Shown here: in pieces, positions 1 through 64,000 of the stretch | Numbering within the stretch: position 1 is the stretch's first letter | Layout of the letters: each line of letters starts with the position of its first letter | Origin: Armatimonadota bacterium | GTDB lineage: Bacteria > Armatimonadota > HRBIN16 | Length of the DNA: 64,000 bases | Assembly (NCBI GenBank): GCA_026003195.1 | Contig: BPGU01000001.1 | Span: forward strand, 667,398-731,397 | Direction: 5' to 3' | Notes under the pieces: model-generated | Seen by the model: only the letters and a program-made list of their open reading frames with translations | Told to the model about the DNA's origin: nothing | The model's database searches: none | Translations under genes and position numbers: made by a program

Positions 1-405
1 CAATCTTTGCCGTTCGCATCCGCGCTGTCTCAGGCGAGGCTTTTCGCACTGGGGCAAGCAATGAATCAGCCCGACACCGCCATCGCCCAGGCACACAAAG
101 CGCTGGACGCACAACTGCAGAACATCAACCGCATCCAGTCGCTCAGCGGGCTACGCTCCCTTAGCGCGGACAGAATGCGCGCACAAGCGTTAGCAAACTT
201 CGCCGGTCAGGTGATGGCGTTGCGCAACAGCACGCCGTGGCAACGTCTGGCATACTTACTGAACGCAGGCACCGGCTACGACGCAGGCTCGCTCGCAGGG
301 CTAACCGGCTTATCGCAGCAGAAACTTGCCGGTGCGTCCATGCTCGAATCCCAGACACTCAGCGCCCTTGCGTCCATACTGCCGTACATCCTGGAAGAGA
401 TATAG
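1..405 (+). CDS. Hypothetical protein, 5'-truncated by window edge (phage-like module)
   Basis: The reading frame is open from the first base, and the first possible start is a TTG at position 7, so the true start probably lies outside the window. The visible part (about 134 residues) is Ala/Leu/Gln-rich and predicted mostly helical, with no motif I recognise. Its stop is followed after 9 bases by the next gene, which has a good AGGAGG site, so the two look co-transcribed. The four genes downstream include a phage-structural-like protein, so this is plausibly a virion or morphogenesis protein. That is inference from context only. Confidence 0.5.
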   Translation, partial: QSLPFASALSQARLFALGQAMNQPDTAIAQAHKALDAQLQNINRIQSLSGLRSLSADRMRAQALANFAGQVMALRNSTPWQRLAYLLNAGTGYDAGSLAGLTGLSQQKLAGASMLESQTLSALASILPYILEEI

Positions 406-414
406 GAGGCAAAC

Positions 415-654
415 ATGTCCAGAAAATCACAACCCAGCATCCAAGAGTATGAGCCGTTCATCATCACCGGCGAGGCAGTAGGTCGTGGAGCCAGCCTTGC
501 GGTGCGCGTCTCGCCGGGCGAATACGTCAGCGTGCCCGCACATTTGCTCCCGCAAGACATCCGTGAAGGCGACCGCATTCGCATCGAAGTGCGCGTCGCC
601 ATCGCGCGTCACACGCAGGAGACAGAAGATGATGCAAGCGCAGATACCAGATGA
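415..654 (+). CDS. Small hypothetical protein (79 aa), phage-like module
   Basis: The ATG at 415 is preceded by AGGAGG at the right distance (405-410). The protein is short. Its middle (ITGEAVGRGASLAVRV...EYVSVPAHLLPQDIREGDRIRIEV) alternates hydrophobic and charged residues like a small beta-barrel. The GDRIRIEV tail resembles OB- or SH3-like small domains, but I cannot assign a family. The C-terminus is acidic and hydrophilic. The gene overlaps the next one by 26 bases. Function unknown. Confidence 0.55.
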   Translation: MSRKSQPSIQEYEPFIITGEAVGRGASLAVRVSPGEYVSVPAHLLPQDIREGDRIRIEVRVAIARHTQETEDDASADTR

Positions 655-1723
655 ACTGCTCAAGGCTTTGACTGCAGAGCCGGTCAAACCCTCCGGCAAG
701 CAATGGTTGGGCAGTGCGCTGGGCGCGATGCTTTTCCGGAGAGGAACTCCCGACTTCCTCACTGCTCCGCTCCGATGGGCAAACTCCCAGAATGCGCTAC
801 GGCAAGCGCAAGCGCGGCTGGCTCTGGACGCCATGCTAAAGATGGCAGGGCTGGGCATAGAGCAAGCCAAAGCCAACGCGCCCATAGAGGTTGCCCGCAT
901 TCGCGAGGAAGGAGCAACCGCGCGCTCCCGCGAGCAGCTAGATCTAGAGAGACAGAAGCTGCAACAGGTGGAGATACCCAAATCGGAGGCAGAGAAAGCG
1001 CGCATAGAGGCTCAGACCGCCGAGACGATACAACGCACACAGCTATCTCCACGCGAGCGATACACAAGATTGGCAGAACAATATGCGCAATATCTCGGTA
1101 GTGAACGCTACACCCCGCAAGGTGACGAAGCATTTCGCCGCGCCCTTTCCATGCTTGCCGAAGAGATTGGCGCAGAACCTCCGACCTCCGAGCAACCGCC
1201 TCAACCCTCGCCGGTGCAGGCGAAGACACAGGCGGAAACGGAACTCACCAGAGAACGTGCTACCACCGAGCGAGAACTGCGCGAACCTCGCAGGCAGCAG
1301 ATTCAGGCGCGCACCAACCTCATCAAAGCCGAAACGCTACTTGCTGCTCGCCGTGCCGACGAGGTGTCAGCCAACATTAGCGCGCTCAGGCAGCGCGTTG
1401 CTCAGGGATGGGCAAACGTCAACCTGCGTGCGCGAGGGCTTGCCCTCGCGCACCAGACTGCCAACGACAAACTGCTGATGGGTCTTTTGCGCAATGCTTC
1501 CGCCACGGTGCAGAACATCGACGCACAGATTGCAGAACTGAGGAAAGCCAAAGCGCAACTGCAGTATCCAATGGGCAGTGGCGGTGCGGGCATGCCTGCC
1601 TATGATCCTGGCGAACTGGATGCCCTTATCCGCGAACTGCAGCAACAGCGAGATGCCAATGCAGGTATCATCCAGTTAGGCAGCATGGCACTGCAGAAAC
1701 TGCAGCAGAGGTTGAAGCAATGA
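629..1723 (+). CDS. Coiled-coil protein of phage-like module (364 aa)
   Basis: The frame is open from further upstream, but the ATG at 629 follows AGGAGACAG at proper spacing and begins a plausible protein (MMQAQIPDELLKALTAEP), so I place the start there. After a short N-terminal segment almost the whole protein is Glu/Arg/Gln/Ala-rich and predicted to form long coiled coils (roughly residues 55-170 and 200-290). A Pro/Gln-rich linker falls near residue 195 and a Gly-rich stretch near 315. It ends in an ATGA overlap with the 759-residue protein, so the two are translationally coupled. Long helical proteins like this occur in phage tail and scaffold modules, but I see no diagnostic motif. Confidence 0.65.
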   Translation: MMQAQIPDELLKALTAEPVKPSGKQWLGSALGAMLFRRGTPDFLTAPLRWANSQNALRQAQARLALDAMLKMAGLGIEQAKANAPIEVARIREEGATARSREQLDLERQKLQQVEIPKSEAEKARIEAQTAETIQRTQLSPRERYTRLAEQYAQYLGSERYTPQGDEAFRRALSMLAEEIGAEPPTSEQPPQPSPVQAKTQAETELTRERATTERELREPRRQQIQARTNLIKAETLLAARRADEVSANISALRQRVAQGWANVNLRARGLALAHQTANDKLLMGLLRNASATVQNIDAQIAELRKAKAQLQYPMGSGGAGMPAYDPGELDALIRELQQQRDANAGIIQLGSMALQKLQQRLKQ

Positions 1724-3999
1724 AGCGCACGCCACAGCAAACACAGTTTGCGCGGCAGGCTTTGCAGTTCTTCCTGAAACTCTACGAAGGCAAGCCGTTG
1801 CCCGAAGGAGCACAATTGCTCTCAGTTTTGCAACGTGTTTTCTTTCCGGGCAAGCGCAAACTGAGCGCAGAGGAGGCGCGCTGGGTAGCTCAGCAATTGA
1901 TTGAATCGCGCCGTCCGTCGCTGGCAGGCACGCTCTGGCGCATCATCACCCGTCCCGAAGATGCTCGTCCCGAAGCGGACATCACCCGCCCGGCGCGAGA
2001 GGTGTCGGCAATAGAAGCTATGGCAAACCTGTTGCGCACGCCTCAAAGGGCTCTCACCGCTTCCGCCGTCCCGTCGGGCAAACAGTATGGCAAAGAAGCA
2101 GGGCAACCTACCACGGCGCGGAGCTGGGCGGAAGCATACGCCAGCGACCCGACCTGGGGCAGCGTGCTGGAAGCACTTTTCCCCTCCCTGCCACGCCCGC
2201 TACGCCAGGCACTGGGCATAGCAGGCGACGTGGTGATAGACCCACTGAACCTACTTGGCGCATTGGGCATTATCGGCAAAGGGGCAGAGACTTTTACCGC
2301 CACGCGCAAGGCAGCTCAAGCGGCGCGGTCACTTTCTGAATCATCCGTTCCCATCCTTCGCCAGGCAGGTCAAACTCTTTCTCGCGAGTTGCCAGCCCTC
2401 TCGTTCATGGACCGCGCCGCCAGCGAAAACCTTGCCAAATGGCTCGGCATCAATCCTGCGACTGCAGCACAGAGCAAAAGCCCTCTGCGCCCGTTGGGGC
2501 TGATACTCAACTGGCTGTTAGACCCATCGGTGACGGGCGCAGCGATACGCGAAGGCAAGCAAGCGGAGGCTGGGCAAAAGCTGAGCAAAACCTTCGCCTC
2601 CCTCGCGCAGGCACGCGAACTGCGCAAGCGCGTCGCCGAAAGCGGTCCTGTTGTTTCCCGTGAGGCAGTAGCCCTAAAGCACAGGTATCGCGGGCTGCCC
2701 GAAGAAGCACTGCAATATGCTCGGCGTGCAGTGGAATCACTGGACGAATCACATCCCGACGTGCAGGCGTTGAAGCGGGTGGAAGAGCACATCAGTCAGG
2801 GCATCTCCTACGCTCCGGGCGAGGACGTAGAGCGCGTATATCGGCTTGCCGTTCAGGGCGGATGGCAGCCGCCAGAACAGGTGCCACCTTCTATCCGGCA
2901 GATAGCCTCCGGTTTAGAACGCGAGACGGGCGGATGGAGCGAAGCTGCCCGAACCGAGCAAGAGCGACTGCAACGCATGGCGCGAGAAACATCCGACGTG
3001 CTGGACAGGGCGCTCTCCTTATGGAAATCTACGAAAACCGTTGCCAACCCTCCGTCCTTCGTGCGCAACTTCTTCCAGAACTTCATCTTGCGCTACATGG
3101 AAGGCGAGCAGATAGACCCTGTGCGCATCGGCGAAGCGGTAGCCCGTCTGGCGAAAAACCCCGAGCGTTTCAAACAGTTATGGCAAGCAACAGAAACGCG
3201 AGCAGGCAGCATACAGGATACGGGCAGAGGCTTATCCAGAGTGCTGGACAGGCTGGGGCAGTGGTATGAAGGCGCAGACCGGCTTGCGAGCGTCATCATG
3301 GCAGAAGCCACCGGCAAGCCCCCTACTGCTTTCCTCATGAACTACGGCGAGGTCCCTCAGGTGCTGGAGTTCATGCGCAGGCGAGGCATTGCTCCGTTCA
3401 TTGCATGGCAATACTTCGCAGTACCTGCAATAGTGCGAGGCATGGTCAATGCGCCTGTACGCACAAAGCAAGTGCTTCACGCAGTGACTGCACTACAGCC
3501 CACCGAGGACAAGCGAGGCGAAAGTATTCAGGTGGGCAACAGAGAGATGCGCATTGGCAACATCCTGCCCATCAACCCTGCCGACTATGGCGCAGAGATG
3601 GAGATCTTGGATCCACGCAACTCGCCCTATTACTCTGCTGGGCGCGCTGTGGAACAGTTGTTCTTCGCCCAGGGCAGAGAAAGCGGCTATCGCCCGATGG
3701 GCAGTAGGGAAAGGCTTCATGGATGGGAAGGATTGGCAGCGTTCCTGAAAGACTTTTGGTTGCCACCAGCGTTGGGATATTATCTGCCCGGCTTAATTTC
3801 ACCGTCGCAGGCAAAGCCAGGAGAACGCAAGCCACGCCAGCGACTGGACTACATACTGGGGCTGGCAGGCTTCCCGACGCGCCCTGTGGATGCTTCGGCA
3901 GACCTGCGTTCTGAGGCATGGAAACGCATCGTAGAGAACCGCCAGCAAGCCCAGCAGATGATGAGGATGATTCAGGATGGAATGGGAGCGGGACATTGA
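1720..3999 (+). CDS. Large virion-like / polyvalent protein (759 aa)
   Basis: This long single-domain-looking protein starts at an ATG overlapping the previous stop (ATGA). Residues about 160-200 hold a glycine/hydrophobic stretch (GIAGDVVIDPLNLLGALG). Residues about 430-560 hold PSFVRNFFQNFILRYM, a DRLASVIMAEATGKPP segment and an IAPFIAWQYFAVPAIVRG segment. This arrangement recalls the C-terminal parts of large polyvalent or internal virion proteins of phages, where a helical membrane-active region follows an R-N-F-type motif. No enzyme motif is visible. It is the largest gene of the 1-4213 module and the main reason to call the module phage-derived. The family assignment is by resemblance only; a structural search would test it. 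Confidence 0.65.
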   Translation: MKRTPQQTQFARQALQFFLKLYEGKPLPEGAQLLSVLQRVFFPGKRKLSAEEARWVAQQLIESRRPSLAGTLWRIITRPEDARPEADITRPAREVSAIEAMANLLRTPQRALTASAVPSGKQYGKEAGQPTTARSWAEAYASDPTWGSVLEALFPSLPRPLRQALGIAGDVVIDPLNLLGALGIIGKGAETFTATRKAAQAARSLSESSVPILRQAGQTLSRELPALSFMDRAASENLAKWLGINPATAAQSKSPLRPLGLILNWLLDPSVTGAAIREGKQAEAGQKLSKTFASLAQARELRKRVAESGPVVSREAVALKHRYRGLPEEALQYARRAVESLDESHPDVQALKRVEEHISQGISYAPGEDVERVYRLAVQGGWQPPEQVPPSIRQIASGLERETGGWSEAARTEQERLQRMARETSDVLDRALSLWKSTKTVANPPSFVRNFFQNFILRYMEGEQIDPVRIGEAVARLAKNPERFKQLWQATETRAGSIQDTGRGLSRVLDRLGQWYEGADRLASVIMAEATGKPPTAFLMNYGEVPQVLEFMRRRGIAPFIAWQYFAVPAIVRGMVNAPVRTKQVLHAVTALQPTEDKRGESIQVGNREMRIGNILPINPADYGAEMEILDPRNSPYYSAGRAVEQLFFAQGRESGYRPMGSRERLHGWEGLAAFLKDFWLPPALGYYLPGLISPSQAKPGERKPRQRLDYILGLAGFPTRPVDASADLRSEAWKRIVENRQQAQQMMRMIQDGMGAGH

Positions 4000-4213
4000 A
4001 GCCGAAGAAGTGCTTAGAGGAGTGGAGAGAAAAGAAGACCTGCGCCTTGCCCTTTCACACCTCAATCCATTGCAGATAGCCATGGTGCTCTTGAGAGTGC
4101 ATCATGGCTTCAACATAAAAGACGCTGGGAGAATTTGCGGGATCGATCTCCTTCAAGCCCAGACGTTATACGAAGATGCAGTTCAAACTCTCCGCTCCCG
4201 TCTGAGCCTGTAA
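3977..4213 (+). CDS. Small sigma-70 region 4-like HTH protein (78 aa)
   Basis: The ATG at 3977 overlaps the end of the preceding gene by 23 bases. Residues about 20-75 (LALSHLNPLQIAMVLLRVHH...DAGRICGIDLLQAQTLYEDAV...LRSRL) match the pattern of sigma factor region 4: an initial L..L...Q...L helix, then a helix-turn-helix ending in LR..L. No region 2 is present, so it cannot be a complete sigma factor. It may be a phage regulator or a terminase-small-subunit-like DNA-binding protein. An intrinsic terminator follows 8 bases after the stop, making this the last gene of the module. Confidence 0.6.
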   Translation: MEWERDIEAEEVLRGVERKEDLRLALSHLNPLQIAMVLLRVHHGFNIKDAGRICGIDLLQAQTLYEDAVQTLRSRLSL

Positions 4214-4221
4214 TAAGAATC

Positions 4222-4245
4222 CCCCCGCCGGTGCACCGGCGGGGG
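4222..4245 (+). terminator. Intrinsic terminator after phage-like module
   Basis: A perfect 10-bp GC-only stem (CCCCCGCCGG / CCGGCGGGGG) encloses a TGCA loop and is followed by CTTTGG. The T tract is short, but the stem is very strong. It sits directly after the stop at 4213 and separates the module from a 568-base gene-free stretch. Confidence 0.7.
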
Positions 4246-4590
4246 CTTTGGCAGAGCGACGGCAGGCGACGGACGGACTTCGGTATAGAGCCACAACGGG
4301 CATAACGCCCGAAGGGTGGACGTTTCCACAGAGTCATTCCTGCCTGTACCTCGGACTTCCCAATAAAGCCACACGGTTACACCGTGGGTGTAGATATTAT
4401 TAGAGAGGTGCTCCCGTGGGCGAAGATAGCTCAAAAGAGGTCTCTGCCCTCGGGACGCTGTGACGCCCTGCCTTTTACATGCTACTCCTTGCCAGCAATT
4501 CCCTGCAAGCTAAAAAGAAAAATACGCAAATTTTACCACCTATCGCGATTGACGCGGGTTGACAAAGATTGACGAACAGCACCAATCTGC

Positions 4591-4619
4591 TTGACAACAC
4601 AGAAACAGTATGGTATAGT
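4591..4619 (+). promoter_or_regulatory. Strong sigma-70-type promoter (TTGACA-N17-TATAGT)
   Basis: A perfect -35 TTGACA (4591-4596) is followed, exactly 17 bases later, by TATAGT (4614-4619) preceded by TGG, an extended -10. It points towards the echA-like gene 195 bases downstream. The distance leaves room for a long 5' leader or a separate small transcript. Confidence 0.75.
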
Positions 4620-4759
4620 TAAAATAGCAAGTCGGAGATCCGATAGTGCCTCGCCCTCCTCTCCTTCTTAAACTATCCCAATATGGCTCGGAAGTCAAAT
4701 CAGCGGTTTCGTGCAGAGGCGTGGGGGCGTCGTCTTGCTGGGAACATGCGGTGATGTTG

Positions 4760-4768
4760 TGATATAAT
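4760..4768 (+). promoter_or_regulatory. Extended -10 promoter of the echA-echB pair
   Basis: TGA-TATAAT is a consensus extended -10 element 45 bases before the echA ATG. The best -35 candidate (TTGCTG at 4735-4740) is 22 bases away, too far, so this would depend on the extended -10. Confidence 0.6.
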
Positions 4769-4813
4769 GGGTAAGGATATGGGTTGTGGTCTGACCAGTG
4801 CGGAGAGTTTTGA

Positions 4814-6730
4814 ATGGAATTAGCGGGTTGGTTCACGGGTAGTCTGATTCTTCTGCCTGTGTGTGCAGGCGTGCTCTGTTACATGATTTCCTCACCGCGT
4901 GTGCGCAATACGCTTATTCTCCTTGCCTCTCTTCTACTGGTTGCCATCACTTTGCTCGCCTTCGTTCTCGGCACGCTGGAGTACAGCCCCGGTTCCCCTG
5001 TGTGGCATGTTCTGGTGAGCCTCGCTGATGTGTTGCTGCTTGGCGTCTTTTTCCTGTACGGTTGGAAAAGGAAGAGCCTGCTCATCATCGGGTTGGTGCT
5101 CTTGCAGGCGGCATCGCTGGCTTATCTGGAACTAGGGCTAAAAGCACAGGCTGAGGTGCATCCGCTTTTTGTGACCGACTGGCTCACCATTACGATGTTG
5201 TTGATTGTGGGCGTCATCGGTTCGGTGGTGGTGGTATACAGTATTCCCTACATGGCGGAACACGAAGAGCATCTGCATCTGGCACGGAGCAGACAGTCGC
5301 GCTTTTTCCTGCTTTTACTCGTGTTCCTGGGCGCGATGAACGGTGTGCTCCTGGCGAACAGCCTCTACTGGCTTTTCTTCTTCTGGGAGGTGACCACGCT
5401 CTGCTGCTTCCTGTTGATTGCCCATGACGATACGGAGCAGGCGTGGGAGAGCGCATATCGGGCGTTGTGGATGAACCTGATAGGTGGAGCCAGTCTGTCG
5501 CTGGCGATGGTGCTGATTTACTCCCAGACACATACGCTGTCCATCCGCGAAATCGTGGAGGGGCATTTTGGTTCGGCGGGGATAGTGCTTCCGTTCGCTT
5601 TCTTGTGCCTGGCGGGGTTTACCAAGTCGGCGCAGATGCCCTTCCAGGGCTGGCTTTTGGGGGCGATGGTGGCACCGACGCCGGTTTCCGCACTGCTCCA
5701 CTCGAGCACGATGGTCAAGGCGGGAGTGTATCTGGTGATTCGCTTTGCACCCGCCTTTCGGGATACCTATCCCAGTTATCTGGTGGCGCTGATTGGCGGT
5801 TTTACCTTCGTCGCGGCGGCGATGCTGGCTATCAGTCAGCAGAATGCCAAGCGTGTGCTGGCGTACTCCACCGTCTCGAATCTCGGCTTGATTATCGCCT
5901 GCGCAGGATTAAACACCTCCATGGCACTGTCGGCGGCGGTGATGCTCATCATCTTCCATGCCATATCGAAGGGCTTGCTGTTCATGGCGATCGGAGTGAT
6001 CGAGAGCGGCATCCGAAGCCGGGACATCGAGCAGATGGAAGGACTTTTCGCCAAAATGCCGTTGACAACGGTGGTAACGGTTATCGGCATTGCCTCGATG
6101 CTGTTGCCTCCCTTTGGGGTGCTGATTGCCAAGTGGGCAGCCATCGAGTCGTCCGTGAAGCTGCCGGTGGCTACGGTGATGTTCGTTATCGGCAGTACCT
6201 TCACCGTGATGTTCTGGACGAAGTGGGTGGGGAAACTACTGAGCGTTTCTCCCGGCGATCCTCCTCTGCGCATGGAGCGACTGCATCCCTTGTATGTCGG
6301 CACGCTCCTTTTCCTGACCGTGGGCGCGATGGTGTTTAGTCTGATGGTGGCTGAAGTGTTGAACCGACTGGTGGTGCCCGCAGTAGCGCGTTACTACGGC
6401 AGCGCAGGGTTCTCCTCCGATTTGCCTGTAGCGACCGAATCCGGCTGGTTCCCGGTTTTGCTGCTCTTTGCGGTGCTGGTACTGGCGGTGGTACTGCCTT
6501 TATTGTTTATCCGGGTGCGCCGCAGTGAGGTAGCGCCGCCTTACCTGTGTGGCGAACAGGTGGAAGAGGTGCCGGATGTGCGCTTTCGCTCGGCAGGCGA
6601 CGACATAGAAGAGGTACTGATAGGGGGGCACTACTTCGAGCATTTCTTTGGCGAGTCCCGCCATAGTCGCTGGATCCATGCAGTTTCTGTGGTATTACTC
6701 CTCGCAATGTTTGGGGTGGCTGTGCTTTGA
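4814..6730 (+). CDS. echA: EchA/NuoL-like proton-conducting membrane subunit (638 aa)
   Basis: The protein is an antiporter-like membrane subunit of the complex I / group 4 hydrogenase superfamily and carries ions across the cytoplasmic membrane. About 14-16 hydrophobic segments are visible. The conserved central region (residues about 250-330) includes GFTKSAQMPFQGWLLGAM and APTPVSALLHSSTMVKAGVYL, with the lysine and histidine of the proton channel. At 638 residues, paired with an EchB-type partner, it fits EchA (or HyfB) better than canonical NuoL. The hydrophilic tail (about 570-610) resembles the C-terminus of EchA-type subunits. It ends in a TTGA overlap with the next gene. No catalytic hydrogenase subunit lies in the window. 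The start at 4814 has a GGAG-like site just upstream. Confidence 0.8.
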   Translation: MELAGWFTGSLILLPVCAGVLCYMISSPRVRNTLILLASLLLVAITLLAFVLGTLEYSPGSPVWHVLVSLADVLLLGVFFLYGWKRKSLLIIGLVLLQAASLAYLELGLKAQAEVHPLFVTDWLTITMLLIVGVIGSVVVVYSIPYMAEHEEHLHLARSRQSRFFLLLLVFLGAMNGVLLANSLYWLFFFWEVTTLCCFLLIAHDDTEQAWESAYRALWMNLIGGASLSLAMVLIYSQTHTLSIREIVEGHFGSAGIVLPFAFLCLAGFTKSAQMPFQGWLLGAMVAPTPVSALLHSSTMVKAGVYLVIRFAPAFRDTYPSYLVALIGGFTFVAAAMLAISQQNAKRVLAYSTVSNLGLIIACAGLNTSMALSAAVMLIIFHAISKGLLFMAIGVIESGIRSRDIEQMEGLFAKMPLTTVVTVIGIASMLLPPFGVLIAKWAAIESSVKLPVATVMFVIGSTFTVMFWTKWVGKLLSVSPGDPPLRMERLHPLYVGTLLFLTVGAMVFSLMVAEVLNRLVVPAVARYYGSAGFSSDLPVATESGWFPVLLLFAVLVLAVVLPLLFIRVRRSEVAPPYLCGEQVEEVPDVRFRSAGDDIEEVLIGGHYFEHFFGESRHSRWIHAVSVVLLLAMFGVAVL

Positions 6731-7590
6731 GCGACTGGTACACACCTCTGATTATCCTGGCAACCCTCCTGATTGCCCCACTGGTAGGGGGCTTGTTGAT
6801 GGGAATAGATCGCAAACTGAGTGCACGTATGCAGGGCAGGGCGGGACCTCCTGTCGCTCAACCGTTCTATGACCTCATCAAGCTGTTTGCCAAGGATGCG
6901 CTGGTCTCTACAAAGATGCAACTGGTGAGCGTTTATCTGTATCTCGCCTCCGTGGTGCTCAGCACGGTGATGCTGGTGCTGGCACAGGACTTGCTGGTAC
7001 TGTTGTTTGTGCTGGCGCTGGGCAGTGTGTCGTTGATACTGGGGGCATTCAGCGTGCGCTCGCCCTACAGTCAGCTGGGGGCATATCGTGAACTGCTCTT
7101 GCTCTTAAGTTACGAGCCTCTGCTGGCGCTGTTTGTGGTCGGAGTGTATCTGGCGACAGGTAGTTTCATGGTGCGTGACATCTTCAAGATGGAGCAACCG
7201 TTGCTGCTGTCCCTGCCCCTGTTCGCGGTGACCCAGATACTGGTGCTGGCGATGAAGATGAACAAGTCGCCGTTTGATATCTCCGCTTCCCACCATGCGC
7301 ATCAGGAGGTTGTGCGTGGAATCCTCACCGAGTTTTCGGGTCCCTATCTGGGCATTATCGAGTTGACGCACTGGTACGAGCTGGTGTTATTGCTGGGCAT
7401 GACGGCGCTGCTCTGGGCGAATAACCTGTGGGGAGGAGCAGCTCTGGCGATAGGCAGTTATTTGGTGGTGATAGGCATAGACAGCATCACCGCCCGCATG
7501 ACATGGCGCTGGACACTGCGCGTGGGGTGGGGGATCGGCATCCCTCTGGCGGTAACGAACCTGATGATTCTGTACCTGCAAAGATTGTAA
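6727..7590 (+). CDS. echB: EchB/HycD/NuoH-like membrane subunit (287 aa)
   Basis: This is the homologue of complex I NuoH, the membrane subunit that anchors the peripheral arm. It starts at a TTG overlapping the upstream stop (TTGA). Residues about 30-55 carry RMQGRAGPPVAQPFYDLIKLFAK, typical of EchB/HycD. Residues about 180-205 carry SPFDISASHHAHQEVVRGILTEFSGP, the hydrogenase-type version of the quinone-loop motif; true NuoH has a GESELV-type loop instead. Around eight membrane segments are visible. It is translationally coupled to the EchA-like gene and converges on nuoN with only 12 bases between stops. Confidence 0.85.
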   Translation: MSDWYTPLIILATLLIAPLVGGLLMGIDRKLSARMQGRAGPPVAQPFYDLIKLFAKDALVSTKMQLVSVYLYLASVVLSTVMLVLAQDLLVLLFVLALGSVSLILGAFSVRSPYSQLGAYRELLLLLSYEPLLALFVVGVYLATGSFMVRDIFKMEQPLLLSLPLFAVTQILVLAMKMNKSPFDISASHHAHQEVVRGILTEFSGPYLGIIELTHWYELVLLLGMTALLWANNLWGGAALAIGSYLVVIGIDSITARMTWRWTLRVGWGIGIPLAVTNLMILYLQRL

Positions 7591-7602
7591 CAAGGATGTA
7601 CT

Positions 7603-9132
7603 TTATCTGCTTTTTTCGCTCTCAGAACCGGCTACCGTCACATTTTGCCCCTGTAAGTGTTGCGTCGCCGTGCGCGGCAGGTCCGGTGGAAGGGTGAGGA
7701 AAGTGGAGGCATAGCTCCACTCCAGCCATGGACGCGGGTACAGACCGATTATCGCAGTGGCGACCACGCAGATGGCAATGGCGGTGCTGAGAGAGCGGCG
7801 GAAGCGGAAGGGGCTCTCTTCCTCAGGCGCGTCGATGAACATCCGCTTGGCGACCATCAGATAATAGTACAAAGCGACTACGCTGGTGATCGCGCCGACC
7901 AGCACCAGCACATAGTGACCTTCTGAGGCGCCTGCCCAGAACAGGTACAGCTTGCCCCAGAACCCCGCCAGTGGGGGGATGCCGCCCAGAGAGAGCAAGA
8001 ATATCAACATGGAAAACGCCAGAGCAGGGGATCGGTAGCGCAAGCCACGCAGGGCATCTATCTCTTCGGAACCCACGTTACCCTGAAGTGCCTGTGCGAC
8101 AAAGAACGCCCCGGCATTGGCGAAGGCGTATAGCAGCAGGTAGAAAAGGGTGGCTCCCAAACCCAGTTCCACGCCTGAGACCACTGCGACCAGCAGATAC
8201 CCAGCCTGCGCGACACTGGAGTAGGCGAGTAGCCGCTTCAGGCTGCTTTGTGCCAGTGCCACCAGGTTGCCCAGTACCATGCTCAGTGCAGACAGAGCCA
8301 CCAGCGCCATCACCCAGATGTCTTCCGCGCCATGCAGTCCGATAATCAGCAGGCGCAAGAGGGCAGCAAACCCTGCCGTTTTGGAGGCAGTAGAAAGGAA
8401 CGCGCTAATCGGCGTGGGGGCACCCTGATATACGTCCGCCACCCACAGGTGGAATGGCGCGGCGGTGATCTTGAACGCCAGCCCTCCAATGACCAGTACC
8501 ATGCCGACTATTCCCAGCAATCCCAGCTGGCTTTCGCCTGCACCGGGGAGCAAGCCTGCAGGCAGCTGCGAGTACACCGTTGTACCGTAGGCGCCGTACA
8601 CCAGGCTGACTCCATACAGCAGTATCGCCGACGAGGTGGCGCTCACAATGAGCAGCTTCAGCGCAGACTCGCCACTGCGCGGATCGGTCTTGCGATGTCC
8701 GGCAAGGGCGAACAGGCTCACTGTACCGATTTCCAGCGTAATATACAGCGTCAATAGACTCCCCGCGGAAGAAATCAGGGTGAATCCCAGCGCACTGAGC
8801 AGGAGCAGGGCATAATAGCTGCCTCGATCACCCGTCTTTTGCCACTCCTCACAGCATACCGAGGACAAACAGACCAAAGCTCCGATAGACATGATCAGCG
8901 TGGTCAACATGCGGGCGTAGCCATCCCAAACATACAGTCCTTGCCACAATTCGCCATCCTGCGCCGCCCAGCTGGACAACACCGCCCCCACAGCGAACAC
9001 GCTCACCGCCGTCCATCCACCAGCGTTCCAGCGTCGTGGCGTGATACCTTCCGCCAACAACACCAGCAGCGTGCCCGTCAGTAGCCAGAGATGCGGCAAG
9101 GTCAGACTGAAGATGTGTGTCCAGTTCGCCAT
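7603..9132 (-). CDS. nuoN: NADH-quinone oxidoreductase subunit N (509 aa)
   Basis: Membrane proton-pumping subunit of respiratory complex I. It begins at an ATG with AAGGG-type ribosome site just after the nuoM stop. Around 14 hydrophobic segments are visible. The family core (residues about 215-270) contains FKITAAPFHLWVADVYQGAPTPISAFLSTASKTAGFA, in which the lysines of the proton channel lie. The length is normal for NuoN. It is last in the nuoL-nuoM-nuoN order. The other nuo genes (A-K) are not in this window. Confidence 0.93.
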   Translation of the reverse strand: MANWTHIFSLTLPHLWLLTGTLLVLLAEGITPRRWNAGGWTAVSVFAVGAVLSSWAAQDGELWQGLYVWDGYARMLTTLIMSIGALVCLSSVCCEEWQKTGDRGSYYALLLLSALGFTLISSAGSLLTLYITLEIGTVSLFALAGHRKTDPRSGESALKLLIVSATSSAILLYGVSLVYGAYGTTVYSQLPAGLLPGAGESQLGLLGIVGMVLVIGGLAFKITAAPFHLWVADVYQGAPTPISAFLSTASKTAGFAALLRLLIIGLHGAEDIWVMALVALSALSMVLGNLVALAQSSLKRLLAYSSVAQAGYLLVAVVSGVELGLGATLFYLLLYAFANAGAFFVAQALQGNVGSEEIDALRGLRYRSPALAFSMLIFLLSLGGIPPLAGFWGKLYLFWAGASEGHYVLVLVGAITSVVALYYYLMVAKRMFIDAPEEESPFRFRRSLSTAIAICVVATAIIGLYPRPWLEWSYASTFLTLPPDLPRTATQHLQGQNVTVAGSESEKSR

Positions 9133-9138
9133 CGCCCT

Positions 9139-10629
9139 TTACACCTTCCCCAGCAGTTTCAGGTAGTCGTGCACACCCACGTTCAGGAAGTCGGTGAGCA
9201 GTCGAGGCATTACACCAGTAATGACAAGGATAGCCCCCAGCACTACCAGAGCCACCCATTCGGTGGTGCGGGCGTCGGGCAGGTCATCATAGCCATCCGG
9301 GCGCCTGCCGAAAAACACCTTCTGCACCACGCGCAGCACGTAGGTAGCGGTAATCACGATGCCTGCCACGCCAATATAGGTCATCCAGGGATAGCTTTGC
9401 CACACACCCCAGAAGGTGAGGAACTCTGCCACAAACCCACTGGTGCCGGGCAAGCCGAAGGAGGAGAGACCACCTACCACAAAGGCGACCGCGATACCCG
9501 GCATCTTCTCGGCAAAACCGCCCATCTTCAGTATGTCGCGCGTGTGCGACTTCTCATATACCAGCCCGACCAGTGCGAAGAACAGACCCGTCATGATGCC
9601 GTGCGCGAACATCTGCAGGGTGGAACCAGTGAGGCTGACAGCGTTCATGCCTGCCAACCCCAGCATGACGACGCCCATGTGGCTGACACTGGAGTAGGCG
9701 ATGACGTACTTCAGGTCGGTCTGTCCCATCGCGCTGAACGCACCGTAGATGATGTTCACCACGGCGATAGTGCCCATCAAGGGTGCCCAGTACTGTGCGC
9801 CTTCGGGCAACAGGCTCATGCCCACGCGCAGTACGCCGAACGCTCCCAGTTTCATCAGCACGCCCGCGTGCAGCATACTCACCGCCGTCGGTGCGCTGGC
9901 GTGCCCGTCTGGTGACCAGGTATGCAGCGGCCAGATGCCCGCCAGAATGCCAAAGCCCACGTAGAAGAGAAGGAAAAGCACGCGCTGCTGTTCAGGGGTG
10001 AACTTTGCCGTCTTCAGCAGCTCAGGGATATCGAAGGTCTGTGTAGGGCTCAGGAAGTACACTGCCAGCATCCCCACCAGAATAAACGCGCTCCCCAACA
10101 ACAGGTACAGGGTCAACTTCATCGCGGAGTACTCTTTTCTTCCCGTGCCCCAGATACCGATGAGCAGGTACATTGGCAGCACCGCAATCTCGTAGAACAG
10201 GAAGAAGAAGAACAGGTCTAGCGACACAAATACCCCGAAGACCCCCGTGACCAGAAAGAGCAGCAACGCGAGAAAGTCTTTAGTGCGGTACTCTATCGTC
10301 CACGAAGCGAATACTCCGGTGAAGATGATGAATGCGGTCAACAGCACCAGCGTGATGCTGACACCATCTACCCCCAGGTGATAGCTGACGCCCGTTAGCG
10401 GTACCCATTCCATGCGCTCTTCAAACTGGATACCGCCCTTTGCAAAGTCGAAACGGAAGCACAGCCACAGCGAGATCAGCAGAGTGATGCTGGTTGCCAC
10501 GGCAGCCATGACCCGGATGACGGTCTTGCGCTCTGGAGGTACCAGCAAGATGAGCAGACAGGTGACAAACGGCACCAGTATCGTTAACGACAGCGCGTGT
10601 TGTGCAATCCAGTTCATCCCCGTCATCAC
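9139..10629 (-). CDS. nuoM: NADH-quinone oxidoreductase subunit M (496 aa)
   Basis: Second antiporter-like subunit of complex I. Residues about 90-130 show the SYHLGVDGVSITLVLLTAF signature of NuoM. Residues about 215-260 (FGILAGIWPLHTWSPDGHASAPTAVSMLHAGVLMKLGAFG) hold the conserved histidine and lysine of the proton path. The longest start is a GTG at 10629 followed at once by ATG; another ATG at 10617 is preceded by GACGGGG. The start is therefore uncertain by up to four codons. The gene follows nuoL after 4 bases. Confidence 0.93.
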   Translation of the reverse strand: MMTGMNWIAQHALSLTILVPFVTCLLILLVPPERKTVIRVMAAVATSITLLISLWLCFRFDFAKGGIQFEERMEWVPLTGVSYHLGVDGVSITLVLLTAFIIFTGVFASWTIEYRTKDFLALLLFLVTGVFGVFVSLDLFFFFLFYEIAVLPMYLLIGIWGTGRKEYSAMKLTLYLLLGSAFILVGMLAVYFLSPTQTFDIPELLKTAKFTPEQQRVLFLLFYVGFGILAGIWPLHTWSPDGHASAPTAVSMLHAGVLMKLGAFGVLRVGMSLLPEGAQYWAPLMGTIAVVNIIYGAFSAMGQTDLKYVIAYSSVSHMGVVMLGLAGMNAVSLTGSTLQMFAHGIMTGLFFALVGLVYEKSHTRDILKMGGFAEKMPGIAVAFVVGGLSSFGLPGTSGFVAEFLTFWGVWQSYPWMTYIGVAGIVITATYVLRVVQKVFFGRRPDGYDDLPDARTTEWVALVVLGAILVITGVMPRLLTDFLNVGVHDYLKLLGKV

Positions 10630-10633
10630 CCCT

Positions 10634-12490
10634 TTACTGGAAGCGGCTTAGCACGGCAGCCACCGTTGCCAGAATACTCAGTACCAGCACCAGCACATAA
10701 AACTGCGCCTGCCCGTTGGTCAGCCAGCGCAGGCGTGCACCGGTAGCTCCTGTGAACCAGGCAACGGCATTCACGATGCCGTCCACCACGTACCTGTCAA
10801 ACCAGGCTATCATGCGGGCTGTGAGCAGCACTGCCCTCGCTACGATGAAGGTGAAGAAATCGTCCACAAACCACTTGCGTTCCAGCAGGGCATACACCGG
10901 CGTGGGCAGTCGTTCCTGCAGTGGTTCTTGCCCCTGTGCTGCGCGGTACAACCGGTAGCCAGCGAAGATGCCGACGAGCGCTATCAACGTTGCGGAGGCA
11001 GCCAGCGGTAGGGAAAAGCTGGCATGACCGCTCGCAGGATTTTCCAGCGCGGCGCGCACCGCAGATGCTCCCAGACCGCCCACCGCCGCCGCGACCGCCA
11101 GCAACAGCAGAGGCACGCTCATCACAGGAGGGGATTCGTGGGCGTGTCGGGCGTGCTCGGTGCGAGGTTCGCCGAGGAAGGTCATCACCCACAGGCGCGT
11201 CATGTAGAAGGCAGTGAGCAGAGCGGTGAGTATCCCCGCTGTCAGGGCAAGAGGATGTTTGCCCGTCCAGGCTGCCAGCAGGATTTCATCCTTGCTCCAG
11301 AAGCCACTGAGCGGGAAGATGCCAGCCAGCGCCAGCGCACCCACCAGTGCGGTGATTGCGGTGAGACGCATCTTGCCCCACAGTCCGCCCATCTCGCGCA
11401 TATCCTGCGTGTGGGTGGCATGGATCACGCTGCCGGCGGTGAGGAAAAGCAGCGACTTGAAATAGGCGTGTGTGCCCAGATGGAACATCGCTGCAACGCG
11501 GTCACCCAAACCCAACGCCATCATCATATAGCCCAGCTGGCTGATGGTGGAGTAGGCGAGCACCCGCTTGATATCGAACTGCGCCAGAGCAATGGTTGCT
11601 GCCATGAACGCCGTAAACCCACCGATCACCGTCACTACCTGCATGGCGACCGGCGCCGCCTCGAACAGGAAGAACATCCTCGCTACCAGAAACACCCCTG
11701 CGGCGACCATCGTGGCGGCATGAATCAGGGCGGAGACAGGAGTAGGACCTTCCATCGCATCGGGCAACCAGATGTGCAGGGGGAACTGCGCGCTTTTACC
11801 CACCGCACCGCAGAAGAACAAAAGCGCTACCGCCGTCGCGAAGGTGGTTAGCGAGCCGAACAGCGGAGGAAGATTGCCGTTAGCCACCTGCGCCTCGATC
11901 TGGTCTATCTGGAAAGTGCCCGCTGCATAAGAGAGCAGGATGAGACCGAGCAGGAAGCCCACATCCCCGAAGCGGGTCACCACAAAAGCCTTTTTCGCGG
12001 CGTTAGCGGCTTCGGGTTTGCGGTACCAAAAGCCGATAAGCAGATAGGAGCATAGCCCCACCAGTTCCCAGCTCATGTACAGCAGGAGCAGATTGTCGGC
12101 GATGACCAGACCGAGCATGGCAGCGGTGAACAACGCCATCACAGCAAAATAGCGGGCAAATCCCGAATCGCCAGCCATGTAGCCCATCGAATACACCTGT
12201 ACCGCAAGGCTGACGGTGCTGACGATGACCATCATCAGTGCAGACAGCCCATCCAGTCTTGCCCCGACGGAAATGCTCCAGTCGCCCACTATCAGCCACT
12301 TTGCCTGCACATGGTGGCCCTGCGCGTAGTGGCTCCATGCAGAAAGGGCAAGTATGGTGCTCCAGGCAACAGCGAGGATGGTGGGCAAGGCGGATACCCA
12401 GTGGGTGTTTCTGCGTGGCACAAACCACAGTGCAGTCAAGATGGATGCAGCAACACACCACAGAGGCGCGGTCCAGAATTGTTCTGCCAT
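10634..12490 (-). CDS. nuoL: NADH-quinone oxidoreductase subunit L (618 aa)
   Basis: Largest antiporter-like subunit of complex I, with the long lateral helix at the C-terminus. Residues about 60-100 carry GARLDGLSALMMVIVSTVSLAVQVYSMGYM. Residues about 220-270 carry GKSAQFPLHIWLPDAMEGPTPVSALIHAATMVAAGVFLVAR, diagnostic of NuoL. The protein ends with a hydrophobic anchor helix. It is first in the nuoL-M-N operon; the ribosome site (AGGTAG) is weak. No promoter stands out in the 253 bases upstream. Confidence 0.93.
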   Translation of the reverse strand: MAEQFWTAPLWCVAASILTALWFVPRRNTHWVSALPTILAVAWSTILALSAWSHYAQGHHVQAKWLIVGDWSISVGARLDGLSALMMVIVSTVSLAVQVYSMGYMAGDSGFARYFAVMALFTAAMLGLVIADNLLLLYMSWELVGLCSYLLIGFWYRKPEAANAAKKAFVVTRFGDVGFLLGLILLSYAAGTFQIDQIEAQVANGNLPPLFGSLTTFATAVALLFFCGAVGKSAQFPLHIWLPDAMEGPTPVSALIHAATMVAAGVFLVARMFFLFEAAPVAMQVVTVIGGFTAFMAATIALAQFDIKRVLAYSTISQLGYMMMALGLGDRVAAMFHLGTHAYFKSLLFLTAGSVIHATHTQDMREMGGLWGKMRLTAITALVGALALAGIFPLSGFWSKDEILLAAWTGKHPLALTAGILTALLTAFYMTRLWVMTFLGEPRTEHARHAHESPPVMSVPLLLLAVAAAVGGLGASAVRAALENPASGHASFSLPLAASATLIALVGIFAGYRLYRAAQGQEPLQERLPTPVYALLERKWFVDDFFTFIVARAVLLTARMIAWFDRYVVDGIVNAVAWFTGATGARLRWLTNGQAQFYVLVLVLSILATVAAVLSRFQ

Positions 12491-12529
12491 ACTGTATCTA
12501 CCTATGTCGTTAAGGTAAAAAGCATTCCA

Positions 12530-12595
12530 CCGCAGAGAACGCCAGAGGGCGCGGAGTCACGATGACAAACTCCTCTCTGTGTTCGCAGCGGTGTT
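12530..12595. repeat. Imperfect inverted repeat upstream of nuoL
   Basis: CACCGCAGAGAACGCCAGAG on the left pairs, with mismatches, with the complement of CTCTCTGTGTTCGCAGCGGTG on the right, leaving a loop of about 25 bases. It lies in the 253-base interval between nuoL and the kinase gene, which contains no gene. Phrases of this type often belong to dispersed intergenic repeats, but only one copy is visible here. Confidence 0.45.
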
Positions 12596-12743
12596 TTCCA
12601 ACCGTTGTCTACCATTTTTATTCACTACAGGTGTCTCTTAGTCCTTCAAATGGTGCACACGACCGCGTGTTAGTATACCTCAAAGAGTCGCGGAAAACCA
12701 TTTGCGGGGGTGATCATGGCAAAGGGGGCTGTTTCCCTCCGAT

Positions 12744-13781
12744 TCACTGCCACCCCCATGTCCTCGCTTCATCCAGACGCTTCCGTACCTGTTCGCGGGT
12801 CGCGACGCCAGTGGTGCCAATCTGCTGGATGGTGATAGACGCCACCAGCTGCCCTACCTGAGCGGCTTCTACCAGACTCGCCCCGCTGCAGAGCGCGCTG
12901 ACCGTGCCTGCGGAGGTGCTGTCGCCTGCGCCCACGATGTCTATCTCGCCCGTCACCGGTATAGCGGGCACGTGAGTGACGTTCTCACCGTCTACCACCA
13001 GCACACCCTGCTCGCCCACCGTCAGGAAAACAGGCTTGCCGGTGCGCTTCGAAAGCCTCACGCCCATTTCGCGTGCTTCGTCGAGAGTGCAGGTTCCTTC
13101 CCAATCGGGCAGGAAGACGCGCATCGCCTCGCGCTGGTTGGGTTTGATCAGGAGGTGACGATATTCTCCGATGCGGGCGCGTGAATCGGCAAAGAAAACC
13201 TTCTGCGGATACTCTCTCGCCAGCTGGCAAATCTCTTCGCGCACACGGTCGGTGACCACCCCGCAGTTGCGCTCTTCCACCTGGTCCGCCACAATGACGC
13301 CGTCCACCTCAGGCACGAAATCGCGCAACAGGGTGATGATGCGCTCTTCCCACTCTGGTTCCAGAGGGGTGCGGTTTTTGATGTCCAGACGGTTTATCTC
13401 GTGTACGCGACCGTCTACTTCTCGCAGCATCGGCTTGGTGTAGGTGGGGGTGAACCGCCCGGGATGTTGCAGCACAGCGTCCACGTTCACGCCTCGTGCG
13501 CGCAGTTCGTGTAGCAGTTCGTAGCCGTGACCGTCCTGCCCGATGAGGGTCAGGGCGTAGGTTTGCACTTCCAGCGCGCGCAGGTTGTTGGCGACGGTGC
13601 CTCCCGCGCCAGGGCTGTTGCGTATCTCCACCACCTGATACGCTTCCAGACCTGTTTCGAGCGAGGTTTCGCTGAGCGTGCGGTCTATCATCAGGTAATG
13701 GTCGAGGAAGAAGTCCCCCACAATCAGCACCTTCTGTTCGGGGAAACGGCTGAGTATCTGCTGCAATCTTTCTCCGGTCAT
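12744..13781 (-). CDS. PfkB-family kinase, HldE/RfaE kinase-like (345 aa)
   Basis: A ribokinase-fold sugar kinase. The N-terminal part (KVLIVGDFFLDHYL, residues about 17-30) and the substrate loop SPGAGGTVANNLRALEVQ (about 56-73) match the heptose-7-phosphate kinase group of PfkB enzymes. The catalytic motif is DIVGAGDSTSAG (about 283-294), with the general base Asp of GAGD present. KPNQREA near 215 is another RfaE-type feature. It has a strong GGAGGAAC site, and its ATG overlaps the stop of the gene upstream (ATGA). The true substrate is unknown; heptose-7-phosphate or another sugar phosphate is likely. No nucleotidyltransferase domain is fused. Confidence 0.8.
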   Translation of the reverse strand: MTGERLQQILSRFPEQKVLIVGDFFLDHYLMIDRTLSETSLETGLEAYQVVEIRNSPGAGGTVANNLRALEVQTYALTLIGQDGHGYELLHELRARGVNVDAVLQHPGRFTPTYTKPMLREVDGRVHEINRLDIKNRTPLEPEWEERIITLLRDFVPEVDGVIVADQVEERNCGVVTDRVREEICQLAREYPQKVFFADSRARIGEYRHLLIKPNQREAMRVFLPDWEGTCTLDEAREMGVRLSKRTGKPVFLTVGEQGVLVVDGENVTHVPAIPVTGEIDIVGAGDSTSAGTVSALCSGASLVEAAQVGQLVASITIQQIGTTGVATREQVRKRLDEARTWGWQ

Positions 13782-14791
13782 GTCTGTTCCTCCAGATAGC
13801 GCAGCACGCGGTGATAGAGATTGGGAACAGTGATGCGGTGGTCACCGCAGAAGTAAAAGCTCTCGCCGCCGTCGGCGACAGTGCGCACCAGAATGGTTTT
13901 CCACGGGCGGTAGTAGTAGCGCGGGTCGGATTTGGGTGCCTCGTGGTGCAGGTCGCCTTCCAGTGGCAGGAGGTCAAAGACGGCGGTGGTAAAGTGCTTG
14001 ATTTCGCGTCCCTCCTGATGCGCCACATTGCGCGCCATCGACAACGCCTTCAGGTACACCTCGGGGGCCATCACCGCCGAGCCGAACGCCATCATCACTC
14101 CGCCTTCCAGCTGCGAGACGGTGTGCGCGAAGACCAGAAAGTCGGTGTACGATGCTGCGCCCAGCGCGGCGCCGTCGCAGTTGGGATGTTCATGGATGAT
14201 GTCGTAGCCGATGCCGATATGCACAGTCACCGGCACGCGCAGGCGGTAGCCCGCCGCCATCACGCTGATGTCTTTGTGCGGAAAGTCGCCTTCCGCAATC
14301 ATGCGCCCGATGGCTTCACCGAAGCCGATGCCCTCCGCGTATGCCTGTTTGGCTGCTTCGTTCAGGCGTCCTGTCTCCTGCCACAAGCCGAACTGCCCAA
14401 TGCGGATATAGTGCGCCACGCTTTCGGTGGTCTTGCCGATGAGGGCGAGCTCGAAATCGTGGATGGGTCCGGCTCCGTTCATGGCGATATGGGTGAGGAC
14501 GCCGCGCTCCATCAGGTCAATCAGGAATCGGCTGACACCTGCGCGGATCACGTGTGCACCCATCATGAGAATAACGGGGCGACCCTGACGGTGGGCAGCA
14601 GCTACCCGTTGCGCCAGCACATCGAATCCGGGGGCATCGTAGGGCGGCACCGGGTCGTGCAGCTGGTAGAAAGAGTCGAGCGACAGGTCATGCACCCGCT
14701 CCGAGAGCGGCAGCAGTTTCAGTCGGCTCCGGTCGAAGAGTGGGTAGGGCACAGGTTGCTGCCTCCATCCGCTGGTTTGACGCTTCATCAT
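13778..14791 (-). CDS. Deoxyhypusine-synthase-like Rossmann protein (337 aa)
   Basis: The frame is open to 14944, but the first 51 residues look like random translation, and the ATG at 14791 (MMKRQTSGWRQ) begins a consistent protein, so I use that start. Residues about 75-120 (GRPVILMMGAHVIRAGVSRFLIDLMERGVLTHIAMNGAGPIHDFE) form an NAD-type Rossmann core like that of deoxyhypusine synthase. Further recognisable parts are VTVHIGIGYDIIHEHPNCDGAALG and LEGGVMMAFGSAVMAPEVYLKAL. Bacterial members are of unknown function. Its ATGA overlap with a HldE-like kinase ties it to sugar-phosphate metabolism rather than hypusine formation; that is inference. Confidence 0.7.
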   Translation of the reverse strand: MMKRQTSGWRQQPVPYPLFDRSRLKLLPLSERVHDLSLDSFYQLHDPVPPYDAPGFDVLAQRVAAAHRQGRPVILMMGAHVIRAGVSRFLIDLMERGVLTHIAMNGAGPIHDFELALIGKTTESVAHYIRIGQFGLWQETGRLNEAAKQAYAEGIGFGEAIGRMIAEGDFPHKDISVMAAGYRLRVPVTVHIGIGYDIIHEHPNCDGAALGAASYTDFLVFAHTVSQLEGGVMMAFGSAVMAPEVYLKALSMARNVAHQEGREIKHFTTAVFDLLPLEGDLHHEAPKSDPRYYYRPWKTILVRTVADGGESFYFCGDHRITVPNLYHRVLRYLEEQT

Positions 14792-14895
14792 ACAGCGCGA
14801 GGGGTAGATTCGGAACGGAACGGGTGTCTTCCTGCTGAGGCATATCGGGAGGACAGCCCACGCAATGGGCGAACTGGTCGAGGGAGGGATTGTCG

Positions 14896-16380
14896 ATGGC
14901 TTCCTGTACGGTACAGATACCAGACGAGTGCATCCATTCCGCATTTCGTCGCCTGAACACGTTTCTGCATCGGTACAAACTCACCGCGCAGAGGCGTGAT
15001 ACATGGGCACAGGGCGTATGTGGCTATGGTATCGACGAACAGTGCCCTACCGCACAAGACACGCGCGATAACCGCTGGTTGGTGTGGGCGGCGCGGTATT
15101 GCGAACCCGATGAACAGTTCTTGCAAGATGCGATCCCCAGTATCTTGCGTGCTGCTTTCAACGAGGAGGGCATCGAGGTACACGAGCTGGCTGCGCCGTA
15201 CGCCGATGATTACCATCACTACTACATCTGGTGGCTGCTGCAGGTGGCTCTGGGCTACCTGTATACGGGGGACACGACTCTGGATAGCGGGCACCTGCGA
15301 CGCATTGTTCAAAGGTTGTATCAACGCTTTGACAACGAGGGTACTGGCATCACCCATACGGACATGTATCATTTCGTCACTTCCATCGGTGAGCCAGCAA
15401 ACACCGACCCGGGCAAGGCTTACAGCTTCTATCACGGTTGTAACCTCGCGTTCACTCTGCGGCAGCTGGCGCATCTGGCAGACGCGCGCGGAGATACGGC
15501 ATCCCTGCGCTACTTTGAGGAGAGGCAAGAACGACTGCGGGAGAACCTGATGCGCTTTCGCAGTGCAGATGGCTTCTACTACGCATTGCGCGAGGTGGGC
15601 ACTGGGCGGTATCGCTACCGGGTGACGGGCGAGGAGGCGCTGTGCCTGATGAGCGATAATGTATTTGCGCCGATAGCGTTTGGCGTCTTCTCGCGCGAGG
15701 AGATGCTGCCGAGCGTGCAGTATCTGCTGGAGCATGTCGGGCACTGTTTCCCCGTGCCCTACGCCTATCCACCATATCGTGGCGTGTGGACGAACGGCTG
15801 GTGGATACCGCGCAGCTGGCAGGAGCCGTTTGCGCATTTCTGCCTCGCGATGCGGGCACTGGAGATGCCATCACTGGTGGCCCGGGCTGTCACGCAGATG
15901 GCGCGGCGTTTCGAACAGGACGGTGAGGTCTGGGAACATTACGACGCCGACACGGGCGAGGCGCAGAACTACTGGGTGCCGCCGCGCCGAGGTTACTCCA
16001 CCACCGCAGCCGGCTTCAACATCGCGGTCATCGAGACGCTTTTTGGCATCCGCCCCGTGCAGCCGGGGTTCGCTTCGGTATCCGTTCGTCCTGCCTTCCC
16101 GGAGGAGTGGCGTTTTGCACACATAGACACTACCGTGAACGGACAGAAGATATGCCTTACTATGAAGAAAGAGGAACAAAAGGTGATGTATGACTTTGAA
16201 GGTACCTCCGCGCGGATAGACGAGTTCTGTATGGTGTTGCCCTCTTCCTGGGTGGGGAAGAGGCTAAGAGCAAACGTAGGGGGGGTGTTTCGCCCGCTGA
16301 AGGGAGAAGCGCGAACCTGCTTCGAGCGCACAACGCCTCTGCCATCCGATGTCGCGCGCGTGGAAGTGACCCTTTTTTGA
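14896..16380 (+). CDS. Six-hairpin glycoside hydrolase-like protein (about 494 aa)
   Basis: Two starts are possible: TTG at 14890 or ATG at 14896. The latter has GAGGGAGG at good spacing, so it is chosen. The protein looks like an alpha/alpha six-hairpin glycosidase such as those of GH78/GH116-like groups: aromatic-rich helices (APYADDYHHYYIWWLLQVALGYLY), an acidic motif THTDMYHFV, then GVWTNGWWIPRSWQEPFAHFCLAMRALE. A C-terminal beta-sandwich starts around residue 385 (GIRPVQPGFASVSVRPAFPEEW). No signal peptide is evident, so it may act in the cytoplasm. Substrate is not assignable. It is divergent from the deoxyhypusine-synthase-like gene, with about 100 bases between starts. Confidence 0.7.
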   Translation: MASCTVQIPDECIHSAFRRLNTFLHRYKLTAQRRDTWAQGVCGYGIDEQCPTAQDTRDNRWLVWAARYCEPDEQFLQDAIPSILRAAFNEEGIEVHELAAPYADDYHHYYIWWLLQVALGYLYTGDTTLDSGHLRRIVQRLYQRFDNEGTGITHTDMYHFVTSIGEPANTDPGKAYSFYHGCNLAFTLRQLAHLADARGDTASLRYFEERQERLRENLMRFRSADGFYYALREVGTGRYRYRVTGEEALCLMSDNVFAPIAFGVFSREEMLPSVQYLLEHVGHCFPVPYAYPPYRGVWTNGWWIPRSWQEPFAHFCLAMRALEMPSLVARAVTQMARRFEQDGEVWEHYDADTGEAQNYWVPPRRGYSTTAAGFNIAVIETLFGIRPVQPGFASVSVRPAFPEEWRFAHIDTTVNGQKICLTMKKEEQKVMYDFEGTSARIDEFCMVLPSSWVGKRLRANVGGVFRPLKGEARTCFERTTPLPSDVARVEVTLF

Positions 16381-16492
16381 CAAATGTAGCGCTGAGGGCG
16401 TGAACCGTGCAGAACCGTCTGGAACAGGAGCTTCGTCGGTATATAGACCTGCTGGCACGCTACTACCAGCCAGACCTGCTTGCACGCCTGAA

Positions 16493-17329
16493 TCACCTCT
16501 CCCACTCCCCAAACAGATACGCTACCAGTTTGTCCTGCTCGCGAAATTCGGGGACGATGATGTCCGCGCCTGCGCCGATCAGGCGGTTGCGTTTCCATTC
16601 GTTGACGCCCTCTTTGCGTACCTCGTCGGAGGCGACGCCTATCGCGATGCCACCTACCGCTTTGGTGTTCTCTATTTCCACGAAGCCGTCTCCAAAGCCG
16701 GCGAACTCCTTGCCGGAAAGGGAATGGGTCTGGATGATGTGCTGGATGACCATTGCTTTGGAGAAGCGTTTGTAGTCGTCGATCGCGCCGTAGATGCCTT
16801 CAAAGTATCCGTCTATCTTCAGTGCGGCGGCTTCGTCGAGCACGTACACCTCGTCGGTGCCGCTGGCGAGGTACATACGCACACCGCGTCGCTTCAGGTT
16901 TTCCAGCAGGTCGCGCGAGCCGGGAACCAGCATGTCGTCGGGGTGGATGGTGCCGTTCTTCAAGCCTTCCACGCGGTGCTTGATGCGCTCCCACAAGCGT
17001 GCGAGATATTCCCACTTGTACTCCAGCGGGTCGCGCGGTGTGCCTCCTCGTTTCTGAATCTCCTCGCAGAGCTGGATCATCTGGTAGATGGTCTGTTTGC
17101 CCGTGAGGCGGTCTACGTACTCGGTGACGATTCGGGTCAACTCTTCGGGTGATTCGTCCGTTGGGGTTTCGCGCTGCAGCACCTCCACCATCATGGGTAT
17201 CATCACCTGCTGCCAGCCCTCGCGGATAAGGGAGAGCGTGCCGTCGAAGTCAAACAGGGCGAAGCGGATGTGTCCGCGCGGAATGTCGTCACGGATAATT
17301 TCAATATGTGTTCCCGGCAAGAAGCGCAT
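16493..17329 (-). CDS. HAD-superfamily phosphatase (278 aa)
   Basis: The ATG at 17329 is preceded by GAGGGG at seven bases; an earlier in-frame ATG at 17344 overlaps that site. The catalytic motif I is FALFDFDGTLSLIREGW (about residues 23-40), with both Asp residues. Motif II falls in YLASGTDE, and motif IV/III in FAGFGDGFVEIENTKAVGG. A large cap lies between. It probably removes phosphate from a small sugar-phosphate or nucleotide substrate. Together with the HldE-type kinase nearby it could be part of one carbohydrate route, although the glycosidase gene lies between them on the other strand. Confidence 0.82.
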   Translation of the reverse strand: MRFLPGTHIEIIRDDIPRGHIRFALFDFDGTLSLIREGWQQVMIPMMVEVLQRETPTDESPEELTRIVTEYVDRLTGKQTIYQMIQLCEEIQKRGGTPRDPLEYKWEYLARLWERIKHRVEGLKNGTIHPDDMLVPGSRDLLENLKRRGVRMYLASGTDEVYVLDEAAALKIDGYFEGIYGAIDDYKRFSKAMVIQHIIQTHSLSGKEFAGFGDGFVEIENTKAVGGIAIGVASDEVRKEGVNEWKRNRLIGAGADIIVPEFREQDKLVAYLFGEWER

Positions 17330-17481
17330 GTTGCATCCCCTCATATATGGTTCTTATCGATAGTTTACATTATGCGCATAACCAGGTCAAGAGGTATGTA
17401 GAGAAAAGTTGGAGCAGGAATGAGTGACAGAAAGTGCGTAAAAAGAACGTACACCCCATGTAGGGACAAGAGGAGGAAGCG

Positions 17482-18246
17482 ATGCGGTTGCGTCTTACTT
17501 TTGCTCCCACAAATGGTATCTGCTCCTTGCCGGTACATTACAATCAGGTGATGCAGGGCTTTATCTACCGTCACCTTGCCCCCGATCTGGCAGCTTCTGT
17601 GCACGATGAGGGCTACGCGGAAGGTGGACGACGCCTGAAGATGTTCGTGTTCTCGCGCTTGATGGGCAGTTCGCTGGTGCGGGACGGGCAGATTGTGTTC
17701 GCGGGCGAGTTCTCGCTGGTAGTGGCATCGCCGGAGGTGAGCTTTCTGGAGTCGCTCGCGCTGCACGTGATGGATGCAGGGGAGTTGCAGCTGGGCGAGA
17801 ATCGGGTGCGCCTCGTCTCGGTGGAGGTCGGGGCGGAGGAGCCGTATCAGTGTCCCGTGCTGTTGCAGGCGTTATCGCCCATCACCGTGTACAGCACCCT
17901 CAGTCGTGCCGACGGCAGGCGCAAGACCTACTACTACTCGCCCTCTGAGCCGGAGTTTTCAGAGCAAATTGTGTGCAACCTGCAGCGCAAGTGGCGTGTC
18001 TTATCTGGCAGTGAAGTGTCGGCGGATGGCGCATACGTCAAGCCGTGGCGGGTGAGTGTGCGCAACCAGCATATTGCGCTGTACAAAGGCACGGTGATTA
18101 AGGGCTGGAGTGGCATCTACGAGGCGTATCTGCCCGAGCCGCTGTTCCGCATGGCACTGGATGCGGGGCTGGGCAGCAAGAACTCGCAAGGCTTCGGATG
18201 CGTGGGGGTGTATACGCCCAGGAGGAGGGAGGTTGTGCAACCATGA
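17482..18246 (+). CDS. cas6: CRISPR endoribonuclease Cas6 (254 aa)
   Basis: Cas6 cuts the CRISPR transcript within each repeat to release crRNAs with an 8-base 5' tag. The fold is two ferredoxin-like domains. The glycine-rich loop characteristic of Cas6 is near the C-terminus (about residues 228-242: GLGSKNSQGFGCVGV). His-39 or nearby (NQVMQGFIYRHLAP) lies in the region of the catalytic histidine. The ATG has a strong AGGAGG site (17471-17476). It is the first gene of the type I-B operon and overlaps the next gene by four bases. It is the only Cas6 in the window, so both effector complexes may depend on it. Confidence 0.92.
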   Translation: MRLRLTFAPTNGICSLPVHYNQVMQGFIYRHLAPDLAASVHDEGYAEGGRRLKMFVFSRLMGSSLVRDGQIVFAGEFSLVVASPEVSFLESLALHVMDAGELQLGENRVRLVSVEVGAEEPYQCPVLLQALSPITVYSTLSRADGRRKTYYYSPSEPEFSEQIVCNLQRKWRVLSGSEVSADGAYVKPWRVSVRNQHIALYKGTVIKGWSGIYEAYLPEPLFRMALDAGLGSKNSQGFGCVGVYTPRRREVVQP

Positions 18247-19859
18247 GAGGTTTCACTGGCAACCCGTTCGTAGACGCGGGGATCGCAGGGATGTGCGCCG
18301 CTGCCGGAGTGGATAATCCCGAACAGCTGGATATGGCGGCTATCCGCAGAGCGGTGGATGTGCTGTACCAGATCCTGCTGAGCGATAGCGCCTTCGTCGA
18401 TAGAAAGCCTTACAAGGTTTTTGCCACCAGCACGATGGCGATGCTTTTCCCCAACTCACCTCTGCCCCAGGTGGGATTTCCTACACCCGACATCAAAAGG
18501 CAAAAGTATCGGGAGCGCGTGGATGAACTGGTTGGTTTTCTCGTGCAAGGTGCGATTTCAGATGCTGATGTGGCATGCTTCGCCTGCGGACAGCCAGCCC
18601 ATATGTACGTTGGCATTGACCGATTTCCGCTGGTGGGTTCTTCTAATCAGCTGTTGAACTTTCACCCTCTTCTCGGCAAAGGTCACCCTGTCTGTGCCTT
18701 CTGTGCGCTGGCAGTGCAGTTTCTACCGCTTGCGGTGATGCAGACCAAGGCGGAAGGAGGACGTCTGTGGTTTATACACACTGCCGATCCCTCTTTAGCG
18801 GTCACTGTTGCCAGAGAGTACGGCGTTTCACACTTGCAGAGACTTGTGGCGGCAGGCGAACCGCTGCGATTTGCTGGCACGTGGGCGTGTCCGGGCGAGA
18901 ACGGTGCTGTTGTCTCTCTGCTCAGTGAGCTGGGGACAGGTCAGCATGCCCGTCTACTCGAGCAGACAAGGTATCCTGTGAGCGCTATCATGTTCTCCAA
19001 TGACAATCGAGAACAATTTATCAAAAGGATCCCTGTTCCGCATCAGCTCATTGAGTTTTTCAACGTGCTACAGCAATATGCTGATGCCGCAGGGCGGTTT
19101 GAGAACGAACTCCTGCGCTCACCTGCAGGCAGCTCCATCGCAGGGCGAATGCTGGCTGCAGAACCCATCATTGCCTTGTGTATGCGACACGATGAACAGC
19201 AATTGCTCGGAGGTTGGGAACTACATCGGCTCTATGCTCAGGAGGTACTCGGCATGAACACGAAGTATATCCACACTGTACAGGAAGTGGCAGGGCGTTT
19301 GGTGACAGACGAAAGAGGCAAGAAAACACTCAACGCCTTGAAGCAAGTCAGGGATGTTGAGGCTTTCAATGTACTGCTGGACATGGTGCGTGACGGATGG
19401 ATAACACGCCAGCAACTACACTTACTGTCGCCACCTGGGGAGGCGTATCTTGCTGGACAGGCGCGCGACTACCTGCTTGGAGCCGCTTATGCTCTGCAGC
19501 ATGGCGAACAGCTGGGCGATCTACGCGAGGAAGAAGAGCAGGCAGAGGCAGAACATCCGCTGGTGGCGTCTATTGAGCGTGTGGGCAACGGGCTGAGCGC
19601 AGCCATCGATGAAGCCAAAAGATTGGTGGGCAGCCTTCGGCAGGCACAGCGCCCTCAGGAGATACGCCGTGCCTTTCTGCGCCTGATAGCTACTGGGCAC
19701 CTGCGCTGGCAGGACTTCCTGTTCTTCTGCCCGCCTGATGACGCAAACCGGCACTACCAGAGCAGAGACTACTGGCTGGCTTTCCTGTATGACCGATTTC
19801 GCCGTGAGTTCGCACGTGAGGAAGCAAGCATAGAACAATCCATTTCTCAGGAGGTGTAA
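18243..19859 (+). CDS. cas8b: Type I-B large subunit Cas8/Cst1, CXXC-CXXC type (538 aa)
   Basis: The ATG at 18243 overlaps the cas6 stop (ATGA), and the start is confirmed by the family motif FTGNPFVDAGIAGMCAAAG right at the N-terminus. Two zinc-type pairs are present: CFAC (Cys112, Cys115) and CAFC (Cys151, Cys154), the signature of the Cst1 group. Cas8 is the large subunit of Cascade and recognises the PAM. The length is normal. It is followed by cas7 after two bases. The rest of the protein is poorly conserved and gives no further clue. Confidence 0.9.
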   Translation: MRGFTGNPFVDAGIAGMCAAAGVDNPEQLDMAAIRRAVDVLYQILLSDSAFVDRKPYKVFATSTMAMLFPNSPLPQVGFPTPDIKRQKYRERVDELVGFLVQGAISDADVACFACGQPAHMYVGIDRFPLVGSSNQLLNFHPLLGKGHPVCAFCALAVQFLPLAVMQTKAEGGRLWFIHTADPSLAVTVAREYGVSHLQRLVAAGEPLRFAGTWACPGENGAVVSLLSELGTGQHARLLEQTRYPVSAIMFSNDNREQFIKRIPVPHQLIEFFNVLQQYADAAGRFENELLRSPAGSSIAGRMLAAEPIIALCMRHDEQQLLGGWELHRLYAQEVLGMNTKYIHTVQEVAGRLVTDERGKKTLNALKQVRDVEAFNVLLDMVRDGWITRQQLHLLSPPGEAYLAGQARDYLLGAAYALQHGEQLGDLREEEEQAEAEHPLVASIERVGNGLSAAIDEAKRLVGSLRQAQRPQEIRRAFLRLIATGHLRWQDFLFFCPPDDANRHYQSRDYWLAFLYDRFRREFAREEASIEQSISQEV

Positions 19860-19861
19860 CA

Positions 19862-20908
19862 ATGGCATACCCGGTAGTTACCGCAGCAGTGCTCATCGAG
19901 GCGACGGGCGCTGCGCTCAACAACGCTGGTCAGGACGAAGGACGCCATGTGGAGAACGCGATCGTGGTCAAGCAGATTCGGATAGGGCGCTATCGCTACC
20001 CTTATGTGTCGGGGCAGGCATGGCGACGCTGGTGGCGCGAGGTACTCTACGAGGATTTCGGCTGGAAACCGAGCCCAGTTACCCGCGAAGCAAAGTCTGC
20101 TTACACGGAGGGTAATCCTATCGCGTACGAGGATGATGACCTGTTCGGCTACATGGCAGCGCGTAAGGCAAAGGGTGGAGGCACGTTCCGTCGGGTATCT
20201 CCCCTGAAGAACAGCTTGCTCATTTCGGTATTGCCTAACGTCATCACCAGCGATTTCGAGAGCTTCTCTCGCAACCTGCCAGTAGACCAGCCGGACCCGG
20301 TACCGTTTGAGCACGAACACTACACCACACTGTTGCAGGGTACCTTCACCCTGTCGCTGAAGGATGTGGGGCGGTTTGAGTTGGGTGTTATGCGCGATCT
20401 GCCCAAAGAAGTCTCACTGCCGGAAGAGGTGAAGCGTGTGGTAGCGCAGGAGGCACGAGATGCCGACGTGGCAGTGCTGCCGCAGGCGACACGGGCTGAG
20501 CGCGTGTACCAGGTGCTGTGTGCGCTGGCACAGCTTCGAGGAGGAGCTAACCTGACGCGCAACAACACCGACGTTACCCCGGTGGTGGTGTTGATTGCGT
20601 TTTTAGATGGCGGCAACGCCCCTCTGCAGAATCTGTTTGTGCCGAACGATACCGGTGATGCAGTGCAGCTGAACCTGCAGCGGCTACGTTCCGTGCTTCG
20701 AGACTACAAAGAACGCCTGCTGAAGGTCGATGGAGGGCAAAGCCTCTTTTTCGGCTATCGCCCCGGCGTGCTGGCGAACGAAGAAGAGGTGCTACAGGCT
20801 TTGTCTGACGGCAAGATAGAGGACGTACCTTTCCATATCGGCGACCCGGGGCAGGCGATACGGCAGGCGGCGGAGCAAGCCAGGAAGCTGGTGCCGGAGG
20901 TGATATAG
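19862..20908 (+). CDS. cas7: Type I-B Cascade backbone Cas7/Cst2 (DevR family) (348 aa)
   Basis: Cas7 binds along the crRNA spacer in several copies to form the Cascade backbone. The N-terminal ferredoxin-like part (TAAVLIEATGAALNNAGQDEGRHVENAIVVKQIRIGRYRYPYVSGQAWRRWWRE) shows the Cst2/DevR signature, including the VSGQ-WRRW motif near residue 45. The start is an ATG after AGGAGGTG. The gene lies in order between cas8 and cas5 with two-base gaps on both sides. It also has an RRVSPLKNSLL motif around residue 110, typical of Cas7-type RNA-binding loops. Confidence 0.92.
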   Translation: MAYPVVTAAVLIEATGAALNNAGQDEGRHVENAIVVKQIRIGRYRYPYVSGQAWRRWWREVLYEDFGWKPSPVTREAKSAYTEGNPIAYEDDDLFGYMAARKAKGGGTFRRVSPLKNSLLISVLPNVITSDFESFSRNLPVDQPDPVPFEHEHYTTLLQGTFTLSLKDVGRFELGVMRDLPKEVSLPEEVKRVVAQEARDADVAVLPQATRAERVYQVLCALAQLRGGANLTRNNTDVTPVVVLIAFLDGGNAPLQNLFVPNDTGDAVQLNLQRLRSVLRDYKERLLKVDGGQSLFFGYRPGVLANEEEVLQALSDGKIEDVPFHIGDPGQAIRQAAEQARKLVPEVI

Positions 20909-20910
20909 GC

Positions 20911-21582
20911 GTGCGTGCGTTGTATGCGACTATTCGGGCGTACACTGCCTCCTTTCGTCCGCCCGGACAGTCGGCGGGGTATCAGCAGACTCTGCCTGTG
21001 CCACCGTTGTCTACAGTGTACGGCTTGCTATCGGCAGCGGCAGGGAAGGACGTGTCTCCAGAAAGGGTGTGGGTAGGGTACCGTTTTTACGCCGAGGCTG
21101 AGGCAGAGGATCTGGAGAAGATACTGCTCTTCTCCGCCACAGGCACCTCGTGGGATGCAACGATGGGGCAGGTCAGGTCTATGCCCATCCGTCGACAGTT
21201 TCTGGTCAATCCTGTGTTGCATCTGTATGTGCCGGCTGAGGAGTGGTTATGGAAGGCGTTATGGACACCGCACTATCCACTACTGCTCGGCAGGTCGCAG
21301 GATGTGGCTACGGTAGAGGCTCTGGAGGAGGTCGATCTGACTCCAGCGCAGGAAGGGGAAGTGGAAGGCATCCTTCTGCCTTTTCCGGCACCGGGCGTGC
21401 AGTCGCTGGTGTATAACCTGCCCACTTATTTGCCAACCCATCCGCCCCGACGTCCGCTGTCTGTGAAGCCTTTTCAGGTGGTAACCCAGCGTCAACGGGT
21501 GCGGCGTGAGGACGGGTTGCTTTACCGCGAACCCCAGCAAGGGCTGCTTGTGCCAGTGTATACGAGGGAGTGGCTGGTGTGA
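20911..21582 (+). CDS. cas5: Type I-B Cas5 (Cas5t) (223 aa)
   Basis: Cas5 binds the 5' repeat-derived tag of crRNA and holds Cas8. The GTG at 20911 opens the frame MRALYATIRAYTASFRPPGQSAGYQQTLPVPPLSTVYGLLSAAAG, in which the PPLSTVYGLLSAAAG motif is the Cas5 signature. About 60 residues further a TMGQVR...QFLVNPVLHLYV segment matches the second conserved block. It overlaps cas3 by four bases (GTGA). Confidence 0.9.
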   Translation: MRALYATIRAYTASFRPPGQSAGYQQTLPVPPLSTVYGLLSAAAGKDVSPERVWVGYRFYAEAEAEDLEKILLFSATGTSWDATMGQVRSMPIRRQFLVNPVLHLYVPAEEWLWKALWTPHYPLLLGRSQDVATVEALEEVDLTPAQEGEVEGILLPFPAPGVQSLVYNLPTYLPTHPPRRPLSVKPFQVVTQRQRVRREDGLLYREPQQGLLVPVYTREWLV

Positions 21583-23744
21583 GTGTAACGGAACCTCTGG
21601 CGAAAACCACCCCTCCGCAGACGCTGCGCGAGCATACCCAGGAGGTGTGGGAGGCGGCGGAGGCGATGGGACATGCGCTCCAGCTGCCTCCGCCTCTGAT
21701 GAAGGCGTTGCGTGACGCAGTCTGGTTGCACGATGTTGGCAAAATAGCCGATGGCTTTCAACAGATGCTGCAAGGTGGGCAAAGATGGGGGTATCGTCAT
21801 GAACTGCTCTCTGCAGCGGTTGCGCTGGCTGCAGGATGCCCCGAGGATGTAGTGCTCGCTATCGCCACCCATCATCGTGCCCTAAACGATAAGGAGCTGG
21901 GAGCACAAAGTGGGCTACATGCGATGGAGAGTGTGTGGCAAAAACATGGTGTGTCCCAATGGCGCTCCCGCCTGCGCGAGATGGAAACATGGTGGACATG
22001 GCTATCCCAATTCCTTGAACAGGCTGGATATGCCCCACTATCGTTTTCACCAGCCGAGCTGCCCTCGCTACGGGATTTCCTCTTCCGTTTCAGCAAAAGT
22101 GCCTTGAAGCAAAGCCCCGACGAGCTGCGAGAGAAGCTTACTCTGTTGCGTGGGGTGTTGATTGCAGCCGACCATCTGGCGAGCGGGCATCACACGGTGC
22201 CGCCTCCCCTGAAGCCTCCACAATGGAACTACAGCTGGTATCCGTTCCAGCAGCAGATGAGCGGTGCAAAAGGTGATGTGCTGTTGGAGGCTCCAACAGG
22301 TAGCGGCAAAACGGAAGCCTCCCTGTTGTGGGCGATGCACAATCGACAGGGCGAAGCTCGTATCTTTTACATGCTACCGACCCAGGCGAGCATCAACGCG
22401 ATGGTGGAGCGGTTACGACGCTCTGAAGCGTTCGGCGAAGAGGCTGTAGCACCACTACATGCGCGCGTGCTGCAGCAGGAGTTTCAACAACGGTACAGCG
22501 AGAGCGATTATCTACAGGCAGCGCAGGAGGCACGTGCCCGCACCGACCTCTATCGTCAATTTTACGCCCCCGTGAAGGTGCTGACCCCGTTCCAGATTAT
22601 CAAGCATCTCTTCGGGCAGGGGTACTTCGAGGTGGGGCTGGCGGAACTGCGCCAGGCTCTGATTATCGTGGACGAGGTGCATGCCTACGATGCCCGTGTG
22701 CAGGCTCTGCTGGAGACCTCTCTGCGGTATCTGCGCGAAGAGTTCGGGATACGAGCGTGCTTCATGAGCGCTACCTTTCCCTCTTTCCTGAAAGAGCGCC
22801 TTCGGCATGTGGTGCCCCACGCCGTAGAGATATCTGCTTATGGAGAGCCGCGTTTTGGACAGCCCAGGCATCGCCTGCGCGTGCTGGACGCTCCTCTGGA
22901 GGAGTGCATCCATCTCATCCGGGAAGACCTCAGTGCAGGCAAGCGGGTGCTGGTGGTCTGTAACCGGGTGGAGCAAGCACAAGCAGTATACCAGCAGCTC
23001 GATGATATTCCATCCAGAAGGTTACTGCATGCGCGTTTTACCTATCGTGACCGCGCAACGATAGAACGCCAGGTACTGGATAAGTACACACAGCCACAGC
23101 TGCTCGTCGCTACGCAAGCTGTCGAGGTTTCGCTGGACATCAGCTATGACACGTGTTATACCGAGTTGGCTCCGGTGGACGATCTGCTGCAACGCTTTGG
23201 CAGGGTGAACCGTGCAGGCAAGGCGGATGAACCCGCTCTCGTGTGGGTGTGCGCTCAGTACGATGCGGACAGGGTGAAGCGGATATACGACATCGAGCGT
23301 TTACAGCGAACGCTGGAGCACGCCCCCGATGGACAGGAACTGCACTATGACGCAGTGCTGGAATGGCTGGAAAAAGTGTACGCTTCTGGATGGACCGAAA
23401 AGGAGCAGCGAATATACCAGGATACGCTTTCTGCCATGCTGGAGGTGTTAAGCGACCTCACGCCCCTATATGAAGCAGAACATTGCGTAGACTTTGACAG
23501 CCTTTTCGATACTGTGGAGGTGCTGCCTTCCTGTTTGCAAGAGGAGTACTTGCGAAGAGTGACAGCAAAAGAGTGGCTGCGTGCCCACGAGTTGCTGGTA
23601 CCGTTACGGTATGGCACCTTTCAGGGACTGAAAAGTAACGGGTTGATTGAACGGGCGGGAGAGGCACCGGTGGTACTGCTGGATTACGACTCTCAGCTGG
23701 GTCTATTGCCCAGAGAACATATCTCAGAGACATGGATCGTGTGA
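21579..23744 (+). CDS. cas3: Cas3 HD nuclease-helicase (721 aa)
   Basis: Cas3 degrades target DNA after Cascade recruits it. The N-terminal HD nuclease shows His19, His51-Asp52 (HDVGK) and THHR near 100, so it looks intact. The helicase follows: Walker A APTGSGKTEAS (about 237), DEVH (about 365), SATFP (about 397), and motif VI LLQRFGRVNRAGK (about 545). Nuclease and helicase are fused, as usual for type I-B. The start is taken as the GTG at 21579 that overlaps the cas5 stop; a GTG at 21570 is the alternative. Confidence 0.94.
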   Translation: MSVTEPLAKTTPPQTLREHTQEVWEAAEAMGHALQLPPPLMKALRDAVWLHDVGKIADGFQQMLQGGQRWGYRHELLSAAVALAAGCPEDVVLAIATHHRALNDKELGAQSGLHAMESVWQKHGVSQWRSRLREMETWWTWLSQFLEQAGYAPLSFSPAELPSLRDFLFRFSKSALKQSPDELREKLTLLRGVLIAADHLASGHHTVPPPLKPPQWNYSWYPFQQQMSGAKGDVLLEAPTGSGKTEASLLWAMHNRQGEARIFYMLPTQASINAMVERLRRSEAFGEEAVAPLHARVLQQEFQQRYSESDYLQAAQEARARTDLYRQFYAPVKVLTPFQIIKHLFGQGYFEVGLAELRQALIIVDEVHAYDARVQALLETSLRYLREEFGIRACFMSATFPSFLKERLRHVVPHAVEISAYGEPRFGQPRHRLRVLDAPLEECIHLIREDLSAGKRVLVVCNRVEQAQAVYQQLDDIPSRRLLHARFTYRDRATIERQVLDKYTQPQLLVATQAVEVSLDISYDTCYTELAPVDDLLQRFGRVNRAGKADEPALVWVCAQYDADRVKRIYDIERLQRTLEHAPDGQELHYDAVLEWLEKVYASGWTEKEQRIYQDTLSAMLEVLSDLTPLYEAEHCVDFDSLFDTVEVLPSCLQEEYLRRVTAKEWLRAHELLVPLRYGTFQGLKSNGLIERAGEAPVVLLDYDSQLGLLPREHISETWIV

Positions 23745-23756
23745 GGAGTGGAAGCC

Positions 23757-24278
23757 ATGAACCCCTCTGACCCCATCACCGGTACGCATATCCACTATTT
23801 TCTGGTGTGCCCGCGCAAGTGCTGGCTGAGCCTGCATCGGCTGGAGCAAGAGACCGGCTCCGACCTGGTGGAACTGGGCAAGCTGACGCATGAACGCACC
23901 TTCACCCGCCAGCAGTTGCGTGAAGTGGATGTGGACGGCTTCCTGCGCATCGACTTCACCAGCGAGGGCATCGTGCACGAAGTCAAGCACGGGCAATCGG
24001 AGGAGCACGCGCACCGGATGCAGCTGGCATATTACCTGTATCAACTGCGCTTGCGCGGGGTGCAAACGCACGGGGTGTTGCACTATCCCAACCAGCGACG
24101 CAAGGAGCGAGTGGAACTGACCCCCGAGCTGGAAGCGGAACTGCAACAGGTCCTCCAGCAGGTGGAGGCTCTGCGCCAGCAACCTCTGCCGCCGCAGGTG
24201 CCCAGACCAATGCGTATCTGTCGCTCCTGTGCCTACGAGGAGTTCTGCTGGAGCGAAAACGAGGAGGTGGGGCAGTGA
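23757..24278 (+). CDS. cas4: Cas4 RecB-type exonuclease (173 aa)
   Basis: Cas4 trims pre-spacers and helps select PAM-flanked DNA during adaptation. The RecB nuclease residues are visible: Asp in FLRIDF (about 66), Glu and Lys in VHEVKHG (about 75-78), and Gln in MQLAYYLYQL (about 90). Four Fe-S cysteines are in place: CPRKC near the start and CRSC...EEFC at the C-terminus. The ATG at 23757 follows GAGGAG. Cas1 starts inside its stop (GTGA), so the two are coupled. Confidence 0.92.
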   Translation: MNPSDPITGTHIHYFLVCPRKCWLSLHRLEQETGSDLVELGKLTHERTFTRQQLREVDVDGFLRIDFTSEGIVHEVKHGQSEEHAHRMQLAYYLYQLRLRGVQTHGVLHYPNQRRKERVELTPELEAELQQVLQQVEALRQQPLPPQVPRPMRICRSCAYEEFCWSENEEVGQ

Positions 24279-25270
24279 AAAAAAGCCTATATCTGACCAG
24301 CAGCGGCACCCTCTCGCGCGACCAGAACACACTGCTACTGGAGCTGGAGACGGGCGAGAAGCGCTACTTTCCTATCGAGCAGATAGGCGATATCCATTGC
24401 TTTGGTGAGGCAAGCCTGAACAAACGTCTGCTGGAGTACCTGACGCAGCAGGGCGTGCCCGTGCACTTCTATAACTACTACGAGTACTATGTAGGAAGCT
24501 ACTACCCACGCGAGCACAACAGCTCGGGATTCCTGACGCTGAAGCAGGCGGAACATTATCTGGATGAGAGCAAGCGGCTGGACCTGGCGCGACGGTTCGT
24601 GCGGGGAGCGTTGCAGAACTTACAACAGGTACTTCGTTACTACGCCCACCGCGAGAAGCCAGTACATCCCATGATAGAAGGCATCGCGCAGGTGGAAGCG
24701 CAACTGGACGATGCCGCGAGCGTGGAAACACTGATGCAGCTAGAGGGACAAGCACGCGAAATGTACTACAGCGCATTGGACCCCGTTCTGCAGAACCCTG
24801 ATTTCGCGTTTGAGAGCAGGAGCCGTCGTCCGCCTGCCAACCGCCTGAACGCGCTGATTTCGTTTGGCAACAGCCTGATGTATACGCTGGCGTTGAGCGA
24901 AATCTATCGTACTCACCTGGATCCGCGCATCGGCTTCTTGCACGCCACCAACTACCGCCGATTCTCGCTGAATCTGGATGTGGCGGAGGTGTTCAAACCG
25001 GTGCTGGTAGACCGCACGGTGCTGACGCTGGTTGGGCTGAGGCAGATTCAGCCAGAGCATTTCGGCGAGGAGCTGGGCGGGGTGTACCTGAACGATGAAG
25101 GACGCAAGCGGTTCCTTCAGGCGTGGGAGGAACGACTGCAGACCACTTTCCAACATCGCCGACTGAAGCGCAACGTGTCGTACAGAACCGCTGTGCGGCT
25201 GGAGCTGTTCAAGATTGAAAAGCATCTGATTGGCGAGAAGCCTTACGAGCCGTTTCGGGCGTACTGGTGA
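24275..25270 (+). CDS. cas1: Cas1 integrase (331 aa)
   Basis: Cas1 joins new spacers to the leader-proximal repeat. The metal-binding residues are recognisable: Glu in LEGQAREMYYSAL (about residue 156), His in GFLHATNYRR (about 222) and the Asp/Glu of SLNLDVAEVFKPVLVD (about 235-246). The start is a GTG after GAGGAGG, overlapping the cas4 stop. The length is typical for type I-B Cas1. An 86-base gap precedes cas2. Confidence 0.95.
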   Translation: MKKSLYLTSSGTLSRDQNTLLLELETGEKRYFPIEQIGDIHCFGEASLNKRLLEYLTQQGVPVHFYNYYEYYVGSYYPREHNSSGFLTLKQAEHYLDESKRLDLARRFVRGALQNLQQVLRYYAHREKPVHPMIEGIAQVEAQLDDAASVETLMQLEGQAREMYYSALDPVLQNPDFAFESRSRRPPANRLNALISFGNSLMYTLALSEIYRTHLDPRIGFLHATNYRRFSLNLDVAEVFKPVLVDRTVLTLVGLRQIQPEHFGEELGGVYLNDEGRKRFLQAWEERLQTTFQHRRLKRNVSYRTAVRLELFKIEKHLIGEKPYEPFRAYW

Positions 25271-25356
25271 ACGTCGTTGCTGTTCCCTGTGCAAGCGCCG
25301 CGCTCGCTCATTGGAAAGAAAAGGCGTGGTAGACGAGGCAGAGGAGGTGGTCTGGT

Positions 25357-25620
25357 TTGTATATCATCATGGTCTACGATGTGCATGTAGAGCGTGTCGC
25401 GAGGGTGCTGAAAATCGGCAGGCGGTATCTGACGTGGATACAGAACTCGGTGCTGGAGGGCGAGTTGACGCCCGCGCAGTTCGCTCGTCTGAAGCGCGAT
25501 GTGGGCAAGGTCATCCACGAGGAGGAGGATAGCGTGCTGTTTTACACCTTGCGCGATGCTGGGGATGTGCGACGCGAGCAGATGGGCGTGCAAAAAGGCG
25601 AACCCGAGTGGCTGGTGTAG
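25357..25620 (+). CDS. cas2: Cas2 adaptation subunit (87 aa)
   Basis: Cas2 dimers bridge Cas1 in the integration complex. The TTG at 25357 has AGGAGG nine bases upstream and begins MYIIMVYDV, the classic Cas2 N-terminus with the conserved Asp at position 8. The DSVLFYTLRD motif (about 58-67) is the second beta-strand signature. The length (87) is normal. It is the last gene of the type I-B operon; a hairpin and the array leader follow. Confidence 0.93.
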   Translation: MYIIMVYDVHVERVARVLKIGRRYLTWIQNSVLEGELTPAQFARLKRDVGKVIHEEEDSVLFYTLRDAGDVRREQMGVQKGEPEWLV

Positions 25621-25642
25621 CGCGGGGTATTTATTGTCAGGG

Positions 25643-25695
25643 AAGAGTCGTCTACCCCCGATTTGGTATCTCCACGAAGGAGGTAGACGACTCTT
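25643..25695. repeat. 14-bp perfect inverted repeat between cas2 and leader
   Basis: AAGAGTCGTCTACC (25643-25656) and GGTAGACGACTCTT (25682-25695) are exact complements across a 25-base loop, with three more pairs (one mismatch between) further in. The position, 22 bases after cas2, suits a cas-operon terminator or an attenuator. No U tract follows beyond CTCTTT. Confidence 0.8.
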
Positions 25696-25849
25696 TGGCG
25701 TAGCTACACAAAAAATTTTGCGCCAATGTGCCCCAAAGGCTTGCATTTTTGCGGGGACTATGATAGAATAGAGGCAAAGCGTGGCGGTTCCCAGCGGGCG
25801 TTCCTTGACAACCAGTTTCATTTTCTCATCAAACGACAAAAACTGTTTG
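25696..25849 (+). promoter_or_regulatory. CRISPR leader with promoter
   Basis: A promoter with TTGCAT (25741-25746), a 17-base spacer and TAGAAT (25764-25769), preceded by TGA, points into the array 81 bases downstream. The leader lies on the cas1-cas2 side, which places the newest spacers next to 25850. The segment is AT-richer than its surroundings (AAAAAATTTT run at 25710-25720). Confidence 0.8.
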
Positions 25850-28762
25850 GTTACGAGCCTACCTATAAGGGATTGAAACCGATGCGAATCTTGCAGGAGG
25901 TGAAAGAATGTTTAGGTTACGAGCCTACCTATAAGGGATTGAAACGGTCTTTGTCACGCGCAAGTGCTGTGCCCTCTCCCATGTTACGAGCCTACCTATA
26001 AGGGATTGAAACTAAGCCGACTGAGGTAGGGATTTCCAGCAGCACCTCGTTACGAGCCTACCTATAAGGGATTGAAACAACAGGATGCTGCGCTGTTCAC
26101 GCTGACGTTCGAAGTTACGAGCCTACCTATAAGGGATTGAAACGGGTGTTGGAACTGCTGAAAGGGTTCTGAGATGCCAGTTACGAGCCTACCTATAAGG
26201 GATTGAAACCATCAGCTTCGGTTGGATAGGTCACGACGTCTGCATCGTTACGAGCCTACCTATAAGGGATTGAAACATCACTCTCGCGATGCGTTCTTGG
26301 CTCCATCCGAGAGTTACGAGCCTACCTATAAGGGATTGAAACCGAGCCGAACAACCAGGCGTGGCTTGCCATGCACGAGTTACGAGCCTACCTATAAGGG
26401 ATTGAAACTTATCTTCGTCTTCATCTTCGTCTTCGTCGCGTCGCAGTTACGAGCCTACCTATAAGGGATTGAAACCTTGAACGACTTCCAGCGTCGGTAT
26501 CGTTCTGGTTCGTTACGAGCCTACCTATAAGGGATTGAAACTATATCCACCCGAGGAAACGCTTGCCCTGTCTGATGGTTACGAGCCTACCTATAAGGGA
26601 TTGAAACATTGCTCCAACGCACTCCACTCACTCGTGGACACAGGTTACGAGCCTACCTATAAGGGATTGAAACGTCAGGCACCGCAACCGACCAGTTCGT
26701 TGGGGTCGCGTTACGAGCCTACCTATAAGGGATTGAAACGATGCCACCGACGCATCACCAACATCCAGAGTGTGCGCGTTACGAGCCTACCTATAAGGGA
26801 TTGAAACTTTCTCCAGGCAACGTAATGGTGACCTTTTCTCCTCTGTTACGAGCCTACCTATAAGGGATTGAAACTGCTGACCGGTGTTTCCGTGAGGTTG
26901 TTGCTCGCATGTTACGAGCCTACCTATAAGGGATTGAAACCTGCGATGCGACGCACTGTTTCTCTGCGCGGATTCTGGTTACGAGCCTACCTATAAGGGA
27001 TTGAAACGATGCCACCGACGCATCACCAACATCCAGAGTGTGCGGTTACGAGCCTACCTATAAGGGATTGAAACTCATACACATCCCATCGCCCGTCCAG
27101 CAGCTGCAGCCGTTACGAGCCTACCTATAAGGGATTGAAACTCAACCGCCGATTGTAGTGCAATCGCATCCCTTTGCAGTTACGAGCCTACCTATAAGGG
27201 ATTGAAACACGGGCAACAGCGTCTGGAACCACTCGTCACCCTGTGGAGTTACGAGCCTACCTATAAGGGATTGAAACGTTAACGAAGCAATCTTGCGCTC
27301 TGCCAGCTCGGAGAGTTACGAGCCTACCTATAAGGGATTGAAACAGCCCCATACTGGTATTCAAGTCGTTGCTACCAGCGTAGTTACGAGCCTACCTATA
27401 AGGGATTGAAACTCGGTACAATTCCGTGCCAACGCCACCCACAGCAGCGTTACGAGCCTACCTATAAGGGATTGAAACCTTAATGAAGAGTGGACGAAGT
27501 AACCGGAAGAACACGGTTACGAGCCTACCTATAAGGGATTGAAACGCTCCCAGAGCATCTCTAACAGGGCGCGACCTCTTCCGTTACGAGCCTACCTATA
27601 AGGGATTGAAACTCTCGCTTCGTAGTGTGTTGCGGAACGCTTGCATCTCCATGTTACGAGCCTACCTATAAGGGATTGAAACGCACGGTCAGGGATGCGA
27701 AACAGCATTGCTTGCTGCAGGTTACGAGCCTACCTATAAGGGATTGAAACCTGCTGGTGTTTAAGGTAATGTTTGAACCATTACCAGTTACGAGCCTACC
27801 TATAAGGGATTGAAACGGCAGGTTCCAGGGTGGTGTTCTCGGTGGAGATTGACGTTACGAGCCTACCTATAAGGGATTGAAACTGCTCTCACCTATGGCG
27901 TGAAGGTGTTTCCACTGCGTGTTACGAGCCTACCTATAAGGGATTGAAACGGTCGCACTCATACTTCAGGTCACTGTAGTCGGCTACGAGTTACGAGCCT
28001 ACCTATAAGGGATTGAAACTCAGATTTGCCCTCGTACCACTCAATCCCGCTAGGATCGGTTACGAGCCTACCTATAAGGGATTGAAACTCACACGGGACA
28101 CAGCGTCCACGATCTCGGCGCCCTCCGGTTACGAGCCTACCTATAAGGGATTGAAACGCAGTACGTTGCGGTACGGCGTTGCGGAAGTTGCACCGTTACG
28201 AGCCTACCTATAAGGGATTGAAACCCAGACCGCCGTGCTTACCTTCCCCGGCAGCCGTAGCGTTACGAGCCTACCTATAAGGGATTGAAACCGAGGTTGT
28301 GGGCAGCGACATGCTGGTGCTGAACATCGGTTACGAGCCTACCTATAAGGGATTGAAACCGTCCATTGCGAACTTGCTGCTGACGCCTTTGGCTTCGTTA
28401 CGAGCCTACCTATAAGGGATTGAAACCTATTGCCTCGCCGTGAATACCACCGTTCCGGACTCTGGTTACGAGCCTACCTATAAGGGATTGAAACTGAAGT
28501 TCGCGTTCTCCGTCAGGGAGACGGCGAAAAGTTACGAGCCTACCTATAAGGGATTGAAACACGCTGCTGTAAATACGCCTCCCAGTCCTTCAACTTCGTT
28601 ACGAGCCTACCTATAAGGGATTGAAACTCGCACGCAGACGGCGACTGAAGTGGCGTTGATTCAGGTTACGAGCCTACCTATAAGGGATTGAAACTCGCGC
28701 GGGTAGTCTTGACAGCTTTCGCAGGTTTCGCAGTTACGAGCCTACCTATAAGGGATTGAAAC
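25850..28762 (+). CRISPR. CRISPR array, 44 repeats of 30 bp and 43 spacers
   Basis: By eye I count 44 copies of a 30-base repeat that starts GTTACGAGCCTACC and ends GGGATTGAAAC; every copy read is identical, including the last. Spacers are mostly 35-39 bases. The ATTGAAAC end is the standard 8-base tag left by Cas6, so transcription is on + from the leader at 25696-25849. The repeat itself has little internal symmetry. Spacer 14 (26740-26777) and spacer 18 (27008-27044) are the same sequence apart from one base in length. The array runs between cas2 and csm1 and probably feeds both type I-B and type III-A complexes. Confidence 0.98.
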
Positions 28763-28835
28763 TCATCCTGCCCATAGCAGGAAATCGTTCCCTGTCGGCG
28801 AAGTATAAGATGAGGATCCAGGATAGACAACTATC

Positions 28836-31364
28836 ATGACCGACGAACGTACAATATGGCTGGCTGCCCTGCTGCACGACATCGGTAAGTTCTGGGAGAA
28901 TATCCCGCCTGCCGATGTGCCATCTGAACTGCGCGCTGCCCAGAAGTACCAGCACGAGGCGTACGGCGCGTGGTTCGTGCGCCAATACCTCGCCGATTGG
29001 ACAGGCGACCTGCAGGCGGTAGAGCAAATCATCGTCAAACACCACCAGCCCAGCCTGTCCGACGAGGTGCTGGTGCAAATCGCCGACTGGCTAGCGTCAT
29101 ACGAGCGCGTGCAGGCAGGGCAGGAGGAGGCAGGCGGCAGGGGCAAGCGCGAGACGCTGTTGCGCAGCATCCTCAGTCGCGTGCAGGGCGCAGATGCGAA
29201 GCTGTATCACCCACTCCAAGCGCTGAAAATAGACAGAGAGACGTTGTTCCCCCTGCCGGAAGACCGCGCCCCTCTGCCGGATTACTCCCGTGTGTGGAAC
29301 CAGTTCCTGCAGGAGCTGCAAAAAGTGCCCTCGCCCCATCCACGTAGCCTGCTGGCGTTGCTGTTCAAATACTTCTGGGCAGCACCCTCTGACCGCAGCT
29401 ACGAGGACATTCCCGACATCTCACTCTACCATCACCTGGTCGCTACCGCCGCGATTGCGGTCTGTCTGAGGCGGCAGCAACTGAGCGAGGGCGAATTGGC
29501 AACGCTGGGCGATGCGCTGAGGACTCTCTGGAGCCGCCAGCCGCAAACGCCGGCACAACAAGCCATCCTGAACCGACCGGTTGCACTGCTGGTGAAGGGC
29601 GACGTCTCAGGCACACAGGATTTCCTGTACCTGCTCACCAGCCGCGGCGCAGCGCGGGGACTGCGCGGGCGATCCTTCTACCTGCAGCTGCTCACCGAAG
29701 TCGTCTCCGAATGGATGCTGCGCCGCCTGCAGCTACCCCTAACCAACCGCCTGTACGCCGGAGGGGGACACTTCTACCTGCTTGTCCCATATTGCGAGCG
29801 CGAACGGGTGGACGAACTGCGCACCCAGATTGCCCAGAAGTTGTGGCAGGCACATCGTGGCGACCTCAGCCTGAACATCGGCGCCGTGCCTGTCGCGCCT
29901 GTGGATTTCGTGAGCAGCCAGATGGGCGGCGAAGGCTTCGCGAAGAAGTGGGCAGAGGTCACGCAATCCGTCGAATCGCGCAAACGGCAGCGATGGGCGG
30001 ACCTTGGCGCGGAGCAGATGGCACAGCACCTGTTCACCCCATACGACGAGGGAACCACCGCCGAAGAGATGTGCCAGGTGTGCCATGGCGAGTGGAAAGC
30101 GGGCGAAGATACCACCGACGAAGGCGTACGCAAGTGCCGACGGTGCGCCTCTTTCGAGCAACTGGGCATGGAGCTGCGTCATTGCGAGTATCTGCTACGC
30201 TTTGACCTTCCCGATCAGACGCTCTCCCACCCACGCCCCACGTGGCAAGAGGTGCTCCGGTCGTTTGGGGTGGAAGTACACCCGCTGAGCCGAAGACAGG
30301 ACGGTGGATTGCAACTGCCCTCCGTGCCCGGCAACGCGCAAGGGGTGCTGCTAGAGCGCGTCGGCGACACCGATTTCCTGAACGAGGAGGCACTGGATCT
30401 GGCTGGTCAATTGCACCCGCCTGTCAGCTTTGACTTCCGCCTGCTGGGCGAGGTGACCCCCGTCGATGCGCAGGGCAACGTGGTGGACTACGACTATCTG
30501 GCGAACGCCTCGCAAGGGGTGCTCTGGCTGGGCGTGCTGCGCATGGACGTGGATAGTCTGGGACAGCTGTTCCGACACGGTCTGGGCAACGATGCAACGC
30601 TCTCGCGCATGACCACCCTCAGCGGCTCGATGCGCCTGTTCTTCGAGGCGTACGTGCCCTCGCTGTGTCGCGAGGTCAACGAGCGGGGCAGGGAGAAGGT
30701 CTACTTGCTCTACGCGGGCGGCGATGACCTGTTCGTGGTCGGCTCCTGGAGCGTACTGCCCGTGCTCGCGCAGCGCATCCGCGACCAGTTCCGCGAGTAC
30801 GCCGGCGGCGACCACGTGACCATCTCCGCAGGCATCGCCATCGAGCACGAAAAATACCCGCTGTACCGCCTCGCCGACGACGCCAAACACGCCCTCGACG
30901 ACAGGGCGAAAGGGCTGGGCAAGCGCAAGATCAACGGCAGGGAGGTGCAGAAAAACGGCATCTGCTTCCTGGGCGAGCCGTTAGGCTGGGAGCAGTTCTC
31001 GGAAGTAGATTACTGGAAGAACGAGCTGCTGGCGATGCTGCAGGCGGCCAACGGCGAGAAGAAGGTGTCTCGTGCTCTGCTGACCCGGCTGATGGAGATT
31101 TCGCAACTGTATCGGGCGAACCGGCGGGTGCAGCAGGCTCGCCTGCGACGCGGTGAGATCGATGAGGGGCAGTTCCGCTCGCTGGTGCAGCACGACCGCT
31201 GGCGGTGGCGTATGGTGTATCATCTCAGCCGCTTCGCCCAGCGCTACAGCGGTCAGGAGCAGGCTTTGCAGGAGTTGAAAGAGGCATTGAGCCAGAAAGG
31301 GCTGATTCAGAACATCCACATCGCCGCCCGCTGGGCGGAACTTTTGACGAGGGAAGGAGGTTAG
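28836..31364 (+). CDS. csm1: Type III-A Cas10/Csm1 (842 aa)
   Basis: Cas10 is the signature protein of the Csm complex, with target-activated DNase and cyclic oligoadenylate synthase activities. The HD nuclease motif is intact at His14-Asp15 (LLHDIGKFW). The first Palm domain begins near 250 (LLVKGDVSGTQDFLYLLTSRGAARGLRGRSFYLQLL). A zinc motif CQVC...CRRC lies at about 410-440. The second Palm carries YAGGDDLFVVG (about 626-636), an intact cyclase GGDD. The ATG at 28836 lies 73 bases after the last repeat with no good ribosome site (GGATAG). No clear terminator is present before it, so read-through from the array is possible. Confidence 0.95.
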   Translation: MTDERTIWLAALLHDIGKFWENIPPADVPSELRAAQKYQHEAYGAWFVRQYLADWTGDLQAVEQIIVKHHQPSLSDEVLVQIADWLASYERVQAGQEEAGGRGKRETLLRSILSRVQGADAKLYHPLQALKIDRETLFPLPEDRAPLPDYSRVWNQFLQELQKVPSPHPRSLLALLFKYFWAAPSDRSYEDIPDISLYHHLVATAAIAVCLRRQQLSEGELATLGDALRTLWSRQPQTPAQQAILNRPVALLVKGDVSGTQDFLYLLTSRGAARGLRGRSFYLQLLTEVVSEWMLRRLQLPLTNRLYAGGGHFYLLVPYCERERVDELRTQIAQKLWQAHRGDLSLNIGAVPVAPVDFVSSQMGGEGFAKKWAEVTQSVESRKRQRWADLGAEQMAQHLFTPYDEGTTAEEMCQVCHGEWKAGEDTTDEGVRKCRRCASFEQLGMELRHCEYLLRFDLPDQTLSHPRPTWQEVLRSFGVEVHPLSRRQDGGLQLPSVPGNAQGVLLERVGDTDFLNEEALDLAGQLHPPVSFDFRLLGEVTPVDAQGNVVDYDYLANASQGVLWLGVLRMDVDSLGQLFRHGLGNDATLSRMTTLSGSMRLFFEAYVPSLCREVNERGREKVYLLYAGGDDLFVVGSWSVLPVLAQRIRDQFREYAGGDHVTISAGIAIEHEKYPLYRLADDAKHALDDRAKGLGKRKINGREVQKNGICFLGEPLGWEQFSEVDYWKNELLAMLQAANGEKKVSRALLTRLMEISQLYRANRRVQQARLRRGEIDEGQFRSLVQHDRWRWRMVYHLSRFAQRYSGQEQALQELKEALSQKGLIQNIHIAARWAELLTREGG

Positions 31365-31367
31365 GAG

Positions 31368-31772
31368 ATGCCTCAACCACAAGCAACACCGTCTCAGCAG
31401 CAGGAGCAGCTGCCTGTCAGTAAGGAGCAGGTTATCCAAGCGATCCGAGACGGTGGGATGAACCTGGTTCAAACTGCTGAGAAGCTGGGTCCGCATCTAC
31501 AAAGGGGTAATCTCACCACCAGCCAAATACGCAACATCTATGGTATGGTCAAGCGGATGGAAATGCGGGAGTTCAACCCCCACGAATTCGCTCTACTCAA
31601 GCCCAAGCTGGCATATGCCGCCAAAAGAGCACGGGCAAGGGGAGCAGAGGACCTGAAACAGGTCTTGTCATGGGCGATTGATGAGGTGGGAACCGACTCG
31701 CAAAAGTTTCTGCGCTTTGTGGACTTTTTCGAAGCCATCCTCGCCTACCACGTGGCAGCAGGCGGAAAGTAA
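31368..31772 (+). CDS. csm2: Type III-A small subunit Csm2 (134 aa)
   Basis: Csm2 forms the inner filament of the complex. The start is the ATG at 31368, three bases after the csm1 stop, with GGAGG at 31358. After a Gln-rich head of about 20 residues, the helical core LTTSQIRNIYGMVKRMEMREF...FALLKPKLAYAAKRARARGAEDL (about 45-95) is the family signature. It has no enzymatic motif. Confidence 0.9.
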   Translation: MPQPQATPSQQQEQLPVSKEQVIQAIRDGGMNLVQTAEKLGPHLQRGNLTTSQIRNIYGMVKRMEMREFNPHEFALLKPKLAYAAKRARARGAEDLKQVLSWAIDEVGTDSQKFLRFVDFFEAILAYHVAAGGK

Positions 31773-31784
31773 GGAGGAAGGGAC

Positions 31785-32618
31785 ATGCCGAACCTGATGC
31801 TCAAAGGGAAAGTGATTATCACCGGTGCCATCGAGGCGGTGACGGGTCTGCACATCGGTGGGGCAGCTGCAGGACTGGACATCGGCGGCATCGACAATCC
31901 CGTTATCCGCCACCCCGTGACGCGCGAACCGTACATCCCCGGCTCGTCCCTGAGAGGTAAGATGCGCTCTTTACTGGACAAACATCTGGGGTTAGAAGCG
32001 AACAAGCTCATCCAGCGATGGAAGCCGGCGGTGCGGTTGCACGAGTGCGATGATGAAGAAAAGTACCTCCAATGCCCTGCCTGCCAGATATTCGGTGTCA
32101 CGCCCGGCGACCAACGACGGGACTGGAACAGGTTAAAGCCTTCCCGCCTGATTGTGCGTGATGTGTTGCTCTCCCAAACGCACGAAGCCACTCGCCGCCT
32201 GCGCGAAGCCAAAACCGACCTGCCCTTTACCGAGGTCAAATGGGAAGCGGCGATTGATCGCATCACTGCTGCCGCCGTACCCCGCCAAAATGAGCGCGTG
32301 CCGGCGGGGGCGGTCTTCAGCCCCTTCGAGATGGTGTACAACCTGTTCGACCTCAACGGCACGGGCATCGATAACGACATCCGCTGGCTGACCCACCTGT
32401 TCAAGGCGATGGAACTGCTAGAGGACGATTACCTGGGCGGTTACGGCTCGCGTGGTGCGGGCAAAATCGCCTTCCGCGAGCTGAAGGTGCTGTTCAAGTC
32501 CCGCGCCTATTACGAGGGTGAAATTTCTGAACCCGTTGTGCTGGGAGAGGGGAACACCTTGCGCGACCTGAACGTATCGCAGTTCGGTGAGAAGATACGA
32601 CAGAACCTTGGGGACTGA
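31785..32618 (+). CDS. csm3: Type III-A Csm3 RNA-cleaving backbone (277 aa)
   Basis: Csm3 is the Cas7-type subunit that cuts target RNA at 6-base intervals. GLHIGG (about 21-26) and IDNPVIRHP (about 36-44) match the family, and Asp37 corresponds to the catalytic Asp33 of the Streptococcus thermophilus enzyme, so slicing activity is expected. The glycine-rich motif PGSSLRGKMRSLLD follows, and ECDDEEKYLQCPACQIFG probably binds zinc. The C-terminal part includes LGGYGSRGAGKIAF, a second glycine-rich motif. The ribosome site AAGGAGG is strong. Confidence 0.94.
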   Translation: MPNLMLKGKVIITGAIEAVTGLHIGGAAAGLDIGGIDNPVIRHPVTREPYIPGSSLRGKMRSLLDKHLGLEANKLIQRWKPAVRLHECDDEEKYLQCPACQIFGVTPGDQRRDWNRLKPSRLIVRDVLLSQTHEATRRLREAKTDLPFTEVKWEAAIDRITAAAVPRQNERVPAGAVFSPFEMVYNLFDLNGTGIDNDIRWLTHLFKAMELLEDDYLGGYGSRGAGKIAFRELKVLFKSRAYYEGEISEPVVLGEGNTLRDLNVSQFGEKIRQNLGD

Positions 32619-32623
32619 GGGCA

Positions 32624-33649
32624 ATGCCGGATACCGTCCTGTATCGCTTGCATTTCCGCTCTCCCCTGCACATCGGCGAACGGGGTGTGGGGCTAGAGGA
32701 GACGCGCACCAGCGTGCCCGCGGATACCCTCTTCAGCGCGCTCTGCACCGCCTGGCGGTGGTTGTACGGGGCAGACTCGTTGCAAGCGGAACTGCTTGCC
32801 CCCTTTGCGGATGGTCAAAGTCCGCCCTTCCTGCTCTCTTCTGGCTTCCCCTTTGCAGGCGAGATGCTCTTCTTCCCCAAGCCCATCGTCAGCCTATCTC
32901 CCTCCAAGGAGGAGTACCCTAAAAAGTTGAGAGCGGTGCAATACTGGTCCCAGTCGGTGTTCAGGCGGTGGTTGCAGGGACAACTGACAGATTCAGACTA
33001 CGAATCGTTAGCAGGAGAGGAAGAACCTCTGTTCTGGGTGCTGGAAGAGGAGCGGAAAGTGCTCGATCCGTTCCGCGACGAGGAGACGGGCAGCGTGCGT
33101 CTGTGGAAGGAGCACGTGGTTCCGCGTGTCACCCTGGACCGCCTCACCTCTGCCTCGCAAATCTGGTTTTTCGGGCAGGTCGCTTTCCGCAAAGGTGCTG
33201 GATTGTGGTGTGCCATCCGATACCACGATGCGCGGTTGCGTTCACGAGTGGAAGCCTGCCTGCGCCTGCTGGGCGACAGTGGCTTAGGCGGCGAGCGCGG
33301 TGCAGGGTTTGGACTCTTTGAGGTCAGCGTGCTCGAGGGCTTCTCCCTGCCCGAAGTGGAGGGAGCAAAGTATATGGTGACCCTCTCGCCCTGTTGCCCG
33401 GACGGTAAACAGTGGAGCGCACTGCTGGATGCTCGCTGCGGATACGACCTGTTGCCACGTCGGGGGTGGGTAGGTTCACCCGAAGGGGGAAACCTCCGAC
33501 GCAAGACGGTGTGGATGCTCAGAGAGGGATCGGTGTTGCACCGGGTGGATGGTACAGTGGTTGGCAGGCTGGTCAACGTCAAGCCTGATCCCTGCCCGCA
33601 TGATGTGTGGCGCTACGGTTACGCATTTCCGCTGGGGGTGAGCGGGTGA
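32624..33649 (+). CDS. csm4: Type III-A Csm4 (Cas5 group) (341 aa)
   Basis: Csm4 holds the crRNA 5' tag and contacts Csm1. The N-terminal LYRLHFRSPLHIGERGVGLEETRTSVPADTLFSALCTAWRWL is the Cas5-like signature of Csm4. A glycine-rich motif LLGDSGLGGERGAGFGLFEV (about 205-224) lies in the expected place. The C-terminal half is variable. It starts five bases after csm3 and its stop shares one base with the csm5 start (TGATG). Confidence 0.92.
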   Translation: MPDTVLYRLHFRSPLHIGERGVGLEETRTSVPADTLFSALCTAWRWLYGADSLQAELLAPFADGQSPPFLLSSGFPFAGEMLFFPKPIVSLSPSKEEYPKKLRAVQYWSQSVFRRWLQGQLTDSDYESLAGEEEPLFWVLEEERKVLDPFRDEETGSVRLWKEHVVPRVTLDRLTSASQIWFFGQVAFRKGAGLWCAIRYHDARLRSRVEACLRLLGDSGLGGERGAGFGLFEVSVLEGFSLPEVEGAKYMVTLSPCCPDGKQWSALLDARCGYDLLPRRGWVGSPEGGNLRRKTVWMLREGSVLHRVDGTVVGRLVNVKPDPCPHDVWRYGYAFPLGVSG

Positions 33650-35028
33650 TGAGCAGCACCACGTACCGACTGACCTGCCTCAGCCCGGTGCATATCGGCA
33701 CAGGGCAACAGTGGAGCAAGTTCGACGGCGCATACCACGAAGGGCGATGGTATGTGGTAGACCTCGATAGGGTGTTCGCGCTGGGTGTGGACGGCAACGA
33801 GCTGGCTCAGGCGATGAGCAGTGGGGCGTTCTCGTGGGCGGAATGGTTGCGCGGTCGGCGCATCAGCCCCGAGCAGGTGGCGCTCTACAGCCTGCCCTGC
33901 GCCCTGCCGCCGGGCGAGGTGTACATTCGGGAGGGCATCAAAGACGTATACCTGCGCCCGTATATCCCTGCCACCACGCTCAAAGGAGCCGTCCGCACCG
34001 CGATAGTGTGGTACCTGCTGCGCCACGATGAGCAGGCGCAAGCGTTCACCCGCCGCTACCTGATACTGGCAGTATATGCGAAGGATATCGGGCAGATAGT
34101 GAATCGTCTGGCGAAGGGTAATCGGCAGGCCGAAGAGGACCCGCAGCTGCACCTTCGCGCCATCCGTGAAGCGTTAGAGTTGGACGATGCGCAGGAGGCT
34201 GAAGCCTTTTTGCAAACGTTGTACCGCGCTCTGGGCAAGCACCTGGAAGGAGCCAGAAGAGGGGACCGGTACGAGCGTGTAAGGATGCGTGACATCAGAG
34301 AGCTGGGTAGTGATAGAAGATTCCTCGCACTGCCGGTGGAACGATACCTGCTGGGTAAAGACCCCAATCACGACCTGCTGCGCGTCTTGCAGGTGGGCGA
34401 CAGCGAAACCACCAGCCTGGAACAGATGGAGGTGGGGCTGGTATGGACGTACCACCTGAACCAGAGTGGTCGTTTGCAACCCAAGCGCGAGCAGGGTATG
34501 GAGTACAAATCTCTGGCGGAGTGGCTCAAGCCGGAAACCAGCGTACGCCTCTCGCTGCGCATCGATGAAAGCCTTTTGGGCGAACAGGCGAACAAGGTGC
34601 TAAAATTCAAACCAACCCAGCAACAGGCTATCCGCCGCCTGCCCGAAGTATGCAATTCCTATGCGCGGTCTGTTATCGGGCGACAGAAGGAGTATGTGAC
34701 GCGGCACCATCAACCGCAATTGCAGGCGTTCTACAACCAGCTGCAACAAAGGTTGGATAGCCTGCCGGGGGGCGCATTCCTGTTGAACATCGGTTGGGGT
34801 GGCGGGTGGGAAGCCAAAACGGTAGGGGATATCGTGCAGGAGATACTGCATGATGACGATTACGACGACTTCGGCGAGCTGCGCAAACGCTACAAGTTAG
34901 GTGAAAATCCACAGACAAACCGGATAAACCCCGATGCGCCCTTCCCGGAGACCCGCCTGGTGGCGTATCAGGGTGCTGCCGCGGCATACCCGCTGGGCTG
35001 GGTTCTGCTCGAGCCAGAGAAAGGGTAA
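33649..35028 (+). CDS. csm5: Type III-A Csm5 (459 aa)
   Basis: Csm5 caps the 3' end of the crRNA and assists its maturation. The frame is open from 33607, but the ATG at 33649 overlaps the csm4 stop and begins STTYRLTCLSPVHIGTGQQWSKFDGAY, the Csm5 N-terminal signature. RPYIPATTLKGAVRTAIVWYLL (about 103-124) is the glycine/lysine motif of the RAMP fold. The C-terminal part has NIGWGGGWEAKTVG. Last of the csm genes; no csm6, csx1 or other CARF gene follows. Confidence 0.92.
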   Translation: MSSTTYRLTCLSPVHIGTGQQWSKFDGAYHEGRWYVVDLDRVFALGVDGNELAQAMSSGAFSWAEWLRGRRISPEQVALYSLPCALPPGEVYIREGIKDVYLRPYIPATTLKGAVRTAIVWYLLRHDEQAQAFTRRYLILAVYAKDIGQIVNRLAKGNRQAEEDPQLHLRAIREALELDDAQEAEAFLQTLYRALGKHLEGARRGDRYERVRMRDIRELGSDRRFLALPVERYLLGKDPNHDLLRVLQVGDSETTSLEQMEVGLVWTYHLNQSGRLQPKREQGMEYKSLAEWLKPETSVRLSLRIDESLLGEQANKVLKFKPTQQQAIRRLPEVCNSYARSVIGRQKEYVTRHHQPQLQAFYNQLQQRLDSLPGGAFLLNIGWGGGWEAKTVGDIVQEILHDDDYDDFGELRKRYKLGENPQTNRINPDAPFPETRLVAYQGAAAAYPLGWVLLEPEKG

Positions 35029-35093
35029 AACTCTACTCGGAGAACTCGGGGCACTCTTTTTATTCTCAGTGAGACCTCCGGCTGGCAAAGTTG

Positions 35094-35102
35094 TGGTATA
35101 AT
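35094..35102 (+). promoter_or_regulatory. Extended -10 promoter of tRNA-Pro
   Basis: TGG-TATAAT stands 22 bases before the tRNA. A good -35 is not visible, so it would act as an extended -10 promoter. Confidence 0.65.
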
Positions 35103-35124
35103 AGGATACGGCACACGACGAGGT

Positions 35125-35201
35125 CGGGGTGTGGCGCAGTTTGGTAGCGCGCCTGGATGGGGGCCAGGAGGTCAGCGGTTCAAGTCCGCTCACCCCGACC
35201 A
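35125..35201 (+). tRNA. tRNA-Pro(GGG), CCA encoded
   Basis: A 7-bp acceptor stem CGGGGTG / CACCCCG is followed by A and CCA. The anticodon arm CCTGG / CCAGG encloses a loop with GGG at the anticodon and G at 37, as usual for tRNA-Pro. The T arm includes GGTTCAAGTCC. It closes the CRISPR-Cas region. Confidence 0.95.
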
Positions 35202-35494
35202 GACTATGCTTGCTACTCCACACGCGAAATCAATCCCACATGTGGTGTTCCTGCAGGGAGTGGTTGATCAGCCCCTTCATGACCGGGTGCCCGCTGTTTT
35301 CCGTTCGGTAGAGGAACACAGATCCCTGTTTGATAGCGCCATTCCTACCATAACCGTCTATCACTCAGGATTTACCTTCAGCGACCTTCATGGTGTGAGA
35401 TGAGGGGCAAGTCACCTGGGACAGGGCGAGGGACCTCGCCCCTACTGATGGTATCTAAATATTGTGCGAAAAATATCGATTTCACCCTTTGCCC
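35202..35494. other. Gene-free interval with a small GC hairpin
   Basis: No supported gene is present. One frame that reads through the tRNA is a by-product. The only structure seen is a perfect 7-bp stem at 35424-35441 (GGGCGAG and CTCGCCC around a 4-base loop) that could end the tRNA transcript or be a dispersed repeat. Confidence 0.5.
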
Positions 35495-35523
35495 TTGAAA
35501 TCTAGCGCTTCTTGTGGCAAAAT
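35495..35523 (+). promoter_or_regulatory. Promoter of the heme operon
   Basis: TTGAAA (35495-35500) and CAAAAT (35518-35523) are 17 bases apart, and TGG precedes the -10. The hemA start is 33 bases downstream of the -10. The transcript would include hemA, C, D, B, Q and the radical SAM gene. Confidence 0.65.
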
Positions 35524-35555
35524 AGAGGCGATAGTCCTCTATCGGGAGGAGAACT

Positions 35556-36845
35556 GTGCAGAGATTAGTGCTGGTTGGCTTAAGTCATCGCACCGCCTCC
35601 CTCGAAACCCGAGAGCGCTTCGCCTTTGAAGGTGCGGCACTACGGGAAGCCCTGGAGTGGCTGCGTGAGCGCGGTGTGGATGAATGTGCTATCCTGTCGA
35701 CCTGTAACCGCACTGAGATTTACGCCTGCACCCCCCACGATGATCTGCTGGTCCACTTCCTGCATGAATGGGAAGGGCTACCTCCGGGCACGCTACAGCC
35801 ATATCTGTACGTCAAACGTGGTGAAGAGGCGGTAGAGCACTTGTTCCGTGTGGCGGCAGGACTGGACTCCCAGGTGCTGGGCGAGTCGGAGATTTTAGGA
35901 CAGGTGAAGCAGGCGTGGGAGAAGGCACGGGAGGCAGAGGCAACAGGTGTGCTGCTGAACTCGCTGTTCCAGCGTGCGGTGGCGGTCGGCAAGCGTGTGC
36001 GTTCAGAAACTGCTCTGGGCAGACAGGTGGTCTCTCTGGGCTCGCTGGCGGTCAGAGCCGCGCTACAGCACAAGCCGGATGTTCACAACGCGACCATCAT
36101 CGTGATTGGAACCGGTACCATGGGCAGGCGGGTGGTCAAAGAACTGGCAGAGTTTCACCCGAAGGCGCTCTACATCCTCAGCCATACTTTTTCGTACGCC
36201 ACTGCCCTCGCCCATGACACCGGTGCGACCCCGCTGGCTCTGGGAGCGTTGCAGCAGGTGCTGCCAGATGCGGATATCATTTTCACCGCGACCACCGCGC
36301 CGCATCCCATTCTGGATATTACCTGTCTGGCTCCCCTGGAGCGTTCACGCGCTGATAGCCCGCTGGTGATACTGGACCTGGGTGTGCCGCGTAATACCGA
36401 CCCGGCGGTGCGATTGCTGCCCTTCGTCAGGCTGTACGATATTGAAGACCTGAAAGTGCTTTCCGACGCACACTACGAGGCGCGCGTGCGCGAAGTGCCT
36501 TTTGCTCTGCGTATCATCGAAGAGGAACTGGATGACTACCTGAGCTGGTGGAACACACGCGGTGCTGCCCCTCTCATCACCGCATTGCAGGAGCGTGCTG
36601 AGCAGGTGCGTCAACAACAGCTGGAGTGGGCGTTGCCCAAACTGGGCAATCTGAACGAGCACCAGAGACGTGTGATCGAGCAGCTCACTGTGCGTATTGC
36701 CAAGCAGTTGTTGCATCGTCCCATTGCCGAATTGCGCAATCTCCTGAACGAGGAAGACGTGCTGCCGATATTTGCTCGATTGTTTGGGCTGCAATATCCT
36801 GAGCAACCAGTTGCTGCGGCAAACTCCTCGGAGGACGAGTGGTGA
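35556..36845 (+). CDS. hemA: Glutamyl-tRNA reductase (429 aa)
   Basis: First committed step of heme synthesis by the C5 route: glutamyl-tRNA(Glu) to glutamate-1-semialdehyde using NADPH. The GTG at 35556 follows GGGAGGA. Residues GLSHRTASLETRERFAF (about 8-24) and STCNRTEIYA with the catalytic Cys50 are the family hallmarks. The NADPH domain starts near 180 (ATIIVIGTGTMGRRVV). A helical dimerisation tail ends the protein. It heads a tightly packed heme operon and overlaps hemC (GTGA). Confidence 0.97.
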   Translation: MQRLVLVGLSHRTASLETRERFAFEGAALREALEWLRERGVDECAILSTCNRTEIYACTPHDDLLVHFLHEWEGLPPGTLQPYLYVKRGEEAVEHLFRVAAGLDSQVLGESEILGQVKQAWEKAREAEATGVLLNSLFQRAVAVGKRVRSETALGRQVVSLGSLAVRAALQHKPDVHNATIIVIGTGTMGRRVVKELAEFHPKALYILSHTFSYATALAHDTGATPLALGALQQVLPDADIIFTATTAPHPILDITCLAPLERSRADSPLVILDLGVPRNTDPAVRLLPFVRLYDIEDLKVLSDAHYEARVREVPFALRIIEEELDDYLSWWNTRGAAPLITALQERAEQVRQQQLEWALPKLGNLNEHQRRVIEQLTVRIAKQLLHRPIAELRNLLNEEDVLPIFARLFGLQYPEQPVAAANSSEDEW

Positions 36846-37795
36846 GCCTCAAGCCGTCTGGTACCTTGCGTGTGGGCACACGCGGCAGCGCACTGGCACA
36901 GGCGCAAACCGCATCGGTCGTACAAGCGCTGCGCGAAAGGCATCCCCATATCCCTATCGAGACCGTCGTCATTCGCACCAGCGGCGACCGACAGCAGCGT
37001 GAGGTGATGGGTGCGTTCGTAAAGGAGCTGCAGGAAGCTCTGCTCCAGAAAGAAATAGATGTTGCGGTGCATAGTCTGAAGGACCTGCCTACAGCACGTG
37101 TAGAAGGGCTGACTGTTGCCGCGATACCCCCTCGTGCCGATGCGCGTGATGTGTGGATTTCCAGAGGCGCGTCGTTCTCCGCCTTGCCCGAAGGCTCGCG
37201 TGTGGGAGCAGGAAGTCTCCGCCGTTCCGCGCAGCTGCGCAGGCACCGATGCGACCTGCAGTACCTGCCTCTGGTTGGCAACGTCGATACCCGGCTGAGG
37301 AAGCTCCACGAAGGTCCATACGACGCTATCGTGCTGGCGGCAGCAGGACTGCAACGGTTGGGCTTTCTGGAAACCGCCGACGATCGGCATATCCTCATGC
37401 CCGATGGAACCGAACTGTGCATAGAGCCTTTCGACATCGCAACGATGCTACCAGCCCCCGGACAGGGGGCGCTCGCGGTGGAGTGCCGTGAAGAGGATAC
37501 ACGCACTGTGGAGATATTTCACTGTTTAGACCACCTCCCGTCACGGCAGGCGGTGACCGCCGAACGTGCCCTGCTTCATGCGCTGGGGGGAGGTTGCCGA
37601 GTACCGATTGCCGCATACGCTGAGGTAGAAGGCAATCGTCTGACACTCCAGGCGCTGGTCGCTGACCCGGAGGGGCGCGAGATGCTTCGGGATGGGTTAG
37701 AAGGTAGCAGTGCGGAACCGGAAACGCTGGGTTACATGCTGGCGGAACGGATGCTGGCACAGGGGGCAGTGAGGCTTCTGGGAGGGAGGCAATGA
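36842..37795 (+). CDS. hemC: Hydroxymethylbilane synthase (317 aa)
   Basis: Joins four porphobilinogens into hydroxymethylbilane. The start is the GTG at 36842 overlapping the hemA stop; a GTG three bases earlier is possible. LRVGTRGSALAQAQT is the N-terminal signature, GAGSLRRSAQLRRHRCDL the substrate-binding arginine cluster, and LGGGCRVPIAAYAEV carries the cysteine that binds the dipyrromethane cofactor (about residue 243). Confidence 0.96.
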   Translation: MSLKPSGTLRVGTRGSALAQAQTASVVQALRERHPHIPIETVVIRTSGDRQQREVMGAFVKELQEALLQKEIDVAVHSLKDLPTARVEGLTVAAIPPRADARDVWISRGASFSALPEGSRVGAGSLRRSAQLRRHRCDLQYLPLVGNVDTRLRKLHEGPYDAIVLAAAGLQRLGFLETADDRHILMPDGTELCIEPFDIATMLPAPGQGALAVECREEDTRTVEIFHCLDHLPSRQAVTAERALLHALGGGCRVPIAAYAEVEGNRLTLQALVADPEGREMLRDGLEGSSAEPETLGYMLAERMLAQGAVRLLGGRQ

Positions 37796-38583
37796 GCAAA
37801 CCGCTTCAGGGTAAGCGTGTGCTGATTACCCGCCCTCAATCGCAGGCAGAAAACCTGGCGGAGCAGCTGCGCGCGCTGGGTGCGGAACCGCTAATACTAC
37901 CCACTATTGCCATCCTGCCTCCAGAGGACTGGCATCCTGTGGATGAGGCTATCCGCTCGTTGGAGCGATTCGACTGGGTGGTGTTTACCAGTGCGAACGG
38001 AGTGCGCGTCTTCACCGGGCGGATGGCGGAGACAGGCGTTCCGAGAGACGTGCTTGCACAACGCAAACTGGCGACTATCGGTCCTGCCACAGCCAGAGTG
38101 TTGCAGGAGGTGTGTCGCGCCCCCGACGTGATACCCGAGGAGTTTCTTTCTGATGCCTTGCCCGACGTGCTGGGGGATGTACAGGGTCTGCGCATCCTGC
38201 TCCCACGAGCAGACATCGCGCGCAAGGAGATGGCATATGAGCTACGCCGGCGCGGCGCGGAGGTGGTAGAAATCGCGGTATATCGGGTACAACAGGAGAT
38301 AGAAGAGGCACAGGAGCAGATAGTGCAGCTGCCAGTGCCTGATTTTATTACGCTGACCAGTCCGTCTACGGTGCGTTCGCTGGCGAAGATGCTGGAAGAA
38401 GCGGGGCGCACAGCCTGGCTGGAAACCGTCCCCTTAATTTGCATCGGACCGATTACCGCCGATGCCGTGCGTGAGCTGGGGTATCATCCCGCCCGCGTGG
38501 CCACTGAGCATACGACACAGGGATTGATTCAGGCGATTCTGGAAGAGGCGATGGCACATGCTCACACGAACACCAACGCTTAA
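37792..38583 (+). CDS. hemD: Uroporphyrinogen-III synthase (263 aa)
   Basis: Closes and inverts ring D to give uroporphyrinogen III. The start ATG overlaps hemC (ATGA). GKRVLITRPQSQAENLAEQLRALGAEPLILPTIAI is the usual N-terminus; FDWVVFTSANGVRVF and ITLTSPSTVRSLAKML are the paired-domain motifs; LICIGPITADAVRELGY is near the end. The family is weakly conserved, but place and motifs agree. Confidence 0.93.
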   Translation: MSKPLQGKRVLITRPQSQAENLAEQLRALGAEPLILPTIAILPPEDWHPVDEAIRSLERFDWVVFTSANGVRVFTGRMAETGVPRDVLAQRKLATIGPATARVLQEVCRAPDVIPEEFLSDALPDVLGDVQGLRILLPRADIARKEMAYELRRRGAEVVEIAVYRVQQEIEEAQEQIVQLPVPDFITLTSPSTVRSLAKMLEEAGRTAWLETVPLICIGPITADAVRELGYHPARVATEHTTQGLIQAILEEAMAHAHTNTNA

Positions 38584-39556
38584 AGCCACATATCGCTTAC
38601 GACGCTTGCGCCGCACCGCGAGCCTGCGGCGGATGGTGCAGGAAAGCATCCTGTCACCCGATGACTTCATCTACCCTTTGTTTGTGCAGGAGGGAACAGG
38701 CCAGCGTGAACCGATTGGCGCGATGCCCGGGCAGTTCCGTATCAGCGTAGACCTGCTGCCTGCAGAGGTGGAGCAGTTGTCTGCGCTGGGAGTGCCAGCG
38801 GTGCTCCTGTTTGGCATCGCCGAGTACAAGGATGCCCGCGCCAGCTGCGCTACACAGCGCGATGGTGTGGTTCCCCAGGCAATTCGCACCATCAAGCGCG
38901 CCCATCCCGAGATGGTAGTCCTGACCGATGTATGTGTCTGCGCCTACACGGAACACGGACACTGCGGCATCGTGCGTGAGGATGGTTACGTCGATAACGA
39001 TGCGTCGCTGGCTGTGCTCGCGGAGATGGCTCTGGCGCATGCCGAAGCAGGCGCGGATATCGTGGCTCCCAGCGCCATGATGGATGGACAGGTGCAGGCA
39101 ATACGCGAGAAGCTGGACGAGGCTGGCTTCACCGAAACCGCCATCATGGCTTACTCTGCGAAGTATGCGTCCGCGTTTTACGGACCGTTCCGCGAAGCGG
39201 CAGACTCCGCCCCGCAGTTTGGCGACCGACGCAGTTACCAGATGGACCCGCCCAACGCCCGTGAAGCGGTACGCGAGGTGCTTGCCGATGTGGAGCAGGG
39301 GGCGGATATCGTGATGGTGAAGCCCGGTCTGGCTTATCTGGACGTGGTACGCCTCGTGCGTGAGGCGGTGGATGTGCCGCTGGCGGTGTATAACGTGAGC
39401 GGCGAATATTCGATGCTCAAAGCTGCTGCCGAAAAGGGTTGGATAGATGAACGCGCGGTCGGGCTGGAGATGCTGATGGCGTTTCGCCGTGCAGGGGCAG
39501 ACCTGATTATCACCTATCTGGCAAAGGAGGCAGCACAGTGGCTGAAAGGCAGTTGA
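38558..39556 (+). CDS. hemB: Delta-aminolevulinic acid dehydratase (332 aa)
   Basis: Condenses two 5-aminolevulinates to porphobilinogen. The zinc-type cysteine triad is present (Cys126, Cys128, Cys136 in DVCVCAYTEHGHCG), so it is a zinc enzyme. The Schiff-base lysines are in AYSAKYASAFYGPFREA (about 201) and VMVKPGLAYLD (about 253). It starts 26 bases inside hemD and overlaps hemQ by 19 bases. Confidence 0.97.
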   Translation: MLTRTPTLKATYRLRRLRRTASLRRMVQESILSPDDFIYPLFVQEGTGQREPIGAMPGQFRISVDLLPAEVEQLSALGVPAVLLFGIAEYKDARASCATQRDGVVPQAIRTIKRAHPEMVVLTDVCVCAYTEHGHCGIVREDGYVDNDASLAVLAEMALAHAEAGADIVAPSAMMDGQVQAIREKLDEAGFTETAIMAYSAKYASAFYGPFREAADSAPQFGDRRSYQMDPPNAREAVREVLADVEQGADIVMVKPGLAYLDVVRLVREAVDVPLAVYNVSGEYSMLKAAAEKGWIDERAVGLEMLMAFRRAGADLIITYLAKEAAQWLKGS

Positions 39557-40218
39557 ACCATTACGGCGTTTTCGCCTTTACCGAAGAATACTGGGAACTG
39601 GAGCGCGCCGAGCGGCGCGAGTTCCTGCAGCGTCTGGTGGAGGAGGCTTCATCGCTGGGTGAGCGAGTGTACACCTATACGCTCTTTCCCGCACGTCCAG
39701 AAGCCGACTTTATGCTGTGGAGCGCGGTGCTCGCCGAGCAAAACGAGGTTGCCAGCCAGTTCTTCCTGCGGTACGCCAGGGTGACCGCAAGCTGGAGGGA
39801 GTTCGTACAACCGGTGAACACTCTATGGGGTTTCACGCGCCCCTCGCAATACGCGCCGGGCAAATCGGAGCAGGAGCTCAGCCCCTTTGATGATGCCCGC
39901 CGACCTTATCTCATCGTGTACCCATTTGCCAAAACATCCGAATGGTACCTGATGAGCAGGGAAGCTCGACAGGGCATGATGAACGAGCATATCAAGGTAG
40001 GCAGGCAGTATCCAGAGATTACGCAACTCCTGCTCTACTCCACAGGACTGCAGGATCAGGAGTTTGTAGTAGTGTACGAAACCGAGGACCTGCCGCAGTT
40101 TTCGGATCTGGTGAGTGCACTCCGCTCTACCGAAGCGCGCCGGTATACGCTGCGCGACACACCGATTTACACCGCCATGTACCAGTCGTCGGAAGAATTT
40201 GTGGAGACCTGGGGATAA
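39538..40218 (+). CDS. hemQ: Coproheme decarboxylase HemQ/ChdC (226 aa)
   Basis: Converts coproheme III to heme b with hydrogen peroxide, the last step of the coproporphyrin-dependent route. It belongs to the chlorite-dismutase-like superfamily. The GTG start has AAAGGAGG upstream. His151 (MMNEHIKVGRQYPEI) is the likely axial heme ligand and Tyr128 (LIVYPFAKTSEWY) the likely catalytic tyrosine. The short length (one ferredoxin-like pair per subunit) is normal for HemQ. The gene lies between hemB and the radical SAM gene. Confidence 0.9.
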   Translation: MAERQLNHYGVFAFTEEYWELERAERREFLQRLVEEASSLGERVYTYTLFPARPEADFMLWSAVLAEQNEVASQFFLRYARVTASWREFVQPVNTLWGFTRPSQYAPGKSEQELSPFDDARRPYLIVYPFAKTSEWYLMSREARQGMMNEHIKVGRQYPEITQLLLYSTGLQDQEFVVVYETEDLPQFSDLVSALRSTEARRYTLRDTPIYTAMYQSSEEFVETWG

Positions 40219-40223
40219 CAACT

Positions 40224-41294
40224 ATGCTAGACATCACACAGCGACCGCTGTTAGTATACTGGGAACTGACGCGAGCATGCGAGCTGGCGTGCCGCCACTG
40301 CCGTGCGGAGGCAGTGCCCAACCGCCACCCAGATGAGCTGAGCACCGAAGAGGGCTTTCGCCTGCTGGACCAGCTGACAGCCTTTGGAAACCCTCTGCCC
40401 CATATCGTGATCACAGGCGGCGATCCACTCAAGCGTCCCGACCTGTGGGACCTGATACGTGCCGCACGCGAAAGGGGCTTTACCGTTGCTATCACGCCCA
40501 GTGGGACTTATGCGCTTACTCCCGACATCGTCCGCCGCTTCAAAAAGGAAGGTATCTGGATGATGGCGTTGAGCATTGACGGTTCCACCCCCGAACGACA
40601 CGACGGCATCCGCCAGGTGCCCGGCAGTTTCGAGCAGACGGTGCGGGCTGCAGGATGGGCACGCGAAGCGGAACTGCCCATTCAGGTGAATACGCTCGTC
40701 TGCGAGCAGACCGCCGACGACCTGCCTTCCGTCTACGACCTGATTACCGACCTGGGTGCGGCGCGCTGGAGCCTTTTCTTCCTGATTCAAGTGGGGAGAG
40801 GCAAGGGGTTAGAAGAGGTCTCCCCCGAACATAGTGAGCGCATCTGCCAGTGGCTCTTTGAGAAGGCAAACGAAGGCAAAGTAGACATTAAAACCACCGA
40901 GGCGCCGCTCTATCGGCGCGTCGCACTGCAGCACGACCTGGCGAACAAGCCGAATCGCATCGCCGATACCATTCGACGAGGGTTCGGCATCCGAGACGGC
41001 GCAGGTATCATGTTCGTTTCGCATGTAGGGGATGTATACCCGTCAGGTTTCCTGCCGCGAAAGGCAGGAAACGTACGCGAGCAGAGCCCGGTGGAAATCT
41101 ATCGCCACTCTTCCCTGTTCCGGTCTTTGCGAGACGTGGAGCAACTGAAGGGTAAATGTCGGTATTGCGATTACCGTAGCATGTGCGGAGGCTCACGGGC
41201 ACGCGCCTTCGCTTATACGGGCGACCCGCTGGAAAGCGACCCGCTATGCCCGTACGTCTCGGAGGAGGCAAAGACACATGGGTTGGGCTGGTAG
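40224..41294 (+). CDS. Radical SAM/SPASM protein, NirJ/AhbD-like (356 aa)
   Basis: The frame is open from 39942, but the ATG at 40224, five bases after the hemQ stop, begins a normal protein. Cys19, Cys23 and Cys26 (CELACRHC) bind the radical SAM [4Fe-4S] cluster. A C-terminal SPASM-type cysteine set (CRYCDYRSMCGG...CPY, about 312-343) suggests a second cluster. The closest known heme-linked relatives are NirJ, AhbC and AhbD; AhbD removes the same two propionate carboxyls as HemQ without oxygen. The exact role is unproven. Its place in the operon directly after hemQ suggests a heme modification or an oxygen-independent alternative to HemQ. Confidence 0.82.
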   Translation: MLDITQRPLLVYWELTRACELACRHCRAEAVPNRHPDELSTEEGFRLLDQLTAFGNPLPHIVITGGDPLKRPDLWDLIRAARERGFTVAITPSGTYALTPDIVRRFKKEGIWMMALSIDGSTPERHDGIRQVPGSFEQTVRAAGWAREAELPIQVNTLVCEQTADDLPSVYDLITDLGAARWSLFFLIQVGRGKGLEEVSPEHSERICQWLFEKANEGKVDIKTTEAPLYRRVALQHDLANKPNRIADTIRRGFGIRDGAGIMFVSHVGDVYPSGFLPRKAGNVREQSPVEIYRHSSLFRSLRDVEQLKGKCRYCDYRSMCGGSRARAFAYTGDPLESDPLCPYVSEEAKTHGLGW

Positions 41295-41298
41295 CGGT

Positions 41299-42318
41299 TT
41301 AGAACTCGTAGGAGTAGTACACCGCTACCCCCTGACTGCGCGCGTACTCCTCCGCGTCCGGCTCCGAAATCATGTGCGTGATGAGGACCGGAAAAACGCG
41401 CGGGTATACCTCGCGTAGTGTTTCTATCGTACGGCGCAGAAAGCGGTCCACATCCCGTTTGGATAGCTGTGATTTGCTTTCTCCAATAACGGCGTACTCT
41501 TCCCCATCGCGCGTAGCGGTGCCAAAGATGTTCACCTCTATAGGCTGACCGCTTGCGTCTCGCACGTACTGTCGCCGCAACCTGCCCCGCACCTGCAAGC
41601 CATAGTCCCTGAGAAGCAGGTCTGGCAGGCTTTTCATCGCCTCGTTCTCCAGCACATAACCCACCGTCTGGGAGAGACCGCCCAGCTGCCTCCGCATGTC
41701 CTGCATTTCCAACTGCATCTGGCGCTGTACCGCTACGAGTTCTGCAATCTGCTGGTCAGTGCGTTTCTGCGCTTCGGTCAGTTCCTCCACACGCGCGGTC
41801 AGGCTCTCTATCCGCTGGTCAGTGCGTTTCTGCGCTTCGGTCAGTTCCTCCACACGCGCGGTCAGGCTCTCTATCTGCTGGTCAGTGCGTTTCTGCGCTT
41901 CGGTCAGTTCCTCCACACGCGCGGTCAGGCTCTCTATCCGCTGGTCAGTGCGTTTCTGCGCTTCGGTCAGTTCCTCCACACGCGCGGTCAGGCTCTCTAT
42001 CTGCTGCTCCGTGCGACGCTGCGCCTCCGCTAACTCGCGGAACCGTTCGTCCGTCTGCTTGCGATACTCTTGAAACTCCTCATACGCGCGCTTCTGTGCC
42101 TCAGCCAGCTCGCGGAAGCGAGCGTCGGTCTCCTTGCGATGCTCTGCCAGCTCTTCTCGCAGGCGAGCCACGCTCTGCTCAATGGTGTCCAGACGCCGCA
42201 GCACAAGGCTCTCATGTAATCGCTCATACACTGCGAACACTACTTGAGCGACCTTCTCCGCAGCACGCCTGTCCATTACCTCGCTCAGTTCGTTGATGAC
42301 TTCGGAGAGTTCTATCAT
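41299..42318 (-). CDS. Coiled-coil protein with PD-(D/E)XK-like C-terminus (339 aa)
   Basis: The start ATG at 42318 follows GAGGAAG; upstream in-frame codons lie in the promoter. Residues about 55-200 are a heptad coiled coil made of near-identical 21-residue units (IESLTARVEELTEAQKRTDQ). The C-terminal domain (about 215-339) contains IEVNIFGTATRDGEEYAVIGESKSQLSKRDVDRFLRR, in which E-V-N and E-S-K fit the PD-(D/E)XK nuclease core, as in DUF3782-type proteins. It may be a nuclease-like or structural protein; function unknown. It interrupts the heme block on the opposite strand and converges on the radical SAM gene with a 4-base gap. Confidence 0.75.
   Translation of the reverse strand: MIELSEVINELSEVMDRRAAEKVAQVVFAVYERLHESLVLRRLDTIEQSVARLREELAEHRKETDARFRELAEAQKRAYEEFQEYRKQTDERFRELAEAQRRTEQQIESLTARVEELTEAQKRTDQRIESLTARVEELTEAQKRTDQQIESLTARVEELTEAQKRTDQRIESLTARVEELTEAQKRTDQQIAELVAVQRQMQLEMQDMRRQLGGLSQTVGYVLENEAMKSLPDLLLRDYGLQVRGRLRRQYVRDASGQPIEVNIFGTATRDGEEYAVIGESKSQLSKRDVDRFLRRTIETLREVYPRVFPVLITHMISEPDAEEYARSQGVAVYYSYEF
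41752..42003. repeat. Four 63-bp tandem repeats inside the coiled-coil gene
   Basis: Four in-frame units begin at 41752, 41815, 41878 and 41941 with nearly identical sequence, and a diverged fifth begins near 42004. Copies alternate between Gln and Arg at one codon, giving a 126-bp higher-order period, so the array probably grew by duplication of pairs. Confidence 0.92.
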
Positions 42319-42342
42319 CTTCCTCACAGCCCCTGTCCATAA

Positions 42343-42371
42343 CATTATACCGCGATTCTCTGGGTATAATG
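42343..42371. promoter_or_regulatory. Divergent promoter with mirrored TATAAT elements
   Basis: CATTATACC (42343-42351) and GGTATAATG (42363-42371) are exact inverted copies 11 bases apart. Each carries a TATAAT on its own strand: right-facing at 42365-42370 for hemL and left-facing at 42344-42349 for the coiled-coil gene. Good -35 boxes are not visible. The palindrome could also bind a regulator. Confidence 0.6.
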
Positions 42372-42401
42372 AAAGTAACGTGCTCGAACAGGTTTGGAGA
42401 G

Positions 42402-43691
42402 ATGGACATTGAGCGTTCCAGTCAGCTTTACGCTCGTGCACAGCAGCTGATGCCTGCTGGTGTGAACAGCCCCGTGCGGGCGTTTCGTGCGGTAGGAGGC
42501 ACACCCTTTTATATCCACTCCGCGCAAGGCGCAGTGCTTACCGACGTTGGCGGCAACCACTACATCGACTACGTCTGCTCCTGGGGCGCGCTGATTCTGG
42601 GGCACACCCACCCTGCAGTTGTAAAAGCTATCCAGGAGGCAGTTGCGAAAGGCACCAGCTACGGCGCGCCACATGAGGGCGAAATCCTGCTGGCAGAGGA
42701 GATTGTCAGGGCAATGCCCTGGGTAGAGATGTTGCGCTTCGTCAACTCGGGCACCGAAGCGACCATGAGTGCCATACGCCTTGCTCGTGCTGCTACCGGA
42801 CGCCCGAAAATCCTCAAGTTCGAAGGCAACTATCATGGTCATGCCGACCATCTGCTGGCAAAAGCAGGCTCGGGCATCGCCACGTTTGGATTGCCGGATA
42901 GCGCGGGAGTGCCTGCCGAGATGACACAGCACACACTCGTTGCTCCCTACAATCACGCAGAGGCGGTAGAGGCTCTGTTCCACGAAGCAGGTGAACAGGT
43001 TGCCGCCGTGATCGTGGAGCCGGTGGCGGGCAACATGGGCGTGGTACCACCTGCGCCCGGCTTTTTACAATCCCTGCGTGAGTGCACCAGTCGCTATGGT
43101 TCCCTGCTCATCTTTGACGAAGTGATGACCGGTTTTCGGGTGTCCCGGCAGGGCGCGGCTGGGTTGTACGGTGTCGTACCAGACCTGGTGTGTCTGGGTA
43201 AGATTATCGGTGGTGGGTTGCCGGTTGGTGCGTATGGTGGCAAACGCGAACTGATGCAGATGGTAGCACCGCTGGGCCCGGTGTATCAGGCGGGCACTTT
43301 GTCCGGCAACCCTCTGGCGATGGCGGCTGGCTTAGCCACATTGCGCGAGCTGCATGACGAGGTGTATGCGCAGCTGGAAGAGCGTGTCGCCTTCTTACAG
43401 CAAGCACTTGCCGAATCCGCCAGCCAACTGGGTGTGCCAGCACAAGTTCATCGCGTGGGCTCTATGCTCAGCGTGTTCTTTACCGATTGTGCTGTCACCG
43501 ACACGGCTTCTGCCTTCAGCACGGACCGCCAGCTGTACGCGCGCTTGTTCCATGCCATGCTGAGACGAGGGGTATTCCTGCCGCCGTCTGCTCTGGAGGC
43601 GTGGTTTGTCAGCACAGCGCATACCGAATCACACATCGAGCGCACGGCAAAAGCTTTTCACGACGCGCTCCAAGAGGCTCTGGCTGTATGA
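42402..43691 (+). CDS. hemL: Glutamate-1-semialdehyde 2,1-aminomutase (429 aa)
   Basis: Turns glutamate-1-semialdehyde into 5-aminolevulinate using pyridoxamine phosphate. The frame opens at 42369, but that ATG overlaps the -10 box; the ATG at 42402 after GGAGAG gives the usual length. SGTEATMSAIRLARAATGR is the substrate/cofactor region and FDEVMTGFR the cofactor-ring motif; LGKIIGGGLPVGAYGG carries the pyridoxal lysine (about 267). It starts the second heme block on + and overlaps hemE (ATGA). Confidence 0.97.
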   Translation: MDIERSSQLYARAQQLMPAGVNSPVRAFRAVGGTPFYIHSAQGAVLTDVGGNHYIDYVCSWGALILGHTHPAVVKAIQEAVAKGTSYGAPHEGEILLAEEIVRAMPWVEMLRFVNSGTEATMSAIRLARAATGRPKILKFEGNYHGHADHLLAKAGSGIATFGLPDSAGVPAEMTQHTLVAPYNHAEAVEALFHEAGEQVAAVIVEPVAGNMGVVPPAPGFLQSLRECTSRYGSLLIFDEVMTGFRVSRQGAAGLYGVVPDLVCLGKIIGGGLPVGAYGGKRELMQMVAPLGPVYQAGTLSGNPLAMAAGLATLRELHDEVYAQLEERVAFLQQALAESASQLGVPAQVHRVGSMLSVFFTDCAVTDTASAFSTDRQLYARLFHAMLRRGVFLPPSALEAWFVSTAHTESHIERTAKAFHDALQEALAV

Positions 43692-44719
43692 GCGAACACT
43701 TCAACGACCGATTCCTGCGGGCATGCCGACGAGAGCCGGTGGACGTGACCCCGATATGGCTCATGCGGCAGGCTGGGCGCTATCTGCCTGAGTATCGCCA
43801 GCTGCGTGAAAAGCACTCGATGCTGGAACTGTGTACCACACCGGAGCTGGCTGCTGAAGTCACCCTGATGCCCCTGAGGCGTTTCGAACTGGACGCGGCG
43901 ATCCTTTTCTCTGACCTGACCATCCCCTTCCTGGCGATGGATGTGCCGTTCACGCTCAAGGAAAATGTCGGTCCAGTGATTATGCATCCACTCCGAACGG
44001 AGAAAGACGTGGATGCCCTGCGTGTGATAGATCCCCGTAATGACCTGCCTTTCGTAGCGGAGAGCATTCGCCTGTTACGTCAGCAGCTAAAGGTCCCTCT
44101 CATCGGGTTTGCGGGTGCTCCTTTCACGCTGGCAGCATACCTGATAGAGGGAGGTCCTTCACGGGACTATAGCCGAGTGCGTGCGTTGATCTACAGCCAG
44201 CCACAGATGTGGGACAGGTTGCTCTTCGTGCTCGCGGAGAACGTGGTTCGTTTCTTGAGGGCGCAGATTGAGGCAGGCGCACAGGCAGTGCAGCTGTTCG
44301 ACAGCTGGGTGGGCGTGGTGAGCCCTGCCGTCTATCGGCGCCATCTTCTGCCGGTGATGCAGCACATGGTGAACGCGCTGAAACCGTTGGGTGCGCCTAT
44401 CATCTACTTCGGCACGGGCACGGCATCACTACTGGAGGCGATGCGCGAGACAGATGCAGATGTGGTCGGCGTAGACTGGCGCGTACCTCTGGATGAGGCG
44501 TGGCAACGGTTGGGAGACTGTGCGGTACAGGGCAACCTGGACCCAGCTGTGATGCTGGCGTCACGAGATACGGTAAAGCAGGAAGCCCAGGACGTGCTGC
44601 GCCGCGCCGGCGGACGAAGAGGACACATCTTCAATCTGGGGCACGGCGTGTTACCCGAAACGCCCATAGAAAACGTACAGGCACTGATTGATGCGGTTCA
44701 TCTCGCTGGAAGGCAATGA
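43688..44719 (+). CDS. hemE: Uroporphyrinogen decarboxylase (343 aa)
   Basis: Removes four acetate carboxyls to give coproporphyrinogen III. The ATG at 43688 overlaps hemL; frames open further upstream are translations of hemL. The PIWLMRQAGRYLPEYRQLR motif (about 21-39) is the classic signature, and GFAGAPFTLAAYLIEGG follows near 140. HIFNLGHGVLPETP near the end is the C-terminal conserved block. Confidence 0.97.
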   Translation: MSEHFNDRFLRACRREPVDVTPIWLMRQAGRYLPEYRQLREKHSMLELCTTPELAAEVTLMPLRRFELDAAILFSDLTIPFLAMDVPFTLKENVGPVIMHPLRTEKDVDALRVIDPRNDLPFVAESIRLLRQQLKVPLIGFAGAPFTLAAYLIEGGPSRDYSRVRALIYSQPQMWDRLLFVLAENVVRFLRAQIEAGAQAVQLFDSWVGVVSPAVYRRHLLPVMQHMVNALKPLGAPIIYFGTGTASLLEAMRETDADVVGVDWRVPLDEAWQRLGDCAVQGNLDPAVMLASRDTVKQEAQDVLRRAGGRRGHIFNLGHGVLPETPIENVQALIDAVHLAGRQ

Positions 44720-46155
44720 GCACACCACATGTCGTCATCGTGGGGGGAGGCATTACCGGTCTGTCGGCGGCGTATTACCTGCAGCGCCTCCGACAACAGG
44801 CTGGCACGCCTTTGCGCATCACGCTGATAGAGGCACAAAACCGTCTGGGCGGTAAAGTGGGTACAGTGCATCAGGAAGGTTTCCTGATTGATACCGGTCC
44901 CGATTCCTTTCTGGCGCAAAAGCCCTGGGCGGTGCAGCTGTGTCGTGATTTGGGCATGGAGGGTGAAATCATCTCTCCATCCGCACGCCGGTTCTTTATG
45001 TTGATCAAGGGCAAACTGCACGCCGTGCCTCATGAGCTGGTGTCGCTGGTACCCTCTCGCCCCCAGGCGTTGTGGAAAACCACCTTCATCTCGCCGTGGG
45101 GCAAACTGCGAGCCAGCATGGAGGGTTTTGTGCCCGCGCGCAGAGATGTAGAGGACGAATCGCTTGGGGCGTTCATGCGCCGACGTTTTGGTAAAGAGTT
45201 CGCGCTGAAGTTTGCAGAGCCGCTCATGGCGGGTGTGCACGCAGGACATCCCGACCGCCTCAGCATGGCAGCCGTGTATCCCATGTACTGGGAGATGGAG
45301 CGCAAATACGGCAGCATCACGCGCGGACTGATCCATCTGCGGCGGCAACGACAGCAGGGCAGAGGTTCACGTGACACCTCACCTTTTGTCGCCCTGCGAT
45401 ATGGAATGGGCAGTCTGGTGGAGCGTCTGGAGCAGAATCTGAAAGAAGTGGACATCTGGTTGTCCACGACTGTGACCGGCATTACCCCCCTACCCGATGG
45501 CTCCGTGCACTTGCACATCGAACACGGCGAGCCTCTGCAGGCGCAAGTGGCTATCCTGACCACCCCTGCTTACACAACCGCAGGATGGCTTCAGCCCCTC
45601 GCTCCCGATGCCGCACGCCTGCTACGGGAAATCCCATACGCTTCTACCGCTGTGGTATCGCTCGCTTATCGGAGGGAAGGCATAGAACATCCTTTAGAGG
45701 GCAGCGGTTTCCTCGTGCCGCGTACGGAGCCCTTGCCTATCACAGGCTGCACCTGGTCCTCCAGCAAGTGGGAGGGGCGTGCCCCCGATGGAAGTGTGTT
45801 GCTGCGAGTGTTCATCGGCTACGCGGGCGCGGACCAGATTGTGGAGCAACAATGGGATGACCTGCTCGCCCGTGCCGCGCATGACGCCCTGCAGCCTTTG
45901 CTGGGCATCCGCGAAGAGCCGATGATGGTACAGGTGAACCGCTGGCTGAAAGCGATGCCGCAGTACGAGGTCGGGCATCTCGCGCGTCTGCAAAAGGTAG
46001 AATCCGCGCTCTCGGCATATCCGGCGATTCTGCTGGCTGGCTCCGCCTATCGCGGCGTGGGCGTGCCCGACTGTGTGAAGCAAGGCAAGGAGGCAGCGGA
46101 ACAAGCCTGGCAACAGGTGTTGTCTCGCGCCACTGCGTCCACCCTTGGCACGTGA
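44716..46155 (+). CDS. hemY: Coproporphyrinogen III oxidase, HemY/CgoX type (479 aa)
   Basis: FAD flavoprotein that oxidises a porphyrinogen. The FAD motif HVVIVGGGITGLSAAYYLQRL opens the protein. Further markers are LGGKVGT, GFLIDTGPDSFL, AEPLMAGVHAGHPDRLSMAAVYP, and a C-terminal ILLAGSAYRGVGVPDCVKQG flavin-binding block. With HemQ and no HemF/HemN in this gene block, it is best read as coproporphyrinogen oxidase of the coproporphyrin-dependent route. It overlaps hemE by four bases and converges on hemH. Confidence 0.92.
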   Translation: MSTPHVVIVGGGITGLSAAYYLQRLRQQAGTPLRITLIEAQNRLGGKVGTVHQEGFLIDTGPDSFLAQKPWAVQLCRDLGMEGEIISPSARRFFMLIKGKLHAVPHELVSLVPSRPQALWKTTFISPWGKLRASMEGFVPARRDVEDESLGAFMRRRFGKEFALKFAEPLMAGVHAGHPDRLSMAAVYPMYWEMERKYGSITRGLIHLRRQRQQGRGSRDTSPFVALRYGMGSLVERLEQNLKEVDIWLSTTVTGITPLPDGSVHLHIEHGEPLQAQVAILTTPAYTTAGWLQPLAPDAARLLREIPYASTAVVSLAYRREGIEHPLEGSGFLVPRTEPLPITGCTWSSSKWEGRAPDGSVLLRVFIGYAGADQIVEQQWDDLLARAAHDALQPLLGIREEPMMVQVNRWLKAMPQYEVGHLARLQKVESALSAYPAILLAGSAYRGVGVPDCVKQGKEAAEQAWQQVLSRATASTLGT

Positions 46156-46226
46156 GCGCCGAGACATCTGGAGAATCTCCCAACTGTTACGCCATCAGAA
46201 CTTCGCTCCTCAGAGAAACTGCAGGC

Positions 46227-47141
46227 TTATTCCATTTTCTGCAGTACCACGTCTGCAACTGCCTCCGCCATCAGCGGGTCATCATTCAGGGAGGCAGCAC
46301 GCCGATACCGCAATCCCAACGCCTCACACTTTTGGCGTGCTTCTACGTCCAAATCGTACAACACCTCCAGATGATCCGCCACGAATCCAATCGCACAGCA
46401 TAGTATTTGCTGGTATGGCTGCGTACTGGCTATCTCCTCCAGGCGTTCCAGAATATCCGGTCCCAACCACGGCTCCTGTGTCGTGCTGGCGCTCTGGTAG
46501 GCGAAAGTCCAGTGTGGCAGGTTCAACTGTTGCGCTATCAGCCTTGCACTCTCCTGCAGTTCTCGTTCGTAGGGATCGTCCCACTGCCGGATGCGTTCGG
46601 GCAGGCTGTGTGCGCTGAACAGAACCATTGTCTGCTCGGGCTGCCATCCCTCCATTGCCTGCTGTATCTTGTGGGCAATCGCCGTAATGAACAGGGGATG
46701 GCTGCCCCATCGCTCTACGAACCGCAGTTGCATCTCGGGAGCGAATCGCTCGCGCGCTTGAAGGGTGTAATCGATATATCCGCCGATGCTCATTCGGGAG
46801 TAGTGTGGTGCCAGTACGACGCCTACAGCCTTCTGCACACCCTCTTTCGCCATCTGCTCCACGGCTTCGGCGATAAAAGGATGCCAGTGTTTCATGCCTA
46901 CGTATATTCTGCCGCTCCATCCGCGCCGACGCAGAGCGTTCTCTACCGCTCCTACCTGTTGGTAAGTGATTTCGTTGAGCGGTGAAACCCCGCCAATGGC
47001 TTCATATCTGCGAACGAGGTCTTGCAGCTGCTCCGGTGACGGCGGTCTGCCTCTGCGAATGTGGGTATAGTAAGGTTCCACTTCCTGCAGTGTGCGAGGC
47101 GTACCGTACGCCATAATCAGCACGTCCCAATCCGATGTCAT
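46227..47141 (-). CDS. hemH: Ferrochelatase, coproporphyrin type (304 aa)
   Basis: Inserts iron into the porphyrin, here probably coproporphyrin III (CpfC). The ATG at 47141 follows GGAGG at six bases; the upstream ATG at 47162 is less likely. DVLIMAYGTP opens the protein, GVSPLNEIT near 50 is the usual motif, and the metal-site histidine and neighbouring motif are in MVLFSAHSLPERI (about 175-187). It is convergent with hemY, 71 bases apart, so it is transcribed separately from the other heme genes. Confidence 0.93.
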   Translation of the reverse strand: MTSDWDVLIMAYGTPRTLQEVEPYYTHIRRGRPPSPEQLQDLVRRYEAIGGVSPLNEITYQQVGAVENALRRRGWSGRIYVGMKHWHPFIAEAVEQMAKEGVQKAVGVVLAPHYSRMSIGGYIDYTLQARERFAPEMQLRFVERWGSHPLFITAIAHKIQQAMEGWQPEQTMVLFSAHSLPERIRQWDDPYERELQESARLIAQQLNLPHWTFAYQSASTTQEPWLGPDILERLEEIASTQPYQQILCCAIGFVADHLEVLYDLDVEARQKCEALGLRYRRAASLNDDPLMAEAVADVVLQKME

Positions 47142-47253
47142 ATCTGCCTCCAGTCTTGACATAGTATCCGGAAGGCTACACCTGCCGGAGTGGTAGCAAC
47201 CCCCTGAGCACTTCTATTCTACCCCAATAGCCCAGTCCCCAGTGGGGCTGATT

Positions 47254-48621
47254 TCACGATGTTCCACCCTGTTGCGCCAGATGACGGATAGCGCTCCACA
47301 GCGCTGAGGGGTGGGGATCTACCACAACGACCCTGCGGCCTATCTGAGACTCCCATTCAGGCACCGTCACATCATCCAGAAAGAGGTACCCCTCCCGCAA
47401 GCAGATGGCGGGTAATATCACGGTGGGGTAGGTGGGAAAGTGTTGCAGGGCTTCGGCAATATCCTGAGCGGTGAGCAAACCCGCTACGCTGACAGTGCCT
47501 CCGAAGAAGTGATTCTTTACCACGCAGACGTTTATCTCCAGCCCCTGCACGCGCCGGAGCATCCGAGCGAACCGCTCCATAACCGCTGCAGGTAGTTCGC
47601 CGGTGACCAGTGTTATCTGCACTGGATGTGGCAGGGCAGGGGGCAGACGGCGTACGACGCCAGCGGCACGATCCAGGAAAAGACGCACCGTACCGACCCC
47701 ATCTTCCAGCTGCGGGAAATCTTCGTAGTAGCGTCGCCCCGGTATGGGATGACCGGCGAGGAAAAACCACTCGTCGGAGAGGAAAGCGAAACGTGTTCCC
47801 AGCCGTTTGCGGAAATCGCGTTCCAGTGAGCGCACTTCCCGAATCAATTGTTGTGCGTAAGCACGGTTGGGCGGGATGAGGGGAGTGAGTTTCTGGCGAA
47901 ATTTCGTCAGTCCTACAGGTACGATGGCGACCGATAGCGTGCCTGCCCGCTTGCCGGTGATCACTGGGTGGAGCATCGCCAGCTCGTAGAGTGTCTGGCG
48001 CAAAGCGTCACCGTCATTCCAACCCGGGCAGAGCACAATCTGCGCGTGCACGTCGATACCGCCTTCATGCAGACGCCGTAGCACAGGCAAAATGGGGGTT
48101 GGTTCGCGCTTGCCCAGCAGACGCCCGCGCAGTTCGGGATCGGTAGCATGTACGGAGACATACATCGGGCTCAACTTCTGTTCCAGGATGCGCTCGAACT
48201 CCTCTGGCGTGAGATTGGTCAAGGTCACATAATTTCCATAAAGAAACGAGAGGCGAAAATCGTCATCCATCAGGTACAGCGATCGGCGCATCCCTTTGGG
48301 CATCTGGTGAATAAAGCAGAAGACGCACTTATTGTTGCAGGTATGTATCTTGTCCGCCAGGTCGTTTTCGAACTCGATATCCAGCAGGTCGTAAGGCTCC
48401 TTCTCCACCGCGAACGTCAGCGTTTGGTCCCCGCGCTGGATAGTCAGGTGCACATGCGGCTCGGTGACGTGAAAGCGATAATCCAGCGTATCCATGACGC
48501 GCTTACCATTGATAGACAGTAGCACATCGCCCGTTCGCAGACCTATCTCCTCCGCAAGACTCCCCGGCTCTATGTGGGCGATGGCCAGCCCCCGATACGA
48601 ACGCATCAGCAGCTCCGACAT
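47254..48621 (-). CDS. DUF512 protein: PDZ plus radical SAM domain (455 aa)
   Basis: The frame opens at 48732, but the ATG at 48621 after GGGGAGGAAC gives the family start. An N-terminal PDZ-like domain (about 8-70: GLAIAHIEPGSLAEEIGLRTGDVLLSINGKRV) is followed by a radical SAM-type cysteine motif in CNNKCVFCFIHQMPKGMR (about 94-111). The central LYLMDDDFRLSFLYGNYVTLTNL and the DUF512 C-terminal domain follow. Widely conserved in bacteria; its biochemical role is unknown. It lies between hemH and the dockerin glycosidase, divergent from the latter. Confidence 0.85.
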   Translation of the reverse strand: MSELLMRSYRGLAIAHIEPGSLAEEIGLRTGDVLLSINGKRVMDTLDYRFHVTEPHVHLTIQRGDQTLTFAVEKEPYDLLDIEFENDLADKIHTCNNKCVFCFIHQMPKGMRRSLYLMDDDFRLSFLYGNYVTLTNLTPEEFERILEQKLSPMYVSVHATDPELRGRLLGKREPTPILPVLRRLHEGGIDVHAQIVLCPGWNDGDALRQTLYELAMLHPVITGKRAGTLSVAIVPVGLTKFRQKLTPLIPPNRAYAQQLIREVRSLERDFRKRLGTRFAFLSDEWFFLAGHPIPGRRYYEDFPQLEDGVGTVRLFLDRAAGVVRRLPPALPHPVQITLVTGELPAAVMERFARMLRRVQGLEINVCVVKNHFFGGTVSVAGLLTAQDIAEALQHFPTYPTVILPAICLREGYLFLDDVTVPEWESQIGRRVVVVDPHPSALWSAIRHLAQQGGTS

Positions 48622-48687
48622 TCTTGTTCCTCCCCGTTTGTTCGGTGTGATTGTACCCTTTGGGGAGCGCAGGTATGCAATCGGGTA

Positions 48688-48716
48688 TTGCGTAATCGTT
48701 TGCGCAAGGCTAAAAT
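48688..48716 (+). promoter_or_regulatory. Promoter of the dockerin-bearing glycosidase
   Basis: TTGCGT (48688-48693), a 17-base spacer and TAAAAT (48711-48716) lie 33 bases before the start. A strong GGGGGAG ribosome site is at 48735-48741. Confidence 0.65.
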
Positions 48717-48749
48717 AATAACAGCAAGCCATGAAGGGGGAGTAACTCT

Positions 48750-50699
48750 ATGAGCAGATGGGTGTGGTTGCTGGTACTGCCTTGGCTCAGCATGTTCGCG
48801 TTTGCCCAACCCGACCAGTGCGTGAGCAAGCTGGGTATCCATCTCATCGGCAGCTACACGGAGGGGGCAAGACGTATCCTTGCCGCCAAGCCCAGAGTGA
48901 TGAAGGTGCTGGACCCGCAAGTGTCGGCGGGGATGCGTGAAGCGATGCGCGACTACAAACAGCGCCATCCCAAAGGGCTGGTGGTGATGCGTGTGTGGGA
49001 GCGTACATCGGGCTTACGCTATCGTCTGGAAGATGACCCTGCGCAGAGTGCGGATGATTTCTGGAACAGGGTACTGCAGCCAGCGGTCCATGCACTTTCT
49101 GCCTCAGACCGACGGCTGGTGGACTATTTAGAAGGTCCTAACGAGTGCGAGAATACGCCCTGTTGGGAGAGTGTGGAAAGCGCGCGGTGGTTCGGGCGCT
49201 TTTGGGAACGGCTGGCGGAGCGCATTGCGCAGGCAGGGTTCCGCCCCTGCGTGGGGAGCATTCCCGTAGGCAACCCGCCGGGCAATATCGCTGAAATCCG
49301 CGCGAAGCTGGAGGCGTTTCTGCCTGCCCTGCGCGCGGCGAAGCGGTGGAACGGCGCGTGGAGCTACCATTCTTACTCCATTGAATACACTACCGATGTT
49401 GCTGTGGAGTACTGGCATAGCCTGCGCTATCGCATCTTCTACGAGTTCCTGCGTGAACGCTATCCCGACCTGGCGAACCTGCCGATGATTCTGACCGAAG
49501 GAGGTATTGACCGCGCGGGCAATCCCAACAACGATGGCTGGCGTGCCAGAGGCGACGCTGCAAAGTTTCAGAAGTGGTTGCTGTGGTACGACAGTGAGCT
49601 GAAGAAAGACCCCTATGTGGTTGGATCTACGCTGTTCCAGATTGGCAATCCGGAGGGATGGTGGTCGTTCGACGTGGAGCCCATCGCGCAGTGGCTGGCA
49701 GATGTGATTGCCAACCGGCCGCGTTCGCTACGCAACCCGGTGCTCAATGGCGATTTCGAACTGGGGTTCACCAACCTCTCCGGGGAGACGGTCGCGAACG
49801 GGTGGAGGACATGGGATGGGGGTGTGGTCAATCCGCTCTGGCCCGGCAGCGCGCATTTCTGGCAAGTAAGTGGTAGACCGGGCAGCGCACAACGCATTAT
49901 CGGCGGGCAGATAGCAGGGCAATCCTTTCGAGGAGGGGTGTATCAGAAGGTACCTGTGGTGCCCGGTGTGCCCTATCGACTGGTGTTCGACTATCTGTCC
50001 GCCGGTACGAACGACCCGGGCGCGGGACAGGAGTTTCGGATAGGCTACGACCTCAGCGGGGGTGCCGACCCGAACCATCCCGGCATCGTATGGCTGGTGT
50101 CCCACAGTATGCCCTCCGGCTCCTGGCAACGGGTGGACACGGTCATGATACCAACCGGTGAATGGCTCACCTTGTGGACATGGTGTGGACTCTACTGGCC
50201 CGTTGCAACCACCTATCTGGACGTGGATAACTTTGCTCTGTGGGCGCAGTCCATGCTACTGGGAAGGGTAACGCTGGGCGATTATGCTGGCGAATACCGG
50301 TGTCAGGTGGTACAGGTTCAGATACGCGATGGTATGGGCAGGACGGTTTGGCAGGGGCAGTTGCCCCTCTCGGTGGAGGGGGAGTTTGAGGTTTTGTACG
50401 AAGTGAATGTGCCTGCGGGCGTTTATGATGTGGCGATACGGGGAACGCACTGGCTGCAGCGCGTGGTGGCTGGAGTCTCGCTGCCTGGAGGAGTAATCGA
50501 CGTGACGCTGCTCAACGGTGACATTGACGGTGATAACGAGGTGACGTTGTTTGATTTTGGTGTGCTGGTGCAGGCTTTCGGCAGCGTGCCCGGTGATGCC
50601 GGATGGAACCCGAATGCGGATCTGGACGGGGATGAAGAGGTGAACCTGTTTGACTTTGGGATACTGGTGAAAAACTTTGGGGTGGTGGGGGAGGAATGA
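48750..50699 (+). CDS. Secreted clan GH-A-like glycosidase with dockerin-type C-terminus (649 aa)
   Basis: A signal peptide (WVWLLVLPWLSMFAFAQ, cleavage near residue 20) exports it. Residues about 25-310 look like a TIM-barrel glycosidase of clan GH-A: acid/base Glu in YLEGPNECEN (about 130) and nucleophile Glu in PMILTEGGIDR (about 250). A beta-sandwich, carbohydrate-binding-like domain follows (about 330-495; LNGDFELGF). The C-terminus (about 587-649) has two EF-hand-like calcium loops, DIDGDNEVTLFDFGVLV and DLDGDEEVNLFDFGILV, as in type I dockerins. No cohesin is seen here. Substrate is not identifiable. Confidence 0.78.
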   Translation: MSRWVWLLVLPWLSMFAFAQPDQCVSKLGIHLIGSYTEGARRILAAKPRVMKVLDPQVSAGMREAMRDYKQRHPKGLVVMRVWERTSGLRYRLEDDPAQSADDFWNRVLQPAVHALSASDRRLVDYLEGPNECENTPCWESVESARWFGRFWERLAERIAQAGFRPCVGSIPVGNPPGNIAEIRAKLEAFLPALRAAKRWNGAWSYHSYSIEYTTDVAVEYWHSLRYRIFYEFLRERYPDLANLPMILTEGGIDRAGNPNNDGWRARGDAAKFQKWLLWYDSELKKDPYVVGSTLFQIGNPEGWWSFDVEPIAQWLADVIANRPRSLRNPVLNGDFELGFTNLSGETVANGWRTWDGGVVNPLWPGSAHFWQVSGRPGSAQRIIGGQIAGQSFRGGVYQKVPVVPGVPYRLVFDYLSAGTNDPGAGQEFRIGYDLSGGADPNHPGIVWLVSHSMPSGSWQRVDTVMIPTGEWLTLWTWCGLYWPVATTYLDVDNFALWAQSMLLGRVTLGDYAGEYRCQVVQVQIRDGMGRTVWQGQLPLSVEGEFEVLYEVNVPAGVYDVAIRGTHWLQRVVAGVSLPGGVIDVTLLNGDIDGDNEVTLFDFGVLVQAFGSVPGDAGWNPNADLDGDEEVNLFDFGILVKNFGVVGEE

Positions 50700-50716
50700 A
50701 ATAAAGGCTCAACCCC

Positions 50717-50745
50717 TTGCGTGACGATAACAGTTGTGCTATAAT
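50717..50745 (+). promoter_or_regulatory. Promoter of tRNA-Ser
   Basis: TTGCGT (50717-50722), exactly 17 bases, then TATAAT (50740-50745) preceded by TGC. The tRNA starts 10 bases after the -10 box. Confidence 0.8.
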
Positions 50746-50755
50746 AGCACCGTGC

Positions 50756-50852
50756 GGAGAGTTGGCTGAGTGGTCGAAAGCGGCCGCCTGCTAAGCGGTT
50801 GTAGGGGCATCTAAAGCCTCTACCCCGGGTTCGAATCCCGGACTCTCCGCCA
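50756..50852 (+). tRNA. tRNA-Ser(GCT), CCA encoded
   Basis: Acceptor stem GGAGAGT / ACTCTCC, discriminator G and encoded CCA. The anticodon stem-loop GCCGC-CTGCTAA-GCGGT has GCT at the anticodon. The long variable arm (class II tRNA) and the T arm with GGTTCGAATCCC are typical of tRNA-Ser. Confidence 0.96.
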
Positions 50853-50872
50853 TTTTTTGTTTGGGAGGCACT

Positions 50873-51649
50873 ATGCGCACTGCTCTTATCCCTCTCCAAA
50901 CCGAGCCGGCTCATCCTGAAGCGAACTTTGCACGTTTCTGCCAGCAGATGGAGCACCTTGCGCTCCTGCGCCCTGATATCGTCTGCCTGCCCGAATGCAG
51001 TCTCACCGGGTATCTGTACGAACAGTCGCAGGTAGCGCAGTTCGCGGAGCCTCTTTCGGGTGCTACCATGAGGAAGATGTCCGATATCGCCCAAAGATAC
51101 CGAGTGTACCTCTGCTTCGGAATGCTGGAGGCTGCCGCGCAGGGCTTTTTCAGCACGGCGGTGCTGTTGAACAGGGAAGGTGAGGTGCTCTTAGTGCATC
51201 GGAAGAATATAGAACACCCCCCTTTTCTGAAGGGCGAGGGAGTGCACAGTGTACGAACCGAGTGGGGAGAGGTTGGTATTCTCATTTGCGGGGACCTTTT
51301 CGCTCGCAGGGTGGTGCAACGGCTGAGCCCTTGCCTGCGCCTCCTGCTGGTGCCGATGTCGCGCTGTTTCGACGGCAGGTCACCCGATGAGCGACGCTGG
51401 GTGCAGATAGAGCGACGCGCCTATCTGCGTGCGGTGCGGAGGGCAGGTGTGCCTGCAGTGTTGGTGAATGCCCTCGAAATCGGCGTGGACTTGCCGAGTT
51501 TTGGCGGGGCGATGGTGGTCGGGGCAGATGGCAGCCTGCTGGCGGAGTCTCCGCATGGCTCGGATATACCCCTCTGTTACGAATGGGATACCGGGCAGGT
51601 ATGGTTGCTCAGCGCGGAAAACGCACCATCGGCGAACAGAGAGGGCTGA
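50873..51649 (+). CDS. Nitrilase-superfamily amidohydrolase (258 aa)
   Basis: The ATG at 50873 follows GGGAGG, 20 bases after tRNA-Ser. The three catalytic residues of the carbon-nitrogen hydrolase family are visible: Glu in CLPECSLTGY (about 43), Lys in VHRKNIEHP (about 109) and Cys in ILICGDLF (about 140). It cleaves a C-N bond of an amide or nitrile, probably in the cytoplasm since no signal peptide is present. Substrate unknown. Confidence 0.85.
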   Translation: MRTALIPLQTEPAHPEANFARFCQQMEHLALLRPDIVCLPECSLTGYLYEQSQVAQFAEPLSGATMRKMSDIAQRYRVYLCFGMLEAAAQGFFSTAVLLNREGEVLLVHRKNIEHPPFLKGEGVHSVRTEWGEVGILICGDLFARRVVQRLSPCLRLLLVPMSRCFDGRSPDERRWVQIERRAYLRAVRRAGVPAVLVNALEIGVDLPSFGGAMVVGADGSLLAESPHGSDIPLCYEWDTGQVWLLSAENAPSANREG

Positions 51650-51756
51650 TCTCCCCGTCTCCCAGTGTGGAGGTGTGTGCACTACTGGGCGGACTGCTAT
51701 ATCTGCCGCTTTCTCCCGTTCGGGGGTATCTGCAGCAGCAGCCCACCCTGTAGCCG

Positions 51757-52578
51757 TTACACCGGCATCGGTGGCGGCGTAACCGGTCCGTTGTGCCACA
51801 CCAGCGGGAAGTAATCCCCCTGTAGTATCTCGCCCGGCTTCACGGTGATGCGGTGTTCGATCAGATGCCCTCGCTGTGGTTCATAACGGGTGTGCCCCGG
51901 CATGAAATGCACTGCGAAGCCCGGACGCCCTCGCGGACTGTGGTTGGGTGGAGTGCCGTGCCAGGTCAGACAATGATGGAACATCACCTCGCCTGCCTGA
52001 ACGGGGCAGGGTACCACTTCCACCTTTTCCCCCTCGGGCACAAAAGCGGGATCATGCGCCGGACCCCAGTCGTCTTCGCGGATGCCTACGGTGCCTTCAT
52101 CGTACTTGCCCCACAGGTGACTGCGAGGCACCACGTGCATACAGCCATTCTCCACGTCGGCGTCTTCTAACGCAAGCCATGCGCTGATTAAGTCAGGCGG
52201 CTGCAGCACGGGCCAGTAGGGATGGTCCTGATGCCAAATAGTGGGTCCACCCTTGAAGGGAGGTTTGTACTGAATCTGGTCGTGCCACACGCGTACCGTA
52301 TCGGTGTCCATCAGCTTCGCAGCCGCTTCAGTGAGCCGGGGGTGGAAAAGATAATGGTAAAACTCTTCGTCCGCTTCCCAGGCGTTGACAATCTGAATCA
52401 CCACGCGCTCTTTATCGTCGTAGAGGTTGCGCATGGCTTCTGGCTTTTTGGACGATCTGCCCTCTAGTAGGGCGTAGAACCGCTCGCGCAGGCGGGCTAC
52501 CTCCTCGTCGCTCAGCAAACGGCGTGCGGGCAGGTAGCCATTCTCACGAAAGAACTGCACATCTTGTTCGGAAAGCAT
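51757..52578 (-). CDS. Phytanoyl-CoA dioxygenase-like protein (273 aa)
   Basis: Member of the PhyH family of iron/2-oxoglutarate oxygenases. The iron-binding HxD is in TIWHQDHPYWP (about 116-121) and the distal His in MFHHCLTWHGTPPNHSPRGRPG (about 200-215), followed by an arginine for 2-oxoglutarate. The start follows GGAGGG. Such proteins hydroxylate diverse small molecules. The neighbours (fucosidase, oxidoreductase) suggest carbohydrate or natural-product metabolism. Confidence 0.82.
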   Translation of the reverse strand: MLSEQDVQFFRENGYLPARRLLSDEEVARLRERFYALLEGRSSKKPEAMRNLYDDKERVVIQIVNAWEADEEFYHYLFHPRLTEAAAKLMDTDTVRVWHDQIQYKPPFKGGPTIWHQDHPYWPVLQPPDLISAWLALEDADVENGCMHVVPRSHLWGKYDEGTVGIREDDWGPAHDPAFVPEGEKVEVVPCPVQAGEVMFHHCLTWHGTPPNHSPRGRPGFAVHFMPGHTRYEPQRGHLIEHRITVKPGEILQGDYFPLVWHNGPVTPPPMPV

Positions 52579-52700
52579 TTTTCGGTTGCACCCTCCACGA
52601 AAGAGTTTGCTTTATTTTACCATGCTAAGAAATGAATTGCGATATTCACTTTGAAAAATCCTGCTTCTCAGTTGCTGAAGTACTCTTCGAGGGGTACAAA

Positions 52701-52785
52701 CGGCTCGGCAGGAGCCTTGACCTCCACACGGCAGGCGCGAGAGCCACCTGTGAAAAACTCCCCTCTCCTAGGAAGGAGAGGGGAG
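52701..52785. repeat. Intergenic repeat with 12-bp hairpin
   Basis: CTCCCCTCTCCT (52758-52769) and AGGAGAGGGGAG (52774-52785) form a perfect 12-bp stem with a 4-base loop. The 24 bases at 52701 match 21 of 24 bases at 62737. Found between the dioxygenase and the fucosidase genes, 16 bases downstream of the fucosidase stop, so it may also terminate transcription. Confidence 0.75.
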
Positions 52786-52800
52786 CGATGAGGTTTTGCG

Positions 52801-54033
52801 TTATCGCCACGGGTCGTTTTCTATCAGCACGTAGCCTGCGCTCAACACCTGCTTCGGCTCGCCATCCACTTCCATCTCAATCACCGTGCATATCGGGTTG
52901 GGTGGAGTTTCGGGCAAGCCGTGCAGCACCAGGCGGTTCTCCGTCTGCGTGAAAGCCACCTCGGGACCGTTCATCACACGGGCGCGAAGCACTTTGCACT
53001 GCAGACCGCCTATCGCCAGCTCGCTGCCGGGCCAGCGATTGCAGTGGTAGTACAGCGTCTGCCCCTTGCGGGTGAACGCGCCGGTAATCATCCACTCCTG
53101 CTGCATCGGGTCGGTGGCGTCGTACACAGAGGGTCCGTACTCCTGCAACCACTTACCCACCTTCAGCAGCTCCTGCTCGCACACTTCGGGCACACTGCCA
53201 TCAGGGGCGGGACCGATGTTCAACAGCAGGTTGCCGCCGCCTGCTGCCACCTGGCGCAGCATGCCCACGATTTGCCAGGCGTCCTTCCAACGCGTATCTA
53301 TCGGCGTATAGCCCCAGCTTTCGTTGAAGGTCATACACGCCTCCCACATGCGCCCCCCCTTTTCAGGAGTGATGTGCTGTTCCGGCGTACCAAAGTCTTC
53401 GGGCAGACCGGAGCGGTTGTTGATGATGATGTGCGGTTGCAGTTCGCGCACCATGCGGTTCATCTTCTCCGCTTCCCACTCTTCAGGGGTGAGTGGCCAG
53501 TTCACATCGTACCACATGATGTCGATCTTGCCGTAGTTGGTCATCAGCTCGCGCACGATGCCATGAGTGAACTCCACAAACCGCTTACGGGCGGCTTCGT
53601 CGTGTTTACAGCGCGCGCCGTCGGGGTGATGCCAGTCCATGAGTGAGTAATAGAATCCCACTTTCAGCCCTTCCGCGCGGGCGGCTTCCACAAACTCCGC
53701 CACCAGGTCACGTTTGGGACCGCGCTTGACGGCATTGTAATCGGTGTACTGGGTATTGAACAGGCAGAAGCCTTCATGGTGTTTGGTAGTCATGACCATG
53801 TAGCGCATTCCCGCCAGTTTCGCCAGTCGCGCCCACCAGCGGGCAGGGCAGGGCTTGGGCTTCCACGTATCCGCCAGCTTCTCGTACTCTTCGATGGGAA
53901 TGCGCTCGCGGTTCATCACCCACTCGTGTCTGCCCAGTTGTGAGTACAGCCCCCAGTGGATGAACATACCGAATCGCGCCTCGCGGAACCACTTCAGGCG
54001 CTGTTCTCTCTGTTCGGGTGTCTCTTCTGGCAT
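52801..54033 (-). CDS. GH29 alpha-L-fucosidase (410 aa)
   Basis: Hydrolyses terminal alpha-L-fucose. The barrel opens with WFREARFGMFIHWGLYSQLGRHEWVMN (about 15-41), then MVMTTKHHEGFCLFNT (about 80-95) and the nucleophile Asp in GKIDIMWYDVNWP (about 175). GGGNLLLNIGPAPDGSVPE (about 265-283) is the second GH29 signature. No signal peptide, so a cytoplasmic enzyme. The ribosome site GAGGAGG is strong. The C-terminal 110 residues form a beta-sandwich. Confidence 0.9.
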   Translation of the reverse strand: MPEETPEQREQRLKWFREARFGMFIHWGLYSQLGRHEWVMNRERIPIEEYEKLADTWKPKPCPARWWARLAKLAGMRYMVMTTKHHEGFCLFNTQYTDYNAVKRGPKRDLVAEFVEAARAEGLKVGFYYSLMDWHHPDGARCKHDEAARKRFVEFTHGIVRELMTNYGKIDIMWYDVNWPLTPEEWEAEKMNRMVRELQPHIIINNRSGLPEDFGTPEQHITPEKGGRMWEACMTFNESWGYTPIDTRWKDAWQIVGMLRQVAAGGGNLLLNIGPAPDGSVPEVCEQELLKVGKWLQEYGPSVYDATDPMQQEWMITGAFTRKGQTLYYHCNRWPGSELAIGGLQCKVLRARVMNGPEVAFTQTENRLVLHGLPETPPNPICTVIEMEVDGEPKQVLSAGYVLIENDPWR

Positions 54034-54070
54034 GGTTAGACCTCCTCTTTTGGTTTTTTATATTCACCGA

Positions 54071-54207
54071 ACCCCCTTGCCCCCTTCCCTATGAGGGAAG
54101 GGAGAACTGCTCCCCTCTCCTTGCAGGAGATAGGTTGGGGGAGATGTTACCGCTCCCCCTTCCTGCGAGGGAAGGGAAAGACTGCCCCCCCTCTCCTTGC
54201 AGGAGAG
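54071..54207. repeat. Cluster of hairpin repeats upstream of fucosidase
   Basis: Three palindromes occur in a row: CCCTTCCCT-ATG-AGGGAAGGG at 54082-54102, CCCTTCC...GGAAGGG at 54157-54176, and CTCTCCT-TGC-AGGAGAG at 54191-54207. The first is preceded by the same CCCCCTTGC phrase as a hairpin at 62609-62633, so they belong to a dispersed family. Confidence 0.8.
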
Positions 54208-54222
54208 GAAACGAGTGAGAGG

Positions 54223-55194
54223 TTACGCCCCCACCTTCACCGGCTGTCCGGTTTGCACCGATTCGTTCGCGGCGAGGGTAACCGCCAGAGTCTTCACCGC
54301 GTCGGCGTAGGTGCTGCGAATCGCGGAGCGATCGCCGGTGAGGATAGCGTGGATGAACACCTTGTTCTCTTCCAGATACGGGTTGCTGCTGAGCTGGTAG
54401 GTGGTCACTTTGCCCGGCTCGGTGGCTTTGACGCTGCCCCAGTCGGTTTCCACAATCAGGTCCGGGGTCACAACATCCAGCCCCACACGCCAGCCCATAT
54501 TCAGCAGGCAGGTGTTGTGAATCGCGCCGATGACTCCGCTGGCGAACTTCACCGCTACCGTACCCACGTCATACACGCTGTAGTTCTCCACCTCCTGATG
54601 CAGCTTGCGGTTGGTCATCAGGGCGTACACCTCGGTGATGTCGCCGACGAGGTAGCGGGCGAGGTCCACGATGTGCGTGGTCTGCTCCACGAACTGCCCA
54701 CCCGACTGCTCCATCACGCGCCACCACGCCACGCCGGGCATTCCACCCATCCACCAGCCGGTGACCATGCCGACGGTTTTGCCTTCCAGCAGCTCGCGTG
54801 CCTTCTGGGTAGTCGCCATGTAGCGGAAGTGGTAGCCCACGCTGCTGATGACGCCTGCTTTGGCAATCGCTGCCTCTATCGCCTTTGCCTTTTCCAGCGT
54901 TCGCGCCACCGGCTTCTCCACAAACAGATGGATGCCTCGTTCGGCGGCAGCCTCTTCCGCTCCGACGTGCGCATGAGGGGGCACGCACACGTACAGCGCA
55001 TCCAGTTTTTCGCTATCCAGCATCTGCTTCCAGTCGGTATAAGCCTTTCCTCCGAAGCGTTGAGCCGCCGCTTCGGCACGAGACAGGTCAATATCACAGA
55101 ACGCTACCGGTTGTGCTTCGGGTATTTGCGCGAGGGCATTGAAGTGCGCACCGGCAATACCACCACACCCGAAAAAGCCGATTCGAACAGCCAT
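54223..55194 (-). CDS. Gfo/Idh/MocA-family oxidoreductase (323 aa)
   Basis: NAD(P)-dependent sugar dehydrogenase type. The frame is open beyond the start, but the ATG at 55194 has GGAGGAG and begins MAVRIGFFGCGGIAGAHFNAL, the Rossmann motif. VCVPPHAHVGAEEAAAERGIHLFVEKPVA (about 70-98) contains the conserved EKP motif with its lysine. The substrate is unknown. It is downstream of a 110-base gap behind the trmH gene and reads towards the fucosidase. Confidence 0.88.
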   Translation of the reverse strand: MAVRIGFFGCGGIAGAHFNALAQIPEAQPVAFCDIDLSRAEAAAQRFGGKAYTDWKQMLDSEKLDALYVCVPPHAHVGAEEAAAERGIHLFVEKPVARTLEKAKAIEAAIAKAGVISSVGYHFRYMATTQKARELLEGKTVGMVTGWWMGGMPGVAWWRVMEQSGGQFVEQTTHIVDLARYLVGDITEVYALMTNRKLHQEVENYSVYDVGTVAVKFASGVIGAIHNTCLLNMGWRVGLDVVTPDLIVETDWGSVKATEPGKVTTYQLSSNPYLEENKVFIHAILTGDRSAIRSTYADAVKTLAVTLAANESVQTGQPVKVGA

Positions 55195-55304
55195 CTCTCT
55201 CCTCCAAAACAGAGTCGTTAATTCTGCCTTCGCGAGGGGAAGCCCGTGTTCCTTCCTGTAAACGACGGACAGATGTTTCCTGCTGTGAAGGCAACCAACG
55301 CGCT

Positions 55305-56114
55305 TTACCGACGGATTTCCTGTTGCAGAGTCTTTTGTCTGACCGCCTCGAACAGGATTATCCCCGTTGCCACTGCTACGTTCAGCGAGTGTGCGCCGCC
55401 GCCCATGGGGATGCGTATCAGCGCGTCCATCGCCTCGCGCGTTTCGGGAAGCAAGCCCGTTTCTTCGTTGCCCACCCACAGGCAGAAGGGAGGTGTCAGG
55501 TCTTCCTCCCACAGCAGACGCTGGGCGTGCGCACTCGAGCCAATCTGCCGCCAGCCGTGTCGGCGTAAGGTCTCTATCACCTCCTGACTCTCTGCGCAGG
55601 AGACAATAGGCAGGAAGGCGATACTGCCGGTGGTAGAGCGCACACAGGCGCGGCTATAGGGGTCGGCAAGGGGAGCGGCGAGCACCAGGGCACGTGCCTG
55701 CGCGGCGTCGGCGGTGCGGATGAGCATTCCCAGATTACGTGGATCCTGAATGCGCTCCGCCACCAGCACGATGCCCTCGCGGCGGGCGCAGATTTCGTCC
55801 AGTGGGGTATTCCACCAGGGCATCACCGCGACGGCGGTGGTGGTGGTCTCGTAACTGCTCACCAGCAGGCGGTGGAATAAACCTTTGCTCACGGAGTAGA
55901 CCGTGATGCGCGCCTGCTCGCACGCGGCAGCCAGTTCGGGTTCGGTTTGCTCTTTGATGTACACCTCCAACGGGCATAGGGGGGCGTACAGTGCCTTAGC
56001 GATTGGCTGCGCACCTTCCATCAGGAAACGACGTTCCGCCTCGCGCGGTGCGGATTCGGTCAAACGGCATGCTGCGCGGAAGGCAGGGTGTTTGAGGTGG
56101 GTAACCGGTTGCAT
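55305..56114 (-). CDS. SpoU/TrmH-family RNA 2'-O-methyltransferase (269 aa)
   Basis: Methylates a ribose in rRNA or tRNA. The N-terminal substrate-binding domain starts with LTESAPREAERRFLMEGAQPIAKAL. The SPOUT knot has VLVAERIQDPRNLGMLIRTADAAQA (about 118-142), CLWVGNEETGLLPE (about 213-226) and IPMGGGAHSLNVAVATGIILFEAVR (about 237-261), the three SpoU motifs. It follows the DUF2227 gene by five bases (TAA then AAGGAAATG), so it is in the dnaG-rpoD operon. Confidence 0.9.
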   Translation of the reverse strand: MQPVTHLKHPAFRAACRLTESAPREAERRFLMEGAQPIAKALYAPLCPLEVYIKEQTEPELAAACEQARITVYSVSKGLFHRLLVSSYETTTTAVAVMPWWNTPLDEICARREGIVLVAERIQDPRNLGMLIRTADAAQARALVLAAPLADPYSRACVRSTTGSIAFLPIVSCAESQEVIETLRRHGWRQIGSSAHAQRLLWEEDLTPPFCLWVGNEETGLLPETREAMDALIRIPMGGGAHSLNVAVATGIILFEAVRQKTLQQEIRR

Positions 56115-56119
56115 TTCCT

Positions 56120-56635
56120 TTACAACGTCCTCTTAAACCATGTCACAAAACCATCGGTGAGAGAGTGTACCACGCCACCTGCGATGAGACCGATCAGCGC
56201 GGACTGCGCCCACGTGACGTGAGTCTGCAGGCTCAGGCGCAGTTCGCGCTCCAGCGCACGCAGTATCTCCGACTGGTTAATGGGCACTATCCACAGGTCA
56301 ATCGCGTTCATGCCCAATCTCAGCAGCAGGTACAGCATGAAAAAGAAGTAGAGCGCGCGTAACAGCGGCCCCAGTAGCCAGCTGTGCGACAGCCAGTGAC
56401 GATGGGGAACCAGTATCTGATAGGGTAGCCAGAAGAAACGGAACATGCCCCAACGGCGGTAAGCGCGCGAGTTCACGTCCAGGTCGGGCGACAGTGCCAG
56501 CCCCGAGAACAGATAGGCACCAATACCCACTCCCACCGAGGACCAATCGGGGGAGGGATGCATTCGGGCAATGACCGGTACCGCAGCAGCGGCAGTGAGG
56601 ATCGTAATGGCGTCGTGAACCCGTCCCGAAGGCAT
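56120..56635 (-). CDS. DUF2227 metal-binding membrane protein (171 aa)
   Basis: Small protein with three or more hydrophobic segments. The family markers are an N-terminal HDAITI, SPDLDVNSRAYRRWG (about 49-63) and PHRHWLSHSWLLGP (about 76-89). Together these histidines and aspartates probably bind a metal ion. Function unknown. It starts three bases after the rpoD stop and is followed by the methyltransferase gene. Confidence 0.75.
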   Translation of the reverse strand: MPSGRVHDAITILTAAAAVPVIARMHPSPDWSSVGVGIGAYLFSGLALSPDLDVNSRAYRRWGMFRFFWLPYQILVPHRHWLSHSWLLGPLLRALYFFFMLYLLLRLGMNAIDLWIVPINQSEILRALERELRLSLQTHVTWAQSALIGLIAGGVVHSLTDGFVTWFKRTL

Positions 56636-56638
56636 CCC

Positions 56639-57766
56639 TTACAAACCGGTGGAGTAGTCACGCAACTTCTTGCAGTTGTTGCGGTTGCGCAGCTTCTTGA
56701 TCGCTTTGGCTTCAATCTGGCGAATGCGCTCGCGGGTGACGTTGAAGTGCCTGCCCACCTCTTCCAGTGTGTGGGGCATTCCGTCGATTAAGCCGAAGCG
56801 CATTTTGATGACTTCGCGCTCGCGGTCGGTGAGCACGCGCAACGCCTCCTCGATGCGGTCTCGCAGCAGACTACGGTCGGCGGCTTCGGTGGGAGAGTCG
56901 CAGTTATCATCCTCGATGAAGTCCAGCAGCTGGCTGTCCTCTTCTTCCCCGATGGGGGTATCCAGCGACAGGGGTTCTGGCGCGATACGAATAATCTCAT
57001 GTACCTTGTCCACCGAGATGCCCATATCTTCCGCCAGCTCCTCGGCGGTCGGTGTGCGCCCCAGCTTTTGCTCCAGGTGGCTGCGCCGTTTCATCAGGCG
57101 GTTGATGGTTTCCACCATATGCACAGGGATGCGAATGGTGCGCGCCTGGTCGGCGATAGCGCGGGTGATTGCCTGCCGTATCCACCAGGTGGCATAGGTA
57201 CTGAACTTGTAGCCGCGGCGATAATCGAACTTCTCCACAGCGCGGATTAAGCCCAGATTGCCCTCCTGAATCAGGTCGGAAAACGCCATACCGCGCCCGC
57301 TGTAGCGTTTGGCGATAGAGACCACGAGACGCAGATTCGCCAGGGTGAGCTTGCGTTTGGCTTCTTCGTCGCCCTGTGCGACCAGTCGTGCCAGGTGTTG
57401 TTCCTCTTCAGGGGTCAGCAGGGGCGTCTTGCCAATTTCGCGCAACCACATGCGCACGGAGTCATCCAGAGGGATACCTTCCAGTTGCGCGATCTCCTGG
57501 TCGGCGAGTTCATAATCTTTAATGGAAGCACCCAGATCGTAGCCATCTTCCATCAAGGGCAGGTCCTTGACGGCGTCTACCACCTGAATACCCTCTATAT
57601 CGAAGAACTCCAGCATCTGCTCCAGCTCGTCCGTGTCCACATCCATCTCGGAGAGGACATCGTTCAGCTCCTCCGAGGTCACAAAGCCTTTATCTTTGCC
57701 CTGCTGGACGAGCTTTCGCATGTGCCCATTTTCGTGGATGTGCTCCATTGCCACGTTTGGACTCAC
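56639..57766 (-). CDS. rpoD: Primary RNA polymerase sigma factor (375 aa)
   Basis: Housekeeping sigma-70 factor. Region 1.1 is present ([29 protein letters not shown]). [21 protein letters not shown] is region 1.2. [48 protein letters not shown] is region 2, which binds the -10 element. Region 4 ends with [24 protein letters not shown]. The start is a GTG that overlaps the dnaG stop (GTGA); other GTG/ATG codons follow within seven residues. The conserved region 3.0 helix should be what reads the many TGn extended -10 elements seen here. Confidence 0.97.
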
Positions 57767-59577
57767 TCCCTTCGGTTGCGCTGCGCGTCGGAATGTAGCT
57801 CCGCGATGAGCCTTTGGTACTCTTGATAGTTCACGCTATCCGGCGAGAAATCCTGCGCCAGTTGTGCCGAAATCTGCACCTGCCGGGTGCGTTTGTGCCA
57901 CCGTTGCAGGAAAGATGCCGAATCGCGCAAGACCTGCTCGTTCAAAGGTTCCTCCAGTTGTAATCTTGTCGAGACCATCTCTCGCAGGCGTGGGTCGTTT
58001 AGCGCAGAGAGCAGCGACGGGAGATGTAGTTCCATACCAGCATCCCACGCACGCCTTACCAGCTCAAAGAACTGCCTGGCGGCATCGCTCACCAAATCGC
58101 CTGCCTGAGCGACTTGCAGGACCAGCGTTCGCCATTCCTCTGAAAGTATACCCCGAAGGAGTGCGCTTTCTGCACGCACCACTCCCGGTGGGAAAGGCTC
58201 TTCCTCCTCCATGACCGGGGGGGAACCGTGCACAGGCTGCTCCTTTTTCTTTTCCATCTCTTTACTATGCAAGAATCGTTCCACTTCCCGCCGAATCAGC
58301 TCCTCAGGTTTACTGGGATTTGTAAAATAGGCGGGATGGAGCGGCGCCAGCTGGGTGATGTAGCTATCTCGTTCGATGCTCGAGGGTATTGCTGCCAGTA
58401 TCGGTATCGCCTCCTTCAGCACCCTCATTCTACCCTCGACGGTTTGCAGATCGTATCGGTGCTGCAGGTTGTGGAGAAGAAAAGCAGGGAGCGGTTCCGC
58501 TTGATCGATACACTCCTGGAGAGCGGAAGCCCCCAGACGACGCAGCAGGCTGTCCGGGTCCTCGCCGTCTGGCAGGCGTGCGATGAGCACTTCCATGTTG
58601 TGCTGCTGGAGTATCTCCGCGGCGCGTTTTGCCGCTTCGATGCCCGCGCTGTCCGAGTCATATACCACAATGACGCGCGACACCAGACGAGAGAGAATAC
58701 CTATCTGTTCCTCAGTCAAGGCGGTACCCATGCTGGCAATGGCGTGGGTGAAACCTGCCTGATGGGCGGCGACCACATCCATGTAACCTTCCAGCAACAA
58801 CGCAGTGCGCTCCGCCATCATGCGCTCTTTCGCGAGGTGTAAGGCGTAGATGGTGCGGCTCTTGCGGAAGAGGGGTGTTTCGGGACTGTTGAGGTATTTG
58901 GGCTGAGCATCGCCTATCGCGCGTCCTCCGAAGGCGACGACGCGCCCCTGTCGGTCCCAAATCGGAAACATTAACCGGTCGCGAAAGCGGTCGTAGTATT
59001 CGCCACTCTCACCCTGTACTACCAGTCCCGCTTCCGCCGCAATGGTCAGCGGTATCTTTTTGGCTTGAACGAGATGGGTGAGCGCAGACCATTCGGGAGG
59101 AGCATAGCCGATGCCGAAACGCTGCTGGGTTTCGGGAGTTACCCCGCGCTGTTGCAGCACGCGCTGGGGCAGGGGGTAGCGTTTCAGCATATCGCGGAAA
59201 AACTGAGCCGCCAGCTGGTTCACCCGCAGGATTTGTTCTCGGCGGTCTTTTTGTTCCTGAGCAGAGGCAGAACCGGTGGTACGGAACTCTAACCCCAGCC
59301 TCTCAGCGAGCAGACGGGCTGCTTCCAGAAAGGTGACGTTTTCGATGCGCATGATGAAGTCGAAGACGTCACCATACTGTCCGCATCCAAAACACCGCCA
59401 GCGTTGCAGAGACGGGTTCACGGTAAAGGAAGGTGTCTTCTCGGCATGGAACGGGCACAGTCCCTTGAAGTTTTTGCCCGCCCGCTTCAGCGCCACGTAC
59501 TGCGAGACCACCTCCACAATATCGCTGCGCGCACGAATTTCGTTCAGGTCCGCACTGGCACGTGATGCCACAGACAC
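57763..59577 (-). CDS. dnaG: DNA primase (604 aa)
   Basis: Makes RNA primers at the replication fork. The zinc-binding CHC2 motif lies at about 41-66 ([11 protein letters not shown]...[13 protein letters not shown]). The RNA polymerase domain follows, then the Toprim: [17 protein letters not shown] (about 261-277) and [21 protein letters not shown] (about 305-325). The C-terminal DnaB-binding region is present. The GTG at 59577 is preceded by GGAGGAAG. It is coupled to rpoD by a 4-base overlap, the classic macromolecular-synthesis pair without rpsU. Confidence 0.96.
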
Positions 59578-59636
59578 CTTCCTCCATCAGGCTGGCTCCT
59601 GTCCACTCCAAGTCGCGGAGCTCAAAGAGTCATCGG

Positions 59637-60635
59637 TTACTGCTCCATCGCCGCGACGATGATGGAGACCACCTTATTGTCGTAGAGCTGGAACGCGACG
59701 TGGTGGTTGGGATACCGGACGTACAGGGTTGTTCCCATGTTCTGGTGTTCTTTCGGCCAGCCGTATGCGGCGACGACCTTCTGATAAGTGTCGCCCAGCT
59801 TGATACCACGCGAAGTGCGCGCTAACCCTGATTTATCCTCATAGCCAATCGCCTTCGCCTGCACGACGTAGCCGTCCTTGTTCACCAGAAACTCGTAGAG
59901 GACGCCGCCCGGTCGCTCGTAAATCAGGGTGGTTTCCTGCTCGTACATCATGCCGCCCGGCGTCGTGCGTAGACCAACAGACGGCAAGCCGATGCCTGCG
60001 GGAGTACCTCCCATACCAGCCATTCCAGGCATGCCGGGCATCGCCGGGGCACCGGGTATCGAGGGCGTACCGGGACGTGCAGGGGCACCAATTCCGCCTG
60101 GCAAGCCAGGCAAACCGGGAGCACCCATCATCGGTGCACCCATCGTCGGCGCACCCATCATCGGGGGACCACCGGTCATCGCCATGCCCTCTTCCTCTTC
60201 CATTCCACCACCAAAGCGCCCTCTACCCGCCATCATGCCTGCTCTACCGCCTACTGCTGCACCGACGCCTGCCATCGGAGGCATTCCGCCATAGCCACCA
60301 TACGGAGACATGCCTGGTGCACCACCTGCACCCATCAAGCCGGACACTCCGGGCATTCCAGGCATACCGGGTGCACCTGCCAGCCCCGCGCGTCCGGGCA
60401 TCCCCGCCATGCCAGCCATGCCCGCCTGCTGTGCAGGCAGATTGTAAGCCACCTGCCCAACCGTGACCTGCGTGGGGTTACCGAACCGCGCCAGCACGGT
60501 CTGCACCTTGGACAACATGCGGATGCCCAGGAACTGGCGTTCGATGGCATGCGCCGGTTGCGTCCACCCCAGCAGGCAAACGGCAACAACGATACCTGCT
60601 ACCCCACTTCTTCGGAGCAAGCCTGCCATACTCAT
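59637..60635 (-). CDS. Secreted collagen-like Gly/Pro/Met-rich protein (332 aa)
   Basis: A signal peptide (GVAGIVVAVCLLGWTQPAHA, cleavage after about residue 30) exports it. A short domain with FLGIRMLSKVQTVLARFGNPTQV (about 34-56) is followed by a 160-residue low-complexity stretch of Gly-X-Y type triplets such as GMPGMPG, interrupted by GGYGGMPP and EEEEG. A C-terminal domain follows (about 240-332; RGIKLGDTYQKVVAAYGWPKEHQNM), which repeats the pattern of the N-terminal domain. These two look like a SmpA/BamE-like fold split by the collagen-like insert. It lies 59 bases before dnaG. Function unknown. Confidence 0.72.
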   Translation of the reverse strand: MSMAGLLRRSGVAGIVVAVCLLGWTQPAHAIERQFLGIRMLSKVQTVLARFGNPTQVTVGQVAYNLPAQQAGMAGMAGMPGRAGLAGAPGMPGMPGVSGLMGAGGAPGMSPYGGYGGMPPMAGVGAAVGGRAGMMAGRGRFGGGMEEEEGMAMTGGPPMMGAPTMGAPMMGAPGLPGLPGGIGAPARPGTPSIPGAPAMPGMPGMAGMGGTPAGIGLPSVGLRTTPGGMMYEQETTLIYERPGGVLYEFLVNKDGYVVQAKAIGYEDKSGLARTSRGIKLGDTYQKVVAAYGWPKEHQNMGTTLYVRYPNHHVAFQLYDNKVVSIIVAAMEQ

Positions 60636-60830
60636 TATCGAACCTCCCCTTCGTTCTTCGTTTCACGCCAAGAGAGCCTTACTGGTGTGCACTCTTCGGC
60701 AAGGGCGAACGGTTTTCCTGCCCGAAACCGGCAACCGTTTCTATTATTAGTGTACCGTTCGCTGATTGTTAGACGCAACAGGCGCTCCAAAGGTAACGGA
60801 TGTGGTGAATATCTGCACGGTGGTCTCCGG

Positions 60831-60859
60831 TTGCGGCTTGCCGATGAAAATGCTATACT
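60831..60859 (+). promoter_or_regulatory. Promoter of the Tat lipoprotein gene
   Basis: TTGCGG (60831-60836), 17 bases, then TATACT (60854-60859) preceded by TGC. It stands 37 bases before the ATG at 60897, which has GGAGAAGG upstream. Confidence 0.75.
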
Positions 60860-60896
60860 GACAGTGATGCCACATCACCCGGAGAAGGTGGTCGCG

Positions 60897-61574
60897 ATGC
60901 GAAAAGACGGTATGCAGCGGTGGAATCACCGTGATAAAATCACACGGAGGGAGTTTCTGCAGCTGTCTTTTGCTCTTGCTCCTGTTCTTGCCGGCTGCGG
61001 GGGAACGAGCAATGTACACTACCAACCGCCTCAGCCGGACTTCTGGTTGCTCGGAAGCGAGCAGGAGATTGCTGAGCAAACGCGGAGGGCTGTGCAGTTT
61101 GCTACTGGCGACGGACAGGGAGTCCGTGCGGTTACCATCGGGGTAGCAGGGCAGACTTTTCGGATTGAACCTACCGAGAAGGCGAATGTCGTCCAAATCA
61201 CTCGGTGGATAGCCGGGGAGATGGAGCAGATTCGCGTTCGCTGGGCGCTGGACGGCATGAGCTTTGACGAACAACGCAGGATTCGCCTGAACTCTCGGAG
61301 CGTGACGGACTGGATCAACTGGGGAGTGAGGGCGATCGTGCTGCTGCTGATAGCCTGGTTGGGAGCGAGTGTAGCCAAGTTCATCATGGCGGCAATCGCT
61401 ACTGTGGCTTTCTACCTCCTTCTGGCTGCCATCCTCGCAACCGCAGTCGGAGTGGCTCTGGAACTGCTAAAGCTCACCGGGCTCACGTGGAACGACGTGA
61501 CGTCGTTCGTGCAGATGACCGTTACCACGCTGGTCCAGTTCCTGAGGGAGATAGTAGACTCTGTCTCTCCTTGA
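60897..61574 (+). CDS. Tat-type lipoprotein with membrane segments (225 aa)
   Basis: The frame is open from 60549, but the promoter at 60831 and GGAGAAGG place the start at 60897. ITRREFLQLSFALAPVLAGCGG (residues about 14-35) combines a twin-arginine motif RREFL with a lipobox LAGC, so export is by Tat and lipidation is at Cys33. The middle region (about 45-150) has no known motif. Two hydrophobic helices follow near 155-205 (IVLLLIAWLGASVAKFIMAAIATVAFYLLLAAILATAVGVAL), odd for a lipoprotein. Function unknown. The DUF4380 gene is 48 bases further on. Confidence 0.7.
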   Translation: MRKDGMQRWNHRDKITRREFLQLSFALAPVLAGCGGTSNVHYQPPQPDFWLLGSEQEIAEQTRRAVQFATGDGQGVRAVTIGVAGQTFRIEPTEKANVVQITRWIAGEMEQIRVRWALDGMSFDEQRRIRLNSRSVTDWINWGVRAIVLLLIAWLGASVAKFIMAAIATVAFYLLLAAILATAVGVALELLKLTGLTWNDVTSFVQMTVTTLVQFLREIVDSVSP

Positions 61575-61622
61575 GGAGGCGTATGTGGAGCCTGCAGCAA
61601 GGTTCGTCATGGAGGATAGCGT

Positions 61623-62588
61623 ATGTGGCGATGGACTCTTTGTGTGTGCTCTATCATCCTCTGCGCGTCGGCATGGGCGCAGCGGGTAGAACGCACCTCC
61701 TACAAAGGCTGGCAGGACTGCTACCGTCTGACGAACGGCACCGTGGAGGTTATCGTCGTGCCTTCGCTCGCGCGTATCATGCACTATGGATTCGTGGGCG
61801 AGCCGAACACCCTCTGGGTGAATTCCGCCACTGAGGGCGTGCCGGTCCATCCCGGTGAATGGCCCAATCACGGTGGCGACAAGGCGTGGGTGTGGCCTCA
61901 GGACGAGTGGGAGATGCGTACCGGCAGGGGTTGGCCTCCTCCTTCGGCAACTGACCAGGTGCCTCATCAGGCAGAGGTGCTTCATGGTCACATCATTCGC
62001 CTCACTTCCCCGCTGATAGCGGGATACGGTGTACGCATTATACGCGACATTCGCCTGGAGCCATCGGGTGCACGAGTGCGTATCCTTACGAGGTTGGAGA
62101 AGGTGCGCGACGGGGCGAATTTCCCCGTAGCGGCGTGGGTGGTGGCGCAGCTGCCTCTGCCCGATGTGATGTTAGCGCGCCTCTATCCGGGCTCCTCATT
62201 GCGTGAGGGGTTCAAACTTTTCCGTGAGGAACCCTGGAAGGCGATTCGTCGGCTGGGGGACGACATTCTGGTGCCAGAGCGCCCCTCGGATGTGCCAGTG
62301 AAGCTGGGCTGTGATGCGGACATTTTAGCTTGGTTCAAATCGCCCTATCTGGTGGTGCATCGTTCTCCCATCGCGAATCTGGCGGACTTTCAGCCGGGCG
62401 ACCACGCACAAATCTTTTCCAACACCGATGAGATACCCTACATCGAACTGGAGTTCACCTCGCCCTTGAAAGTGCTGCGCAAGGGGGAAAGTGTATCGCT
62501 GGAGGTCACCTGGGAGCTGTATCGCCTTCCGCCTGAAAAAGGGACTCCTGAGGCACTGGCGGAGTTTTTGAGGGCATACGGGCGTTAG
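61623..62588 (+). CDS. Secreted DUF4380 (mutarotase-like) protein (321 aa)
   Basis: A signal peptide (LCVCSIILCASAWAQ) precedes a beta-rich domain. Recognisable are YRLTNGTVEVIVVPSLARIMHYGFVGEPNTLWVN and GGDKAWVWPQDEW, typical of the DUF4380 family with a galactose-mutarotase-like supersandwich fold. Carbohydrate binding is likely; activity is unknown. The start has GGAGG (61611). It is the last + gene before the intergenic repeat region. Confidence 0.78.
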   Translation: MWRWTLCVCSIILCASAWAQRVERTSYKGWQDCYRLTNGTVEVIVVPSLARIMHYGFVGEPNTLWVNSATEGVPVHPGEWPNHGGDKAWVWPQDEWEMRTGRGWPPPSATDQVPHQAEVLHGHIIRLTSPLIAGYGVRIIRDIRLEPSGARVRILTRLEKVRDGANFPVAAWVVAQLPLPDVMLARLYPGSSLREGFKLFREEPWKAIRRLGDDILVPERPSDVPVKLGCDADILAWFKSPYLVVHRSPIANLADFQPGDHAQIFSNTDEIPYIELEFTSPLKVLRKGESVSLEVTWELYRLPPEKGTPEALAEFLRAYGR

Positions 62589-62979
62589 GGGTAAACCTCA
62601 CCCCCTTGCCCCCTTCCCTGCGAGGGAAGGGGGAACAGACATACCCCTCTGCCATGCGAAGCTTCAGCGAAGCCATCCCCCCATGTTGTTGCAGGAGATT
62701 GCTTGGCACTGCGTGCCTCGCAATGACACGGGGAAACGGCTCGGCGGGAGCCTCGCCCTCTGGTGCGGTGTCATGGCGAGCGTTAGCCCCGTTACCTCGT
62801 TCCTCTCTTACGGCTGAAGCCGTTCCCTCACAAAACCTATTCAGCCAGCGGAGGCTGGCTTCGTCTGAAGGGGTGCGGCTTCAGCCGCAAACGCTCCCGG
62901 AGATTCTTCGCTTGCGCTCAGAATGACAGCGGGGCGAGACAGACTCGGCATCGTCCTCAGATCACATCTCGACAGAGCG
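62589..62979. repeat. 391-base mosaic of dispersed hairpin repeats
   Basis: There is no gene. Visible structures are an 11-bp perfect hairpin (62609-62619 with 62623-62633), a 24-base segment at 62737 matching 52701, an AGCCAGC-GGAG-GCTGGCT hairpin near 62843-62860, and CGGCTGAAGCCG and GCGGCTTCAGCCGC palindromes on either side of it. It also contains CTCGCAATGACAC and CTCAGAATGACAG, phrases of the kind seen in interspersed intergenic repeats. It separates the DUF4380 gene from the convergent secA end. Confidence 0.75.

Positions 62980-64000
<1,021 letters not shown>

Follow-up and report, generated by a model that had tools for sequence, protein, structure and literature searches.

A two-gene echA-echB unit in an Armatimonadota bacterium is probably the membrane half of an Ech-type hydrogenase with a split operon

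In the window, which is the whole 64,000-nucleotide stretch of Armatimonadota DNA analyzed here, an EchA-like and an EchB-like gene form a two-gene unit that faces a nuoLMN operon, and genes for EchC to EchF are missing downstream of echB. This layout raises the question of which partner, if any, the two membrane proteins have. The echA gene (4814..6730, forward strand) starts with ATG and encodes a 638-aa antiporter-like (NuoL/MrpA-type) membrane subunit of Ech hydrogenase. The echB gene (6727..7590, forward strand) starts with TTG, overlaps the echA ORF by 4 bases, and encodes a 287-aa NuoH/MbhM-like membrane anchor subunit. EchA showed the Pfam domains PF00361 (E=6e-56) and PF00662 (Proton_antipo_M/N), and EchB showed PF00146 (NADHdh, E=2e-41). 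The top PDB match of EchA was MrpA (7qru_A), and that of EchB was subunit M of the archaeal membrane-bound hydrogenase of Pyrococcus (6cfw_M, E=1.6e-22), which ranked above formate hydrogenlyase subunit 4 and complex I ND1. Among curated NCBI models, Mrp-A, hydrogenase-4 D, and NuoL scored highest for EchA, all far under their cut-offs (for NuoL, 229 against 556 bits and 219 against 407.5 bits), and EchB fell under every NuoH cut-off by a wide margin (78 against 305 bits at best). EchB carries the motif HHAHQEVVRG, whose first six residues are HHAHQE or HHGHQE in each of the eight relatives shown, and its residues H190, H192, Q193, and E194 were near-invariant among 29 relatives. In EchA, residues E192, K271, K302, K386, and K440 align with MrpA residues and were invariant among 22 relatives; the ion-translocation residues expected of an antiporter-like Ech subunit are kept. 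These results bear out the two-gene unit and the motif described in the sequence-only reading.

Upstream of the pair, an extended -10 promoter-like element (TGATATAAT, 4760..4768, forward strand) lies 45 bases before the echA ATG. The sequence TGTGATATAATG was identical in four genus members, and its flanks have diverged. A general-purpose promoter scan missed this conserved -10 and gave a single hit, at 4591-4619, within an inserted prophage. This prophage of about 20.3 kb (C1, about 651,740-672,073; L032 from about 3741, with its right end at about 4676 of the window) carries terminase, portal-like, major head protein, and amidase genes. Its empty site is found in genus member G003, and TATC is present at both junctions. 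An IS110-family (DEDD) transposase of 410 aa with an HTH extension is encoded at the left end (L032:3821-5053) and was the only integration gene recognized among the ten prophage proteins scanned; if it is true that an IS110-type recombinase acts as the phage integrase, this would merit separate study. The right end of the prophage lies about 140 bases upstream of echA, which could suggest that the pair is a functionless, decaying remnant. However, both genes are full length, with 78 to 93% identity across the genus and all invariant residues retained, and the promoter-like element is still in place on the echA side of the insertion, so that decay is a highly improbable explanation.

It had been proposed from the sequence that the pair might couple with a peripheral arm encoded elsewhere. 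The genome was searched family by family with domain profiles. The search with PF00346 (49-kDa/NuoD) found two complex I copies, a weak match in another hydrogenase, and a 359-aa protein on contig C3, and the NiFe-hydrogenase family search found the same C3 gene, echE. This gene belongs to an intact echC-echD-echE-echF set (C3:871,784-874,091), which runs in a single direction, divergent from pntAB, and shows the expected domains; the products EchC, EchE, and EchF are 147, 359, and 119 aa long, respectively. In EchE, which aligns full-length with the catalytic subunit of 6cfw, both NiFe motifs (RICGICSATH and DPCISCTER) are intact, and C65, C68, C353, and C356 were invariant among 30 relatives. 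The protein terminates right after the second motif, so no removable C-terminal peptide is apparent. The 4Fe-4S ligands of EchC (C22, C25, C89, and C119) and the eight cysteines of EchF (C43 to C84, two 4Fe-4S sites) were invariant among about 30 relatives. The gene for HypF, a general maturation protein of NiFe hydrogenases, lies at C2:271,735. A promoter-like element of echC (TGGTATATT) is conserved in three genomes; each half thus stands behind its own such element, and these elements presumably function as promoters.

All six Ech subunits are encoded in this genome, with A and B in the window and C to F on C3, and the label of an orphan pair was therefore wrong. No A or B genes were found near the C3 cluster. 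The genome contains three PF00146 genes (two NuoH and EchB) and seven PF00361 genes (six Nuo and EchA); every Ech gene type is single-copy, and the other genes of these two families fall in two complex I sets. No complete ech or hyf operon carrying A and B genes of its own was found elsewhere in the genome; such an operon would have made the pair redundant. The single-copy counts indicate that echAB and echCDEF are each other's only available partners. In addition, three further NiFe hydrogenase large subunits are encoded in the genome (L031:9161-10507, L030:4655-11093, and L029:11314-12957), and by-eye inspection of gene context makes them look like NAD(P)-linked, Hdr-associated, and bidirectional types.

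Next, 291 genomes of the phylum were scored for EchB and EchE. Both proteins occurred together in 19 genomes and neither in 270; one genome had EchB only, and one had only a distant EchE-like protein (Fisher p=1e-27, uncorrected for shared ancestry). The EchB-only genome (G007), which has EchAB, has a completeness of 77%, and pntA, which usually neighbors echC, is missing from it as well. The lone EchE-like protein (G259:C100:34362-35435, within L137; 48% identity), from an Armatimonadota genome in which no close EchB occurs, may be a member of another group 4 hydrogenase. This distribution bears on the proposal that EchAB works by itself as a minimal ion pump, or as an antiporter with an unknown partner. 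As such a pump might, the pair does stand in a locus of its own that resembles a transcription unit and has the conserved -10 element. However, EchAB presence tracks echE across the phylum, the pair being missing wherever echE was missing apart from G007, and the cognate CDEF unit would be left without any other partner in the genome. Furthermore, EchB-type proteins are docking subunits in solved relatives. We consider it most improbable that the pair acts as a pump by itself.

The gene order in relatives showed the same partnership. Among 24 EchB loci in public genomes, the 20 outside the genus (from Chthonomonadales, Firmicutes, and sulfate reducers) formed an A-B-C-D-E-F row within contig limits, in which echA opens the row and echB stands directly before echC. 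Likewise, each of the 14 genomes from outside the genus with both genes had echB and echE on a single contig, at a distance of 0.89 to 0.97 kb. This single echABCDEF operon, which is usual but not essential for an Ech-type enzyme, was not seen within the genus, where AB and CDEF are split and echB and echE were on different contigs in all five members having both. All the genomes are probably MAGs, and the estimated contamination of the window's genome is 4.8%, but the neighbors of the C3 locus were the same in other genus members. In G000, G002, and G003, both halves lie inside contigs and are flanked by conserved non-ech neighbors, and their separation is thus not due to contig breaks. The AB neighbors in the genus are a PfkB-kinase gene or nuoLMN; those of CDEF are an aldo/keto-reductase-like gene on one side and pntAB on the other. 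Altogether, the two halves are intact, single-copy, and co-occurring, and they form one operon in relatives, in agreement with the proposed coupling to a peripheral arm encoded elsewhere.

We also considered the facing nuoN-nuoM-nuoL genes (7603-12490, reverse strand) as the partner. They scored above the curated thresholds of the models TIGR01770, TIGR01972, and PRK06590, and their convergence on the pair with a 12-base gap between echB and nuoN (7591-7602) was as first described. At about 490-504 kb, C1 carries a full nuo operon that includes the NADH module, and the window genes most likely belong to a second complex I (Nuo2) without NuoE, NuoF, and NuoG, whose other genes are on C2 (about 1,109,350-1,114,160, L027). 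The genes of this second complex are also split over different contigs in G006. The nuoD2 gene (L027:10254-11397, C2) is frameshifted near residue 260 here and intact in G006; either an error of assembly or the onset of decay could account for the frameshift. EchAB could in principle join Nuo2, as an extra pump module or in place of some of the subunits of the NuoABCDHIJK + LMN complex. The frameshifted nuoD2 would fit this proposal, and so would the adjacency of echAB and nuoLMN, which holds in two genomes despite a rearranged order: in the window the order is PfkB, nuoLMN, and echAB, the last two being convergent, whereas in G002 it is PfkB, echAB, and nuoLMN, the last two being divergent. 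However, G003 (98% complete) has EchAB and EchE without nuoD2 and LMN2, and G001, G006, and G009 have nuoD2 and LMN2 without Ech. On this presence and absence we reject the neighboring nuoLMN as the partner, and the earlier suggestion that the pair joins the complex I-like machinery is not supported. Moreover, Nuo2 has its own NuoH, and echAB always precedes echC outside the genus. We therefore regard the joining of Nuo2 as very unlikely. The PfkB-side locus (window 12744-16493; L105, L107, and L113) contains echAB, nuoLMN, or both, with the order varying among genus members; only echAB is beside PfkB in G003 and only nuoLMN in G006. This locus resembles a hot spot for modules of membrane pumps, and the adjacency of echAB and nuoLMN looks like a shared landing place rather than a sign of a shared complex.

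The history of the split was examined with concatenated trees. The genus grouped with family f16 both in the A+B tree (SH-aLRT 89) and in the C+E+F tree (SH-aLRT 99), and EchB and EchE distances were correlated (r=0.86; none of 2000 permutations was as high). An EchB-only FastTree had pointed to a donor of AB other than that of CDEF, which was not upheld by the concatenated trees under a site-heterogeneous model; in two single-gene trees, the genus was not resolved. Because the trees of both halves place the genus with f16, the simplest history is one ancestral echABCDEF operon that was severed between echB and echC. An empty CDEF site beside pntA was not found in Ech-negative relatives, in which the gene order differs or the contig ends.

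Altogether, the echAB membrane arm and the echCDEF peripheral arm on C3 very probably form one group 4 Ech-type NiFe hydrogenase, the six genes of which stood in one ancestral operon until a cut separated B from C. The best reading of these sequences is a standard six-subunit, ferredoxin-linked, ion-pumping enzyme with a split operon. The Ech-family biochemistry behind the mechanism proposed here has been reviewed (PMC5861303). Electrons from reduced ferredoxin would pass through EchF, with its two 4Fe-4S clusters, and EchC, with one, and reach the NiFe site in EchE for the reversible conversion of protons to H2. The released energy would drive the export of H+ or Na+ through EchB and the charged residues E192, K271, K302, K386, and K440 of EchA. 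Gamma domains of the 2-oxoacid:ferredoxin oxidoreductase type were found in nine of ten genus members, Ech-positive and Ech-negative alike, and proteins of this type are possible ferredoxin reducers.

Compared with the EchABCDEF complexes of Methanosarcina barkeri, Desulfovibrio gigas, and others (NiFe group 4e), the subunits, domains, and metal-site motifs match, and we assign the enzyme at the group 4 level; relatives keep the echABCDEF order, whereas the window's genus has two distant units. The subunits of Mbh of Pyrococcus (group 4d, PDB 6cfw) are the best solved relatives of EchB and EchE, but neither ech locus contains genes for an extra Mrp-type antiporter module, and EchA is the sole antiporter-like subunit. 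The folds PF00361, PF00146, PF01058, PF00329, and PF00346 are held in common with complex I (NuoA-N); in contrast to complex I, EchB falls under the NuoH cut-offs and EchE retains its NiFe cysteines. Known ech clusters differ in gene order and added subunits, as in Thermoanaerobacter kivui (PMC4320612), whose Ech1 and Ech2 are likewise bacterial Ech-type complexes. These are encoded in single clusters with an extra HycB-like subunit or a second EchA, whereas in the genome studied here six genes without such additions are divided between two units. No Ech complex was reported for 77 marine Armatimonadota MAGs (PMC10290634). A short search of part of the literature found no paper pairing "Armatimonadetes" with "Ech hydrogenase" and no published description of an AB/CDEF split of ech.

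We expect the enzyme itself to be standard, a known type with an uncommon gene layout. It is very unlikely that the unlinking is itself functional, with a separately controlled membrane module that would also serve a second peripheral arm such as the complex I without an NADH module; if true, this would mean interchangeable arms on one ion pump. The split operon nevertheless places an Ech-type hydrogenase in a class-level lineage of Armatimonadota and offers a clean natural case in which the operon of a complex I-type enzyme was cut exactly at the border between its membrane and peripheral modules. When EchA and EchB look like an orphan pair, they can still make up the membrane half of an ordinary hydrogenase with its catalytic half encoded elsewhere, and hydrogenase censuses based on operons may misread genomes in which ech is split.
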